Assembly: GCF_026210795.1 (NCBI RefSeq)
Contig: NC_089448.1
Location: 124,001-188,000, forward strand
Length of the DNA stretch: 64,000 nt
Source of the DNA: Rhizophagus irregularis
Taxonomy: Eukaryota > Glomeromycota > Glomeromycetes > Glomerales > Glomeraceae
Reading direction: 5' to 3'
The notes below the pieces were generated by a model. It made no database searches, was not told the origin of the DNA, and saw only the letters and a program-made list of their open reading frames with translations. Of this stretch, positions 1-64,000 are shown in pieces; within the stretch, counting starts at the first letter, position 1, and the number at the start of each line of letters is the position of its first letter. Made by a program: the position numbers and the translations under genes.

Positions 1-100
1 CCGGCCAAATTGATCAAATTAGGAATATTTCGTGATGATCAAATAATCACAAACGTTACGCCCACATAACTTTGTGATAATTTTTAATGTCGTGCTGATA
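1..100 (-). promoter_or_regulatory. F-box-type upstream element at window edge
   Basis: This stretch is very similar to the reverse complement of 28560-28660, which lies just upstream of the F-box gene at 28773. Shared landmarks in order are an AAATTGATCAAATTAGGAAT-like block, CGTGATGATCAAA, AACGTTACGCC and TTTGTGATAATTTTT. The orientation implies a minus-strand F-box gene lying to the left, outside this window; that is inference. Confidence 0.45.
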
Positions 101-689
101 GACAAATTATAATTCGTACAGAAGACCCCCAAATTTCTCCTTTTTTAATTTCATCTGGAACTCCTAAAGAAATAATAGCTGGTAATTCATGAAAATGGTA
201 ATGATGAACATGCAATCGGTATTTTGGAAACGCGATTAGATTTATACTTTTTTTGTCGTTTAGTCAAATATGAATTACAAGTTTTAGAAAGACAATTTTT
301 AACTACTTTAAATGCATTTTCAGAAAAAAATATGATGACAACTATTACAATAAGGCATTTTGAAAAAACGCGTTGACTCAAGGACGTGTCGGTCTGTTGG
401 TCTCAAAGTAAAATTACGTAACGTAAAAAAATATAGTTGCTTTTGTTGCTTTTAATGGAAAAAAGATCAACAATTCTCAGCCAATCACTTTTGCTGCGCC
501 GCGGAGAAATTTGGGGTCGCTGTACGAGTTGCAATAATTACTGCGTAAATCAAAAGCAACGTTCTAACTTTTTAACTTTTGAAGAACTCTTACAATCCTG
601 CGATTAAAGTATATATACTGTACTGGGAACATTTGGTATTAAATAAAACATTTAAATAAATAAATGATTAGTATATTCAAAATTATTAT
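101..689. other. No assignable gene; one coding-like stretch
   Basis: About 190-376 on the plus strand is open for some 63 codons and has a protein-like composition (acidic and aromatic residues, then LERQFLTTLNAF), but it has no start codon in frame, and a frame break lies near 189. I do not recognise the product. It may be a relic exon. The rest is AT-rich sequence without visible genes. Confidence 0.3.
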
Positions 690-1204
690 TCCATTTAAAA
701 TACTTTAAATTCTTCTGAACTTCAAATTCTAAGATTAGCTTTTGTGTTAGTGTTAACAATGATGAGTCTCTGTATATATCGACAAACGAGTATTAGCTTC
801 TGGAAAATAAAATATTTGGTGTTTGATAGATTTTATATCCGAATACTTCAACTCTAAACTTTTTTCATAAATGATCTGTAAAATTCTTGTTGTAAAAAAT
901 TTATTATAAGCTAAAGAAGATTCAATAGAAATTATATTATTTGTAATATTTATATTAATAATCAAATGAAATTGATTTTGATAAACTGACGGTCCTTTCT
1001 TCGTTAGGAATTCTTTAGTATCACCAGAAATAGTTGCGAACAAGTAATTTTTATTACTATAATTAATTCCATAGCACTAAGTGATTTTCCCAATAACAGT
1101 TTAACACCAAAGTTTATTACTATTAGGCATGAAAAGAGAGATTTTGGATCATCTTGTAACTCTTTAAATATTAAGAAAAGGATACTTTTATTGAGTTTGG
1201 ACAT
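690..1204 (-). pseudogene. Broken F-box family gene
   Basis: Read on the minus strand from 1204, the start matches the intact F-box genes of this window (MSKLNKSILFLIFKELQDD, then a degraded F-box). Frame shifts break the first 60 codons. Reading resumes around 1043 with a segment matching DDTKEFL.KKG and the IKHQIFYFPEAN motif, which sits near residue 145 of the intact genes. About 25 codons are then deleted (the CELECDTSI...YGLA block) and the relic ends with sequence matching IQRLIIVN and EVQKNLKYF at 690-760. Intact family members are 492-505 codons, so this one lacks more than half of the protein and all of the C-terminal repeat region. It still has the family upstream element at 1345-1392. 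Confidence 0.85.
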
Positions 1205-1344
1205 TCTAAAAAGGAAATAATTTAATTGAAATATATAATTCTAAGAAAATTTTTAAAAAGTTGACGAAAACTATTAAGTCCTAATTATAATAAAATGAGT
1301 ATTTTAAAAAATAAACGAAAAAATTATTACCATTCATTCTTTCC

Positions 1345-1392
1345 CTCCTTAAAATGCCTAAAATGCTGGAAATATTCCGTGATGATCAAATA
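1345..1392 (-). promoter_or_regulatory. Conserved F-box upstream element
   Basis: CTTAAAATGC...AATGCTGGA followed by ATATTCCGTGATGATCAAA matches the reverse complement of the element upstream of the 28773 gene, including the CTTAAAATGCTGGA flank. It lies about 140-190 bp upstream of the pseudogene start at 1204, the same distance class as in the intact genes. Confidence 0.5.
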
Positions 1393-2069
1393 GCCATAAA
1401 ATAAACATAATTATTGTCGGTAGTCGGTAGTTGTTGTGTTGTAGTTGCGTTAAGACAGAGGTTGCCTGGCCTAGTTTAGAATCACTATTTACGGCACCAT
1501 TTTTATAGTATTTCCAAATGGTACGGATACCGTGAGATAAATCATTTATTTCGCGGAGTTACTGGAATAACACGATGGCTGCGCCGTGAAAGTCATTGAT
1601 ATTTATACTACAACATATACCAAATATTAATAGCTATATCTAAAACTGCGGAAATCGGACCTCAAATTGTGATTTTGATCAGTTACAATTTCCTATTATA
1701 ATTATACGCGACGCGTAACAATCGTATAATTTTGAGTCATCTTTTATGGAAAAATTTTTATGATGTAAATACTGTATAAAAACCCTCTATCCTCTCTTCT
1801 CTCTCTCCTCTCTCCCACCTTTTTCCACTATTGTTGTCTAGGACCATGGCTCTCCGGACGCCTACGTTTCGGCTTTCTCTTTTGTAGGTTCGCGGCTTCA
1901 TTTTGTCGTCTCTCCCCCTTCCTCTAGCCCATAGTCGATTTTTATAACTTCCCTTTTCACCGTCTGTCTAAGGAAATATATATATATTATTATTATTATT
2001 ATTTCATTTTAGAAATACCTAGATGCACGAACTTAAAAGTTACGTGACCCTATAGCTTCACTAACATCT
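1393..2069. other. Intergenic; polypyrimidine tract and microsatellite
   Basis: No gene seen. It holds a CT-rich run (about 1788-1822) and a TAT/ATT microsatellite (about 1977-2003). A 19-bp string (CGTCTGTCTAAGGAAATAT) at 1960-1978 recurs directly at 2603-2621 and brackets the decayed ORF in between. The pair may be a duplication scar or element ends. Confidence 0.4.
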
Positions 2070-2599
2070 TGAACTTTGTGATGGAGTCAGAGGACCTTCC
2101 ATTAGCTTTTCCTTTACCCTCTTTTAGACTTTTGGATGCATCGTCGGTCACTTTGTATCGTACGTACTTATTTTCCCATCCGCGTGATACTCCTTTATGA
2201 TTTCAACGACTTCCTTCGGCGCAATGTTATCTCATTTCGGAGGCATTTTTGTCGTGACTCTTACTTTGTTAGCTTCCAATTCTTCGTCCTTCGTATCTGA
2301 ATCCGAGCTCAAGTCTCTTTCTACTCGCCATTTGCTAACCATGTCCACTATTACCTCTCGGTTATTGGGGTTCAGTTTTGATATTTACTGGCCGCCATTT
2401 TTTCTAACTCTATATATATTCTATCAGGATGTGTCTGCGGTGTAGCAATATTTACCAGAAGACTAGTTAGTGGTGTCGTAGTAGGCACTTTCACCTTCTC
2501 CCTTTCTTTCTCCATTTCTTTATCGTTTCTGTATATCGTCTTGAAATTCCACACCTTCCATATCATCTCTGCATTACCTTCCTTCAGTGAAGCTTCCAC
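2070..2599 (-). pseudogene. Decayed ORF, highly charged product
   Basis: Three consecutive blocks on the minus strand are each open in a different frame and read like one protein: 2599-2372 (starts MEASLKEGNAEMIWKVW, Lys/Glu-rich, ends MAASKYQN), then about 2380-2237 (VDMVSKWRVERDLSSDSDT...), then about 2236-2160 (APKEVVEIIKEYHADGK). The composition is acidic and basic with no hydrophobic segments, resembling gag-like or accessory ORFs of transposons, but I recognise no domain. Two frame breaks and stop codons argue for a dead gene. It is bracketed by the 19-bp direct repeat at 1960 and 2603. Confidence 0.35.
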
Positions 2600-2729
2600 T
2601 GCCGTCTGTCTAAGGAAATATTTAAGTAGACTTTTAAGTATTTTGTAGAGTCATATTAACTTTGTTTTCATTGTCATAAATGATTAGAAATATTATAGTA
2701 TGTTTAAGTAGTCTTTCGGGTATTTGATG

Positions 2730-4560
2730 GAGCAGCATGATGCTATGCATGGGTGGGAGCATAGCATGCTTACTTTGTAAGCCTGTGAGTACCAGCTTTT
2801 GCTGCAGTCTCATGGTAGGGCTGGTTGGGAACTTGGAGCGGTATAGTACTATGCGAGGGTCGGAGCATAGACGCTTACTTTTAGTAAGCTCGTGGGTACC
2901 AGTTTTTGCTGCAGTCCTGCGATAGGACCGAAGGTAAGTACACTTTTTTTGTTATTTTTCATTTTTTTTATGACTTTTTTTTATTTCTTCGTTATTTTTA
3001 GCTTTGGGTATTTTTATCGGAACAGCATGATGCTATGCGTTGGGTGGGAGCATAGTGTGCTTACTTTGTAAGCCTGTGAGTACCAGTTTTTGCTGTAGTC
3101 TCACAGTAGGGCTGAAGGTAAGTGCACTTTTTTGTTATTTTTTCAGTTGTTTTTTATTTTTTTTATGATTTTTTTTATTTCTTCATTATTTTTAGCTTTG
3201 GGTATTTTTATTGGAGCAGCATGATGCTATGCGTTGGGTGGGAGCATAGTGTGCTTACTTTGTAAGCCTGTGAGTACCAGCTTTTGCTGTAGTCTCACAG
3301 TAGGGCTGAAGGTAAGTGCACTTTTTTATTTTTTCAGTTTTTTTTTATTTTTTTTTATGATTTTTTTTTATTTCTTCATTATTTTTAGCTTTGGGTATTT
3401 TTATTGGAGCAGCATGATGCTATGCGTTGGGTGGGAGCATAGTGTGCTTACTTTGTAAGCCTGTGAGTACCAGTTTTTGCTGTAGTCTCACAGTAGGGCT
3501 GAAGGTAAGTGCACTTTTTTGTTATTTTTTCAGTTGTTTTTTATTTTTTTTATGATTTTTTTTATTTCTTCATTATTTTTAGCTTTGGGTATTTTTATTG
3601 GAGCAGCATGATGCTATGCGTTGGGTGGGAGCATAGTGTGCTTACTTTGTAAGCCTGTGAGTACCAGCTTTTGCTGCAGTCTCACAGTAGGGCTGAAGGT
3701 AAGTGCACTTTTTTGTTATTTTTTCAGTTGTTTTTTATTTTTTTTATGATTTTTTTTATTTCTTCATTATTTTTAGCTTTGGGTATTTTTATTGGAACAG
3801 CATGATGCTATGCGTTGGGTGGGAGCATAGTGTGCTTACTTTGTAAGCCTGTGAGTACCAGCTTTTGCTGTAGTCTCACAGTAGGGCTGAAGGTAAGTGC
3901 ACTTTTTTATTTTTTCAGTTTTTTTTTATTTTTTTTTATGATTTTTTTTTATTTCTTCATTATTTTTAGCTTTGGGTATTTTTATTGGAGCAGCATGATG
4001 CTATGCGTTGGGTGGGAGCATAGTGTGCTTATTTTGTAAGCCTGTGAGTACCAGCTTTTGCTGTAGTCTCACAGTAGGGCTGAAGGTAAGTGCACTTTTT
4101 TGTTATTTTTTCAGTTGTTTTTTATTTTTTTTATGATTTTTTTTATTTCTTCATTATTTTTAGCTTTGGGTATTTTTATTGGAGCAGCATGATGCTATGC
4201 GTTGGGTGGGAGCATAGTGTGCTTACTTAGTAAGCCTGTGAGTACCAGCTTTTGCTGCAGTCTCACAGTAGGGCTGAAGGTAAGTGCACTTTTTTATTTT
4301 TTCAGTTTTTTTTTATTTTTTTGATGATTTTTTTTATTTCTTCATTATTTTTAGCTTTGGGTATTTTATTGGAGCAGCATGATGCTATGCGTTGGGTGGG
4401 AGCATAGTGTGCTTACTGTGAATACCAGTTTTTACTGTAGTCTCACAGTAGAGCTGGTTGGTTGTGGTACAACATGGTGCTATACGTAATTTTCATGGGA
4501 GGAGCATAGTGCGCTACTCAGGAAGCCTCTTGTGGCAGGGCCGTAGTACTAAATCATATG
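2730..4560 (+). repeat. Tandem array of ~193-bp hairpin-bearing units
   Basis: Unit starts (AGCATGATGCTATGCG) fall at about 3023, 3216, 3411, 3604, 3798, 3991, 4185 and 4375, a period of 190-195 bp. Two divergent copies lie at 2731 and 2842, and one lies near 4475. Each unit has a GC-richer core of about 116 bp and a T-rich spacer of about 77 bp. The core forms three adjacent hairpins: CTATGC/GCATAG, GCTTAC-TTT-GTAAGC, and CTGTGAG/CTCACAG enclosing CAGC-TTTT-GCTG. Variants keep pairing: the 2731 copy has ATGCTATGC/GCATAGCAT, the 2842 copy has GCTTACT/AGTAAGC, and the last has CAGT/ACTG. Each core begins after TTATTTTTAG and ends at GAAGGTAAGT, which resemble splice acceptor and donor sites. 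No long reading frame crosses the array. It may be a structured non-coding RNA, exon-like repeats or a transposon fragment. Confidence 0.9.
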
Positions 4561-5435
4561 ATAAAGTACAAGATTTTTAAAAATGTGAATCATAACAATT
4601 TTTTTGCTATGAAATAAAAAGCTATAAATATAAGTGATCATTTAAATAGCTATTTATTAAGAAATTTTATTGTAAATCTTTACTGTATAATAAAAATACT
4701 TTTCTTTTATGAAGTCATTATATTTGTTGTTTTTATATATTTGTGTAATATTTAAATCTTGCTTGATTGTATATATTATGTTATTTTTCTTACACTTTCA
4801 CATTCTATACAGGTATTTTATAATTATTTTATTGCTAAATTTGTTTTCAAAATTTTTATATGCTCACTATTGCTTTAATTTCCTTTTTTCTCTTGCTTGT
4901 TTTTTCTATAATGCTAAAAAGTAATTTACTGTAGTAGACATTTGTGAATATTTTTAAATTTAAAGATAAAGTATTATCATATGTTAGAAATCAAAACAAT
5001 TTTGTTTTAATTTCAAATAAAAATATAAAAAAATTTTTTTTTATTCAAAATCCCAGCTATTTGTATAAAATCATGCTTCAGACAATTATGACTTACAAAT
5101 ATTACTAATTACAATGTAAATAAATCCCATGACATGAATTTTACTAAGTAATCCTTACTGAGTATGCAGTTAAAATTCAGTTACTGATTTTTTTTTTTTG
5201 ATTTTCTTAAATAGATTTGAATTTTTATTTATCAATAATAACTAATAATGTCAATAAGAAGGATTTTTTTCTTATTATATTTTTATTGTTCATTTTTATT
5301 GCAACTTTTTTTTTTGGCTGTAATGAGTCATTGCATAAGCATTACATTTTTGTATTCAATATTACATAAAATTTGTATAACAAAAAATTATATATAAGAC
5401 CTTACTTTTGAATATTTCAAAGCATTATTTTACTC
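4561..5435. other. AT-rich intergenic, no gene seen
   Basis: Low-complexity AT-rich sequence. About 5170-5330 is a partial copy of a T-rich dispersed repeat also seen near 25.4, 43.6 and 58.4 kb (shared TTTTTATTGTTCATTTT and TTGCAA-poly(T)-TTGG blocks). The short hydrophobic open stretch at 4709-4924 is best explained by composition. Confidence 0.5.
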
Positions 5436-6033
5436 ATGCAAACAAATACTATGGATAGTTTTAGACCACCAGAAAACCCATATGGTCCACCAGATCATTC
5501 CTTTTCTTCATTCCCTTTTTTATCCTCTTCTCTTTTTTCATTCTTTCCTCACGTTCAGAAGCACCTTCACAACGAGGATAGGAAATTGTGCAAGACAACA
5601 GAGATCGTGGAATCAATGATCTAAAATAATAATAATAATGTTGGCAATAACAATATCGGGGTAGTAGTAATCAAATAATGGGAGAGGAGGACGTAGAGGT
5701 AGTTTTTATGAGCGAAGTGATGGTACAACTTAAGAAACAGACAACAACAAGAGAGAAAACCTCAGGATCAGTACCAACAATATTATCAAAATGGTATCAC
5801 ACGTTCCAGTTCCAGGACAGCATGCACCAGGTTTATCACCACAACTAGGACAGGTGCACCTGGAATGCATCCAGTACTTCCTCCCTACGACCCTACGAAC
5901 AATCATGTTAAGAACCTGCCCATTGTCCTTCCCTGCTTGGATTAACTATCATCCACAACCTCTGGGTCATCATTACCCAGAGGGCAGAGGCTTACCTGGT
6001 ACCAACCATATTCTGCTGAAAAAGGACGGATAG
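5436..6033 (+). pseudogene. Broken RGG/Pro-Gly-rich protein gene
   Basis: The segment begins MQTNTMDSFRPPENPYGPPD and is then interrupted. An AAT microsatellite (about 5622-5640) follows, then a frame reading NNGRGGRRGSF (about 5672-5705), then HVPVPGQHAPGLSPQLG (about 5800-5850). After another frame shift it reads GMHPVLPPYDP and ends near 6033. RGG boxes followed by a Pro/Gly/Gln tail are typical of RNA-binding proteins, but no folded domain is visible, so I do not name a family. At least three frame breaks and an in-frame stop indicate a dead copy. Sequence composition is clearly richer in GC than its flanks. Alternatively it could be exons of a live gene, but no convincing splice sites join the blocks. 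Confidence 0.4.
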
Positions 6034-6049
6034 TTAAGTTTTATGACAA

Positions 6050-6425
6050 ATCATAATTTATTGGGCACTGTTAATAAGAATCCCTACTTATTATGTGCAG
6101 AACTGATGTTAATGTTTCTTCCTTACTTTATTTTTTAATCATTAGGGTTTTTAAAGATTAAATTATTTTATTTTAATTGAGAAATTTAGAGAAAGAAAAT
6201 CTATCATAGTAAGGCAGAACTGCTGTCATCTTTCTTACTAATAAGTAATATAAACTATACTGTATTTTATGGGGCTAAACAATGTACTTCACCCAATTTA
6301 TTGGGCGCCATAAACGAGAATCCCTGCCTATTATGTGTGTTAATGTTTCTTTACTTAATTTCATAATTTCATCAAATTAAAAAAATTTTTTTTTTATTAG
6401 GATTTTTGAAGATTAAATTATTTTT
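6050..6425 (+). repeat. Direct repeat, two ~120-bp copies
   Basis: 6055-6170 and 6293-6420 are diverged copies of one unit. Both start AATTTATTGGGC, continue with GAATCCCT.C.TATTATGTG and TTAATGTTTCTT, and end with TTTTT.AAGATTAAATTATTT. The role is unknown. Confidence 0.7.
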
Positions 6426-6896
6426 GATAGTATTAAATAAAGGTAGAATTATTTAAAATATTATAATTAATTTGAAAGTATTATTTATAAAATTATTAAT
6501 GTATTATTTTATTTTTTATGAAACTGATTAATTATAGAAACAAAATCAAAATTTTAATCAGGTTAAAATAAATAAATTAAGTCTTTCTTTTTTTAATTAA
6601 TATTTCAAAATTTTGTTTTTTATATTCTTACATATTCTTCAATATTCTTATCCAGAAGTTCAATTATTGCTTAATAAAATTTTTTTCCAATCTGTTTCAT
6701 TGTTTCTGATTTAATTTCTTTATAATATTCTATTCATAAATCTTTTAGTATTTTTTAAATAATTCCACAATTTGCACTTTTATTCAATAATTTATATAAA
6801 GTTTATGACCTTGATTTCTCTTTTTAAGTATTCTCTATTTTTATATTTTTTTAAAAAAAATTTATTTCATACATATATTACATGACAATAAGTAAT
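6426..6896. other. AT-rich intergenic, no gene seen
   Basis: Nothing but low-complexity AT sequence between the duplicated unit and the target site of the retrotransposon. Confidence 0.5.
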
Positions 6897-6913
6897 GTAA
6901 AAAATATAATATA
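6897..6913. repeat. Target-site duplication, LINE 3' side
   Basis: GTAAAAAATATAATATA is identical to 15416-15432 on the other side of the element and abuts the A-rich tail. Confidence 0.85.
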
Positions 6914-7175
6914 TTTTTTTTATTTTTTTATTTTTAGAAAACAGAAAAGCGAACCCGTAGATTCAATTATACAGAGAACATAAAAGTCTATATATAATAC
7001 TATCACTACATGGCAAGCCACCCCGAAGCGTGACGATTTCTGTTCTTTATGGAATAGGTGAACACGAGTCAGAACCACGAACTTTCCCAAGAACACCCGC
7101 CTTAAAATAAAAAAAAGAAGAAAAAAGGAAAGAGTAAAAAACGAAAAAAAAGAAATGATAAAATAAAAAGATAAA

Positions 7176-10100
7176 CTATCTAATGTCAAAAACATTTTTA
7201 AGAAAACTATTTTGTAAAATTAAAAATAAATCTATATTATTGAACCCTATATTATCTCTATAAGTAGTCCAATGTCCTGAATGTAAATAATTACTTGTCG
7301 TCCAACGAATATGGGCGAAATTATCATTAAAGCCGCCATCCCTATAATAAGGAATAGTGGCGAAGTGCCGAGAATTATAATGTCGACTTGGAGATAAATT
7401 GTGATCAGGAGCACCTAGATCAGGAGGAGGAGGAGTTCTTTTCTTATGTCGTTTTCTGTAAAATCTTTTTTTGTTTTTTGTAATGGATAAAGTACTTTCC
7501 CATTGTTTAACTAAGGAAGCACGACGTGTCCAAATGAGTACATCAATTGAAGACATTAAAGTCGAAAAAAATTTTGAAAATAAGGAAAATCGTAATTTTT
7601 TATCATTAATATAAATATTAAAAATTTTAGTAAGGTCACTCGGGACCAAATGATGTATAAGTAAATAACCAGGATGTGATTGTGGTAAAGCATCAACAAA
7701 AGAAGTATTAAAAAGGGAAATATTTTTAATAGTCTCTTCCAAAATAGAATTCCCATCCTTAGTATTCTTCATAATAAGGTCGTGTAAGTCATGAGCAGCT
7801 CGTATTAATATGTTTTTGATATGAATTGAGTGTTCCTTGCATAAGCCCACGTGCGTATTATCGTCGCGGGCATTAGCGCATTCAATGCAAGGTATGCTGC
7901 CTATAGGGTATAAACGAGGATAGTTGCGTTGTTGTATATCGATTGTTGGATATATAAAATTACATTTTTTGATTCTACTTCCTTGTTGTTTAGAAAGTTT
8001 GGCGCTACATGGAACGTCTTGATCGTTAAAATTCAACCATTCTTTGGTGAAAGTCCAATCAATGTCACCATCGATAATTTGTTGTTTGATCAGAGATAAG
8101 GCTTTATTATTGACCATCGAATTGAATATTAAAGGTTGGATGACGTTATCCGCCCATTTTCTGACGTTGCGATCCACAACGTGTAAACGATTCCAAGAAA
8201 TGAAACCTAAACTTTGTTTAACAAAAAATTTATGATTAACAATAATAGGCTCAATAAAATGAGCACCAGCTTTTGCTAGTAAATCTGCTTCATCATTATA
8301 AAGGTTATTACTATGACCAGAAACTTTGTGCAAAGTGACTAAAAGTTGCTTTTCTTCAATCAAGAAAAAGATTAAATCCCATATTAAAAAATTTGATTGT
8401 TTCAGTTTTTGTCGTGGACTAGCGACACCTGATTGCATACGCGTATTAAAAATGGTAATGCAGTTGGCTGAATCGGTATAAATATTGATTTTACAATTGA
8501 AAGGAGTTACAATAAGGGCCGTGAGTATACCCATGCTTTCGCTTTTGGAAGACGATGGGAAGAAGACTGTAGATCCACTAAAATTGACTCGCGGCGTGAA
8601 GGGTTGAACTTGGGTCCATCCGTATCCACTAATACTATGAGTTGTACCAATATGTTGGACAGAACCATCTGTGTAAAAAGTTAATAAATTTTCTGATTCT
8701 AATTGTTTTGCACAAGACTTTAATTCTACTTTAAGGTCTGGATGACAAATTAGAGCGTGATCAATATGGTTGTCTATATTATTTGAAAGTAAAGAAGGGT
8801 AAGGTGCAAAAACAGCGTCCAAAGGACGTTGTGAAGAAGTGTTCAAAGGGGATTTATCTATTTTAATAAAATGTTCATATGCAATATGCCTAAATGTGTG
8901 AAAAGGTTTCATAGCTACTACGAAATTCTGACGATTGTAAAATTCTAAAAGTGATTTGTGTTCAAAGGAAGATTTTTTGAAAATATTAAATAATAATAAT
9001 TTTTGTGTTCTAATTGCGATAACGCATGTCGGACGAGCATCATGCGGATAGTAAGAGTGTAAAAGGCAACCCTTACACGCAACAAGTCCAAGTAATTGTT
9101 TTTTAGGTGTTAAACTATTATTATGATGAGTTTGTTGGGGTATAAAGTGTTGTAGATAAGAAATTGAAGTTAAATGATCTGTTTCCTGTGTTAAAGTCTT
9201 TCCAAAAATAACTTGTTTTTGGACATTATTCCAATGTATCGTCCATTGTGATTTGGGTGTTGTAACATCTGGTATGGTTGGGGGGGATTTATGTGTTCTA
9301 TTGATGTCGCACACAACATCGTTAAGAGGGTGGATCAACCGTAAATTGTTACTGAGTACGTAATTGTCGGTTAAATTTTTGTACCATGCCGGGATTGGGC
9401 CACTATAATTGTTGTTATTGTTTCTTTTTACATCAGACCACGAGAGTAAATAATTCCCGTCTGATGAAACGATTTGGTCCATGTAAATAATGTTTTTGGC
9501 TTTGAGAGATTTAATGTCGGCTGCAGAAAGATCTGACATATAATCTCGTATAGGGGTATTTCCTCCTAAAATGTTAATATCGAAAGTGAAATTAATAGAA
9601 AATCCATATTGATTAAGCAAGCCCAAAGCTTGCGTTAAATAGGTAGGCTTGACTATATGGTCCAAATAGGTATTAATGTTGGACGGAATAGTAGGATACC
9701 AGATTTCTGATAGCGTATTGTATATTTTCTGGGTCGCTATTTCTCGAAGAACCGGTGTATTAAAAAGTGCACCTAAAATATTAAGTTGTGATTTCATTTG
9801 GATATCAAAAAAATTATTAATAGATTGGAACATATGGTTATAAATAATATTATCCGCCGTATTTGACGGAAGATTCAAACGTTGTTTGAATAATCTTTTC
9901 AATGGTCCCATTAAAGATTGGCATTGTTTCGAATTAAGGATCGTATGTTGGAAAATATATTCCAATTTTGGTATAACTATTTTGTTAATAATATATTGTA
10001 TATGGTGATGTGTTAATTTTTTGTTTTTCATAGTGTTGTAGTGAGCCATCACTATTTGTTTGCCTTTTCGTATCGTTTGCGTATGTTTATCTAATGCATT

Positions 10101-12980
10101 AATGTATAAACCTAAGATGCGTTCGCCTTTGTTACGAGGCGTGACAGGCGTTTCATATGGCCGATTGTTAATTGTGAGGATGATGTTCGGTTGTTTGATG
10201 GTACGGTCATTAGTTAAAATTTTGTATTTATCCATATTGACTTTAATATTATTCAGGTCATAAAAGGAATTGGCAATTGATAATTTTTCTTCAATTTGCG
10301 ATTGTGAAGAGCCAAACCACGTAGTGTCGTCGAGATAACCTACTACGGAGATGTCAAAGGTATGAATGACATCATTCTCTATGTGTTGACAATTTTTCTT
10401 TTGTGTCGCAAAGGTGGAGTAATGTAAATGCGTTAATTGATTGATGCGATGAAACATCGGGTCATAGTATATATTCCAGAGAAGTGGTGAAACAACTTCG
10501 CCTTGGTCAATGCCTTGGAGAACTGCATAAGATGGCAGTAAACCGTTCGTGGTAATGATTTCATTATGTCTTTCTGTAAATAGATTAAGAAAAAAGGTAA
10601 TAATGATAGCAGGAATCTTTAAGCGTTCGAGCGCCAACTTCAATAATCGTAAGTTGACGCGATCGTATGCTTTTGATAAGTCTTGTAATACGATCCAAAT
10701 GGGTTTTTTCTTAATACGTGCGTGTTCTATTAAATGTTGTGTAATCATAAGCGGCTCTAAGGTTGATTGACCCAGGACGCCCGCTTTATTGTTAAATTGT
10801 AAAATTGAGTGTTTGGAAAGGGCTTGATTTAACCTGGTTGAAATAATATTGACTAGTAATTTCCTAGGAGTTTCCAGGAGAGTTATAGGCCTTGTGTTGG
10901 TTAGTTTACTATTCCAATCATATGGTTTCGGTATCGGAAAAAGCAACGCGTGTTTCCATTTGTCCGGAATTACTTTAAGTACAATACAAGCGTTGAAGAT
11001 TCTGACGAGGATCATTAAAACGTCCTCGTGTAAATGTGTGATATCTTCATATGTGATTTTGGAAGGACCTGGCGCTTTGTTGTTATTCAATTTTTTGAAA
11101 ATGGAGGAAAGGTCCAATAGAGTGATTGGTTCAATTAAATGATTCCACCATTCTTCGTTAACAGTTTGTAAAGTAGGATCATAATGATCTTTCCAATCTT
11201 GTGGTAGGGAGTCTAAATTCCAAATATTCTTTTCATTTGGTGGCCCCGCTTGATGTTGGAAATGTTTGATGGCTTCTTTTTCTATAATCTCTGGGTTATT
11301 AGTAAATACGTGTTCACCTTTGTTGTCGATAAAAGAAAGTCTATCCAGCACTATACGGTGTGGTTTACGATTTAAAATAGAGTTGATCATTTTAGTTTGA
11401 TCATGTTGTAAATTGTCATTGCGTTCTGTGACATAAGAATTAATTTTGTTGGTAAGGTATTTATCGTACGCAGATTGGTAAGCTATTTTCATCGTATGAT
11501 ATAATCGATAAATTTCATCCTTTGTTGATACAAAATTATCAGGAGTAACCGTTGATGGTAAAGTGATTGATAATTTATTAAAATCTAATAAAATCTTTAG
11601 TCGAGGGAGGTATTTCATCCATCCTTCATAATAGGTGGCCCATACATGTCGTGGAATGTTGTGGAGGGTTGAAAGTGTGGGTGTGAAATTTAATTTAAAA
11701 CGAATTTTAATATGTTTTAAATTTAAAAATTGTTTCACTTGATATAAAAGAATCACGTGATTATTCATTTGTCGTAATTCAAGAGGCAAATCTAAGTTTG
11801 ATGATGTATTAGAGTTAATAGATTTTTGTGGTATGATATACTCTTTGAGTTCGATTAAGGTCTTCTCGAAGAGATTCCATTGTCGGTTTAAAGTATTTTT
11901 GTTATTAATTTGTTGAGGTTCTTTTGAGAATCTTTTTTTGAAAGTTGAACGGCTACGATTAGTGTAATCAGACCATAAATTAACAGTCATTTGATCGTAT
12001 TTGAAGACTTTCTTAGTATCGTCATTCCGCTTATTAAAAGGAAGGACGTCCGCGAACTTGTCAAATAAATTCTTATTTCGTGAATCAAAAAAAGTTTTTT
12101 CTAAAAGGGTTATAACAATATTGTGATCAGTATTAAAAAAAGATTGTGGTATTGATTGTGTATATGAATGAATTGATTGTTCTAATAAATTCGTATTTCC
12201 ATAGTGATAATCGATTCTATTTGTACTATGGGTGGAGTTATTATCTAAGGATACTTGATGGTATTTAATCATATCTTTGTATCCGTTATTTTTAAGTAAA
12301 CGGATAGAAGGATAATTCGGGTCTGATTTATTCTTTGTGGTCACATTAAAATCGCCAATAACAATGGCGTATGAGTTTTTGGTGTTGTTAGATTTAATGA
12401 TTAGTTTGTTCAATTTATCGACGCAGACAGCGCTGATTTTGGTTTTGGTGGCATCATTCTTAGGACTGGATGGTAAGTAGCAACAAGTTACGTTCAGTTG
12501 TTTTGATTTCTTAAAACCGAAGATAAGATTGATGATACGTCCTTCTAAAAATTCTGTATGATGAAGATGTTTTTCCATTTTGTCGGTAATCATGATGGCG
12601 ACTCCAGTGCCTTTATTAACGCCGGAGGTGTCGTGAACTATATATATAAAATTGTTGGGTAAAGTAGGATGTTTGTGTTTGTTAATAATGGTATTTGATT
12701 GATCTCCAAAGAGACTAGTTTCCGCTAAACCTAGGATATCAAAGTTGTGTGCGACAAAATAATTAATAATGTCGTTAAGTTTGTTGTTAAAGGCTGTTTG
12801 AATATTAATACTGCCTATTTTAATATAATCAATAAAAAAATTATTATCATTAATGTTATCTTGATTGATCACATGTAAGTTTGTAATATGTTCTTCATTA
12901 ATCAAGTGATCGGGATTTTGTGACAAGGAGTGTGAAATATTAGGAAAGGGATCAGATATATTTAGGTTGGTGTGTGACAT
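7176..12980 (-). CDS. LINE ORF2: endonuclease, reverse transcriptase, RNase H
   Basis: The product is 1934 residues and performs target-primed reverse transcription. An AP-type endonuclease (about residues 50-295) shows GSINIQ, LAETSLF, IGDFN (about 210) and TDHN. The reverse transcriptase (about 600-930) shows NNKAPGPSKIT, LQDLSKAYDRV, GEVVSPLLWNIYYDP and the catalytic VGYLDD (about 882); Leu occupies the variable position of YxDD. A type-1 RNase H (about 1430-1570) has its four acidic residues in FYTDGS, SKSESMGI, IYTDSAN and NDEADLLA. Near residue 1697 the spacing C-x2-C-x8-H-x3-C-x2-H suggests a zinc site, also kept in the truncated copy. The start codon lies 117 bp after ORF1. The frame is uninterrupted. 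Confidence 0.95.
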   Translation of the reverse strand: MSHTNLNISDPFPNISHSLSQNPDHLINEEHITNLHVINQDNINDNNFFIDYIKIGSINIQTAFNNKLNDIINYFVAHNFDILGLAETSLFGDQSNTIINKHKHPTLPNNFIYIVHDTSGVNKGTGVAIMITDKMEKHLHHTEFLEGRIINLIFGFKKSKQLNVTCCYLPSSPKNDATKTKISAVCVDKLNKLIIKSNNTKNSYAIVIGDFNVTTKNKSDPNYPSIRLLKNNGYKDMIKYHQVSLDNNSTHSTNRIDYHYGNTNLLEQSIHSYTQSIPQSFFNTDHNIVITLLEKTFFDSRNKNLFDKFADVLPFNKRNDDTKKVFKYDQMTVNLWSDYTNRSRSTFKKRFSKEPQQINNKNTLNRQWNLFEKTLIELKEYIIPQKSINSNTSSNLDLPLELRQMNNHVILLYQVKQFLNLKHIKIRFKLNFTPTLSTLHNIPRHVWATYYEGWMKYLPRLKILLDFNKLSITLPSTVTPDNFVSTKDEIYRLYHTMKIAYQSAYDKYLTNKINSYVTERNDNLQHDQTKMINSILNRKPHRIVLDRLSFIDNKGEHVFTNNPEIIEKEAIKHFQHQAGPPNEKNIWNLDSLPQDWKDHYDPTLQTVNEEWWNHLIEPITLLDLSSIFKKLNNNKAPGPSKITYEDITHLHEDVLMILVRIFNACIVLKVIPDKWKHALLFPIPKPYDWNSKLTNTRPITLLETPRKLLVNIISTRLNQALSKHSILQFNNKAGVLGQSTLEPLMITQHLIEHARIKKKPIWIVLQDLSKAYDRVNLRLLKLALERLKIPAIIITFFLNLFTERHNEIITTNGLLPSYAVLQGIDQGEVVSPLLWNIYYDPMFHRINQLTHLHYSTFATQKKNCQHIENDVIHTFDISVVGYLDDTTWFGSSQSQIEEKLSIANSFYDLNNIKVNMDKYKILTNDRTIKQPNIILTINNRPYETPVTPRNKGERILGLYINALDKHTQTIRKGKQIVMAHYNTMKNKKLTHHHIQYIINKIVIPKLEYIFQHTILNSKQCQSLMGPLKRLFKQRLNLPSNTADNIIYNHMFQSINNFFDIQMKSQLNILGALFNTPVLREIATQKIYNTLSEIWYPTIPSNINTYLDHIVKPTYLTQALGLLNQYGFSINFTFDINILGGNTPIRDYMSDLSAADIKSLKAKNIIYMDQIVSSDGNYLLSWSDVKRNNNNNYSGPIPAWYKNLTDNYVLSNNLRLIHPLNDVVCDINRTHKSPPTIPDVTTPKSQWTIHWNNVQKQVIFGKTLTQETDHLTSISYLQHFIPQQTHHNNSLTPKKQLLGLVACKGCLLHSYYPHDARPTCVIAIRTQKLLLFNIFKKSSFEHKSLLEFYNRQNFVVAMKPFHTFRHIAYEHFIKIDKSPLNTSSQRPLDAVFAPYPSLLSNNIDNHIDHALICHPDLKVELKSCAKQLESENLLTFYTDGSVQHIGTTHSISGYGWTQVQPFTPRVNFSGSTVFFPSSSKSESMGILTALIVTPFNCKINIYTDSANCITIFNTRMQSGVASPRQKLKQSNFLIWDLIFFLIEEKQLLVTLHKVSGHSNNLYNDEADLLAKAGAHFIEPIIVNHKFFVKQSLGFISWNRLHVVDRNVRKWADNVIQPLIFNSMVNNKALSLIKQQIIDGDIDWTFTKEWLNFNDQDVPCSAKLSKQQGSRIKKCNFIYPTIDIQQRNYPRLYPIGSIPCIECANARDDNTHVGLCKEHSIHIKNILIRAAHDLHDLIMKNTKDGNSILEETIKNISLFNTSFVDALPQSHPGYLLIHHLVPSDLTKIFNIYINDKKLRFSLFSKFFSTLMSSIDVLIWTRRASLVKQWESTLSITKNKKRFYRKRHKKRTPPPPDLGAPDHNLSPSRHYNSRHFATIPYYRDGGFNDNFAHIRWTTSNYLHSGHWTTYRDNIGFNNIDLFLILQNSFLKNVFDIR

Positions 12981-13258
12981 TATTTAAAATATGTTTGAAA
13001 TTGGGATGTGTATATACCAGAAATTGGGATAAAGACAATAAGGGGAATCAAAATGTTATATCTAAATTCTTTATGATTATAAAGAATGAGTCGCAAATTA
13101 AACCTGAGGTTTATTGCCCCAGTTAAATGGGTTGAGGATGAAGCTCGATTGTCCTGAAGTAGCTTGATCGGATGCTTCATATGTATTTTCAATGGTGCCT
13201 GTATCGGAGATATCTCCAGATTCCGTGTAATATTCATCGGAAAGCGGGAGTGCATCAC
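12980..13258 (-). other. Overlapping alternative frame ending in TAATG
   Basis: A 92-codon frame overlaps the last 160 bp of ORF1 in another phase and ends with a stop that shares its last A with the ORF2 start codon (TAATG). Stop-restart overlaps of this form are known to couple ORF1 and ORF2 translation in some insect LINEs. The peptide itself has no recognisable domain, so the arrangement could be chance. Confidence 0.3.
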
Positions 13259-15251
13259 TATCAGTCATTACCGATTCAGTAGATGGTTGGGTGAATCGTT
13301 TTTTTACATCCTTCAAAGGGGTTTTTTCATATGGGGTACTAGTACGTTTGGCTTTCCTAGCTGGTTGTTGTCGGGTGGGTGGGGTTTGTGATGCTTGTAA
13401 AGTGTTGATGAGTGTTTGCATCTGGGTCATCAAGGATTTATGTTGATTTTCAAGACTATCTTGTCTATGCGTAAGCAACGCTATATTAGTGTCAATTGTG
13501 GTTAGTTGTTGGTGGTGCGAGGAATATTGTTCTGTGAACGTTTGGTGGGAACCCTGTAATACGTTAACGTGGTTTGTTAAGGTAGTAATTTGTTGTTCCA
13601 TAAGTGCAATTTTATCTAAGATTTCTTGGGGCAGTTGTTGTTGGGACCAGGATGACTTAGGTTTCTGATACGTCCTATCTGGGTGATTTGTAGTGTTGTT
13701 ATATGTTTGATTTTGTTTGCCTCGAGTGTTCGGTTGGGGACGAGATTGTCCGTTTGAGTTACCAGGATTATCTTTGGAGAGTTTTATAACATGGTTGTAA
13801 GTTTGTCTGGTTGTTTCGTTGACGAGTATACGATCTTTGTTACGTATGATGAAACGTTTTTTGAATATTTTATGTTCATTTTTGTCTAAGACGAAATCAG
13901 TACTAGGGCAGTTTTTGTATTCGTGTGTATGGTTACCACATACATTGCAAGTTTTTTTGGTGTTAGTGTGTGGAAAAATGAAGATTGTGTGTTCACCAAA
14001 TTTTGTACCCGTAATTGTGGTATAATCTTTTTTGATATCGTTTGGGTGGACGTATATAAACGCGTTCTTGAAAAAAGATGAGCGTGAGGTTTGAGTAAAA
14101 GTACACGTACGTCCCTTCAAGTGTGTCACTAAAGGGCTTAAGTCTCTTGCGTTCGTGTTTAAGGGTAGACCAGTGATTTTGTAGAAAGAAGAGGTTCGTT
14201 GTGTGTATATTGGATGTTTTGGATTGCCTGGTAGGATTCTGGCTACTGAGTCCTCAATGGCTAAGCACCAGTCTTGTTCTAATAAGTAATCTGCTGCAGC
14301 CTTGTCCTCAAAGCTGATTATTAATTGTTTATAAATTGGTTTGATAAAAATTGGTTTATCATTTTTGTTGCGGTTTTGGATTCTTTGAGGTGGTTTTTTG
14401 ATTTCTTTGTAAGTTGTGATTCGTTTTTCCGTTGCGTCAGTTATTTGTTTTATCAATAACGTGGCGTCATAATTGATAGGGATATCTAATATTTTGATGA
14501 TAGTGTCATCTTGTAATTGGAGTTTGCGTTCAATTAGAGTATCTATATTTTGTTGTGTATATTCATAAATTTTAACATTATGAAGGGTTGGAGGTGATGT
14601 TTTGATAAGGTGTGACAATTTTTCTTTGGTCGACACAGATATCATATAAAATTTGAACGTCATTTTTTTCAAAGATCTGACTTTGATAAAGTCTTTGTCT
14701 CCGACAAAGATGGTGTTAAGTTTTTGAAGAATTTCTTTGTCTGTAAGTTTTGGTGGAAAACTATCTCGTGGGATAAACCCTTCAAAGGAAGTTTGTATTT
14801 GTGTGTTTGAGGCTGAAAATATGTTGTCGATCATGGGGATTTCCTCCATTGGTGGTGGATTGCCATTAACGGATGTAGATCCTTCTGAAAGTTGTTGTGT
14901 TTCATTTTTATTGGTAATCTCTATTTCCATTTCATCAATCGTTTCAACGATTGGTGTATATGGTAAGTGGGAAGTGGAGTCACGTGTTATTGAAGAAATA
15001 TTCCCAGGGACTTGCTCCACGGAGGAGGAAGTTTGAGAAGGTTGAGAGGGTGAAGTCAAAGTAGGCTCAGCTGTCTTTTGACTATTATTATTGTTAGTTG
15101 TTGACGTGTTCGACATTTTTCTATTTTTGTTATTTATAACATTAGGAGCGAAAGTTCTGTATATGTCTTCTTTATCGGTAGAAGAATGATATGTTTTTTC
15201 GATATTTTTTAAAATTTTTTGAGAAAACTTGGAACGAGTGTTTCTGCTCAT
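13098..15251 (-). CDS. LINE ORF1: gag-like nucleic-acid-binding protein
   Basis: The 717-residue product should coat the element RNA. The N-terminus is low-complexity and rich in Ser, Thr, Asn and Pro (about 1-150). A mixed alpha/beta region follows (about 165-430), with three or more RRM-like stretches that I cannot assign firmly. A single CCHC zinc knuckle, C-x2-C-x4-H-x4-C (CNVCGNHTHEYKNC), lies near residue 440. Residues about 545-630 form a heptad-like, Gln-rich coiled coil (LMEQQITTLTNHVNVL), a likely oligomerisation segment, followed by a basic patch and an acidic Ser/Thr-rich tail. A zinc knuckle together with a coiled coil is typical of LINE ORF1 proteins. The first ATG after the presumed 5' end is used. 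No frame damage is seen. Confidence 0.9.
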   Translation of the reverse strand: MSRNTRSKFSQKILKNIEKTYHSSTDKEDIYRTFAPNVINNKNRKMSNTSTTNNNNSQKTAEPTLTSPSQPSQTSSSVEQVPGNISSITRDSTSHLPYTPIVETIDEMEIEITNKNETQQLSEGSTSVNGNPPPMEEIPMIDNIFSASNTQIQTSFEGFIPRDSFPPKLTDKEILQKLNTIFVGDKDFIKVRSLKKMTFKFYMISVSTKEKLSHLIKTSPPTLHNVKIYEYTQQNIDTLIERKLQLQDDTIIKILDIPINYDATLLIKQITDATEKRITTYKEIKKPPQRIQNRNKNDKPIFIKPIYKQLIISFEDKAAADYLLEQDWCLAIEDSVARILPGNPKHPIYTQRTSSFYKITGLPLNTNARDLSPLVTHLKGRTCTFTQTSRSSFFKNAFIYVHPNDIKKDYTTITGTKFGEHTIFIFPHTNTKKTCNVCGNHTHEYKNCPSTDFVLDKNEHKIFKKRFIIRNKDRILVNETTRQTYNHVIKLSKDNPGNSNGQSRPQPNTRGKQNQTYNNTTNHPDRTYQKPKSSWSQQQLPQEILDKIALMEQQITTLTNHVNVLQGSHQTFTEQYSSHHQQLTTIDTNIALLTHRQDSLENQHKSLMTQMQTLINTLQASQTPPTRQQPARKAKRTSTPYEKTPLKDVKKRFTQPSTESVMTDSDALPLSDEYYTESGDISDTGTIENTYEASDQATSGQSSFILNPFNWGNKPQV

Positions 15252-15415
15252 ATAGGTAATGTAAACAAGAGTGTAGAGTCCGAAAAATCACAAATTAGAC
15301 CAGGTTTATATGTAGAAAAAATAGTTTCAATAGTATATTTCTTTAGCTAAAAAATGGTCAGAGTGATCGTCGGGAAAGGGTTCTTACTGATCGGTCCGTG
15401 GGTTATCCGTGAACC

Positions 15416-15432
15416 GTAAAAAATATAATATA
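15416..15432. repeat. Target-site duplication, LINE 5' side
   Basis: Identical 17-bp copy of 6897-6913, directly after GTGAACC at the presumed 5' end of the element. Confidence 0.85.
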
Positions 15433-15582
15433 ACTTTTAAAAAAGTACAATAGTCGTCTTTGGGTTATATCACGTGATTTTATATATTAACTATGTGAAA
15501 AATAGAAAACATGGATGCGGTGACGAATATTATAAAATCACGTGATCGAACCGGTATCCACTTTTTGGAAACCTGTATTTGA
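15433..15582. other. Host sequence between two LINE insertions
   Basis: About 150 bp of unique AT-rich sequence containing two CACGTGAT strings. No gene is seen. Confidence 0.4.
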
Positions 15583-15598
15583 ATATCCTGTATACAAA
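15583..15598. repeat. Target-site duplication, truncated LINE 5' side
   Basis: ATATCCTGTATACAAA is repeated exactly at 17753-17768 after the A-rich tail of the truncated copy. Confidence 0.9.
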
Positions 15599-17752
15599 AC
15601 TCCTTGTTTTGGTACCATGTAGAGGATGCCATCTAAACTCTTATTACCCACATGATTTACGTCCAACGTGCGTAATCGCCATTAGGACACCAAAAATCAT
15701 TAATATTTAATGTTTTTACAAAATCTTCTACAGAACACAAATCTTTATTACCTTTTTATAATAATCAAATATTTTTTGTAGCTACCAAACCCTTTCATAC
15801 TTTAAGACATTTAGCTTTTGACCATTTTATTAAATTAGATAAATCCCCTTTAAAAATTATTACACCAACTACTGTTGATGTTTCTTTTACATCAATGGAG
15901 ATTACTTACTCCAAAAACGTTTTCGATCATATCGATAACGCGTTACTTTGTCACCCTATTATCAAAACAGAGTTAAAATCCTGTGCCAAAATATTAGAAA
16001 ATGAACGGTTATTAACTTTTTATACAGATGGTTCCGTTCAAAATATAGGTGGCACGCACAGTTTAAGTGGATATGGATGGACTCAAGTTCAACCCTTTAC
16101 ACCTAAAGTTACCTTTAAGGGATCTACCGTTTTTTTTCCCATCATCAACAAAAAGTGAAACTATGGGCATTCTTACAGCAATTATTGTTTCGCCATACTA
16201 CTGTAATCTGAATATTTATACTGATTCAGCCAGTTGTATCCAACTATTCAACACAAGACTTCACTCACCAGTGATCAGCCCACGACAAAATTAAAACAGA
16301 CCAACTTTCTCTTGTGGGATTTAATTTTTTTCTTGATAAATGAGAAACATTTATTAATTACGTTACATAAAGTAACTGGACATAGTTCTAACGCTCATAA
16401 TGATGAAGCCGATCGTCTAGCTAAATCTGGTGCACATCTCAAAGAACCAATTATTATTAATCACAAATTTTTTTTTAAACAAACCCTGGGCATTGTCGCG
16501 TGGAATAATTCCCATGTGATAGATAGAAATGTCAGAAAATGGTCAGATAACGTTATTCAACCTCTCATCTTCAATTCTATGATTAACAACAAGGCTTTAT
16601 TACCATCAAGCAACAAATTTTAAATGGCGACATAGATTGGTCAAAGAATGGTTACAACATAATCCAACTGACGCCCTGTGTGGCGCCAAATTATCCAAAA
16701 TACAAGGCAACAAAATCAAAAAATGCAATTTCATATATCCGACTATAGATATACAACAAAGAAATTATCCGCGTCTTTATCCTATTGGAAATATTCCGTG
16801 CAAGGATTGTAACGATATACAAAATTCCAACGCACATATTGGTATCTGTCATAATCATTCAAACGATATTATTACACTATTACTGGACGAAGGATATAAT
16901 TTACTTCAACTTATTCGTGACAATACGAAAGAAACACCTTACGCTTTGGAAGCTACTATTAGAAGTTCCCGCTTTTTTGATACTAACTTTAATGGTCCTT
17001 TATTGACCTCACATCCTTGTTATTTATTAATACATAACTTGGTCCCGACTCCCGAATGACCTAACTAGGATTTTTTATATTTATATTAAAGACAAAAAAT
17101 TACGATTTTCACTTTTTATTCAATTCATCACCCAGTTTATGGAAAAAATTGACGTTATAATTTGGAAACGTCGAAACACCTGGTTAAAGCCTGGGAACGG
17201 TCTTTATCTATTACAAAAAACAAAAAACGATTCTACCGACCACGAGTGTCGGTGCATATTCAAACAACACCCATTGAAGATAATGGAACAAATCAATCAC
17301 CACGACGCGTTTATACACATCGACGTGCCACCTCTTCTCCTTATTCGCGCGAAGGGGTTTTTTATAATGATCGTGCCCATATTAGATGGACATCAAGTAA
17401 TTTTCTACATTCAGGAAAATGGACCAAACATAGAGATAATTTTTGGTTCGATAATATATATTTATTTTCTTTTTTAAATCATAACTTTTTGGGTAATTTT
17501 ATAGATACTAGGTAGTATTTTTTTTTCTATGTTAGCTCTCATTTTTTTTTATTTTATTCCCGATTGGCAGGTGGGTTCTGGGGAAGATCTTGGATCCGAC
17601 CCGTTCTCATTTTTTTTAAAGGTCAGGAAACGTCGTCTTATAGGCGGCTTGATTGTTAGTGATAGAATTATTTTCGACACATTTGTATGTTGTCCTTGTA
17701 ATTTTTACTTCAATTGGTTTTTCTGTAACATAAAAATAAAAATAAAAATAAA
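15599..17752 (+). mobile_element. 5'-truncated LINE copy, plus strand
   Basis: This 2154-bp insertion starts at a point equal to about residue 1295 of ORF2 in the intact element (VPCRGCHLNSYYPHD matches VACKGCLLHSYYPHD) and runs through RNase H to a 3' UTR and the tail (AAAAAT)n. Exact 16-bp duplications flank it, so it is one insertion by target-primed reverse transcription that stopped early. It is head-to-head with the intact copy and clearly diverged from it, so it did not come from that copy recently. Confidence 0.95.
15600..17515 (+). pseudogene. LINE ORF2 C-terminal fragment, frameshifted
   Basis: The fragment aligns with residues 1295-1934 of the intact ORF2. Frame breaks occur near 15695, 16135, 16290, 16620, 17055 and 17160, so no continuous protein is made. 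RNase H motifs survive piecewise: FYTDGS near 16020, TKSETMGI near 16155, IYTDSAS near 16215 and NDEADRLA near 16400. The zinc-like C-x2-C-x8-H-x3-C-x2-H spacing is kept near 16800-16855. Confidence 0.9.
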
Positions 17753-17768
17753 ATATCCTGTATACAAA
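17753..17768. repeat. Target-site duplication, truncated LINE 3' side
   Basis: Exact copy of 15583-15598, abutting the (AAAAAT)n tail. Confidence 0.9.
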
Positions 17769-17884
17769 TAGAACTTGCCGAAAAAATATTAATTAGCCAG
17801 GCCCGCGTGAAACCAGCTAGTTTATTGATAAAAGAAAGAAACCCAATATTATGGGGTGTCAGGATTATAAAATTCGAGATTATG

Positions 17885-17990
17885 ATAATTCGGGATTTTG
17901 ACAATTCGGGATTTTGACGATTCGGGATTTAGAGTGTCGGGATAACGTACCTTCGGGATTTCGAGTTTCGGGATTTTGGACGGATCCCGG
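17885..17990. repeat. Short tandem repeat, 16-bp unit
   Basis: AATTCGGGATTTTGAC occurs exactly at 17887-17902 and 17903-17918 and with changes at 17919-17934. Degraded TTCGGGATTT copies continue to about 17980. Confidence 0.75.
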
Positions 17991-18260
17991 TTAATAAACG
18001 TAATTAATACGGAAGGCTCACAATTAGATAATTACGTTCAACAATTAGATTAATGGCAATATTGATTAATACCATTTGAAGCAAATTATTAATTTCATTT
18101 AGTTACTTATTAGCTTAACTCTGTAAATTGATTACGAGTTGGTAAAACCATGTATCATGACAATTTAATTTGAAATAAATATACGATTTTATTAATAGAA
18201 TACGATACGATACATAATTAATGACATACTATAAAATTATATTTTTTTAGATTAATATTT
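17991..18260. other. AT-rich intergenic, no gene seen
   Basis: Short unique stretch between the 16-bp repeats and the 3' end of the repeat-protein gene. Confidence 0.4.
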
Positions 18261-18263
18261 TAT

Positions 18264-18983
18264 TTATTTTGCTTTAGGGGGAAATTTTGGTCCATCTTTA
18301 GGACCGGGACCTTTTGGACCATCGAAATCTTCGCCTTTTGGACCATCGAAATCTTTACCCTTTGGACCTTTTGAACCTTTTGGGCCATCGAAATCTTTAC
18401 CCTTTGGACCTTTTGAACCTTTTGGACCATCGAAATCTTTACCCTTTGGACCTTTTGAACCTTTTGGACCATCGAAATCTTTACCCTTTGGACCTTTTGA
18501 ACCTTTTGGACCATCGAAATCTTTACCCTTTGGACCTTTTGAACCTTTTGGACCATCGAAATCTTTACCCTTTGGACCTTTTGAACCTTTTGGACCATCG
18601 AAATCTTTACCCTTTGGACCTTTTGAACCTTTTGGACCATCGAAATCTTTACCCTTTGGACCTTTTGAACCTTTTGGACCATCGAAATCTTTACCCTTTG
18701 GACCTTTTGAACCTTTTGGACCATCGAAATCTTTACCCTTTGGACCTTTTGAACCTTTTGGGCCATCGAAATCTTTACCCTTGGGACCTTTTAGTCCATC
18801 AAAATCTACACCTTTGGGGCCATCAGGAAATTTACCAGGAGGAGGTGGAGGAATTTTTGGTTCATCCTCATTGCCTCTTTTATTAATAACACCATTTTCT
18901 ATGTTTCCAATTGGTGTGGCAACGGAACTAGCAGTGAAAAGGGCTAAATTTATAGCCAAAATTAGAGTGTAAGAGAGCTTCAT
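18264..18983 (-). CDS. Secreted collagen-like Gly-Pro-Lys repeat protein
   Basis: The product has 239 residues. Residues 1-22 form a clear signal peptide (basic start, hydrophobic core, cleavage near SSVA). Lys-Arg at 35-36 (GVINKRGNED) is a likely Kex2 site ending a short propeptide. A PPPPPG linker follows, then about ten copies of a 14-residue unit (KGPKGKDFDGPKGS) and a short basic tail. The spacing resembles collagen-like G-x-y stretches but is broken by the acidic DFD step, so a stable triple helix is not assured. I do not recognise a specific family; cell-wall or matrix protein and host-facing secreted protein are both possible. The repeats are nearly identical at DNA level, which implies recent expansion or homogenisation. 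The start is the only ATG giving a signal peptide. Confidence 0.85.
   Translation of the reverse strand: MKLSYTLILAINLALFTASSVATPIGNIENGVINKRGNEDEPKIPPPPPGKFPDGPKGVDFDGLKGPKGKDFDGPKGSKGPKGKDFDGPKGSKGPKGKDFDGPKGSKGPKGKDFDGPKGSKGPKGKDFDGPKGSKGPKGKDFDGPKGSKGPKGKDFDGPKGSKGPKGKDFDGPKGSKGPKGKDFDGPKGSKGPKGKDFDGPKGSKGPKGKDFDGPKGEDFDGPKGPGPKDGPKFPPKAK
18340..18785 (-). repeat. 42-bp coding minisatellite, about ten units
   Basis: The unit is TTTGGACCTTTTGAACCTTT followed by a further 22 bp (on the plus strand). Copies are spaced exactly 42 bp apart from about 18361 to 18780, with G/A changes only at the two ends (TTTGGGCC). Because 42 is a multiple of three, other frames stay open too. Confidence 0.95.
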
Positions 18984-19501
18984 TTTACGAGATTTTGAGC
19001 GAAATATTTCTAGAGGGTATTGGATAATATATCTCTATTTTTTCTATAAGACAATTATTATATGTAATTTTGTTTTTTTCTTTTCAAGATATTAAGCTGA
19101 CTTGAAAAAAACTGAAAGAAAAGAAGCATCATATTTATATAAAATTCATCAATATAATCTTTAATTTAAAAATAGATAAAAATTTACCAAATAATTAAAA
19201 GTCGTATGTTACCAAATCGGTTGCATAATTTGAAATTTTGAATAAAAATAAATAATTATTAGTGCATTCGAAATTAAGGTAAAAACCTTTCAATGATAAC
19301 CAATAAATTATCTGGACATATCCTTGGCGTATGTAATGTTTTGAAGAATTTTAATTGCTTGCGAACGAATAAAAAAAAGAAAGATTTGTTTATGCATAAT
19401 TCCTACAATAATACCGATTTAGAATTGTTTTTCGTGTCAAAGTAATCACGATTCCCCTCTTTTCATTTCTTCTTTTACTTTTACATAATTCTTTCTCTTG
19501 G
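18984..19501. other. Intergenic, probable promoter of the repeat-protein gene
   Basis: AT-rich, no gene. The region just above 18983 should carry the promoter of the minus-strand secreted-protein gene; AT-rich TATA-like strings are present but not distinctive. Confidence 0.3.
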
Positions 19502-19616
19502 GCAAATGTATCGTTCTTATACGATCAGGTGCTATGTTCTTATACGACGTATATGTCACACAATATAGGTCGTAATAAGATAGTATGTCGTACACGTATA
19601 AGAAAGATACATTTGC
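19502..19616. repeat. Imperfect 115-bp palindrome
   Basis: GCAAATGTATCGTTCTTATA (19502) pairs with the reverse complement of 19597-19616 with a single mismatch over 22 bp. The interior also pairs loosely (CTTATACGACGTATATG against CAATATAGGTCGTAATAAG). It looks like a small MITE or a strong cruciform. Confidence 0.7.
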
Positions 19617-21692
19617 TTCTCTTGGCTCATGTGTGTGAAAATTTGATATTAAATCTATCAAATCATATATATGATATGGTTACACGCACAAAAATCCAAA
19701 AGTCTAAAAATTTATTCCGTAGCAAGTCGCACAAGTCGCACAACTGTGTTTTGCAGAATCACAAAAATCTTGGCTGAATTTAACAAAGATGAGTTGATCA
19801 TCGCAATTAGAGCCAAGAACGTCACCTTTAAAAACTTTCAAAGTTTACGTTAGTATATTTAGCATTTAGCCTCAGCCAAGAGCCAAGAATTTAATAGAAG
19901 TTAGAAGTTCTAGTACCGTTCGAAAACATTCACATAGAATAAAATGATAATTGATTTAGCAACTTTGTGTTTTTGTGAAACTACTATATTTTTTAATTTA
20001 ATTATTAGTAATCTTATTTAAATTATAATTGTATAGTATGATAAAATTTTCTAGATCTTGAAGAATTATTTTCATAATCCATAATTATTCTTTATTTTTT
20101 TTTTAAAAAAAAAAATTATTTTTGTTAACGTATATTACATGTAAAGGGATGAACCCGTATTCCACGAAATTCATTGCCTCATAAGGAAAACAAAAAAAAA
20201 AATTCCATTCGGACTAGGTCGATTACATAAATACAATCTTGCAATATGTAAGGAGTTTACTTAAATTTGATAATTTTAATTATAAAAAAAGAATGGTGAG
20301 CTATGTATAAATAAATGAAACGATCGACACACGACACGTGTCCTGCAGATATTAAATTCAATTTGTACAAACTTAAAAATTTTTAGCTTTTAGTCGATAA
20401 TTAAAATTAAATTATTTAGCATTACGTGCATTAATTAGCTAGTTTACCGATAAGATTTTCTAAAAATTAAAATAGTATTATTTCTTTTTATTGTTACAGT
20501 ATTGTTTATATTGTTACTTGGTTCTTGGCGAAGAAAGTTACAAATTATTCAATCCAAATAATCTTATGATTTTTTTAACACAATGGCGTGATGGTGATTA
20601 TTAGTAAATGTTTTTTGTTTAAATCTAATAATATTATAAAAAACTTGTTTTTTAATAAAATCAAACTTTGATGTTATTAAGTTAAAAAAAATATTTTAAT
20701 AAAAATGTTCGTTTTTAAATTTTTTTTATTTTTAATTTTAAAAAAATATATTGTACTAAATTGTGGATTTGTGTGGACCACTATGCAGTCTATGCACAAT
20801 TCCATTCTAAAATCTGCAATATCTGCAATATTACATTAATTGCGGCATCATCCTTGATCACAATCAATTTCAAATTACAGCATTTTGGCGATTTTCATCA
20901 ATTTTAATTTTGACACTTCAGCATTTCGGAAATTTTACAGCAATGAATAGTGGCCCAGGAAATGACTTAATCTCGGAAAATTAATTTTAATTTTCGGGAC
21001 CATATTAATTAACTGTTAATTAATCAAATTATAATTAACCATTAATTTTCTATCCCTAATTACTTAAATTGGTACGGTCTCAAAAATTATGCACAATCCT
21101 CCAGATTTTTTTTCTCGTAAAAGGAGGTGCTTTAATTTCGAGATTTTACATAGTCAAATGGACCTTTATTTATATATTACGCCATTAAAATCATTCCGGT
21201 ATAAATTAATTTATTAAACACAAGAATTTTATTTGAAATAATGCAAAAATGCTAAAATTTCTAATATTCATTTTTTTGCAACTGAATATTCAACAATCTA
21301 AATTTAATTTATAAAATGATAATTATGAATAACGAAAAAAATCATTTTTTCTTTGCTTTTTGTTTTTTTTTTAAAAAAAAAAAATTAGCAACGCATCTCT
21401 TTATTAATTTCAGAAATATATAGAGACATGTACCCGAAGATACATACTATAGCTAACCATTCTATCCATGAGCTAATCTATGTTATAACTAAGGTCCTAA
21501 TGCATAAAGCCTATCTAAATCTACTAATATTCAATAAAAACAATAAAAACAAAAAATTTGTAAAATAATAATAATAAAACGAAAACAACAAAAAGAAAAA
21601 CAATAAATCCTTAGTAATTATCTCGAACATTTTTTTTTTGTAGATCTACGCTGATTCGATCTAAATTATTTACTACTACTATTATTATTATT
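19617..21692. other. AT-rich intergenic, no gene seen
   Basis: About 2 kb without a supportable gene. It contains two T(n)A(n) palindromic tracts (about 20093-20116 and 21363-21384). The right end should hold the 3' UTR of the HSP70 gene. Confidence 0.45.
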
Positions 21693-23725
21693 TTACAAAT
21701 CTTCATGCCTTGGTGGTGGTGGAGCTTGACCATCAGCATGCAATTTAGTAGTTATCGGATTAACGATAGATTGTAATTCTTCCCGTTTTTCATCAAAATC
21801 TTCCTTGATCGCAGAATTTGAATGATCATTCAACCAATCTTCAACCGTCTTAATTGAATCTTTAATAATTTTCCTGTCGTCATCGCTTATTTTCTTACCA
21901 AGTCCTCTGTCATCAAAAATTTGACTTTTGATTGTGTATGCAAAATTTTCAAGTTGATGTTTAGCTTCTATGCGTTCCTTTTGAATCTTATCCTCTTCAG
22001 CAAATTGTTCGGCTTCTTCAACCATACGATTAATTTCTTCTTGAGAAAGACGACCTTTATCGTTTATGATTGTGATCGATTCAGTTTTCCCTGTACTTTT
22101 ATCTGCTGCAGATACTTTCACTATACCATTGGTATCAATTTCAAATGTAACCTCGATCTGTGGTATACCTCGTGGTGCAGGCGGTATACCTGTTAATTCG
22201 AACTTGCCGAGCAAGTTGTTTTCTTTAGTCATAAAACGTTCTCCTTCGTAAACTTGAATTAATACAGTAGGTTGGTTATCCGCGGCGGTAGAGAAGATTT
22301 GTGACTTCTTAGTAGGGATTACAGTGTTACGAGGAATTAATTTTGTCATAACGCCACCAGTTGTTTCAATACCGAGTGTAAGAGGACAAACGTCTATTAA
22401 AAGTTTTTTTTTCGCAGTTCCGGAAAGTATACCTCCTTGTATGGCGGCACCATGCGCAACCGCTTCATCAGGATTAATATTTTTGGAAGCTTTCTTGCCA
22501 TTAAAGAATTCTTCAAGTAGTTGTTGAACTTTGGGAATACGTGTGGAACCACCAATGAGTACAATATCGTGTACATCCTTCTTATCAATATTTGCATCTT
22601 TCAACACTTGTTCAACGGGCTTTAATGTTTTACGGAAGAGATCATTATTAAGCTCTTCAAATTTGGCTCGGGTCAAAGTTTCGGAAAAATCTTTACCATC
22701 ATAAAATGATTCAATTTCGACACGAGTTGACATTTGAGAAGATAATGTACGCTTGACCTTTTCAACTTCACGCTTTAATTTACCCATAGCTTTTAGATCT
22801 TGTGTAACATCTATTTTATTTTTCTTTTTATAAAGTTTAACGAAGTGGTCAATAACTCGGTTGTCGAAGTCTTCGCCTCCCAAATGTGTATCGCCGGCAG
22901 TTGCCAATACCTCAAAAACATCATCTTCGACTGACAAGAGAGACACATCAAAAGTACCCCCACCAAGATCATAGACAAGAATCTGACGTTCCCCCTCGGA
23001 TTTATCAAGATCATATGCAATTGCAGCCGCCGTAGGTTCATTTACAATACGGAGGACATTAAGTCCAGCAATTACGCCAGCATCTTTTGTGGCTTGTCTT
23101 TGAGCGTCATTAAAGTAAGCTGGGACTGTAACTACTGCATGTGTAACATTCTTGCCTAAATATGATTCGGCAATTTCTTTCATTTTACCAAGAATCATAG
23201 CCGAAATTTCTTCAGGAGTAAATATTCTTTCTTCACCTTTTACAGTAACTTGAATAACAGGTTTACCATCTTTGTCAATGACCTTGAATGGAAAGTGCTT
23301 AATATCTTGTTGAACTTCTTTATCGCTAAAACGACGACCAATTAGTCGCTTAGAATCAAAAATGGTGTTCTGGGGGTTATTTGAATATTGATTCTTTGCC
23401 GCATCACCAATTAAACGTTCATCATCAGTGAAGGCAACATAAGAAGGCGTGATACGGTTACCCTGGTCATTGGTTAATATCTCAACTCTTCCGTTTACGT
23501 ATACTCCAACACAAGAATAAGTTGTTCCTAAATCTATACCGATAACTGACGATACATGAAATATAATATTAAAATTTATGAGTTTCGAAAGAACAATATT
23601 TAGCAATTAATTTTTATACCTGTTCCAACGTTAGGTTTCTCATCAGAAATTACTATTACATTAGGAATAGTTATTAACAGTGAACATAACACTGCAATAA
23701 ATTTAAAGAAAGTAGCTTTCTTCAT
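21693..23725 (-). CDS. KAR2: ER HSP70 chaperone, BiP/Kar2 type (one intron)
   Basis: The protein is about 652 residues and is an ATP-driven chaperone of the ER lumen. Exon 1 (23725-23620) encodes a signal peptide ([17 protein letters not shown]...). A 74-bp intron (23619-23546, GTATAA...CGTCAG, phase 1) follows, and exon 2 runs from 23545 to 21693. Joining them restores [20 protein letters not shown]70 signatures are present: [32 protein letters not shown] and [12 protein letters not shown]. The substrate domain starts near [14 protein letters not shown]. The C-terminus is short, with four prolines and HEDL in place of the usual HDEL, so retrieval may be weaker or use a variant receptor preference. 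An exon-2-only reading starting at MLNIVL includes intron sequence and is not the real N-terminus. Confidence 0.93.
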
Positions 23726-23805
23726 TTTAAAAATGTCCAAGAATTATCGAGAATAGACAGCTACAACAGAATTTTTTAACCGGACAATTACGATGATAAA
23801 GTATA

Positions 23806-23862
23806 GTATCTTATATAATGTTTTCTCGAAATACATTGTTGGTATTATTCTATTGGTTGGAG
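23806..23862 (-). promoter_or_regulatory. HSP70 promoter: TATA, HSE core, CCAAT
   Basis: On the minus strand, a CCAAT box (23856-23852), the heat-shock core TTCGAGAA (23830-23823, form TTCnnGAA) and TATATAA (about 23818-23812) lie in this order 85-135 bp upstream of the BiP start. This suggests stress-inducible transcription. Only one complete TTCnnGAA unit is visible. Confidence 0.5.
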
Positions 23863-23989
23863 ATTATTTTTAGTGTTGTCAATTTGTCAATTAATATGAC
23901 AGATGTGTATGATGTAATTTAAATTTATGTAACTAGTTACGTGTCGTAAAATGGTTCAATAAAGGACCCAATATGGAGTTTTGTAGATC

Positions 23990-25161
23990 CATCCTTTTTT
24001 GGATAATACCAGGCGGCATTACGTAATTCCGGTGCGTATGCACTATAACTAATAGTAAACGAGTGCCAAATATATTGCTCAGGTCCTTAATACTCGGTAT
24101 AAAATACGACATCGTCGATTATTTCGACACGTGGAACAAAATTAAGGCAGATTCCGGCGTTATAAGATTAATTGTTGCCATAATACGATTTCATCATTTT
24201 TAAACCACAAAAAGTGAAAGACCAACGCATATTAGGCAATGCGTATTTTTTAGCGGATGAATAGACTATTTGAACCAGAATATTCCATTTCAGCAAGTCG
24301 TAACAATCCAGCTAAAGTATAAAGCATAGGGATGCTAACTTTTGAGATTATACTACCAACGATAGCGGCTTCGCGACTTCTTTAATGTACTGTACGTGTA
24401 CCCGACTATTCTGGTTTATACAATACTTTTTCGAGAGCCATATATAAATGGTAAATTGATAATTAATCTTTATGTTTTCATGAATGTTATCTCGGACTTT
24501 TTCGAGAAGGATGAGGTCAAAAAACCTGTTGTAAATATATACGTTATATATATACTCACTATAGCGGTACTATTAGTATACATTTATTTTATTAGGAGAC
24601 AAACACCAAGCAGTGCTTATTTAGTCTTAAGAATTGAAACAAAAATTCGCGTGGCTTCAAAAGTCGCATGAGGAGTCCAATTTTCAGGATGAGTTAACAA
24701 AATTTCTTCCCAATTAGACAATTTAAAAGCTTTAGGAAGTTCTTCGGACTTATAACGCCTCAAAAAAGTGCCAACTCAAATAGATTGCAAAATTCGTTAA
24801 TTCGTTCGTTATACTAATTAAATATTTGATGTAATCAACGTACTTTTATAAACTTCGACAACTTATGGATTTATAGACGGATGTTGAGACGTTACATTTA
24901 ATAAATGCAACATACTTTAAATAATAATTTCGTATTACTTAATGATTGCTGATCTGAAGTTTTATTCTTGGTCAAATTTTGTGATTCAATTTTTTCCATA
25001 ATCAGGTCTGTCAAAGTTTTCCTTTCCCTTTGAACATTTGGAAAAAACATTTTTAGAACTTCTTGATCCTTTTTCATCGATTTCCTATTCATGTTAATAT
25101 ACGCCATCATTAAGATATGCATAATTTTCGATATAAATATTAACCAATTCCTTATAATCAA
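23990..25161 (-). pseudogene. ENP1: Unprocessed bystin/Enp1 pseudogene
   Basis: Bystin (Enp1) is needed for 40S ribosome maturation. Minus-strand blocks match it in order: KDQEVLKMFFPNVQRERKTL then DLIMEKIESQ (25100-24990); NP-stop-VVEVYKS (about 24870); [17 protein letters not shown] (about 24770); [20 protein letters not shown] (about 24700); ATRIF (about 24650); a VRDNIHENIKINYQ block and MALEKVLYKPE (about 24500-24410); [18 protein letters not shown] then [13 protein letters not shown] (about 24375-24260); and ALVFHFLWFKNDE (about 24220). Stops and at least three frame shifts kill it. An intron-like GTACGT...TTTGAG segment is kept between VVEVYKS and VGTFLRR, so it arose by DNA duplication, not by retrocopying. 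Right and left ends are approximate. Confidence 0.85.
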
Positions 25162-26514
25162 AATTTTTCATCGGAATAACCTTCTTTATTTTCTCTTTCG
25201 ATGAAAGTAAATATTTTTATTTTTTGATCCTTCCTATAAATAATTTGAATTGTGTAACATGGAACGCGTGATGTGTCTGCGCCTGATCTATTCTGTATTT
25301 ATTAAATTTGATTGGCTATCAGAGTCACTTATCAGCCAATATATTTTTGCGGCCAAATTGCGGGAATTTATTAATTTTTGACCAAAAATTTTTTTTTTTC
25401 AGTTGAAATTTTTTTTTATCTTCTCTCTTTTCCAAATAAATAAATAAAAAAAATTGATTTAATTGGTTTTCTAAACAAAAATATTTTTTTTTCGGTTTTT
25501 TTTTATTTACTTATAATAAAAGACTTTTTTTACCAATTTTTTTTTTTACTATTCGTTTATTATTGTATTTATTTATTTATAATTAATACTAATAAAAAGA
25601 CAATTTTTTTTATCTTCTTAGCAAAATGGTATAGTAAAAAATTTTTAATTATATAAAATATTTAATTATAAATCATACTAATGCTACTGCTATACTTTTT
25701 TCGTAAACTATGCATCAATTTTCTATAAATATAATGTAAAGTATTGTTAATACTGCAATCCAAATGCCTTCTTTTCAAGAAATTTTGAAGTTGGGGCGCC
25801 TGAACAATGTAAAAAGATCATATAAAGAAAGACAGCACTGTAACAGAAAAAGGATGGGTATAAATTTTATAGACGAGCCATAACAATTTTGAAAATGACC
25901 CGGCAACCCGGCTTTTAATTTTTTTTTTTCAAAAAATTTTATATGTGTAATTCATATGAAATTTTTTATAAAATCTTACCCGGTATAATAAATAATAATA
26001 TAAAAAAAAATTTTTTTTTTTTTGATATAACAAAAACTGACCCGACCGAGATATGAGAACCGAAGAATTAAGTTTGTATCAATTTTTCACAATTGATTCA
26101 TTTCATTATTTTAAGGTGATTCTGTATGATTATAATCCATTAATTTAATTTCACCGTAAGTTAGGCTAATAAATTGTCATAGTTCTTATGACACGTGTAT
26201 TAACAAGATATATTTTATATTTAAAGTATTATCTGTTATAATGTGTTTAATAGATTATAATCTTAAAAGATTTAATTAAAATTATTTCGTTTATCTATTT
26301 TCACAAATTTAAATTTTGTAATTTTAAAGCTTTATTTAACTCTGACCAACAATTGCTTTTGTCAAAGTTAAAAGTGACATTTGATGCTAGTGATTAGCAA
26401 TCATTATTATGGTATCAAAGTGATTCAAAGTCCAAATAAAAAGATCTGCCAATGTGATATTATTTATTTATTTAATTAAGTTTATGTTGGCGTGCATCAA
26501 ACTTCTGTACACGA
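25162..26514. other. T-rich intergenic with dispersed repeat copy
   Basis: No gene. About 25370-25890 is a copy of a dispersed repeat: long T-runs, then ACTAATAAAAAGACAATTTT, then a segment reading AACAATGTAAAAAGATCATA and AACAGAAAAAGGATGGGTAT, related to 58.36-58.77 kb and in part to 43.5-43.9 kb. Confidence 0.5.
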
Positions 26515-26590
26515 AGCATTTGGCGCTGTGAAACATTGATCATTATTCCTAATTCGGTTAATTTGTTCGGAATTTAATTCCGCCGACGTT
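26515..26590 (+). promoter_or_regulatory. Diverged F-box upstream element
   Basis: GGCG, then a TTGATCA block, ATTCCTAATT and AATTTG follow the same order as the element upstream of 28773, at lower identity, about 150-220 bp before the ATG at 26739. Confidence 0.35.
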
Positions 26591-26738
26591 TATTATTTAA
26601 TTGTGAACAATTGTATGATTTTTTTGACTTTCTCCCTTTTAAAATTTTCCAATTTTTTTTTTTCCTACAATTAAAATAATATTTTAATATTGTGAAAAAT
26701 TATATTTTATAATATTCCAATTTTAAAAAAAGATTTCA

Positions 26739-28217
26739 ATGTTCAAACTTAATAAAGACATACTTTTCTTAATATTTGAAGAATTAAAAGATGATTCAAA
26801 ATCCCTCTTTTCATGTTTAATGGTAAATAAACTTTGGTGTGAAACTATTATTCCAATTTTATGGAGAAATCCTTGGTGTCATAAAATTAATTATAATAAT
26901 AAAAATTATTTGTTAGCAATTATTTCATTTTATTTATCTGATGATACTAAAGAATTCTTGATCAAGAAAGGAATTCAAATACCAACAATTTCATCTCAAT
27001 CACTTTCATTTGATTATTTATCATTTTGTAGAAGTATTAATATAGATATTATAAATAATATAATTTCTATTGAATCTTCTTATAATCAATTTCTTTTACA
27101 ACAAGAATTTTACAGAATATTTATAAAAAAATGTCCAGAATTAAAATATTTGGATATAAAATCTATTAAACATCAAATATTTTATTTTCCTGAAGCTAAT
27201 ATTCGACTTGAATCACTCTGTGAATTAGAATGTGATACATCAATTGATTCATCATACTTTTATGGATTAGCTCGTTTTTGTCAATATATACAAAGACTTA
27301 TTATTATTAATATAGATCCAAAAGAAAATAATGGAATTTCTAAATTAATTGAAGTTCAAAAGAATTTAAAATATTTTGAATGGAATGATAGTTTTGAAGA
27401 TAGTGATTATTTTACTGATGATCCTTATAAAGAAATACTTCTTGAATTAGAAAAAAAGGCGAATATTATTAATCATTTAAAAATATTCTTTCAATATGTA
27501 GATAATTTTAGGTATGCTTTATTACAAAATGTACTCACAAAACTTTATAAATTAAAAACCTTAATATGTGATTTTAGTATTTTTGGAGAACAAGAAGTGA
27601 AAATGTTGGTATTTAAAGATCTTGAAATTCTTAATATAAATTATATAACTTTAAATGAAGCTTCTAATATGATTGAAAATAGTGGTGGAAATCTTAAAGA
27701 AATTTTATTGAAATTTTATGATCTTTATAAATTTGATACTGATTTTGATGAAAATTCTCTTAATTTTATTCGTAAAGTTTATAAGAATTGTCCTTTAATT
27801 GAATATTTATCACTTACTTTTCCACCATTAGAAGAACATTTTGATGAATTTGAAAATTTATTAAAAAATTGTCAATATTTAAAATCTTTATTATTAATTA
27901 TATCAGATATTCGTATATTTGAAACTTATGATAAAACTTTAGAAAATGGTGAAGAATTATTAAAAATTTTGGTTAGATCTGCTCCTGTTAATTTAAGAGA
28001 AATAAGATTTTTTAATGATTTTAAATTTTCTTTGGAAGCATTGGAAAATTTTTTAGAAAGTTGGAAAGGTTATGCACTTACTATACTTACATCTGATACT
28101 ATTTATGAAGGTGATGATTATAAAAATTTAATTAATAAATATAAAAATGATGGAGTAATTAAAGATTTTAGATGCGAATCCACGGCAAATGTAGAAAATA
28201 TTCATTTTAAGATATAA
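26739..28217 (+). CDS. F-box protein, tandem copy 1
   Basis: 492 residues, intronless. Residues 1-45 form an F-box-like motif (LNKDILFLIFEELKDDSKSL then MVNKLWCETIIPILWRNPW), which binds Skp1 in SCF ubiquitin ligases. The rest is a helical, Leu/Asn/Ile-rich region with irregular LRR-like periodicity (for example LEILNINYITL, GGNLKEILL, CPLIEYLSL, CQYLKSLLL) that would choose substrates. No transmembrane segments. It shares the whole layout with the four other intact F-box genes here and is a head-to-tail neighbour of the next one (556 bp apart). Substrates are unknown. The start matches the family MxKLNKDI start. Confidence 0.85.
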   Translation: MFKLNKDILFLIFEELKDDSKSLFSCLMVNKLWCETIIPILWRNPWCHKINYNNKNYLLAIISFYLSDDTKEFLIKKGIQIPTISSQSLSFDYLSFCRSINIDIINNIISIESSYNQFLLQQEFYRIFIKKCPELKYLDIKSIKHQIFYFPEANIRLESLCELECDTSIDSSYFYGLARFCQYIQRLIIINIDPKENNGISKLIEVQKNLKYFEWNDSFEDSDYFTDDPYKEILLELEKKANIINHLKIFFQYVDNFRYALLQNVLTKLYKLKTLICDFSIFGEQEVKMLVFKDLEILNINYITLNEASNMIENSGGNLKEILLKFYDLYKFDTDFDENSLNFIRKVYKNCPLIEYLSLTFPPLEEHFDEFENLLKNCQYLKSLLLIISDIRIFETYDKTLENGEELLKILVRSAPVNLREIRFFNDFKFSLEALENFLESWKGYALTILTSDTIYEGDDYKNLINKYKNDGVIKDFRCESTANVENIHFKI

Positions 28218-28282
28218 GAGAGATTAGATTTTATAATATATATCGTATTCTTTATAAAATAACATTTTTAAATTTATATAAA

Positions 28283-28436
28283 TTTTATTTGGTCTATATG
28301 AACATATGTGCTGATGAATGAGTGTAAAGGAATTACAATATATGTATAAGTTTTATTTGATCTATTTGGTCAAAAATTAACAATATGTACTTATGAATTA
28401 GTGCAAAGGATTACAATTATTACAATATATGTAAAA
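28283..28436 (+). repeat. Two diverged ~75-bp copies downstream of F-box 1
   Basis: TTTTATTTGGTCTAT...GTGTAAAGGAATTACAATAT and TTTTATTTGATCTAT...GTGCAAAGGATTACAAT are adjacent direct copies in the 3' flank. Confidence 0.55.
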
Positions 28437-28593
28437 ATTTTATTTTTGTTAATAAACTTTGGCTTTGATTATTGTTGGCCAAAATTAAAATGAGCTACAT
28501 AATACATAATATTGGCCATCGTCGATTTACCAATAATATTTAATGATAATGATACGACTGATACGTCACAAAAATTATCATGCACGAAGTTTT

Positions 28594-28660
28594 GGCGTAA
28601 CGTTTGATCACCACGGAATATTCCTAATTTGACAATTTGGCTTCCAGCATTTTAAGGGAT
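28594..28660 (+). promoter_or_regulatory. Conserved F-box upstream element
   Basis: GGCGTAACGTTTGATCACCA, then CGGAATATTCCTAATTTGAC and CCAGCATTTTAAGG. The block is kept in reverse at 1-60 and 1345-1392 and in part upstream of every F-box gene here. It lies 113-179 bp before the start codon. Confidence 0.5.
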
Positions 28661-28772
28661 AAATTTTTTCGTGCATTTTTTATTTTTTTAAATTATAATT
28701 TCATTTCTTTTTAAAATTTTTCTTCGCAATTACATATTTCAATAATTTGAAAATTCGTTAAAAAATAAAATA

Positions 28773-30251
28773 ATGTCAAAACTCAATAAAGATATTCTTT
28801 TTCTTATATTTGAAGAATTTCAGGATGATTCTAAATCCCTCTTTTCGTGTTTAATGGTAAATAAACTTTGGTGTGAAACTGTTCTCCCAATTTTATGGAA
28901 AAATCCTTGGCGTTATAATGCTATTGATTATAACAATAAAAATTATTTGTTCGCTACTATTGCTTCTTGTTTATCTGATGATATTAAAGAATTTTTGATA
29001 GACCAAGGAATCTATTTACCGTCAATTTCTTCCCGTCCACTTTTATTTGATTATTTATCATTCTGTAGAAGCATTAATATAAAAATTATAAATACTTTGA
29101 TTTCTATTGGATCTTCTTTATTATCCTTTCCTTACAATCAATTTATTTTACAACAAGAATTTTACGGCCTCTTTATGAAGAAATGTCCAGAGTTGAAATA
29201 TTTTGATATGAGATCAATTAAACATCAAATATTTTACTTTCCAGAAGCTAGAACTCGACTTGAATCACTTTGTGAATTAGGATGTGATACTTCTATTGAA
29301 TCTTCTTACTTTTATGGTTTAGCTCGTATTTGTCAATATATACAAAGACTCATCATTTATTATGTAAAACCAAAAGACGTTCATGGAATTGCTAAATTAA
29401 TTGAAGTTCAAAAGAATTTAAAGTATTTTGAATGGAATGATGATTTTGAGGGTAGTGATTATTTTGCAGATGAGCATTATAAAATAATCTTTTATGAATT
29501 AGGAAAAAAGGCAGATACTCTTAACCATTTAATACTATTTTTTATACATGATTTTGATGATTTTGATCATGCAATAATGATAAATTTGCTAACTTTACGA
29601 AAATTGAAAACTTTAATAATTAATGAATTTTGTTTTAATAATAGTAGCATATTGAAATTGTTAATTCTTAATGATCTTGAAATCCTTGAAATACGTTATA
29701 TTAAATTAAGTGGAGCTTCAATCATAATTGAAAATACTGGAGGAAATCTTAAAGAAATTTCATTATCACCTCATAACTTTTTAATATATGAAGGTAATTT
29801 TACTCAAGATTCTCTCACTTTAATTCGTGTAGTTCAAGAAAATTGTCCTTTAATTGAATATTTGACACTCATAATTTTACCATCAAAAAATCATTTCATT
29901 GAATTTGAAAAATTATTAAAAGTATGTCAAAAATTGAAATCATTATTATTAGTTTTACCTACAGAAAATTTTTTAGAAAATGGTGAAGGAATATTAAATA
30001 TATTAATTAGATCTGCACCTTTTAATTTAAAAGAAATTAGATTTATTGAACATTCTAAATTTTCTATTGAATCATTAAAAGATTTCTTAGAAAATTGGAA
30101 ACGTTGTAAACTTACTATACTTACATCAAATACTAATTATGAAGGGGAGGATTATAAAGAATTAATTAATAAATATAAAAATGATGGTGTTATTAAAGAT
30201 TTTAGATGCGAATCTATAGAAAATGTAGAAAATTTACATTTTAAGATATGA
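28773..30251 (+). CDS. F-box protein, tandem copy 2
   Basis: 492 residues, intronless, same architecture as the gene at 26739: F-box-like N-terminus (MSKLNKDILFLIFEEFQDD, CLMVNKLWCETVLPILWKNP), then LRR-like Leu-rich repeats to the C-terminus, which ends on the shared ENLHFKI motif. The two copies agree strongly at both ends and diverge mainly in the middle (about residues 230-330), as expected if the repeat surface evolves fastest. It carries four extra residues (SFPY region near 105) relative to copy 1. Confidence 0.85.
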   Translation: MSKLNKDILFLIFEEFQDDSKSLFSCLMVNKLWCETVLPILWKNPWRYNAIDYNNKNYLFATIASCLSDDIKEFLIDQGIYLPSISSRPLLFDYLSFCRSINIKIINTLISIGSSLLSFPYNQFILQQEFYGLFMKKCPELKYFDMRSIKHQIFYFPEARTRLESLCELGCDTSIESSYFYGLARICQYIQRLIIYYVKPKDVHGIAKLIEVQKNLKYFEWNDDFEGSDYFADEHYKIIFYELGKKADTLNHLILFFIHDFDDFDHAIMINLLTLRKLKTLIINEFCFNNSSILKLLILNDLEILEIRYIKLSGASIIIENTGGNLKEISLSPHNFLIYEGNFTQDSLTLIRVVQENCPLIEYLTLIILPSKNHFIEFEKLLKVCQKLKSLLLVLPTENFLENGEGILNILIRSAPFNLKEIRFIEHSKFSIESLKDFLENWKRCKLTILTSNTNYEGEDYKELINKYKNDGVIKDFRCESIENVENLHFKI

Positions 30252-30261
30252 GATATACTTA

Positions 30262-30475
30262 ATTACGTAGTTAGTAGTTATTAGTTAGTCATATATATCA
30301 TATTCTTTTTAAACTAGATTTAAATTTGGAATTCCCGATTGCGTAGTTAGCCATATAATATCATATTCTTTTTAGAACTAGATTTAAATTCTTTTATTAT
30401 GTTTGGAATTCCCAATTACGTAGTTATATCATATTCTTTTAAACTAGATTTAAATCCTTTTATTATGTTTGTTTG
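30262..30475 (+). repeat. Three tandem ~75-bp units in F-box 3' flank
   Basis: Each unit holds AATT(A/G)CGTAGTTA, CATATTCTTTTTA, AACTAGATTTAAAT and, in the later two, CTTTTATTATGTTTG; starts lie near 30262, 30340 and 30412. Confidence 0.75.
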
Positions 30476-32246
30476 TTCGTTTGATAAACAAATGCAATAT
30501 GTATATATACGTTAGTCAATTGATGAATTAAAATAAAGGATTATTATAACCAAAAATTTATTATAGTTTAATTACAAGATTATAAATAAAAGTCCTTACT
30601 AAAATTCTATATTGTTTCTTTTATATACTCCAGTTTATGTAATATGTGAAATTAATAAATTATTTGACTTTGGTCAACAATTTCTTTGACGATTCGGGTC
30701 AAAATTTTGATAAGTTGGGGCGTTGCCGCGTTGCTGGGCCACGCTGGCCAAAGTTAGAATGTTACTTTCAATTTTTAATTTTTAACAACTCGTCGATGTC
30801 GATTTACGTAGCGTGGACAATTAATCACTTCTTTTAAGTTTGAAGAGTTCAAAGGTCTTAGAAGTTATTCTTCGCCCTTTCCGCTCGATTCGGCAATTCT
30901 TAATAAGAATTTAACATTGGCGCTAAAGAAATGTTCCAATGAACAATCTGAAGAATCAGGAATTACTATAAAAGAAAGTACGGTAGTCGGTAGTGGCTGA
31001 GCCGATGAGGTAACAAGATTAACATAACGAGTATGATAAAAGGTTTCCAAAAGTCAAAGAGATCAAAAATGACAATATCTCTTTTAACCAGCTAATATAC
31101 AAGTTATATAGAAGAAAAATGCTGATGATTCTTATTTTCATTTCATTTTAACTTCCACTCTTTCGTACTATCGTAGCGACCATGTTTCTCTATAGGTAAT
31201 TATCCTTCTTTTACGCAAACTGGGCTCGCATTGTATAATATGGGTGTTAACATCCGGAAATTATTTTAGATGTAAGAATTCGTAGTCCTGCGGTGGGGTG
31301 TAATCCTATGTAAGTATACACAAGTTCATGTAAATTTTCATAAGAAGTTTTATACCCGTCGCATGCCCCTATAAAAAATTTTATCCGTGATTTCTGTAAA
31401 AACTCCGTAAAAATGAGCCTTTCACGGATCCAATCACGGAAAATGTAAATAATTCGATAAATTCCGTGATATAAGGGTTATTAATTCCGGAAATATGAGC
31501 CTTTTACGGAAAAGAGATGGAATATAAAAAATGGATTGACTTTTTTTACAGGGATGGTTACGCCTAAAAAACTAAATGAATTGAATAGATCGTTACTATT
31601 ACGCAGCTAGTGTAGTTTGTTATACTATACCACGCACCATGTACACAGTATATCTGTTTTAATAAATAAAAATAAAATAAAATAAGAAAATGTAATATGT
31701 AATGTGTTGCTATCAATTCAAATGGTAAAAAAACGTTCGAAACGTTAAAAAATGTTAACGATAAAATCGGGACGTTAGCAAACGTTCCGATAAATTTTTA
31801 ACACCATGGATTTTTTAATTTCCTAAAATGTGGCTCGTTTTTTTCAGAAAGTGAGTAAAAAAAAAGTTTTTTTCAAGTTAAAAAAAAAAAATTCTTAAAA
31901 TTATGTTGCATAATTGGGATGCTACACGCCATATTGATACTGTGGTAAAAAATATTCCTACATTTTAATATTGTAATGAAATTTTATTGAAAATATTCTA
32001 TTACTTTTCTTTATACCAAAGTATAATTATGAATTTAATATTTTTATACAAAGTAAAAGTGAATACCCTTTCTGTTTTGAGATATCTTTACATAATTAGA
32101 CAAAAATAAATAATGCAAAAAATCAATTAAAGGATATTAGGAATTTATTTTTTTATTTGGCTACATGAAATCTTTCAAAATTCTGCTGTATAGCCAAAAT
32201 CAAAAGATGCACTTAAAGCATAACATAATAACCTTTTGATGCTTAT
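30476..32246. other. Intergenic, no gene seen
   Basis: About 1.8 kb. Small direct repeats (ATGAGCCTTT.ACGGA at about 31414 and 31495), inverted TCCGTGAT/ATCACGGA strings (31385-31475) and a cluster of AACGTT strings (31727-31790) are present. Short open stretches at 30646-30837 and 30865-31050 show no family features. Confidence 0.4.
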
Positions 32247-32253
32247 TTTTGAG

Positions 32254-33254
32254 GGTTACGGTACATTTCGCCGAAGAAATTTCTCCGAAGGGAAGTTTTA
32301 CCGAAGGAACGTTTCGCCGATGGGACGTTTCGTCGAAAATCATTTTATCGAATCCATTTCACCGAATCGTCCATTTCGCCGAATGGACGTTTCACTGAAA
32401 ATGATAGCGATTAACATTTTTAAAAAAATATTTATCACGCAATGAAAATAAAATTTAATTCGTGATCCGCGTAAAAAGTAGAGAATCTAATTATTAAAAA
32501 CCGGGGTTAAGTTATATATAGTAATATATAATAGCGCGGAATCTGAAGACGCGGCAAATTAAAGCACGAATTTTTTAAATATGATGTAAATACTAAAACC
32601 ATCAGCATAAAATTATACCATTTGGCTAACTTTTTACTAGAAGTCCGGTAAAATTTTCAATAATTAGAAATAACTTTCCTATGAGCCTAAAAGTAAAAAT
32701 CCATTATTCTCAACGTTAAAAATAAGGTATTTTTTACCTTTAAGCCTATAAGTAAGTCATTTATAGTGCTCAAAAAATTTATCGGACTTTCAACAAAAGT
32801 AGTACTTTGGTTTTCCATGACGTCAGATTTTGTGCTATTATATAATTACCCCGATTTTCTCTCTACTTTATTTGCGGATCACGAATTAAAAATTATTTTT
32901 AAGAATTTTTCCTTTCCAGCATATTATCACTTTAACATTCAAGTAATTGTTAAGCAATAAATTAATAACTTTATTTTCCTGAAAATATTTATTTGCGAAA
33001 AAGCAACGAGATAAGTAACTTAATAAAAATCAGCTAATTTAAATAATTTTTGGCGAAATATCCATTCAGCAAAATGTCCATTCGGCGAAAATTCCATTTG
33101 ATAAAATGACTTCGACGAAATGGAATCGGTAAAATGGTATTTTGGCGAAACGTCCTTTCGGCGAAATACCCCTTCGGCGAAATATCCCTTCGGAGAAATG
33201 GCTTCGGTGAAATGGTTTCAGTGAAATGGACTTCGGCGAAAAGTCCAAATACCA
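32254..33254. mobile_element. Foldback element 1 (~1-kb palindrome)
   Basis: Both ends are arrays of degenerate 16-20-bp units around TTTCGCCGAAGGGACG, in opposite orientation (about 32262-32410 and 33045-33245). Inside, arms pair again: AATTCGTGATCCGC at 32457-32470 against 32874-32887, and AGAAGTCCGGTAAA at 32639 against TTTATCGGACTTT at 32778, with the centre near 32710. TTTGAG (32248-32253 and 33255-33260) may be the target-site duplication. No transposase frame is present, so it would be non-autonomous. Its GC-rich ends contrast with the window. Confidence 0.8.
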
Positions 33255-35270
33255 TTTGAGTATTCTATTATCTTTTTGCTTCTTTTTGCAGCCATAGCTT
33301 TTGATTTGCACTTAATTTCACCATTATCACCATTATCTCAATGATTAATTGATAATAAATTTAAAATTAATAATTTTTATTTTGTTAAAGTTGAGGTACC
33401 CCTATAAAAAAAAGAATGTCCGAAAATTGTCACCAAAAATGTCCAGGAAAATGGAAAATTGCAATATTCCGGACATTTCCTGGATATTGAACCTGAACCC
33501 TCTAGGATTGCAATTTTCTGAACATTTTCGATGTTAATTTTCGGAATATATGTATATTAAAATTAATAATTAATTATTTATTTGATGATTTTATGATAAA
33601 TCAATGTATCTTTAAAGTAAGAGTTAAAATGTACTGTATATAAATTTCTAATTAAATTTGCGTAATATAAATAAAATTAATTCTTAATTATATATAAAAA
33701 CTGTAGTTTTTATTTTAATACAGTTAATAATTCAAAATTTTATTTTGTAACAAAGCTTCAGTTAACTTTAATGTTGCTTTGAAATATCACATTTATTCGA
33801 CTTGTATTTCCTTTGAAAAAATTCATGAATTAGTCTTCTAAAATTATATTATTTCTTCAACAATAACTTCAAAACTTAAAACTAAAATAAAAAACAATTA
33901 TTCTGTAATACAAAAAATTCATCAAAAATAGGCCACAAAATTTTATATGGTGTATTAAAAAAATGTTTTGTTTTTTGAGGTGGCTACAAACTCAAATTCT
34001 ATGACGCAGGCCATAACTTAATAAGATCTAACACTATGTATTGCCAATTGACTATTTGGGTAAAATTACTTGCTTTACCAAATTTGAATTGATAAAATTT
34101 ATTTTCATTATACAAAGTCAAGCTTTCAATTTTCAAAGTATTTTATTCCAATTGTTACCACCGATTTATGGCTGTTCGTAAAGCAATAATAACAAAATAG
34201 GTAACAATTATATAACAAACGATAACAATTACTAATAAAATATGTATCGAAATAATAATCAGTGTATATATGGTTAAATCAAAATCAATCGTTAACAATA
34301 AATAGTATAAAGTGTATTCATAAATTAGATAACAATCAGTAGTAAACTAACAAAATAAAAATGTATAAACGGGAACTGATCGGCGGGTTTCTTTATTAAC
34401 GAACAAAAAGGAGTTACAATATTACTGCCTCCCTCGGAGCTCTGTAATATGTATACAATTCTATCTATTAGTTAATAATTGAATTCCACACTCTTTTATC
34501 CCAGCGCAAACTCATCCTATATATATTGTTCGAAACTTGGTAAGATTTTGTCCAAAGTCCAATACTTGTTGCCGGCCAATTTGGTCTCCCGGCCGATTTG
34601 TCCAAAAACCAAGATCGTCTTCCGGTCAATTTTGTCCGGAGTACGAAATCGTCCATGTTTCCCACCCAGCCTTCTGAATCGGCCAAGCCTCAATTCCGGT
34701 TTAACGTCCCACTAACCAATAAAATAAACTATATATAAAATTAGATTTAGTAACTAGTTTCGAGAGAGTAAACATAGTCAATCTGATTATTCTTTACAAT
34801 GTATATCTTAGATAGATTTCTATCCGGCACACATTTAATTTAGTTAGGTCCAAATAGTATAGGTATAGGATGGGTAAGTATTTATTTTATATTATATATT
34901 TTGTAATGTGTCTTTTGTTTTTAGTATAAGAAAACTCTGTTATAGGGTTGTCACGTGATTTGTACGGACGGCTCTAGGTTTCTTACCCTAATCTTTACCC
35001 TAAATGAGATCTAATAATTATATCTTAATAAAAGAAGCGTTACAGTTAAAAAAAAAAAAAAACCAATATATATTCAATTTAATGTTCCATAAAATATCTC
35101 GTGATTTAACCGGGATTTACACTCTAAACTAATTCTATTCGATCAACTAATTTAGTGCAACACAACAAAAAAATTATTGCGTGAAGATCATCTGGTGGTC
35201 ACGTTTTCAGGCTTTGATTTAGATCGTAGATTTACATGGTTAACCCGGTATATCGTACAACGGTGGATGC
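33255..35270. other. Intergenic with dispersed repeats
   Basis: 33425-33530 has inverted TCCAGGAAA/TTTCCTGGA strings. 33590-33880 is a dispersed repeat copy (listed separately). 34370-34740 is richer in GC, with CCGGCCAATTTGG/CCGGCCGATTTG/CCGGTCAATTTTG direct repeats. 34944-35063 ends in a 14-base poly(A) and could be a short retroposon. No gene can be supported. Confidence 0.4.
33590..33880 (+). repeat. Dispersed ~290-bp repeat, copy 1
   Basis: It shares ordered blocks with 57770-58030 (AAAGTAAGAGTTAAAAT, AATTAAATTTGCGT, CAGTTAATAA, GTTAGTCTTCTAAAATTATA-type ends) and its middle with 56390-56520. Unknown type. Confidence 0.7.
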
Positions 35271-35279
35271 AATATTAGT
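35271..35279. repeat. 9-bp target-site duplication, left
   Basis: AATATTAGT, identical to 36215-36223. Confidence 0.75.
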
Positions 35280-36213
35280 AAAGATGGTCATCGGTCCTAG
35301 AAGACCGCGGTCCTACGGTCCTACACCATAAAAAGACGGACCGGTCCGTCTTAGTGTAGGACCGCGGTCTTTCGGTCCTGTATCACATATAATAAGACCG
35401 TCGGTCTTTTTAAGGACCGCAGTCTTTTTAAGACCGATCGGTCTTTTTTCTTTTTTTTGCAAATAAAAAAAGATTTTCTTCCCTAACTTTATTAGGAATA
35501 GCCTTGTTTTATAAATGAACACTAATTGGGATGATTTTTAATATAAATTTTTTTTTACAAATCACCTGGATATCATCACAACGTCATGCAAAATTTAAAG
35601 CTTTGAGAAAAAATACTTCAAAACGCAATATCTCGCTATTCAGTGATTATAAAAGGATAATTTTACCACCATTCGAATCGTCTCGCTGCGGCGCGTCGAA
35701 TGGTATCAAAATCATGATTTTAGAATTGATAAAAAAAAAATTACGTCGGCAAAACTATTTGATAATAAATTCAATAATTACCGACTATCTATCGATCCTA
35801 GAAACATGATTTAGTCACCATTCGACGCGTCTCGCTGAGACGATTCGAATGGTGGTGGTTTCATCCTTTTATGATCACTGGATGACGAGATATTCCGCTT
35901 AAATGCTTTTTTTGGAGTTTCGGAGTTTCAGCGTTTTGACATGCAACTCTACAAGTGGGAAGAGTGATTGTCATTATTTATTGGTTTGGAAATGGCCGGT
36001 CTTTATATTATTTTATGAAGATATTTGTCAGATTAATAGGTTTATTCAATATAAAAATCATTTATTATATGAAGACCGGTATGAGGACTGGTCGGTCCTC
36101 AGGACCGGTCCTACTGCGCCACAAAAAAATGCAAGACCGCGGTCCGGTCCTACAAGTCCTGGGACCGACCAGTCCAGGACCGAGTAGGACCGGTAGGACC
36201 GATGACCATCCTT
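35280..36213. mobile_element. Foldback element 2 (~0.93-kb palindrome, 9-bp TSD)
   Basis: The left end AAAGATGGTCATCGGTCC and the reverse of the right end (AAGGATGGTCATCGGTCC) differ at one base. Both ends are arrays of GGTCCTA/GGACCG and GACCGCGGTC strings (35290-35455, 36060-36210). Inner arms also pair: GCAATATCTCG (35625) with CGAGATATTCCGC (35886), and CACCATTCGAATCGTCTCGC (35669) with its counterpart at 35835-35856; the centre is near 35760. Exact 9-bp duplications flank it, a length typical of Mutator-like elements. No transposase is encoded. Open stretches inside are by-products of the repeats. Confidence 0.85.
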
Positions 36214-36214
36214 A

Positions 36215-36223
36215 AATATTAGT
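36215..36223. repeat. 9-bp target-site duplication, right
   Basis: AATATTAGT, identical to 35271-35279. Confidence 0.75.
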
Positions 36224-36340
36224 CATACGAAACTATTTATAGATTATAATACGGTTTTAGGCTAAAATAATTTTTTTTAGTCACTTTTTTAATATTCTTA
36301 TTTTATTAATCTGAATTCACTTGTAACTTAAAAAGTCTCA

Positions 36341-37168
36341 ATGAGCTTTCGTAATAGATTATTTGTACCTTATGAATGTATTGAACATTTTCAACAAAAT
36401 TTTATAAATTGGACTAGTGGTAATGATGATATCGATAAATTTATTCAAGATACTCAGCTATTAGCTTTTAAATATGATCATATATTGGAATGGATGCCTT
36501 ATGATAGATTTTACAATATAAATTATATTACAGAAAAAAAAGTATATAAAGCAAATTGGATTGATGGAAATATAAGTTATTGGAATGATGAAAATCGAAA
36601 TTTGGAAAGAGAAAACCAACATATGATTGTAACATTGAAAAAATTAAAGAATTCAATAAATATTGAATTAGAATTTAGCAATGAGGTATAATTAACTTGT
36701 TATATAATGAAAATTTTTGTAATTCTAATATTTTAACTAATGTATTATATACTTTTGTAGATTCTCAAAACTTATGGAATAACTCAAAATCCAGAAACAA
36801 AATACTATATGATGGTTTTGAATGACTAATGTAAAAAATGTAATCATACATGTTATGCAGTTCATTTTCAACAAAATTTTGTAAATTGGACCAGTGGTAA
36901 TGATAATGTTGATAAATTTATTCAAGATATCCAGTTATTATTAGCTCATAAAAGTGTAAGAGAAGCATTAGAATGGATATCTTATGATAGATTTTATAAT
37001 ATAAATTATATTACAAAAAAAAAAGTATATAAAGCAAATTGGATTGATGGAAATATAAGTCACTGGAATAGTGAAAAACAAAATTGGGAAAGAGAGAATA
37101 AAAATATAGTTGTAACACTGAGAAGATTAGATAATCCAAAAAACATTACATTAGAATTTATAAATAAG
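36341..37168 (+). pseudogene. Two extra, decayed kinase N-lobe exon copies
   Basis: Exon-like units 36341-36685 and 36761-37168 repeat the N-terminal exon of the kinase that follows. Each has the HFQQNF.NWTSGNDD leader, DKFIQD, EW.(P/S)YDRFYNINYIT and YKANWIDG. Both have lost the glycine loop: ITEKKVYKAN and ITKKKVYKAN replace ITRGGFGKVYRAN. Both end at GAG/AAG followed by a GTATAA donor, and the next block starts after TTTTGTAG or ACTTGTAG in phase 0. The second unit opens with YGITQNPETKYYMMVLND, the start of the next kinase exon, fused to the CKKCN leader. The only stop is TAA at 36827-36829, where the third unit has AAA. They could be upstream exons of one long transcript or dead duplicates. 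Confidence 0.75.
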
Positions 37169-37295
37169 GTATAACGAATTCGTACTTTAATGAAATTTTT
37201 GAAATTTTTAATTTACTAATACTGTATTAAACTTGTAGATTAAAATAGATCATTTATTTTATGGAATAACTCAAAATCCAGAAACAAAATATTAC

Positions 37296-38761
37296 ATGAT
37301 AGTTTTAAATGATAAATGTAAAAAATGTAATTGTATATGTTGTGCAATTCATTTTCAACGAAATTTTGATAATTGGGCTAGTGGTAATGATGATATTGAT
37401 AAACTTATTCAAGATACTCAGCTATCAGCTCATGGTAGTAATCATGACAATGATGTATTTAAAGATGTTTTAGAATGGATACCTTATGATAGATTCTATA
37501 ATATAAAATATATTACAAGAGGTGGATTTGGCAAAGTGTATAGAGCAAATTGGATTGATGGATACATAATTAATTGGAAATCTGGTTTTTGGAACAGACA
37601 TAATGAAAACATGTTTGTAGCTTTGAAGAGTTTGGATAATTCAAAAAATGTTACATTAGAATTTATGAATGAGGTATAATTTAATTATTTTGATTTATTA
37701 TTTTCGACAAGATATTAAAATCGCAAATTGTATTAATATTATATATCTTTATTTTAATATAGATAGCATCTCATAATAAAGGAAAAATAAATAATACTTT
37801 TATTATTGGATTTTATGGAATGACTCAGGATCCAGAAACAAAAAATTATATGATGGTTTTAGATTATGCAGAAGATGGAAGTTTACGAAATTATTTAGAT
37901 AGAGAATATAGCAAATTAAATTGGGATGAAAAGATTGAATATATGTTTGATATTATAACTGGACTTTATCGGATTCATAATAAGGAATTAATTCATCGAG
38001 ATTTGCATATTGGGAATATATTAAAACTTAAATATAGGATCGCTATAACTGATATGGGATTATGTAAGCCTGCAAATTACATTGCATTGGAGAATGCAAA
38101 AAATAACATATATGGTGTTTTATCTTATATAGCTCCTGAAATTTTAAGAGGACAAAACACTTATTCTAAAGCTGCTGATATTTATAGTTTTGGTATAATA
38201 ATGTATGAAATAATTTCTGGATTACCCCCATACCATGATATAAGCCATGATGAAAATTTGGCAATAAACATTTGCCGAGGACTTAGACCAAGGTTTAATG
38301 CTAAAGTACCTCAATTAATTGTTCATTTAATTAAAAGATGCTTAGATGCAAATCCACTAAATCGACCAATGGCAGGAGAGATTAAAGATACTTTACGTAA
38401 ATGGCAATATATACCAGCAGAATTGAAAGCACAAATTGAAGAAGCAGATGAATTTAATAGTGACAATCTACCAATTGATAGTGTAACTTTAACTAATTTA
38501 GGCTTATCATATGAAATTCATTCAGAAGCTATTTATACGAGTAGATTGCTTGATTTCAATGATCTTCCTGAACCAAAAAATTCCGATGATTATTACAAAC
38601 AAAATGATAATATTATAAGCAAGAAATTTTCAGGTAATTAGCTTTAATTAATGAGTTGGTTATTTTAAGTATGCGAATCATTTATTAAAGATGCTAATTA
38701 AATTTTTTATTAAATAGAATCGTTACAAATTGATATTTCTCAATTGAATACTAGTCAGTAA
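37296..38761 (+). CDS. Tyrosine-kinase-like protein kinase (three exons)
   Basis: Exons 37296-37673, 37763-38633 and 38718-38761 join in frame to about 430 residues. The N-terminus has a Cys cluster (CKKCNCICC) and the family leader NWASGNDDIDKLIQ. The kinase domain shows the glycine loop RGGFGKVYRANW, VALKSL (Lys), the catalytic loop HRDLHIGN, DMG in place of DFG (ITDMGLCKP), APEIL and the YSFGIIMYEIISGLPP helix. The tail ends SESLQIDISQLN, usual for this expanded fungal kinase family. An alternative last acceptor at 38858 would end the protein at SGPE. The frame continues upstream to 37239, where it would join the extra N-lobe units. Likely a cytosolic Ser/Thr or dual kinase; target unknown. 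Confidence 0.8.
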
Positions 38762-40594
38762 TTAAAATTAAACTTTAATTTATAAGATTAATGGATTATT
38801 AATGATATTTTTATTTTTTTCTAATGATTTAATGTTATTTTATTTGTTTTCTTTTAGGTCCAGAATAACAAATTAAAAGGTACAGAAACGTTTTGAATTA
38901 AAGTCACAACAAATTTTAGTTGGAGTTACTTAATGGTATATAGTGAAATATTTTCATTAAAAGCATTAACTTTTTTTTATTTTTATATCATTACAATTTA
39001 TAGTCTGTCTAAATTTAGCTTTCTTATAATAAATATATTTTTAAATGGAGTATTTTATTTAGATTTAAATTTATTTATTTTTACTTTTCCAATTTAAAGG
39101 AATGGCAATTTTTTTTTACAACTAAATTAGTGAATAGGATCTTGATTTTATATGTCATTAAATTATATAATTTTATAAATTTGGCTTACAAATAAAGCAA
39201 GTAACAATTTAACAATGATTTTATATTATTTTATGCAAACTCTCAGTATTTTTTTTTTTCAAATAAAATTCCTTTTACTAACATTCTATAGTATAAGTAG
39301 TCTCGTGTTCCAAACTCAAAATTTTAATGCTGTTTTTTTAATAAGAACCTTAGTATCCCTACTACTAGATATGTAAGTGAAATCAAATTGATACGATTTG
39401 TAGCCAAAAAATTTTTTAATATCAACTAGTTAATTAGCCATTAAGTTTATTAATTACCTAATTTAGAATTTTTTGGATGTTTAAACCTCTAGGCTGGGCT
39501 AATATATGATGATAAGTTTAAGAAAGTTTTTTACTCTGCTTTGAACACACGTATTAAAATCATATTGTCTTTACAAAATTCTTCAAGATGACCAGACCAG
39601 CCACGGCAATTAAACAACTATGAGAAATTGCAACTTTAAAAGAAGTGAAAATATACATTGATAAAATAAATACGTATTTAATTTTCATGTATGTAAAATT
39701 ATTAATTCATTAGTATGAGTCGTTATTATTCAAATTTTTTACATAGTCATGCGCTTGATGTCATTTGTAAACCGCAACATTTTTTTTTTCTCGCTTACTT
39801 TTCTTACTTTTGTATTTAATAGTAGAAATGTATAAACAATTTTTTTCAATGTTAGGTAAAATTACATTGTAGTTTTGGAAGATATGAGTGTTATGGAAAC
39901 AATGGCATTACTATTGAAGTTTGGTGATGATCAAAACAAAAATATTCAATTCTCCTACTATATTATCGTTCTCCATTTTTATGATGAAATTTGACCTAAA
40001 AAAAAAAAATAATTATGATATCTTGGCGCATATAAAGTTTTCAAATATTTCACACAAATTTTTAGGTTATTTTAAAGTAAGTTGCATTTATATTTTCTAT
40101 TAATTTCTTATCATTAATATCTTAGATTTATCTATGGTATGTTTATGTTGGTATAGTTCTAATTGTCAAATCTTATATACAAACAGCCGATATACGGATA
40201 TACCAGATAACTCAGTCTCAAATCCTTATCTGTAAATTATATTTATTATTTTTTATCTGAAATTATTTTTGCTTAGTTGCATAATTTATAGTAGTCAACT
40301 GAGATTTATATAATATAATCACATTTATTACATTGAGTAATTGACTATTTGCAATACAAAATACGATTATTAAAGTATAGATAACTCATAATTTCTAGTA
40401 TATATTAAACTAGGGAAACGGAAACCGGTATTAAGTTCGAAGTGACGGTTAAATCACAAAATCTGTCACCTAGTAAGGACAGTTCCCGTGATGAGCAGAA
40501 TAATTGGGAATTACCGGACATAAAAAGGTTCCTTGTGATTTATTAAATGTGGTGAAGCCTCATTCATTTATTTTCATTCATAAAATTTAAGACG
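38762..40594. other. AT-rich intergenic, no gene seen
   Basis: Nothing supportable. A GC-richer patch at about 40410-40560 has GTGAC...GTCAC inverted strings but no coding signal. Confidence 0.4.
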
Positions 40595-40670
40595 TCCTCC
40601 TCTTATTTTCAATTATGATTGAAGCTTCATATATTGTAGTGTAATTTATATTGAGAATTTCAAGATTAAC
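40595..40670 (-). pseudogene. Short F-box gene relic
   Basis: The segment reads on the minus strand NLEILNINYTT.YEASIIIEN, equal to about residues 290-315 of the F-box genes (LEILNIDYITIGETSIIIEN). At DNA level it aligns with about 55080-55140. Only some 25 codons remain. Confidence 0.7.
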
Positions 40671-41721
40671 ATTTTAAATAGGTTTTTATTAATAAACTAA
40701 ATTCCATTATCGAAAACCATCATTTTAGAGTAGATCCTTATGAAGTTGAATTAGCGTTAGAAAAAAATGAGGATTATCTCAATCATAAATCTATAATAAT
40801 TCAAAGATTTACTTTACAAAACTTCACAAAATTAAAACCTTTAAAAAAAAATACCAAATAGATACTTGTTATGATAAGTCACGAGTTTACCACGGAATGA
40901 TCTAATTATTTTTGTTTCCTAATGTAGTTATGCTTGATAATAAATTCCTTTAGTAATTGTGTTTTTTTTTTAAAAAAAAAGTCTATAGAATAGTTACTTA
41001 ATAACAATGGAAAATTTTTTTTTTTGATCATTGTGCTTACACAAATCAGGATGCTTACACATGACAGATACAGTATTTCTCATTATATCTTTCAATTATT
41101 AAATAGACTTCACAAACCTAGCATAAATGAGATATAATAAATACTCACATCAGAAATTTTTATAGGAATGGGACTGTATTGTATGAGAGGTGATATTAGA
41201 GATTGTAATTTACTATTAAACGTAAAATACATGCTTTTGGTCTATCCATGGGTTGATAAATAAATATTTCAAATGTGAAAAGAATAGTATATGATTTTTT
41301 CATCCATTTTTAATTGCAATTTTATTAAATAATATTAAACTGATGAATTGCTATATTTACTAGACAAATAAACTTAATTTATTTGATTCAGAGTTTATTA
41401 ATGATTTATATCATTTTTAGCGAATTCTAGTGATTCTTTATCAACTTATACTACAGAATATCACGATTCAAATTTATACATCCATCATCATGTAACAATA
41501 AAAAAGCGTATCACGTGGAATTAATGGAAATTTCCTGGCTCGCACTATCAGTTGTTTCTCAAATCACGGGATGTGCGGCTAGTTAGATTCTGTGTAGCAT
41601 CTAACACATCACTCGATATTTTCATAAAACAGGCGGAGTCTCTCACCATGAAAAAATATCACAACTATCAAGTGGAGCGATGATTGATAATAAAGACATT
41701 TGTCATCATCATTTGCCATCG
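40671..41721. other. Intergenic, no gene seen
   Basis: AT-rich, with a T(n)A(n) palindrome at 40962-40980. No gene can be supported. Confidence 0.4.
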
Positions 41722-42850
41722 TCAAAGAGGTTGGTCATCATCTTCCTTTCCCAAGTCTATTTGATGAGATGTAGTACATGCTCTATTATACCCGGAGCTA
41801 TTGACATCTCTATTAGATCCCGCACTTTCCGTTCCAGCTACCATTTCCAGAGATGATGATGTTAACGTATCTTTCACATAACTCGCAGATCCTTCTGCTT
41901 TATTATCATTATGCTTGATCTGTTCATACAATAAATAATAGAAAAATTATTAAGAAATCCCGTGAACAAACCCTTATCATAGGATTATACTCTATACCGA
42001 CTTCTTTGAGGCAGATGTGTCAATTGATTTTTTATCCTGCAGATATAATGTTAGTCATTAAAAAAATGCTCACTATAAAATTCAAGACGACATTTTTATG
42101 ACAAAAGGTTATTATTATATTCTTATTCTAACCTTTGGTAATGATTGATTTTTTTTTTCGCTTTTGTCCATTGACTGGATCAGCTGTAGAAATAGACTCA
42201 ATCAGTACATCAGAAATTATAGGTAGTTTCCTGTATCGATATTTTTACTATTCATTTTCCGGCGAAGCATGCAGTTCACGTTTGCAATAGCCGCTTATTC
42301 TATTAGTAAAAAGGAAAATAATATTAGTATTATGGTTGAATGATTATTATAGAAACTGCGGATAACTATTTGGGCAATTAACAAGTTCTGGGCAACTACA
42401 ACTGAAAGTTGCGGATAACTAAAAGTTTTAGATGACTAAAAGTCGCAGAGAACTGAAAGCTTTAGATAACTAAAGTTTGGATAATTAAAGTTCTACACAA
42501 CTAAAAGTTGCGGATAACTAAAAGTTTTGGATGACTAAAAGTCGCGGACAGCTAAAAGCTTGGATAACTAAAAATCGTAGAATGGGTACAATAGTTCGGG
42601 AGGACATAAAATATAGACCTGAAGAATAGGTCAAAAGGCTATTAGTTTTCTTTATTTTCTTGGTATCTAAACTTTTATTAATAATCGCGCAAAGACTTTT
42701 GTTAAGCGCGTCAGTTGTCTTTTCGTAATTAAACTGTTTATAATCTCCTTCATGAATACGATGAATACGTTCCCAATTTTGTTGGAAATGGAAAATCGAC
42801 CATGTTCCAACATCGTTTTCGTTAAAATATTCACGCCATACTTTAGCCAT
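41722..42850 (-). CDS. Spliced gene of unknown function
   Basis: Minus strand. The start is taken at 42850 (MAKVWREYFNENDVGTW, then HFQQNWERIHRIHEGD and TTDALNKSL). Three later exons are well framed: 42183-42133 (acceptor TTTCTACAG; LIQSMDKSEKKNQSLPK), 42036-41998 (acceptor TCTGCAG; DKKSIDTSASKKS) and 41919-41722 (acceptor GAACAG; IKHNDNKAEGSASYVKD, ending GKEDDDQPL). All these junctions are phase 0 with GT donors. The end of the first exon is unresolved; the tandem repeat at 42355-42580 probably lies in the first intron. The product is small, polar and rich in Ser, Asp and Lys, with no recognised domain, signal peptide or membrane segment. A nuclear or otherwise regulatory role is only a guess. 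Confidence 0.5.
42355..42580. repeat. Degenerate tandem repeat, 16-18-bp unit
   Basis: Units of the form GATAACTAAAAGTT(TTG/GCG) recur across the region. Two higher-order copies, GTTGCGGATAACTAAAAGTT followed by TTGATGACTAAAAGTCGC-like sequence, start about 95 bp apart (42410 and 42505). Confidence 0.8.
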
Positions 42851-44489
42851 ATTCCTACTAAAATGTAGAAAAAATACAAAAATACACGTCAAAAAAATCA
42901 AGAAATCGTTTTCTTTGAATTTTTGTCTTACTGTGGATCTATAAATTAATGATCACATGATAGAATTCTTGTGATCGCATGTAACGCACATAATACATGT
43001 TTTAAAGCCTGAAAGATGGCAGATGCAATAGACATTTTCCGAAAAAAAAATTTTGATTCAAATGTTCAAAGTGTATTAAGTGTATTAATTTTTCAGATGA
43101 TAGAGGTAACGATGAAATGTATGATGTAATGCGAGTCCCAGCATCAAGTTATTTCTTTGCTTAAAGCAGTTTCATCACGCATGTCACACAGTATTGCACA
43201 TCAAGAATTTAGTAGTAGCTCCTGCAATAAAGCATTGTATCATATATGAAATCATATTTATTTTTTGGGTGCACATTAAAAACACTAATTCGATATGGGC
43301 GAACTTTATTAAATGCTTCAACTACCGTTATTATCCAATAATTTATTATTATTATGCTAATATATAATATTTTTTTTTTGTTAATTAACCTAATTAACGA
43401 AAAAAAAGTTTAATTTGTCTTATTAATTATATTTCATTTCGTTCAAGATAATGCGGTTGGCCGCAGCAGATCGCATTACTGAAGCTATCTAGTTAAAGTA
43501 TAACGGACTTTTTTTTTAATATACTTTTTTTTCAGGTTTTATAAACTGGAAATTTATTTATTTTTTTTTAAAAAAAAAAAGAATACCTTTTTTTTTAATT
43601 CTTATAAACCGAAATTTTTAAAAATAATACCACTTTTTTTTCCAGTTCTTTCAGACAAAAATTTCTTTTTTTTTAAATTGAAAAAAATTTTATTAATTGG
43701 TTTTTGGTTTTTTATTTTTTCATTTTTCTTTAAAAAAAACTATATTTTATTTTTTCTGTCTTTTAATTATCAATTATATTAATAATTAACGATAGAAAAG
43801 ATATTTTTTTTTCATTATCATATTTGTTTTTTATTGTATTTATTTAATTATAACTAACACTAATAAAAAGATAATTTTTTCGGTTGCCTCCATACTTTAA
43901 CATAAAAATATTTAATTATATTGACTATTGAATTTACTGAACGGATTTATCAATTCTTTAATACCGTGGTTATTTTTATATAAAAAATGTAAGTGGATGA
44001 ATAAAAAAGTGTAAATTGGTAGGCGAAAAAAACCTATTTATGGATTTTGTATGACTCAGAATAAAAAAAGATGTTTGTGAAATTGCTACTTTTCCATTTA
44101 AAAATGAAATTTATAGTAAAGCAAAAAAGTATTTTGCTAGTTTTTTTTTAATCTGTGAAATGATCAATAGTTAGTATAAGATTGTAATATGTCATTACAT
44201 TCTTGTTTGAGTAATAAGACTGATTGTATTTCGCGTTTCAACAGAACTTATTTTTTTCAAAACTGTGGGAAAATTTAAAAAATAAAATTTTTTGTATTTT
44301 TTGTATATTTTTTTATTTATATTATACAATTATATTTTTCATATAAAAGTTTTACAACAAACATTACTTACTTTTTATTTATTCCTTTACATTTCTTTAC
44401 ATTTCTACAAAATTTCTTTACTTTGATTCTCTTCCTTTATTACTCCTAATCACTTTTCCCTTTCCCAAATCAATATCTTGGTTTAGGAC
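42851..44489. other. Intergenic, T-rich repeats
   Basis: A short open stretch starting at 43017 (MADAIDIFRKKNFDSNVQ) is followed by a 26-bp GT...CAG segment and NDEMYDVMRVPASSYF; this is too little to call a gene. 43500-43900 is a T-rich dispersed repeat copy with ACTAATAAAAAGATAATTTT, and T(n)A(n) runs lie at 43558-43580. Confidence 0.4.
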
Positions 44490-44514
44490 TTTAGGTGGTG
44501 TGGAAATTGTTTGG

Positions 44515-44660
44515 AGAGTTATAGTACTATGAGAGGGACATGGGTGCCTACTTTTTGTAAGCTTGTGTTAATTTTCATGGTTGGAACATTATATATATTG
44601 CATTTCTTAATTGTGGTAGGCCGTTGTACATAATAAGAAAGCATATGATAAATCTTAAAA
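44515..44660. repeat. Hairpin-family element, copy A 3' flank
   Basis: TATAGTACTATGAGAGGGAC, then CTACTTTTTGTAAGCTTGTG, TTTTCATGG and TGGTAGG, matches the 2842 and 4475 units of the big array in order. It is about 490-630 bp past the stop of the F-box gene. Confidence 0.7.
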
Positions 44661-45143
44661 AAGCGAACTGTACTAAATGGAATTTTTATAGTATAAAATT
44701 TTATTTTTAATAACAAGTTACGTATTTTATTCAAGTGCATGTATGTGACACTGTCGCGGAACTATGACATGATAATATTTGAAAAATCGAATTTTAGTTT
44801 CTAAGTAAAACTTCATAGAAAGAAACCAATAATTCAGAAATGTCTTCTGGAAAAAAATTTTATAAATTTATCATCTAGGTAAAGATATTATTAATGAAGA
44901 GAGAACCAACTTTCCTCTTAATTTAAAATTAACAGATATTTTTTTTTTTCAGTAAATAAATTCATAATTTTTATTACTCACGTTGTAATCATTAATTCCC
45001 ACAACTACTGTATTATTAAAAAAAAGACCTGCTAAATAAATTACTAGTGAATAAAACATCTTAGTCTATTAAGAACTTAATACTCTACATACTAATTTCT
45101 AATATAAAAGAATCAACTAAAAGTATGACGATGATTTATATTT

Positions 45144-46637
45144 TTAATTCATATCTTCTACATACTCTTCAGATTCACATTTAAAGCTTTTAATTACTCC
45201 ATTATTTTTATATTTATCAATCAAATTTTTATAATCTTCTTCTTTATAAATAGAATTGGATGTAAGTATAGAAAGTGCAGGTCGACCTCTCCATTTTTCA
45301 AAGAATTCTTCCAAGACTTCCAAAGAAACATTAAATTCATCAAAAAATCTAATTTCTCTTAGATTAATTGGTGCTGATTTAATTAATATTTTTAATATTT
45401 CTTTTCTATTTTCTAAAATTTCTTCTTCAGTTTCGAATATATAACTATTTGATGTAATTAATAATAATGACTTCAGATTTTGACATACTTGTAATAATTT
45501 TTCAAATTCAATGAAATGATTTTTTGATGGCATAAGTGCAAGTGATAGATATTCAATCAAAGGACAATTTTCATAAATTTTACAGATAAAAATGAGAGAT
45601 TCATAACTAAAATTATCTAAATCATGTAAATAATCAAGAGGTTTTAATGAAACTTCTTTAAGATGTCCTCCACTATTTTCAATTATAATTGAAGTTTCAC
45701 CTATTGAAAGATAATCTATATTAAGGATTTCAAGATCTTTATAGACTAATGTATCCAATATATTTCGTTCATCAATAAAATCAAATTCATTAGTTTTTAA
45801 AGTTTTTATATTATGAAGTTTTGGAAGTAATCTTTGCATTGTTGCATAATCAGAATTATTAACATGTAGGAAAAATAGTATAAGATGATTAAGAAAGCCT
45901 GCCTTTTTTTCTAATTCAAGAAAGGTTTCTTTATAAGGATCATCTGTAAAATAATCAATCTCAAAATCATCAGTCCATTCAAAATATTTTAAATTCTTCT
46001 GAACTTCAATTAATTTAGCAATTCCAGAGTTGGGCTTTGGTACTACATTAACAATGATGAGTCTCTGTATATATTGACAAATACTCGCTAATCCATAAAA
46101 GTATGAAGGATCAATAGATGTGTCACATTTTAGTTCACATAATGATTCAAGACGATTTTTAGCTTCCGGAATATAAAATATTTGATGTTTAATTAAATTC
46201 ATATCTAAACACTTCAACTCTGGAAATTTCTTCATAAAGAGACAATAAAATTCTTGTTGTAAAAGAAATTGATTATAAGCTAAAGAGGATCCAATAGAAG
46301 TTATAGTATTCAAAGTTTTTACATTAATACTTCTACAGAATGATAAATAATCAAACAAAAGTGGTTGAAATGAAACTGATGGTAATTGTATTCCTTGTCT
46401 TGTTAGGAATTCTTTAATATCATCAGATAAATATGAAGCAATGATCATAAATAAATAATTTTTATTACTATACTTTATATCATAGCACCAGGGATTTCTC
46501 CATAAAATTGGAATCACCGTTTCACACCAAATTTTATTGACCATTAGACAAGAAAAGAGAGATTTTGAATCGACTTGTAATTCTTCAAATATTAAGAGAA
46601 GAATATCTTTATTGAGTTTTGCCATCCTTTTATCCAA
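45144..46637 (-). CDS. F-box protein, copy A
   Basis: 497 residues, intronless, with an F-box-like N-terminus (LNKDILLLIFEELQVDSKSL, CLMVNKIWCETVIPILWRNP) and an LRR-like Leu-rich body ending EEYVEDMN. It lacks the short IGFTADER insert seen in copies B and C near residue 285. Two in-frame ATGs exist; the second (MAKLNKDI) matches the other family members better than MDKRMAK. Very close to copies B and C, and more distant from the tandem pair at 26.7-30.3 kb. Predicted role: substrate receptor in an SCF ubiquitin ligase; target unknown. Confidence 0.85.
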   Translation of the reverse strand: MDKRMAKLNKDILLLIFEELQVDSKSLFSCLMVNKIWCETVIPILWRNPWCYDIKYSNKNYLFMIIASYLSDDIKEFLTRQGIQLPSVSFQPLLFDYLSFCRSINVKTLNTITSIGSSLAYNQFLLQQEFYCLFMKKFPELKCLDMNLIKHQIFYIPEAKNRLESLCELKCDTSIDPSYFYGLASICQYIQRLIIVNVVPKPNSGIAKLIEVQKNLKYFEWTDDFEIDYFTDDPYKETFLELEKKAGFLNHLILFFLHVNNSDYATMQRLLPKLHNIKTLKTNEFDFIDERNILDTLVYKDLEILNIDYLSIGETSIIIENSGGHLKEVSLKPLDYLHDLDNFSYESLIFICKIYENCPLIEYLSLALMPSKNHFIEFEKLLQVCQNLKSLLLITSNSYIFETEEEILENRKEILKILIKSAPINLREIRFFDEFNVSLEVLEEFFEKWRGRPALSILTSNSIYKEEDYKNLIDKYKNNGVIKSFKCESEEYVEDMN

Positions 46638-46730
46638 AAATAATGAAAAACAGTTTAGAATAAATCTTTTATAATTGAAATTTTTTTAAAGCAATTTTAA
46701 ATATGATTTTACAAAAATGTTAAAATTATT

Positions 46731-46885
46731 ATTTTTTTTTTTAAAAAAAAAAAAATGAATAAAATAAAAATAAAAAATATGAAACGAAAAACTATTAATA
46801 ATAAATATCGGAATCAAATTCCGGACAAATTAAATTGTACTGTGCGACCGTGGTACCATGCGACCATGATGATGATCAAACGCAT
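46731..46885 (-). promoter_or_regulatory. Copy A promoter: T(n)A(n) tract and GATGATCAAACG
   Basis: A symmetrical poly(T)-poly(A) run (46731-46755) lies about 95-115 bp upstream of the ATG. GATGATCAAACG (46869-46880) and TGTGCGACCGTGGTACCATG (46841-46860) lie further up. The same parts occur at copy B (49495-49612) and, with TGTGCGACTGTG, at copy C. Confidence 0.5.
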
Positions 46886-46945
46886 CCCTGTAATGTGTGA
46901 CAGGTTATATCGATTATATTGTACCTTGAGATACTTTTTTGGAAA

Positions 46946-47499
46946 TAATCGACAAAATGATCACATGCGCCACAGACAATTTTTCACGAAATTTTTTCTA
47001 TTCAAAAAAACAAGCCTCAATAAACTTATGTTCACGCATTTGAAATTACATATATAGGTGTACTTATGTCCGATCTATAAGCTTACTTAGAGCAACAAAG
47101 GGGTTTTTGCCGTAAAATTTGACTTAAACGCTTTTTATTGTAAAAATGCGCCACATACTTTAAGTGTATAACAGGGATCGGTAAGTCGAAAAGGAGTTGT
47201 GTCGGGTTAACCAAATAAGTATTGTATGGTGCTGTAATCGCTATTGAGTATGGTTTTTATAGTAAACTATACTTAGCTGCTTGTTGACAATCGAAATGAG
47301 TATTATATATTTATTAATTTAAAATTTATACTCAACTGCCATATAAAGAAGATTAAAAATATAGCAACCATATATTGTTATTATTTATTTAAAGTTTGTA
47401 TATAGTGTTGAAATAGAAAATAAGAAAAATTTAAATTTTAAAACGAAGTATTATATTTGAAATACTTTTGTTAGTTAATATTATTGGTTAATTAACCAA
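46946..47499. other. AT-rich intergenic, no gene seen
   Basis: No supportable feature. Confidence 0.4.
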
Positions 47500-48400
47500 T
47501 TTTAATTGACGCTCTTTTTCACAATTATATAATTCCATTTCACGAATTTAGCTTCACGTTCCCTTAATACAATTTCTCTTTCTTTTGATGCTAAATCATT
47601 TTCACGATATTCAAGCTCTTTAACCCTTAAAGTCAACTCGTTCTCTTTATTATGATTATTTTTTTCATAATTATCATCTTCACAACAATCTTCTTCAACA
47701 TCGGTATCAATTGCAATGGTTTTTTGTTCTTTTTCTTGTTATTATTGGATTGCACATTTTGTTTACGCTTCACGGGAACTGATTTTGCAGTATTTGGTCT
47801 TTTAGTCTGCATGCGGGCTAATAATGATGTATAAATAAATAAATAAATAAAATTAATTAGTTAACCTTTAAAACTTTTATTTCTGGTATTTTGATATGTA
47901 ATATTATTGCCTTTACGTTTATTTGACTGCACACTTCGTGCAATCTTTCTTGCGTCCCCTATAATAAATAAATAATTTTTTAAATTAAAGTGATACTCAT
48001 TATTTTTTTTTAAAAAAATAAATATTTATAAATATATATTTCATACTGAATAATAGCAGTTACTAATTTGAGATTCTTTCCACGACGATTGCTTAATACA
48101 TGTGCTGCCTCCGCAACATTGGTATTATCAGGAGACGTTTCCCATACCTCATTGTTGATCTTTGTTTGACATACATTTGTTTAATGACGCAATCACCCAT
48201 TTTTGACGGTAAAATTCGATCCAATCTAATAAAAAATTAATAAAATTAATATAAATTTTAATATATAAGTAAACCAACTTTATTATTAATCATAAATACA
48301 AACCAGAAGTATTTTCATCAGCCATTTGAATATTATTAAACAATTTATTAATTATATCTTCCGATTCAGCTGCAAGAAGTGCATACATGTCATTCTAAGC
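47500..48400 (-). pseudogene. Relic of a multi-exon, transposon-derived gene
   Basis: Minus-strand exons with plausible splice sites appear in order: MYALLAAESEDIINKLF (48395-48305), DWIEFYRQKWVIASLNKCM then INNEVWETSPDNTNVAEAA and LSNRRGKNLKLVTAIIQ (48230-48067), GRKIARSVQSNKRKGNN (47958-47870), and QTKRPNTAKSVPVKRKQNV followed by an acidic stretch and a coiled coil (NELTLRVKELEYRENDL, EREIVLREREAKF; 47820-47510). The TPDNTNVAEAAH...LSNRRGK motif is shared, from memory, by many repetitive proteins of this fungal group that sit in or near DNA transposons. Frame shifts within the second and fourth exons suggest it is dead. The exact family needs a search. Confidence 0.5.
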
Positions 48401-49479
48401 CATCACAAACATTAGTCAGTGAAAAGTTGAAGAAGCTCAATATGCTGGTAAAAAAGAGAAGAAAAGAAATTTATAAAATTAAGTAAAAAAAATGTCAAAA
48501 CTAATTGGTGAGACAAAACATGAATAATAAACATTAAAATTACATTCTTGTGGTTCATGTGATAAGTTTTTTTATATATAAATTTTTGTAGCAAATTTTC
48601 GTCACACAATTCAAAGATTTATTTATACAGGTAGCTTAAACATGACACCACATGACTGCAATGATTTTATATATAAAGATTTACTACTTCTTTATATTGC
48701 TATTTAAAGAAAACTCTTCCGCTAATTTTTGGTGCAAAAATTTTTATGGCTGCTCTATGCTTCATAACAGCTCTTTTAACTAAAAGCCTTATTAAAGAAT
48801 TTTATTTTCCTACTCAATAACACAAAAACCTGATTCTTATTCCGGATAGACCTGATTTTAGCGACGAATAAAAAATCTACCTAAAAGCGCGATTATATCG
48901 TAATTCTGCTTAAGATAAATGTGTGACAAATCACATTATATTACACAAAATTCTTGCACGAAATTTTTTTTTTTATATCAATTTAAAGAGCTTCATCACA
49001 AGATAAAGAAATAGCTGTATCCATTATAAATTATTTGTCAAAATTTCAATTATATAGGGTTTATTTAATGAAATCATTTAAAATTGATAAAATTTCAGAA
49101 AAATTTTCCGATTTTAAAAAATAGAATTTCTTATAACACTATGAATGATTTTTAAATATCTCGAACTTTGAGATTGAAAATTTGATTATAATGATCCGTA
49201 TAAACAATAAAAAGAATTATAATCTATTCCTTAATATTAAAATTAGATTACATGCTATTTTTTGATTCCGTTTCCGCCGTTAAGTGGTTTTACTGGTTTA
49301 TCGTACCAATAAAATTTGAACAATAATAGTAATAACATTAATAATTTAAAATTTAAGTGATATAAATTGTGAGTAGTAAATTAGATTTGAACTTAAATAA
49401 ATACTGTATAGATTTTAAAAATTAATTTTTATTTACTACAATCACGTGTTTTATAAAATAAGCATCACATGGCATTGTA
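48401..49479. other. AT-rich intergenic, no gene seen
   Basis: No supportable feature. The upstream part of the relic gene may extend here. Confidence 0.35.
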
Positions 49480-49688
49480 ATACGCTGTTTGATCGTCATT
49501 ATGGTCGCATGGTACCGCGGTCGCACAGCACAATTTACTGGTATTTATTATTAATAATTTTCTTTTACTTATTTTTATTATTATTATTTTTTTTTTAAAA
49601 AAAAAAAAATTTTAACATTTTATAAAATTATATTTAAAGTTACCTCAAAAAAAAATCCCAATTATAAAAGATTTATTCCAAACTATTT

Positions 49689-51200
49689 TTGGATAAAAGG
49701 ATGGCAAAACTCAATAAAGATATTCTTTTCTTAATATTTGAAGAATTACAAGTTGATTCAAAAACTCTCTTTTCTTGTCTAATGGTCAATAAAATTTGGT
49801 GTGAAACGGTGATTCCAATTTTATGGAGAAATCCCTGGCGCTATGAGATAAATTATAGTAATAAAAATTATTTATTCATGATCATTGCTTCATATTTATC
49901 TGATGATATTAAAGAATTCCTAACAAGACAAGGAATACAATTACCATCAGTTTCATTTCAATCGCTTTTGTTTGATTATTTATCATTCTGTAGAAGTATT
50001 AATGTAAATACTTTGAATACTATAACTTCTATTGGATCCTCTTTAGCTTATAATCAATTTCTTTTACAACAAGAATTCTATTGTCTCTTTATGAAGAAAT
50101 TTCCAGAGTTGAATTGTTTAGATATGAATTTAATTAAACACCAAATATTTTATATTCCGGAAGCTAAAAATTGTCTTGAATCATTATGTGAACTAAAATG
50201 TGATACATCTATTGATCCTTCATACTTTTATGGATTAGCTCGTATTTGCCAATATATACAGAGACTCATCATTGTTAATGTAGTAACAAAGCCCAACTCT
50301 GGAATTGCTAAATTGATTGAAGTTCAGAAGAATTTGAAATATTTTGAATGGACTGATGATTTTGATGTTGATTATTTTACGGATGATCCTTATAAAGAAA
50401 GCTTTCTTGAATTAGAAAAAAAGGCAGGCTTTCTTAATCATCTTATACTATTTTTCCTACATATTGATAGTTTTGATTATACAATATTGCAAAGTTTACT
50501 TCCAAAACTTCATAATATAAAAACCTTAAAAACTAATGAATTTTATTTTATTGGTTTTACTGCTGATGAAAGAATTATGTTGAATACATTAGTCTATAAT
50601 GATCTTGAAATCCTTAATATAGATTATATTACAATAGGTGAAACTTCAATTATAATTGAAAATAGTGGAGGACATCTTAAAGAAGTTTCATTAAAACCTT
50701 ATGATTTTATATATTCTCAAGATAATTTTAGTGATGAATCTCTCATTTTTATCCGTAAAATTTATGAAAATTGTCCTTTGATTGAATATTTATCACTTGC
50801 ATTTTTACCATGCAAAAATCATCTCATTGAATTTGAAAAATTATTACAAGTATGCCAAAATTTGAAGTTATTATTATTAATTACATCAAATTATTATGAA
50901 ACTAAAGAAGAAATTTTAGAAAATAGAAAAGAAATATTAAAAATATTAATTAGATCAGCACCAACTAATCTAAGAGAAATTAGATTTTTTAATGATTTTA
51001 ATCTCCCTTTAGAAGTCTTGGAGGAAGAATTCTTAGAAAAATGGAGAGACCGACCTGCACTTTCCATACTTACATCCAATTCTATTTATGAAGGAGAAGA
51101 TTATAAAAATTTGATTAATAAATATAAAAATAATGGAGTAATTAAAAATTTTAAATGTGAATCCTACCTATATGTAGAAGATTTGAGCTTTAAAATATGA
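49689..51200 (+). CDS. F-box protein, copy B
   Basis: 503 residues, intronless. The F-box-like N-terminus (AKLNKDILFLIFEELQVDSK) and the Leu-rich repeat body are as in copy A. It carries the IGFTADER insert and a duplicated Glu near the C-terminus (EVLEEEFLEKW against EVLEEFFEKW). It ends LSFKI, as in the tandem pair. ATG choice as for copy A: the inner Met (MAKLNKDI) is favoured. The frame is intact, so the gene is probably functional. Confidence 0.85.
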   Translation: MDKRMAKLNKDILFLIFEELQVDSKTLFSCLMVNKIWCETVIPILWRNPWRYEINYSNKNYLFMIIASYLSDDIKEFLTRQGIQLPSVSFQSLLFDYLSFCRSINVNTLNTITSIGSSLAYNQFLLQQEFYCLFMKKFPELNCLDMNLIKHQIFYIPEAKNCLESLCELKCDTSIDPSYFYGLARICQYIQRLIIVNVVTKPNSGIAKLIEVQKNLKYFEWTDDFDVDYFTDDPYKESFLELEKKAGFLNHLILFFLHIDSFDYTILQSLLPKLHNIKTLKTNEFYFIGFTADERIMLNTLVYNDLEILNIDYITIGETSIIIENSGGHLKEVSLKPYDFIYSQDNFSDESLIFIRKIYENCPLIEYLSLAFLPCKNHLIEFEKLLQVCQNLKLLLLITSNYYETKEEILENRKEILKILIRSAPTNLREIRFFNDFNLPLEVLEEEFLEKWRDRPALSILTSNSIYEGEDYKNLINKYKNNGVIKNFKCESYLYVEDLSFKI

Positions 51201-51744
51201 ATAATTGCCACGCTTTTGACTGATTCTTTTATATTGGAAATTAGTATATAGAGTATTGAGTTCTTAATAAATTTAATAGACTAAGTGGTTCTATTCACTA
51301 GTTATTTATTTAGCAGATCTTTTTTTTTAATAATAGTTGTGGGAATCAATGATATTGAGTATTGAATTATGTACTAGTACAACGTGAGTAATAAAAATTA
51401 TGAATTCATTTACTGAAAAAAAGTATCTGTTAATTTGAAATTAGTAAGAGGGAAGTTGGATCTCTATATATCTTTTCATTAATAATATCTTTACATAGAT
51501 GATAAATTTATAAAATTTTTTTCCAGAAGATAGTTCTGAATTATTGATTTCTTTATATGAAGTTTTACTTGGAAACTAAAATTCGATTTTTCAAATACTA
51601 GTTATCATGCCATAGTTCTGCGACAGTGTCACATACATATACTTTGAATAAAATACGTAACTTTTTATTAAAAATAAATTTTGATACTATAAAATACCAT
51701 TAACAGTTCACTTTTTTAAGGTTTATCATATGCTTTCTCATATA

Positions 51745-51895
51745 ATTATGTACTAGTACGGCCCTACCACAATTAAGTAATGTACTATATATATGTTCCG
51801 ACCATGAAATCGCCACAAGCTTACAAAAATTAGACACCTATGTCTCTCACATAGTACTATTACACAAAACAATTTCCACATCACCTAAACCAAAG
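51745..51895. repeat. Hairpin-family element, copy B 3' flank
   Basis: Reverse complement of the copy A and C elements. The first hairpin reads CTATG-TGAGAGA-CATAG on the minus strand (about 51829-51845). Confidence 0.75.
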
Positions 51896-51905
51896 CGATT
51901 AGTGA

Positions 51906-53000
51906 GTAATAAAGTAAGAGAATTAAGGCAAAGAAATTTTGTAGAAATGTAAAGAAATGTAAAGGCCAACCTAAACCAACATCATGGCAAAGTATATCGG
52001 CTTAAAGGATCAATCAAGCGAAATCAAGCCACTTAAAGGGCATTCAAGCCAAACCGAGCCAAACCGTATCGGCTTAAAGGGCATTCATACACATATACTT
52101 TCGTGTTATTGCATGTAGAGACAGAATAAAAAAAATAGTTTTATGCTCATATCGGCTGTAGTTATACCTACTGGGTAGTGAATTTTATATGTATTTGTTT
52201 ATCCGTTCCTAGGAGATTTTGCATTAAAAATTAACATCATACTATGATAGACGGCTTTGAAAATATGAGTAATTCAGACAGATTTGCATTTTCTAAATGA
52301 GAATAACTTTCTTTTAATTTATTTGTAATCTCAATATTATTTTTCAAGTGTAATAATAGTTCCGAAGCTTTTAAAAATTTTTAATCATTTTTTTTAAAAT
52401 CTTTGAATGAAAAAAAAACAAAATGAAAGAAAATGGGATTCAACAATAAAATATACTATATTTATACTCATGATGGGAAAGTGATATACCATAAAACAAG
52501 GTATTCTTTAAAGTTGACCAATCTGATATTACAGTTTTACTTACTATACTTAATAAAATATAAACCCTGGGTCTTTGCCCTATTTGCAAATTTATGCCAA
52601 AGAGAAGATTTTTAAGTTAAAATACAGAAAGCTTTTAGGGAAAATGAAATTTTTGTTTTTTTTTCTAAAAAAAATTTTATTACCTAAAGTTCCAAATTTT
52701 TTAGTTAGTATTTAATTAAATTTATTTAACATATTTATCTTTTAAAAGATTATGTTTACTATTTAGTTTTTTATTTATATGGGTGTGGTGAATTTTATCC
52801 AAATGAAATTAGCAATACTCTAATAAAAAATAGAAAATAAGTAAGAAACTCTTGCATGTACTGTAGCAGCATAGTCACAAAAGACATGATGTAAACTTAA
52901 TTACAAAAATTCTTTAATAATAAAAAATTTATATTTATATTGGTACTTGAATAAATTTTTTAAGCTGTATAATTAACTATTTATTTAGTTAAATGGGTAC
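51906..53000. other. Intergenic, short direct repeats
   Basis: TATCGGCTTAAAGG occurs at about 51994 and 52068, and CTTAAAGGGCATTCA at about 52032 and 52072. No gene. Confidence 0.4.
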
Positions 53001-53308
53001 ATCACGGCGGATTTATGAAATACCCTAAATTTGTCCGTCATGTCAAATTAAATAAATATTTGAGTGTCTTTTAGTCACCAAATTTCCCAAATTTATTAGT
53101 GAACAGCCAAAAATGAGCCCTAAAAAATTTTTTTGTACCCCAAATCTTGCGTCTAACCAATTTTTCCGTTACCTAACCAATTTTTCCAGTGTTAAAGGTG
53201 CGTCATATTTGACATTTTTTAGGAAAAAAGCTTAATGTTTCTATAAGTCAATTTTAATTCCCGAGGGCGCAGCAGGGTTTTTGCCAAATTTCATAAATCC
53301 GCCGCAAT
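53001..53308. mobile_element. MITE candidate, ~300 bp with 17-bp TIRs
   Basis: CGGCGGATTTATGAAAT (53005-53021) and its perfect reverse complement (53288-53304) bound a non-coding interior, with a looser ATCA/TGAT extension outside. No clear target-site duplication could be fixed. Confidence 0.6.
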
Positions 53309-53904
53309 GATATACTAGTTTATTTTATATATATTGTTTACAAAAAAATATCTCTTAAAAAATTATGGTAATAAAAATAATTAGATGTACTGAAGTCATC
53401 AAATTTGCGGTACCAGAATTTGGGCTTCCTAAAATTTTAAAAAGAAATATATAATCAATAATTGTATTATAGTTTTTTTGGAATTTTTTACTTACGAAAG
53501 TTAAGACACTGGACTACACGTCTGGTGGAAGATCTCTTTGCACAAAGAGCTTTTTAGTAAAAAAAATCACTAGTATGTAAAGCTTTTCTTTTTCCAAGAC
53601 GATTAGATGGCGGAGTCAGTTGTTAGTTCAGTTAGGTCAATAGACATTATAAGGTCGGTAATCAAATATTTCTTGGTGAAATAGCTGAGAAAATAAGTTT
53701 TGGATAATCGTAATCAATGATGATATATAAACGTAGTCAACATTAACGCGTAATTTTAATGATCCGAGTCTAATTCAAGTCAAAACCCGAGTCAAGGAAA
53801 TGAATTACCTGATCTGACAGGTTGGGTCATGGTCACGAGTTATTAAATTGTTAATACTGACCCGATTTAAAATTCACTCGGGTTGAATTATCCGGGTTAT
53901 CTTG
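53309..53904. other. Intergenic, no gene seen
   Basis: AT-rich. Inverted AACCCGAGT/ACTCGGGTT strings lie at about 53783 and 53876, next to the copy C boundary. Confidence 0.4.
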
Positions 53905-53919
53905 GTTTAGATGATGTAG

Positions 53920-54075
53920 AAATTGTTTTGAGTGTAATAGCACTATGTGAGGGACATAGTGTCTACTTTTTGTAAGCTTGTGGTAATTTTCATGGCCGGA
54001 ACATATATATATAGTACACTTCTTAATTGTGGTAGGGCTGTAGTACATAATTATATGAAAAAGTATATGATAAGC
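53920..54075. repeat. Hairpin-family element, copy C 3' flank
   Basis: The first hairpin is perfect here: CACTATG-TGAGGGA-CATAGTG (about 53940-53960). It is followed by CTACTTTTTGTAAGC, TTTTCATGG and TGGTAGGGCTGTAGTAC, matching AATTTTCATGG...GGCAGGGCCGTAGTAC in the array end at 4488-4550. Confidence 0.8.
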
Positions 54076-54539
54076 CTTAAAAAGTGAACTGTACTAAATA
54101 GTATTTTTATAGTCTTAAAATTTATTTTTAATAACAAGTTACGTATTTTATTCACATACATGTATGTGACACCTATGGCATGATAATATTTGAAAAATCA
54201 AATTTAGTTTCTAAGTAAAACTTCATAGAAAGAAACCAATTATTTAGAACTATCTTCTGGAAAAAATTTTATAAATTTATCATCTATGTAATCCAACTTC
54301 CCTCTTAATTTCAAATTAACAGATACTTTTTTTTTCAGTAAATGAATTCATAATTTTTATTACTCACGTTGTACTAGTACATAATTCAATGCTTCAATAT
54401 CATTGATTCCTACAACTGTAATTAAAAAAGATCTGCTAAATAAATTACAAATATCTTAGTCTATTATATTATTAAGAACTAAATACTCTACATACTAATT
54501 TCTAATATAAAAGAATCAACTAAAAGCATTACGATGATT

Positions 54540-56057
54540 TTATATTTTATAGTTCATATCTTCTACATACACGTAAGATACATATTTAAAATTTTTAATT
54601 ACTCCATTATTTTTATATTTATCAATCAAATTTTTATAATCTTTTCCTTCATAAGTAAAATTAGATGTAAGTATAGAAAGTGCAGGTCGACCTCTCCATT
54701 TTTCAAAGAATTCTTCCAAGACTTCCAAAGAAATATTAAAATCATTAAAAAATCTAATCTCTCTTAGATTAGTTGGTGCTGATTTAATTAATATTTTTAA
54801 TATTTCTTTTCTATTTTCTAAAATTTCTTCGTCAGTTCTTTGCATATAAAAATTTGATGTAATTAATAATAATGATTTCAAATTTTGACAAACTTGTAAT
54901 AATTTTTCAAATTCAATGAAATGATTTTTTGATGGCATAAGTGCAAGTGATAGATATTCAATCAAAGGACAATTTTCATAAATTTTACGGATAAAAATGA
55001 GAGATTCATCACTAAAATTATCTTGAGAATATATAAAATCATAAGGTTTTAATGAAACTTCTTTAAGATGTCCTCCACTATTTTCAATTATAATTGAAGT
55101 TTCACCTATTGTAATATAATCTATATTAAGGATTTCAAGATCATTATAGACTAATGTATTCAACATACTTCTTTCATCAGCAGTAAAACCAATAAAATAA
55201 AATTCATTAGTTTTTAAAGTTTTTATATTATGAAGTTTTGGAAGTAAACTTTGCATTATTGTATAATCAAAACTATCAATATATAGGAAAAATAGTTTAA
55301 GATGATTAAGAAAGCTTGCCTTTTTTTCTAATTCAAGAAAGATTTCTTTATAAGGATCATCTGTAAAATAATCACCATCAAAATCATCAGTCCATTCAAA
55401 ATATTTTAAATTCTTTTGAACTTCAATCAATTTAGCAATTCCAGAGTTTGATTTTGGTACTATATTAACAGCAATAATGAGTCTCTGTATATATTGACAA
55501 ATACGAGCTAATCCATAAAAGTATGAAGGATCAATAGATGTGTCACATTTTAGTTCACATAGTGATTCAAGACGAGTTTTAGCTTCTGGTAAATAAAATA
55601 TTTGATGGTTAATTAAATTCATATCTAAACACTTCAACTCTGGAAATTTCTTCATAAAGAGACAATAAAATTCTTGTTGTAAAAGAAATTGATTATAAGC
55701 TAAAGAGGATCCAATAGAAGTTATAGTATTCAAAGTTTTTACATTAATACTTCTACAGAATGATAAATAATCAAACAAAAGTGGTTGAAATGAAACTGAT
55801 GGTAATTGTATTCCTTGTCTTGTTAGGAATTCTTTAGTATCATCAGATAAATATGAAGCAATGATCATAAATAAATAATTTTTATTACTATAATTTATCT
55901 CATAGCACCAGGGATTTCTCCATAATATTGGAGTTACCGTTTCACACCAAATTTTATTGACCATTAGACAAGAAAAGAGAGTTTTTGAATCAACTTGTAA
56001 TTCTTCAAATATTAAGAAAAGAATATCTTTATTGAGTTTTGCCATCCTTTTATTCAA
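54540..56057 (-). CDS. F-box protein, copy C
   Basis: 505 residues, intronless, with the same plan as copies A and B: F-box-like motif at 5-50 and Leu-rich repeats to the end (EDMNYKI). It shares the IGFTADER insert with B but the GRPALSILTSN C-terminus with A, a mosaic pattern that suggests gene conversion among the copies. The outer start reads MNKRMAK; the inner Met gives MAKLNKDI. The frame is intact. Confidence 0.85.
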   Translation of the reverse strand: MNKRMAKLNKDILFLIFEELQVDSKTLFSCLMVNKIWCETVTPILWRNPWCYEINYSNKNYLFMIIASYLSDDTKEFLTRQGIQLPSVSFQPLLFDYLSFCRSINVKTLNTITSIGSSLAYNQFLLQQEFYCLFMKKFPELKCLDMNLINHQIFYLPEAKTRLESLCELKCDTSIDPSYFYGLARICQYIQRLIIAVNIVPKSNSGIAKLIEVQKNLKYFEWTDDFDGDYFTDDPYKEIFLELEKKASFLNHLKLFFLYIDSFDYTIMQSLLPKLHNIKTLKTNEFYFIGFTADERSMLNTLVYNDLEILNIDYITIGETSIIIENSGGHLKEVSLKPYDFIYSQDNFSDESLIFIRKIYENCPLIEYLSLALMPSKNHFIEFEKLLQVCQNLKSLLLITSNFYMQRTDEEILENRKEILKILIKSAPTNLREIRFFNDFNISLEVLEEFFEKWRGRPALSILTSNFTYEGKDYKNLIDKYKNNGVIKNFKYVSYVYVEDMNYKI

Positions 56058-56285
56058 AAATAATGAAAAATGGTTTAGAATAAATCTTTTATAATTGAAA
56101 TTTTTTTAAGGCAATTTTAAATATAATTTTATAAAATGTTAAAATTATTTTTTTTTAAAAAAAAAAGTGAACAAATAAATAAATAAGTAAAATAAAAGAA
56201 ATATATACCGGAACCAAATTCCGGACAAATTAAATTGTTCTGTGCGACTGTGTTACGTAATGATGATCAAAAAAATCAAACATTA

Positions 56286-58781
56286 CGTCAAATAACAGGG
56301 GACCTCACAATCCCATGTAATAATTTAAACATTTAATAGAATCCTAGCTTGAAATTTCTTTAAATGTAATATAAGAATATCGTAATTTAATCTTAACATA
56401 ATGACATAATAATTCAACTTAATTTTGTAACTAATCTTCAATTAACTTTGATGTTTCTTTGAAATATTACATTTATTTGACTTGTATTCACTTAAAAAAG
56501 TTATAAGTCTTTCTCATAAATAATAACGTAAATTCTGGGAATTAAACTTATTGTGTATACATTATAATTTTTATTCTCTAGGCTGATTATCCAAATGATT
56601 AAGTACCGACTGACTCAGGTGATACAATGACGTATTGGTTTCAGCTCATACTAGCTTGGATTAATTTACACTAATGCAGTATGCTGCTCTATAAAATTTA
56701 ATATTCCCTTTTCTAAATATTTTATTTTATATAATTAAAATTTTACTACAACTTATGTTAGAGGATGGAGACAAAAAATGAACAATAAAAAATATATTAG
56801 AAATATTAGCAAAAAAAGTCTTTTTTTTATTGGAGTTATTCAAAGATTTATTTTGTTGGTTTGAACCGAAAAAATAATTAAAAATAAATTAAAATTTTTT
56901 TTTGGTTTAAAAAAAGATATTACAAATTATATTTATTTCGAATAAAAATTTATTTCGATCTGATCCAAACCTAAAAGGTAAAAAAAAAAATTCGGTAAAA
57001 AAAAACTATTATAAATAAAAAATGGAAAAAAAGGCGATCATCATGACACTGCAGAGTCAATCCAAACCCAAAGGGGAAAAGAACAAATGAAAAAGGAAAA
57101 AAAAGAAAAAGAAATAAATTAAAAATCCGGTTTAAAAAAACCGTGAAAGGAAAAGGTTTAACAATCAAAGGAAAAACCAAAGGGAAAAAAAATCAAAAAA
57201 AATCATTTTACTGCAGGCCATCGGAACGTGCACATGACCTCGACAGACAATCAAACTAATAGGACACCCGGGGTTTTCATGTATTATCATATTGATTTCC
57301 GTACTATTACATAATCAAATTTTTTTATAAAGGTATACTATACGATTATACGAAAAAAAAAGACTGTCTAGTAGAATAGAATAATTCTGAATATCTCCAT
57401 AAATTTTACCGTTCTGTTTACTCTCTAATCGCTTTCATTTAGGAATTAGGATAGATGCTAGGCTAGTTGCTATAATTCAATATATTAAAAGTTATGCAAA
57501 TGTATCACTCTTTATCTTTAAGTCACTTCAATTAAATTGTTTGTCCAATTCTCTCAATTTATATAGTGCAAATTAGAAATCAACTTTATCAAAATTATTA
57601 AGATTATTTTGAATTTATTTCATCATATAATTCAAATCCTTTTTCTTATCAATTTGGCAAAGTAAAAAAAATATAAATTTTGATCAACAGAAATAATAAA
57701 CAATATTTACTTAACTCGGGTGAAATCATGATATTTCCGATTTTGATTTTTAAAATAAGAAAAAAATTGATAAATCAATATCTAATAAAGTAAGAGTTAA
57801 AATATATATACTATATAAAATTCCTAATTAAATTTGCGTGATTAATTCTTAAATATAATAAAAGAACTGAAATAACACAGTTAATAACTCAACTTTTCAT
57901 TTGTAACAAAACTTCCACTAAATAAAAATGTTGTATTGAATTATCATATTTATTTGTATTACCTTGGGAAAATTCATGTGTTAGTCTTCTAAAATTATAT
58001 TATTTCTTCATCAAAACTTCGAAAATTAATTTTTTTACAAAACTCGAAACCAAAAATTTTAATTTTTATAAACTGTCCATTAAATGATTAGTTAAAAAAA
58101 GTTTTTCGCCTCCCCTTTTCGGTTTGGTTTTTTTTTCAAACCGAAAATTTTTTTTTAATCACTTTTCTTTTTTTGATTTGGTTTTTATTTAAACCGAAAG
58201 AATTTTTCATTCTTTCACCATTTAGGTTTCGGTAGGCATCTGATATATTTTGGTCAAAATGATTTGATGGCTGCCAGGATCACTGTGTACGTTCTGATGA
58301 CGAATCTATGAGATTTTGAGATAATTTCAACAGATCGGTTTACCTTTTTCTTTTATACTTTTTTACCAATTCTTAAAGAATGAAAATTTTTCTGATTTTA
58401 ATTTTTTTTTTTAAAAATTATTTTTTTTTCAATTTAAAACCAAAAAATACTTTTTTTTTAATTAGTTTTTATACTGAATTTTTTTTATCATCATTTATTT
58501 TAATTTTTTTTCGTTGTTTTTTTATTGTTCATTTTTTATTGCAATTTTTTTTTTGGTTATCTCCATCCTTTAATAAGTTGTATGTAGTAAATTTTAATGA
58601 TGTAAATAAAAAATTTGATTAATCAGATATGCTTCCACAATACTAATGTATAATAGTATATGAAAGAATATGCCAACTGCTTGAACAGTGCAAAAAAGAT
58701 TATGTAAAGTAAGATAAACCTGTAGCAGAATAAGAAAAAAGGCCATGGGTAGTATAAGTTTGTATATTACCATAAATTAAT
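56286..58781. other. AT-rich intergenic with dispersed repeats
   Basis: No gene. It holds two copies of the 33.6-kb repeat (56390-56520 and 57770-58030), purine-rich DNA (56960-57200), AAACCGAAA inverted strings (58120-58200) and a T-rich repeat copy (58360-58770). Confidence 0.5.
57770..58030 (+). repeat. Dispersed ~290-bp repeat, copy 2
   Basis: It matches 33590-33880 in ordered blocks and ends with the same GTTAGTCTTCTAAAATTATA and TTTCTTCA strings. The 56390-56520 stretch is a partial third copy. Confidence 0.7.
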
Positions 58782-58800
58782 CCTGTTGCAACGCAACAGG
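58782..58800. repeat. Perfect hairpin, 8-bp stem
   Basis: CCTGTTGC-AAC-GCAACAGG. It is 105 bp past the kinase stop codon (downstream on the minus strand) and could be a 3' UTR hairpin of that gene. Confidence 0.6.
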
Positions 58801-58904
58801 TTACAGCAGCTAGTACATTATAAAGTAATTAAGCTACCAATTATACTATCATATAGCTAATAAATAATATTTAATTCACTAAATCATCAACCTTACTTTC
58901 ATCG

Positions 58905-60516
58905 TCAATGTCTAAATATCAGCAATATAAATATTATTAGAATATCTAAAATGTATAGTATAATATTAATTATGTTTAATATAGTACCTCTTAATTGTAT
59001 TGAATTAGATACTTCCAAGTCGATTAATTGGGAGTCACAAACTATTAAAACAATAAAAGTTAATAATTATTAAAGTAAAAAAAAAATTTTAGAAGTAGAA
59101 AATAGTACCTTCATTATTAACATATGATGTGATAATGGATGAATTAACGGGCTTTGGTAATAAATTACTAAATGTAAACGCTCTACTAGTAAATACAGCA
59201 TCAGAATTCTTTTCATACGAAGTTGAGATGTTTGGTATTTCTTTATTAGCTTCTTCAAATGCTGCTTTAATTTCGTTTCCTTTATAACCAAAATTTTCTA
59301 CTTCACCATAACTACCCCAAGTAGAATCACGCCAAAAGATAAATATATTGTATAATTCGTTAGCTGTTGGTCTTTCATTTGGATTAGCATTCATGCATTT
59401 ATAAGCTAATTTCTTATAAAATTCAGGAGTTCCTTTTCCAAATTCTGGTCTGAGTCCATTACATATGGCTAATGCTAAGCTTAAATCATGTTTTTTATTG
59501 TAAAAAGGTGGTTTTCCTGATGAAAATTCAGCCATAACTACACCTACACTATAAATATCGGATGATGATGTATATGGTTCTCCGTTTAAGACTTCTGGTG
59601 CAATATATGGCATTACTCCATAAACTTTACCATCTGATTTTTGTTCATTTACTGGTCCTGATAATCCAAAGTCTGAAATACAAATAGGACTAGCATGTAA
59701 AATATTCCCACTATGAAAATCTTTATGGCAATATCCTAATTCATGTAAATCTCTTAGGTCTACGAGTATAGAATATAAATGACTAATTTTATCTACCCAC
59801 ATAATGTTGTTAAAGTCATTTGAAAGAATACTTCTCAAATTTCCATTATAAGCAAATTCTATGATCATCATATATTCTTTAGTTTCTGGGCATTTAGTTA
59901 ATCCATAAAATTTTAATCCGTGTTTATTAGAAATTTCCCAATGTATTTTAAGCTATTTTTAATAAATTTAAAATAAAAAAATAAAATGATTTAATATTAA
60001 ACACCTAAATGAAATAAATTAAATAAGATACAAAATAGTATAAAAACGTACTTCATTTAAATATTTATCTGACATATTCTGTGATCCATTCAGCCTTTTC
60101 AAGGCAATTTTCTTAGATATAGGTTCTGTTTTTTTCCAACTTCCATCACTTTGTTCTTCATAATATGATTTACCATCAATCCAAGTTGCAGAATATACTT
60201 TGGCAAATCCACCTTCACCAATTTCTTTTATATCTGTAAATCTATCAAATGGTACCCATTCAAGAAAATTATAATTATATTTTTTGTCCCATCCTGCTGG
60301 CTTGCACATTGTATCTTTTATAAACTTATCAATAACAGAATTTCCACTGGTCCATCCTTCCATTATTCTAAATGGGTCACATTCTTTACACCATAATTCT
60401 TCAGTAAAAGGTTTATTGCAATATGAACAATTTTTGTGATTGGAATCTCCACCTGAGATATTTAATTTACTAAATTCGGTTTCCATTAGGTTATTTTCGT
60501 AATATACAGTATTCAA
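58905..60516 (-). CDS. Tyrosine-kinase-like protein kinase (four exons)
   Basis: Exons 60516-60052, 59952-59109, 59041-58988 and 58945-58905 join in frame to about 467 residues, all with GT-AG introns. The N-terminus has a CSYCNKP...CKECD zinc-ribbon-like pair and the family leader EGWTSGNSVIDKFIKD. The kinase shows IGEGGFAKVYSATW, IALKRL, HKDFHSGN (Lys replaces Arg of HRD, as in related family members), ISDFGLSGP, YIAPEVL and IYSVGVVMAEFSSGKPP. The last two short exons give a tail (VCDSQLIDLEVSNSIQL) resembling the SLQIDISQL tail of the family. The Lys, Asp and DFG residues are present, so it should be active. MNTVYYENNLMETEF offers two starts; the inner METEFSKL is also possible. The signalling target is unknown. 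Confidence 0.88.
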
Positions 60517-62084
60517 AAAATAAAATAAAATAAAATAAAATTAAATTAACTTTTTTTTTGAACGAAAAAATTTTTTTTTTATATTTACAATGAGTTACTA
60601 AAAAAGGATATTTTAAATCAAAAGCGGGATTACTCCGATCATTGCACAATTCAGGTGATCATTTATTCGGGCCGTATTTTTTCCGATTCATTGATCTACC
60701 TTTTTTTAGATTTCGAGACGTCATCAAAAATGCTAACATTATTAAAATTTTTTTATTATAATTTATATTAGTTTAATTATGAAAGCAACAGCGTAATCGT
60801 AAATGTTAATTCAAATTTAGAAAAAATAAAAGTTCTAGTCAACCTTCCATTGCATTACTGAATTAACCCATAACTAGTGAGTAAACTAAGTTGGTATTTT
60901 TATTTTATTTTTTTTAAAAATTCTTGAGTATTAAATATTGTTTATATACTATGAATAAATATGAAATAAAGAATAATTGCCATTATCATATTAACATATT
61001 TTATGAAAGAAACAAAAATTACGTAATTAACTAAATATACACAGGATGCCTAAACCAAGTTTTGTAGTTTTACATGTTTAAAAATTTCTATTATGGTTAT
61101 GTTAGCCGTGTCAATAGTATCATCATAAATTGTGCATTATTTTTTTTGCTCTTTTGTTATTGTTTTTTTTTACTAAAACTTTATACTCTTAATCATATAC
61201 TAACAAGACGTCTAATGAAGTTTCTTTCTTGAACAATATCGATATATTGTCAACATTTCTTTTAATAATCCAAATTTTTGCTAATATTTTAGATTCACTT
61301 TTGTCACTTGAATATTCTTCTTTTTTTGCTTTATATGCTCATCAAATGACTTTTATTTTCTGTCCTCATAGTAGGCTTCTAAATTAAATTTGTCAAAACA
61401 ATCATCGCTGTATTTTAAATGGTAAAGTTGAGATAGTAATAACGTGATGGGACGATAGTAATTGATTGGGAATCAACTTTTGACATTTTATAAGGAAATC
61501 AAAAACAATGGAAGCAAGTTTCAAGGAATAAAGTAAAAAAAAAATAAGTCAACAGTTGAAACAAATGAAAAATTTCTTGTTTATTTATAATAAAATCAAA
61601 AAAAAAAAAATTTTTTCACAATAAATAAGCGAAAAACATTTTTTTTTCGCAACAGCTTCTATTGTGAAATTAGTTAAATTCTGTTTTGTGACAGTGGTGG
61701 TTTTTTAGCATGATACTAAACAAATAACGTTCTTTTCTTTTCTAGGAATAATGGCTTTATTATTCAAATCTAGAAGTTTCGTGTAGATGTATTTTCAGAA
61801 GGTTTTACAGCAAAGTATCGTACTTTTTTTTTTTCTTATTTAGGAATAAAATACAGTAAAGGGACTGTTTAGTTATTTTTAATGGTAATGTTTTATTAGG
61901 AATTATTACAATAAATTAAATTTTCTTTCTCTTTTTCTATTTAATTAAGAACGGTTCTTATGTGAAATTCAGGAAGGCTACCTCGGTAAAATTACTAAGG
62001 GTTATTGCTTTTTTTTACATTATTTTTCTTCAATTCAATAGGCTTTTTTTTTCTTTCTTTATTATTCCATTGTAAAATTCAGGA
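60517..62084. other. AT-rich intergenic, no gene seen
   Basis: No supportable gene. Promoter sequence of the kinase should lie just above 60516. Confidence 0.4.
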
Positions 62085-62275
62085 GGAATATTTTAGGCTT
62101 ATATTGAAAGATTTAAGAGAAAATATAACAAAGCAGCAGTAGATGGAAACGAAGAAACACAATATAATTTAAGTACTTACAAATTGGGAAAAAGAATTGA
62201 AAAAAATGAATTTAAACTTTTTGAATTTTACTTTTTATTATATGTGATGGGTTATTTAAACAATTCTTTCAAATC
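62085..62275 (+). pseudogene. Sel1-repeat relic
   Basis: The frame reads FKRKYNKAAVDGNEETQYNL (about 62110-62170) and then GKRIEKNEFKLFEFYFLLY and GYLNNSF. This follows the Sel1 pattern (A-x2-GN-x2-A-Q-x-N-L-G...G.G..KD..KAFEYY..SA..GYL), with the key Ala/Gly partly lost. In this fungal group Sel1 repeats often follow kinase domains. Only about 1.5 repeats remain, without a start codon, and a stop lies upstream. Confidence 0.55.
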
Positions 62276-62769
62276 AATATTTTTTTTATAAATCTTTATA
62301 ATTTAATGAAGGAACTTGATTAATTATATGCGAATATGCGAACATTTTATTATAAATAAAATTGCGAGGTTTTTTATTATTCATGGTAAATTGATAATTT
62401 CACGTGTCTTATTAATTTTATACTTTACAATTTTATTTATTTACGCCAACCGATAGTTATTTATATAATTATTTGGGAAAGATAAAAAAAAAGTTCATCA
62501 AATAATAAACAATAAAATCAATTTAAAGATTATCAAATATTTATTTTTAAAATTTTTTAATGTTTTACGCTATTTATATTTGACACTAAAACCATTTGGT
62601 AAGAAGAGAAAGTCTGCACCAAATAATAACTAATAAAATCAAATTCACAGGTTATCAAATATTTATTTTTTTTAAAAAAGGTTATTTTTATCTCGAAGTT
62701 CTTTAGTAAGACATTTTGGCGAAAAACACACTCTTTCTAATACTGATATGTACAAAACATTTTGTTTTA

Positions 62770-63285
62770 TTCAATCGTTTGAATTTGCTCTTCCTCAGAA
62801 TCATTTTCATCAATTACTCATCCTAAACCAATTTTATGATATCATCATCTAAATAATTTCTTTTTTTAATTCACAAAAAGTATTTATTTAATAATGCATC
62901 TGCTAATAAAGCAGCGTGAAAATCAGATATTACATCTAAAAAAATTTGAGCAAAAGTTTTATTATGTTTCTAAATTTACTGTCATTTTCTTTATTTGTAA
63001 TTCCATAAAACCGCAAAATATTTTCACGAATATCAACTTTTCGGTGAAGTGATAACTGTGAAATAATATATATACGAGGATTAATTTATCGTGTCACATT
63101 TTTTTAAATGATTATAAAGTTTCATACCTCTTTAATATTACTATTTCATGCGAAATAGCGAGTGGTATTTTTCCAAGTACCCAAATAATCTTTTTCCTAT
63201 TTGTTGTATATTCTTAAAGTCGGAATATTCATAGTACTCGATATGACCTTCGGAAATTAATGATTCTAAATCTTAATATTACTTG
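62770..63285 (-). pseudogene. Kinase N-lobe relic
   Basis: Minus strand: ISEGHIEYYEYSDFKNIQQI followed by GKRLFGYLEKYHS (about 63275-63160; a spoiled glycine loop, GKG.FG.V.R), then after a gap HRKVDIRENILRFYGITNKE (about 63060-62990), then HAALLADALL and a Glu-rich VIDENDSEEEQI stretch to about 62770. The order matches the start of a TKL-type kinase. Frame shifts, a stop and the lack of a catalytic loop make it dead. Confidence 0.65.
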
Positions 63286-63421
63286 GCATTTTATTTCATT
63301 ATCAAGTTTTGATAAACAAAAAAATCATTCGATTTGACGTGTAATCGGTTAACACGAGTCAATAATATAAATAGTTAATGTAGTATGAGTAATTAAATTT
63401 GGAATTGAACTTAATTATGGT
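63286..63421. other. AT-rich, no gene seen
   Basis: No supportable feature. Confidence 0.3.
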
Positions 63422-63453
63422 ACTTCACGACTTCACGACTTCACGACTTCACG
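63422..63453. repeat. Microsatellite (ACTTCACG)4
   Basis: Four perfect copies of an 8-bp unit. Confidence 0.9.
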
Positions 63454-63549
63454 TCACCCAAAGTTACAGTCACGTGATATTAAAGAAGAGATGAAAAAAC
63501 AACTTGTCACTCTCTTTCTCATTTACCCATTTATCTAACTAATATGTTC

Positions 63550-63775
63550 AAACTGCATCCCTAGAAAAAACAAGAAATGTAACGTAAAAACATTTCTTAA
63601 ATTAATTAATAAAAAAAAAAACTCACACACTTCTCCTTTTACATCACATTTAAAGTTCAGCATGCGTTCCTAGAAAGAACAAGAAAAGAAATGTCAGAAA
63701 CGTTTCTTTAAAGTCAATCTTCCCCCAAAAAACAAGAAATAAAACGTTAGAAACGTTTCTTTAAAAATCAATTTA
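63550..63775. repeat. Three diverged copies with GAAACGTTTC core
   Basis: CCTAGAAA(A/G)AACAAGAAA occurs at about 63560 and 63669, and CCAAAAAACAAGAAA at about 63724. Each is followed within 15-30 bp by AACATTTCTTAAA or AAACGTTTCTTTAAA. GAAACGTTTC is itself palindromic. Confidence 0.65.
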
Positions 63776-64000
63776 AGAAAAATACTTTCTTTTCCAGTTT
63801 TTTCAGCCCGCTGTGGTAAGTCGATGTTCAACATACATCAAATTTTAATTCTATATTATGACATACTGATTTCTATGTCGTAAATAAAATAAAGGATAGA
63901 GTGAAATACATTATACATTGTAATGATACATTTGCTCGTAAAATTAAAAGCTTTTATAATATTATTAATTATTTTTCACTCAACTCCGTCCTATAGTATC
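63776..64000. other. AT-rich, no gene seen
   Basis: No supportable feature up to the window edge. Confidence 0.3.

Follow-up and report, generated by a model that had tools for sequence, protein, structure and literature searches.

A dispersed, multicopy family of folded RNA modules in Rhizophagus irregularis, probably non-coding genes multiplied in arrays with intron-like spacers

Structured non-coding RNAs of a single lineage can be encoded by many gene copies, as in the dictyostelid Class I RNAs, which the available part of PMC7919456 describes as ~60 nt long, with one stem, an 11-nt motif, the upstream element DUSE and proven expression. In fungi, comparative genomics has supplied fifteen candidate structured ncRNA motifs (PMC5640933, available in part). 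In Rhizophagus irregularis itself, the accessible text of PMC11075540 reports newly classified SINE families and leaves about two-thirds of the transposable-element content unclassified, and PMC6123716, so far as its text was available, records no SINEs in its assembly. The family of folded modules described here recalls each of these systems: like the Class I RNAs, it would comprise lineage-specific, multicopy structured ncRNA genes with a pairing-preserving closing stem and a constant motif; like the fungal candidates, it is a fungal motif drawn from comparative genomics; and like the SINEs, it consists of short dispersed repeats in the same species.

The window, the whole 64,000-nt stretch of R. 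irregularis DNA that was analysed (G000:C20:124001-188000 in the genome searched below), contains a tandem array that a sequence-only reading had described as copies of a single ~193-bp unit with a ~116-nt core of three stems. The array is real (TRF places it at 2944-4417, with a period of 194, 7.6 copies, 96% matches and a higher-order period of 387 bp), and each unit carries the three-stem core. The repeat stands, but the idea of one unit type does not: the array is built of A, B and C modules in the order A-B-A(x8)-C, 11 modules in all, and its unit looks like an exon plus an intron. A uniform satellite is ruled out by the sequence and its genomic relatives. As redrawn, the array occupies 2729-4549, from the start of module A to a TAGTAC that follows module C; its modules measure 78-96 nt, and eight T-rich spacers of 68-78 nt, each running from GT to AG, lie between them. 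Besides the three module types and the spacers, the first reading had not seen the stem that closes each module (CAGC/GCTG in A, CGGT/ACCG in B, CGG/CCG in C), nor at least 44 other loci in the genome. The last A and the C of this array look decayed. The features, all on the plus strand, are as follows.

2712-2728, +, 5' leader TCTTTCGGGTATTTGAT, directly before module A
2729-2823, +, module A1: closing stem CAGC/GCTG and three hairpins (ATGCTATGC/GCATAGCAT; GCTTAC/GTAAGC; CTGTGAG/CTCATGG with inner CAGC/GCTG)
2835-2930, +, module B: closing stem CGGT/ACCG and three hairpins
2934-3001, +, intron-like spacer 1 (GTAAGT...TTTTTAG)
3019-3114, +, module A2
3118-3195, +, intron-like spacer 2
3213-3308, +, module A3
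3312-3388, +, intron-like spacer 3
3406-3501, +, module A4
3505-3582, +, intron-like spacer 4
3600-3695, +, module A5
3699-3776, +, intron-like spacer 5
3794-3889, +, module A6
3893-3969, +, intron-like spacer 6
3987-4082, +, module A7
4086-4163, +, intron-like spacer 7
4181-4276, +, module A8
4280-4354, +, intron-like spacer 8
4371-4456, +, module A9, decayed (86 nt; 22 pairs kept, 1 broken, 7 gapped)
4457-4465, +, A-C linker GTTGGTTGT, identical in 13/13 A-C junctions measured
4466-4543, +, module C, 3'-terminal, with several pairs broken in this copy
4544-4549, +, TAGTAC 3' extension, of the TA[G/A]TAC type found in many loci

The changes that had been read as variation between copies of one unit do preserve pairing, but those in CTATGC/GCATAG and CGTGGG/CCTGCG distinguish module B from module A; the variant of the second stem, GCTTACT/AGTAAGC, is present in B and recurs in the A copy at 4181.

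The spacers of the family look like introns, an inference made without RNA data. All 46 begin with GT and end with AG, with lengths of 56-85 nt (median 77), and their sequence variation avoids these dinucleotides. Their 5' hexamers are GTAAGT (37), GTGAGT (3), GTAATT (3), GTTAGT, GTAAGA and GTAATG (one each), and their 3' ends are TTAG (44), TCAG (1) and TAAG (1). U2-type introns have the 5' consensus GTRAGT, which 40 of the 46 spacers match. Because the spacers descend from one another, the 46 cases are not independent observations, and because the exact spliced junction GAAGCTTTGGGTATT is absent from the genome, no retrocopy attests to splicing. Given the 75,377 annotated introns of R. irregularis (PMC10639083, as far as its text was available), splicing of an array transcript would be unremarkable.

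A DNA search of the fungus's own genome (146,748,485 bases, 32 contigs) places the family at no fewer than 45 loci on 18 contigs, a lower bound that counts the best-scoring candidates only; an exact-pattern search of viral contigs and other genome contigs found no relatives. The basic gene is a trimer, A-B-C, of modules of roughly 80-100 nt, with a core of ~290 nt, or ~310 nt with its conserved edges, and A-B linkers of 9-16 nt whose lengths ignore multiples of three. A long homogeneous tandem array is not the usual state: the first 40 loci comprise 25 ABC copies (L036, with a truncated C, among them), one ABCABC and 14 arrays of 6-11 modules. In these 14, the array of the window included, AB is followed by AB or A units and then by an A-C end, which 13 possess; L005 ends in a truncated C that is not counted in the module table. 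Among the five loci found later, L044 is an A-C copy with intact pairs, L041 to L043 have broken pairs (L041 is classed as decayed), and L045 has a deleted B; L040 is a double locus. In L010, two identical chimeric modules (637-741 and near 940-1045) join a C-type 5' half to a B-type 3' half, and their fourth closing pair is C-G, not the U-A of other B modules; both sides have changed, and we cannot say whether by mutation or by recombination.

Two further observations concern the edges of the gene. Directly 5' of the leader, at most 60 nt upstream of module A, AGGTAAGT[T/C]TAT occurs in 12 of the 45 loci (L018, L021-L027, L029, L030, L033, L035), preceded in several by what seems a degenerate extra module, as might remain after an upstream exon's intron was largely lost. 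Just 3' of module C, a subset of loci (L019, L024, L031, L033, L035, L045) carry an AT-rich hairpin of the type ACTTAATCATTA...TAATGA..AAGT, with z from -2.4 to -3.6 and, in several loci, a AAGATTTT-like motif after it. Over 27 loci its mean z is -0.89, against -0.33 to +0.31 in control windows, so it is visible in a subset only.

Each module folds into three hairpins enclosed by the closing stem, and the pairing is kept to a degree that chance alignment does not reproduce in A and B. Standard pairs fill 99.4% of 2216 pair cells in 74 distinct A modules, 99.7% of 1075 in 43 B modules and 98.5% of 646 in 34 C modules; none of 500 shuffles reaches the observed value for A or for B. As 29 of 500 shuffles do so for C, that module alone is weak evidence of covariation. 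Sliding the 3' partner by 1-3 columns leaves only 15.5-43.3% of the A cells paired. The alignments hold 74 of 77 distinct A modules, 43 of 46 B and 34 of 36 C, partial or badly deleted ones being omitted, and are also without the truncated C of L005 and the later-found L041 to L045. Restoring 22 omitted rows adds 440 paired, 22 unpaired and 86 gapped cells, and the 22 breaks in 462 pair cells make these rows worse than those kept.

Since shuffles ignore relatedness, we built a null on a FastTree phylogeny of 151 modules, in which the Fitch events of each column are dropped on random branches in proportion to their length, their number and kind being kept (400 replicates, 30 pairs). None of the 400 replicates reaches the observed value of any of five measures: standard pair cells, 99.35% (null mean 90.7, maximum 98.3); pairs with a double change, 13 (4.6, maximum 10); double-changed cells, 310 (37, maximum 156); pair types, 36 (28, maximum 34); and score, 0.303 (0.130, maximum 0.223). 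By this null, which is our own and not R-scape, covariation across genome-wide copies exceeds the phylogenetic expectation. The structure under test derives from the very sequences on which it is tested, the deep split between A, B and C contributes part of the signal, and one of the tested pairs, an outer one in hairpin 2 of C, was added after the alignment had been viewed and is absent from the C-only structure. With separate trees for each module type, single changes number 77 that keep pairing, 12 that give A-C and 12 that give other mismatches, besides six double changes.

Folding supports the same architecture unevenly. Without a given structure, RNAalifold finds from 24 of 27 single-ABC loci all three hairpins in every module type, but of the closing stems only that of A; the arms of the other two, in B and C, it pairs elsewhere, the last CCG of C, for example, with the first bases of A. 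With the C closing stem also paired in only 94.1% of cells, a predicted four-way junction is well supported in A and less so in B and C. Folded as a single sequence, one unit has z = -2.98, in a fold that pairs the spacer 5' end with the module, which might reflect regulation of splicing or chance; an A-B dimer shows no unusual stability (z = -0.96). Two motifs recur, the loop of hairpin 1, rich in G and with GCAUAG after it, and, in A and B, an internal loop of hairpin 3 within GUACCAG...CUGYAGUC. By eye, a possible outer stem around the whole RNA, GGGTAC/GTAC, shows mixed pairing, and we make no claim for it.

The direction of change at paired sites bears on which molecule is selected. When C changes to T in a G-C pair, the resulting G-U is tolerated in RNA, whereas a change of G to A leaves A-C, which is G-U only on the opposite strand. 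Changes that start from Watson-Crick pairs lead to G-U 50 times and to A-C 12 times (p 1.2e-6 if events are independent), and the corresponding base changes in unpaired columns lean the opposite way, 39 to 70, so mutation bias does not explain the excess of G-U. Over all paired-site changes, C>T plus A>G number 55 and G>A plus T>C 51, a balance expected if G-U pairs in turn become Watson-Crick pairs through a change on the opposite side; the argument is limited to changes from Watson-Crick pairs. On this asymmetry, the selected molecule is most likely an RNA of the plus strand. The earlier suggestion of selection on either a folded RNA or a DNA hairpin is thus narrowed to its first half, which the tree-based covariation supports, and the strand asymmetry disfavours a DNA cruciform or hairpin. 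We accordingly regard as very improbable a satellite, or a hairpin acting at the DNA level in recombination, replication or chromosome structure, without a functional RNA. The tandem arrays of near-identical units, their 387-bp higher-order period and the dispersal of the loci would suit such an element; a strand-specific asymmetry with the reverse lean at unpaired sites would not, nor would the absence of spacer-separated AB or A arrays from 26 of the first 40 loci.

Constraint is concentrated in the core. In 27 single-ABC loci (27 of the 45, after exclusion of the 14 arrays, L036, L040, L041 and L044), mean pairwise identity is 0.890 in the core and 0.59 and 0.56 in the flanking 20 nt, and beyond ~20 nt on each side it is at or near the shuffled level. 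The window from -60 to -100 stands at 0.387, slightly above the 0.35 of 40-nt shuffled sequence; the innermost windows have no 20-nt shuffled control. The ~20 nt 5' of module A are the only upstream stretch clearly conserved among these copies. In 29 pairs of copies with homologous flanks, which belong to five flank families and are not independent, mean divergence is 0.137 in the flanks and 0.037 in the core, a contrast that is conservative because local alignment flatters the flanks. The ratio of core to flank divergence lies between 0.06 and 0.40 in 28 pairs; the one exception is L042/L043, at 1.18, apparently a duplicate in decay. Slow evolution of the core could possibly be mimicked by gene conversion restricted to it, and the shared position of the boundary argues against such conversion without excluding it. 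The T run of the A-B linker diverges by 0.069 and the rest of the core by 0.034, which does not decide between gene conversion and selection.

These data also weigh on the possibility that the family is a non-autonomous, SINE-like mobile element, its fold kept because only folding copies are retroposed by LINEs and its arrays formed by secondary duplication. Dispersal of 45 loci over 18 of 32 contigs, the sharp fall of conservation ~20 nt outside the core and a nearby LINE-type ORF with reverse transcriptase and RNase H in the window are all as such an element would have them. We nonetheless think it unlikely: dead insertions would not be expected to keep a conserved core after duplication, as 28 of 29 pairs do; no constant tail is visible in 44 downstream stretches; no B-box-like word occurs (0/27 loci); and there is no clear target-site duplication, although repeats of at least 8 within a locus's own flanks are slightly in excess (6/27 loci, against 10.7% of cross-locus pairs).

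The nearby ORF belongs to a separate part of the window. The interval 7176-15251 on the minus strand holds two long ORFs of 1934 and 717 aa, the former matching reverse transcriptase and RNase H and, just below the cut-off, an endonuclease, and is, judging by these predicted products, a LINE-type element. At 15895-16158 (+), a frame of 87 aa without a Pfam match of its own looks, by eye, like the RNase H region of this element and is perhaps a fragment of a second copy. At 18309-18818 (-) lies a 42-bp tandem repeat (99% matches) whose stop-free translation repeats a GPKGKDFDGPKGSK-type motif of 14 residues, giving a repetitive protein segment rich in Gly, Lys and Asp, and degenerate tandem arrays with a period of 16-17 bp and longer multiples lie at 32280-33247 and 42400-42577.

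Protein coding can be set aside. The first reading had found that no long reading frame fits the array, and this remains so after in-silico removal of the presumed introns: the longest stop-to-stop frame of the spliced array has 73 codons on the plus strand and 103 on the minus strand. Five of ten loci have an antisense frame of 97-185 codons across ABC, which was rejected because the lengths of the A-B linkers ignore multiples of three. A conserved neighbouring gene, or a UTR element of one, was likewise rejected: among stop-to-stop frames of at least 90 codons within ~4 kb of ten loci, no protein family recurs at a fixed place, although intron-split genes would escape this search. Some neighbouring frames are similar to each other, namely those at L047 and L054 (59% over 305 aa; by eye they look BTB-like) and at L048 and L049 (33% over 130 aa), and lie 1.8-4.4 kb away at differing positions; a stretch of 17 residues immediately upstream of ABC is common to L047 and L051. 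For a small-RNA hairpin precursor, stems of 6-9 bp look too short.

Which polymerase would transcribe the family is a matter of inference. Dispersed, multicopy, structured RNAs, as the members of this family would be, are often products of RNA polymerase III, and each array unit could be a small gene with its own transcript, terminated by the T run that follows AAGGTAAGTGCAC; in most spacers a T run does follow soon after the unit. Inside ABC, however, runs of at least five T occur in 24 of 27 single loci (T6 in 13), and of the 24 loci whose modules are mapped, 17 have such a run in the A-B linker (T6 in 11, with no T6 elsewhere), yet B and C, which lie beyond, are conserved. The B-box consensus, taken as GWTCRANNC, is matched in none of the 27 loci (the A box was outside this test), and the constant AG before the next unit and the splice-like variation of the spacer 5' end would remain unexplained. 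Separate polymerase III genes are, on balance, quite improbable, more so than a SINE-like origin. We infer instead, without transcript data, stand-alone genes of RNA polymerase II. The upstream region is pyrimidine-rich (C+T 0.76 at -80 to -120 and 0.74 at -120 to -160). AATAAA lies 3' of C, at +20 to +120, in 26 of 44 loci (12.3 expected by shuffling; L036 is misplaced) and at +150 to +250 in 21 of 44 (13.0 expected), so the enrichment is not position-specific; AAUAAA is the main poly(A) signal of R. irregularis, with 56.7% of sites according to the available part of PMC10234402.

We posit, as the probable reading of these data, a multicopy, dispersed family of non-coding RNA genes made of A-B-C modules, multiplied in arrays and giving a spliced, multi-module product. 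Computation on the DNA shows the fold and its strand, the constraint, the order of the modules and the spacer ends; transcription, splicing and the polymerase are inferred. RNA polymerase II would transcribe the locus, whose 5' part appears to have been multiplied in 14 loci by duplication of a seeming exon-plus-intron unit, and the ~77-nt GT...AG spacers would be spliced out, leaving a beads-on-a-string RNA of three modules from the basic gene and 11 from the array in the window. Such an RNA could present the same protein- or ligand-binding fold repeatedly, with the recurrent loop motifs displayed on the junction, and might serve as a scaffold or sponge, with copy number determining its valency. 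This multivalent role is speculative, as there are no binding data; the family appears to yield a working RNA of unknown function. R. irregularis is a model species among arbuscular mycorrhizal fungi and is difficult to modify genetically, and a constrained, strand-specific structured RNA family among its unclassified repeats would offer a concrete ncRNA gene family for testing in a symbiont.

The first reading had known of no described family with this form, and that holds for Rfam 15 and the literature searched. No covariance model of the 4227 Rfam families matches the window at or above its gathering score, and a permissive scan of 2600-4650 returns nothing at E up to 5; of the 44 other loci, the ten scanned give four weak Rfam matches, none above the gathering score and none inside the modules. 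No description was found in the literature searched, including the available portions of PMC11075540, PMC6123716, PMC8647823, PMC5640933 and PMC10234402. The differing SINE records of PMC6123716 and PMC11075540, as far as their texts go, mean that the family may already carry a repeat label, and neither a label in a supplementary repeat library nor identity with a SINE family of PMC11075540 is excluded. In the accessible text of PMC5640933, the terms Rhizophagus, Glomus, Glomeromyc-, Mucoromyc- and "tandem" are absent, and its fifteen motifs were compared through Rfam only.

Set beside the known systems, the module family differs from the SINEs of R. irregularis in that it lacks a polymerase III B box, shows no clear target-site duplication and retains a conserved core after duplication. 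Membership in the dictyostelid Class I RNAs was rejected on length and architecture, in a comparison made without their covariance model: the Rhizophagus family, still without expression data, has a ~290-nt core of three modules and arrays with intron-like spacers. Each internal exon-like unit of the array in the window is one module. It is possible, and we offer it only tentatively, that this is an undescribed class, a spliced concatemeric RNA in which an exon equals one or two four-way-junction modules and the number of exons sets the number of near-identical binding folds. Should the spacers prove to be introns, the arrays would be a case of a non-coding RNA that lengthens by duplicating its exons, in the manner of repeat proteins, and the class, if real, would be a modular non-coding counterpart of the repeat proteins that have grown in this way.
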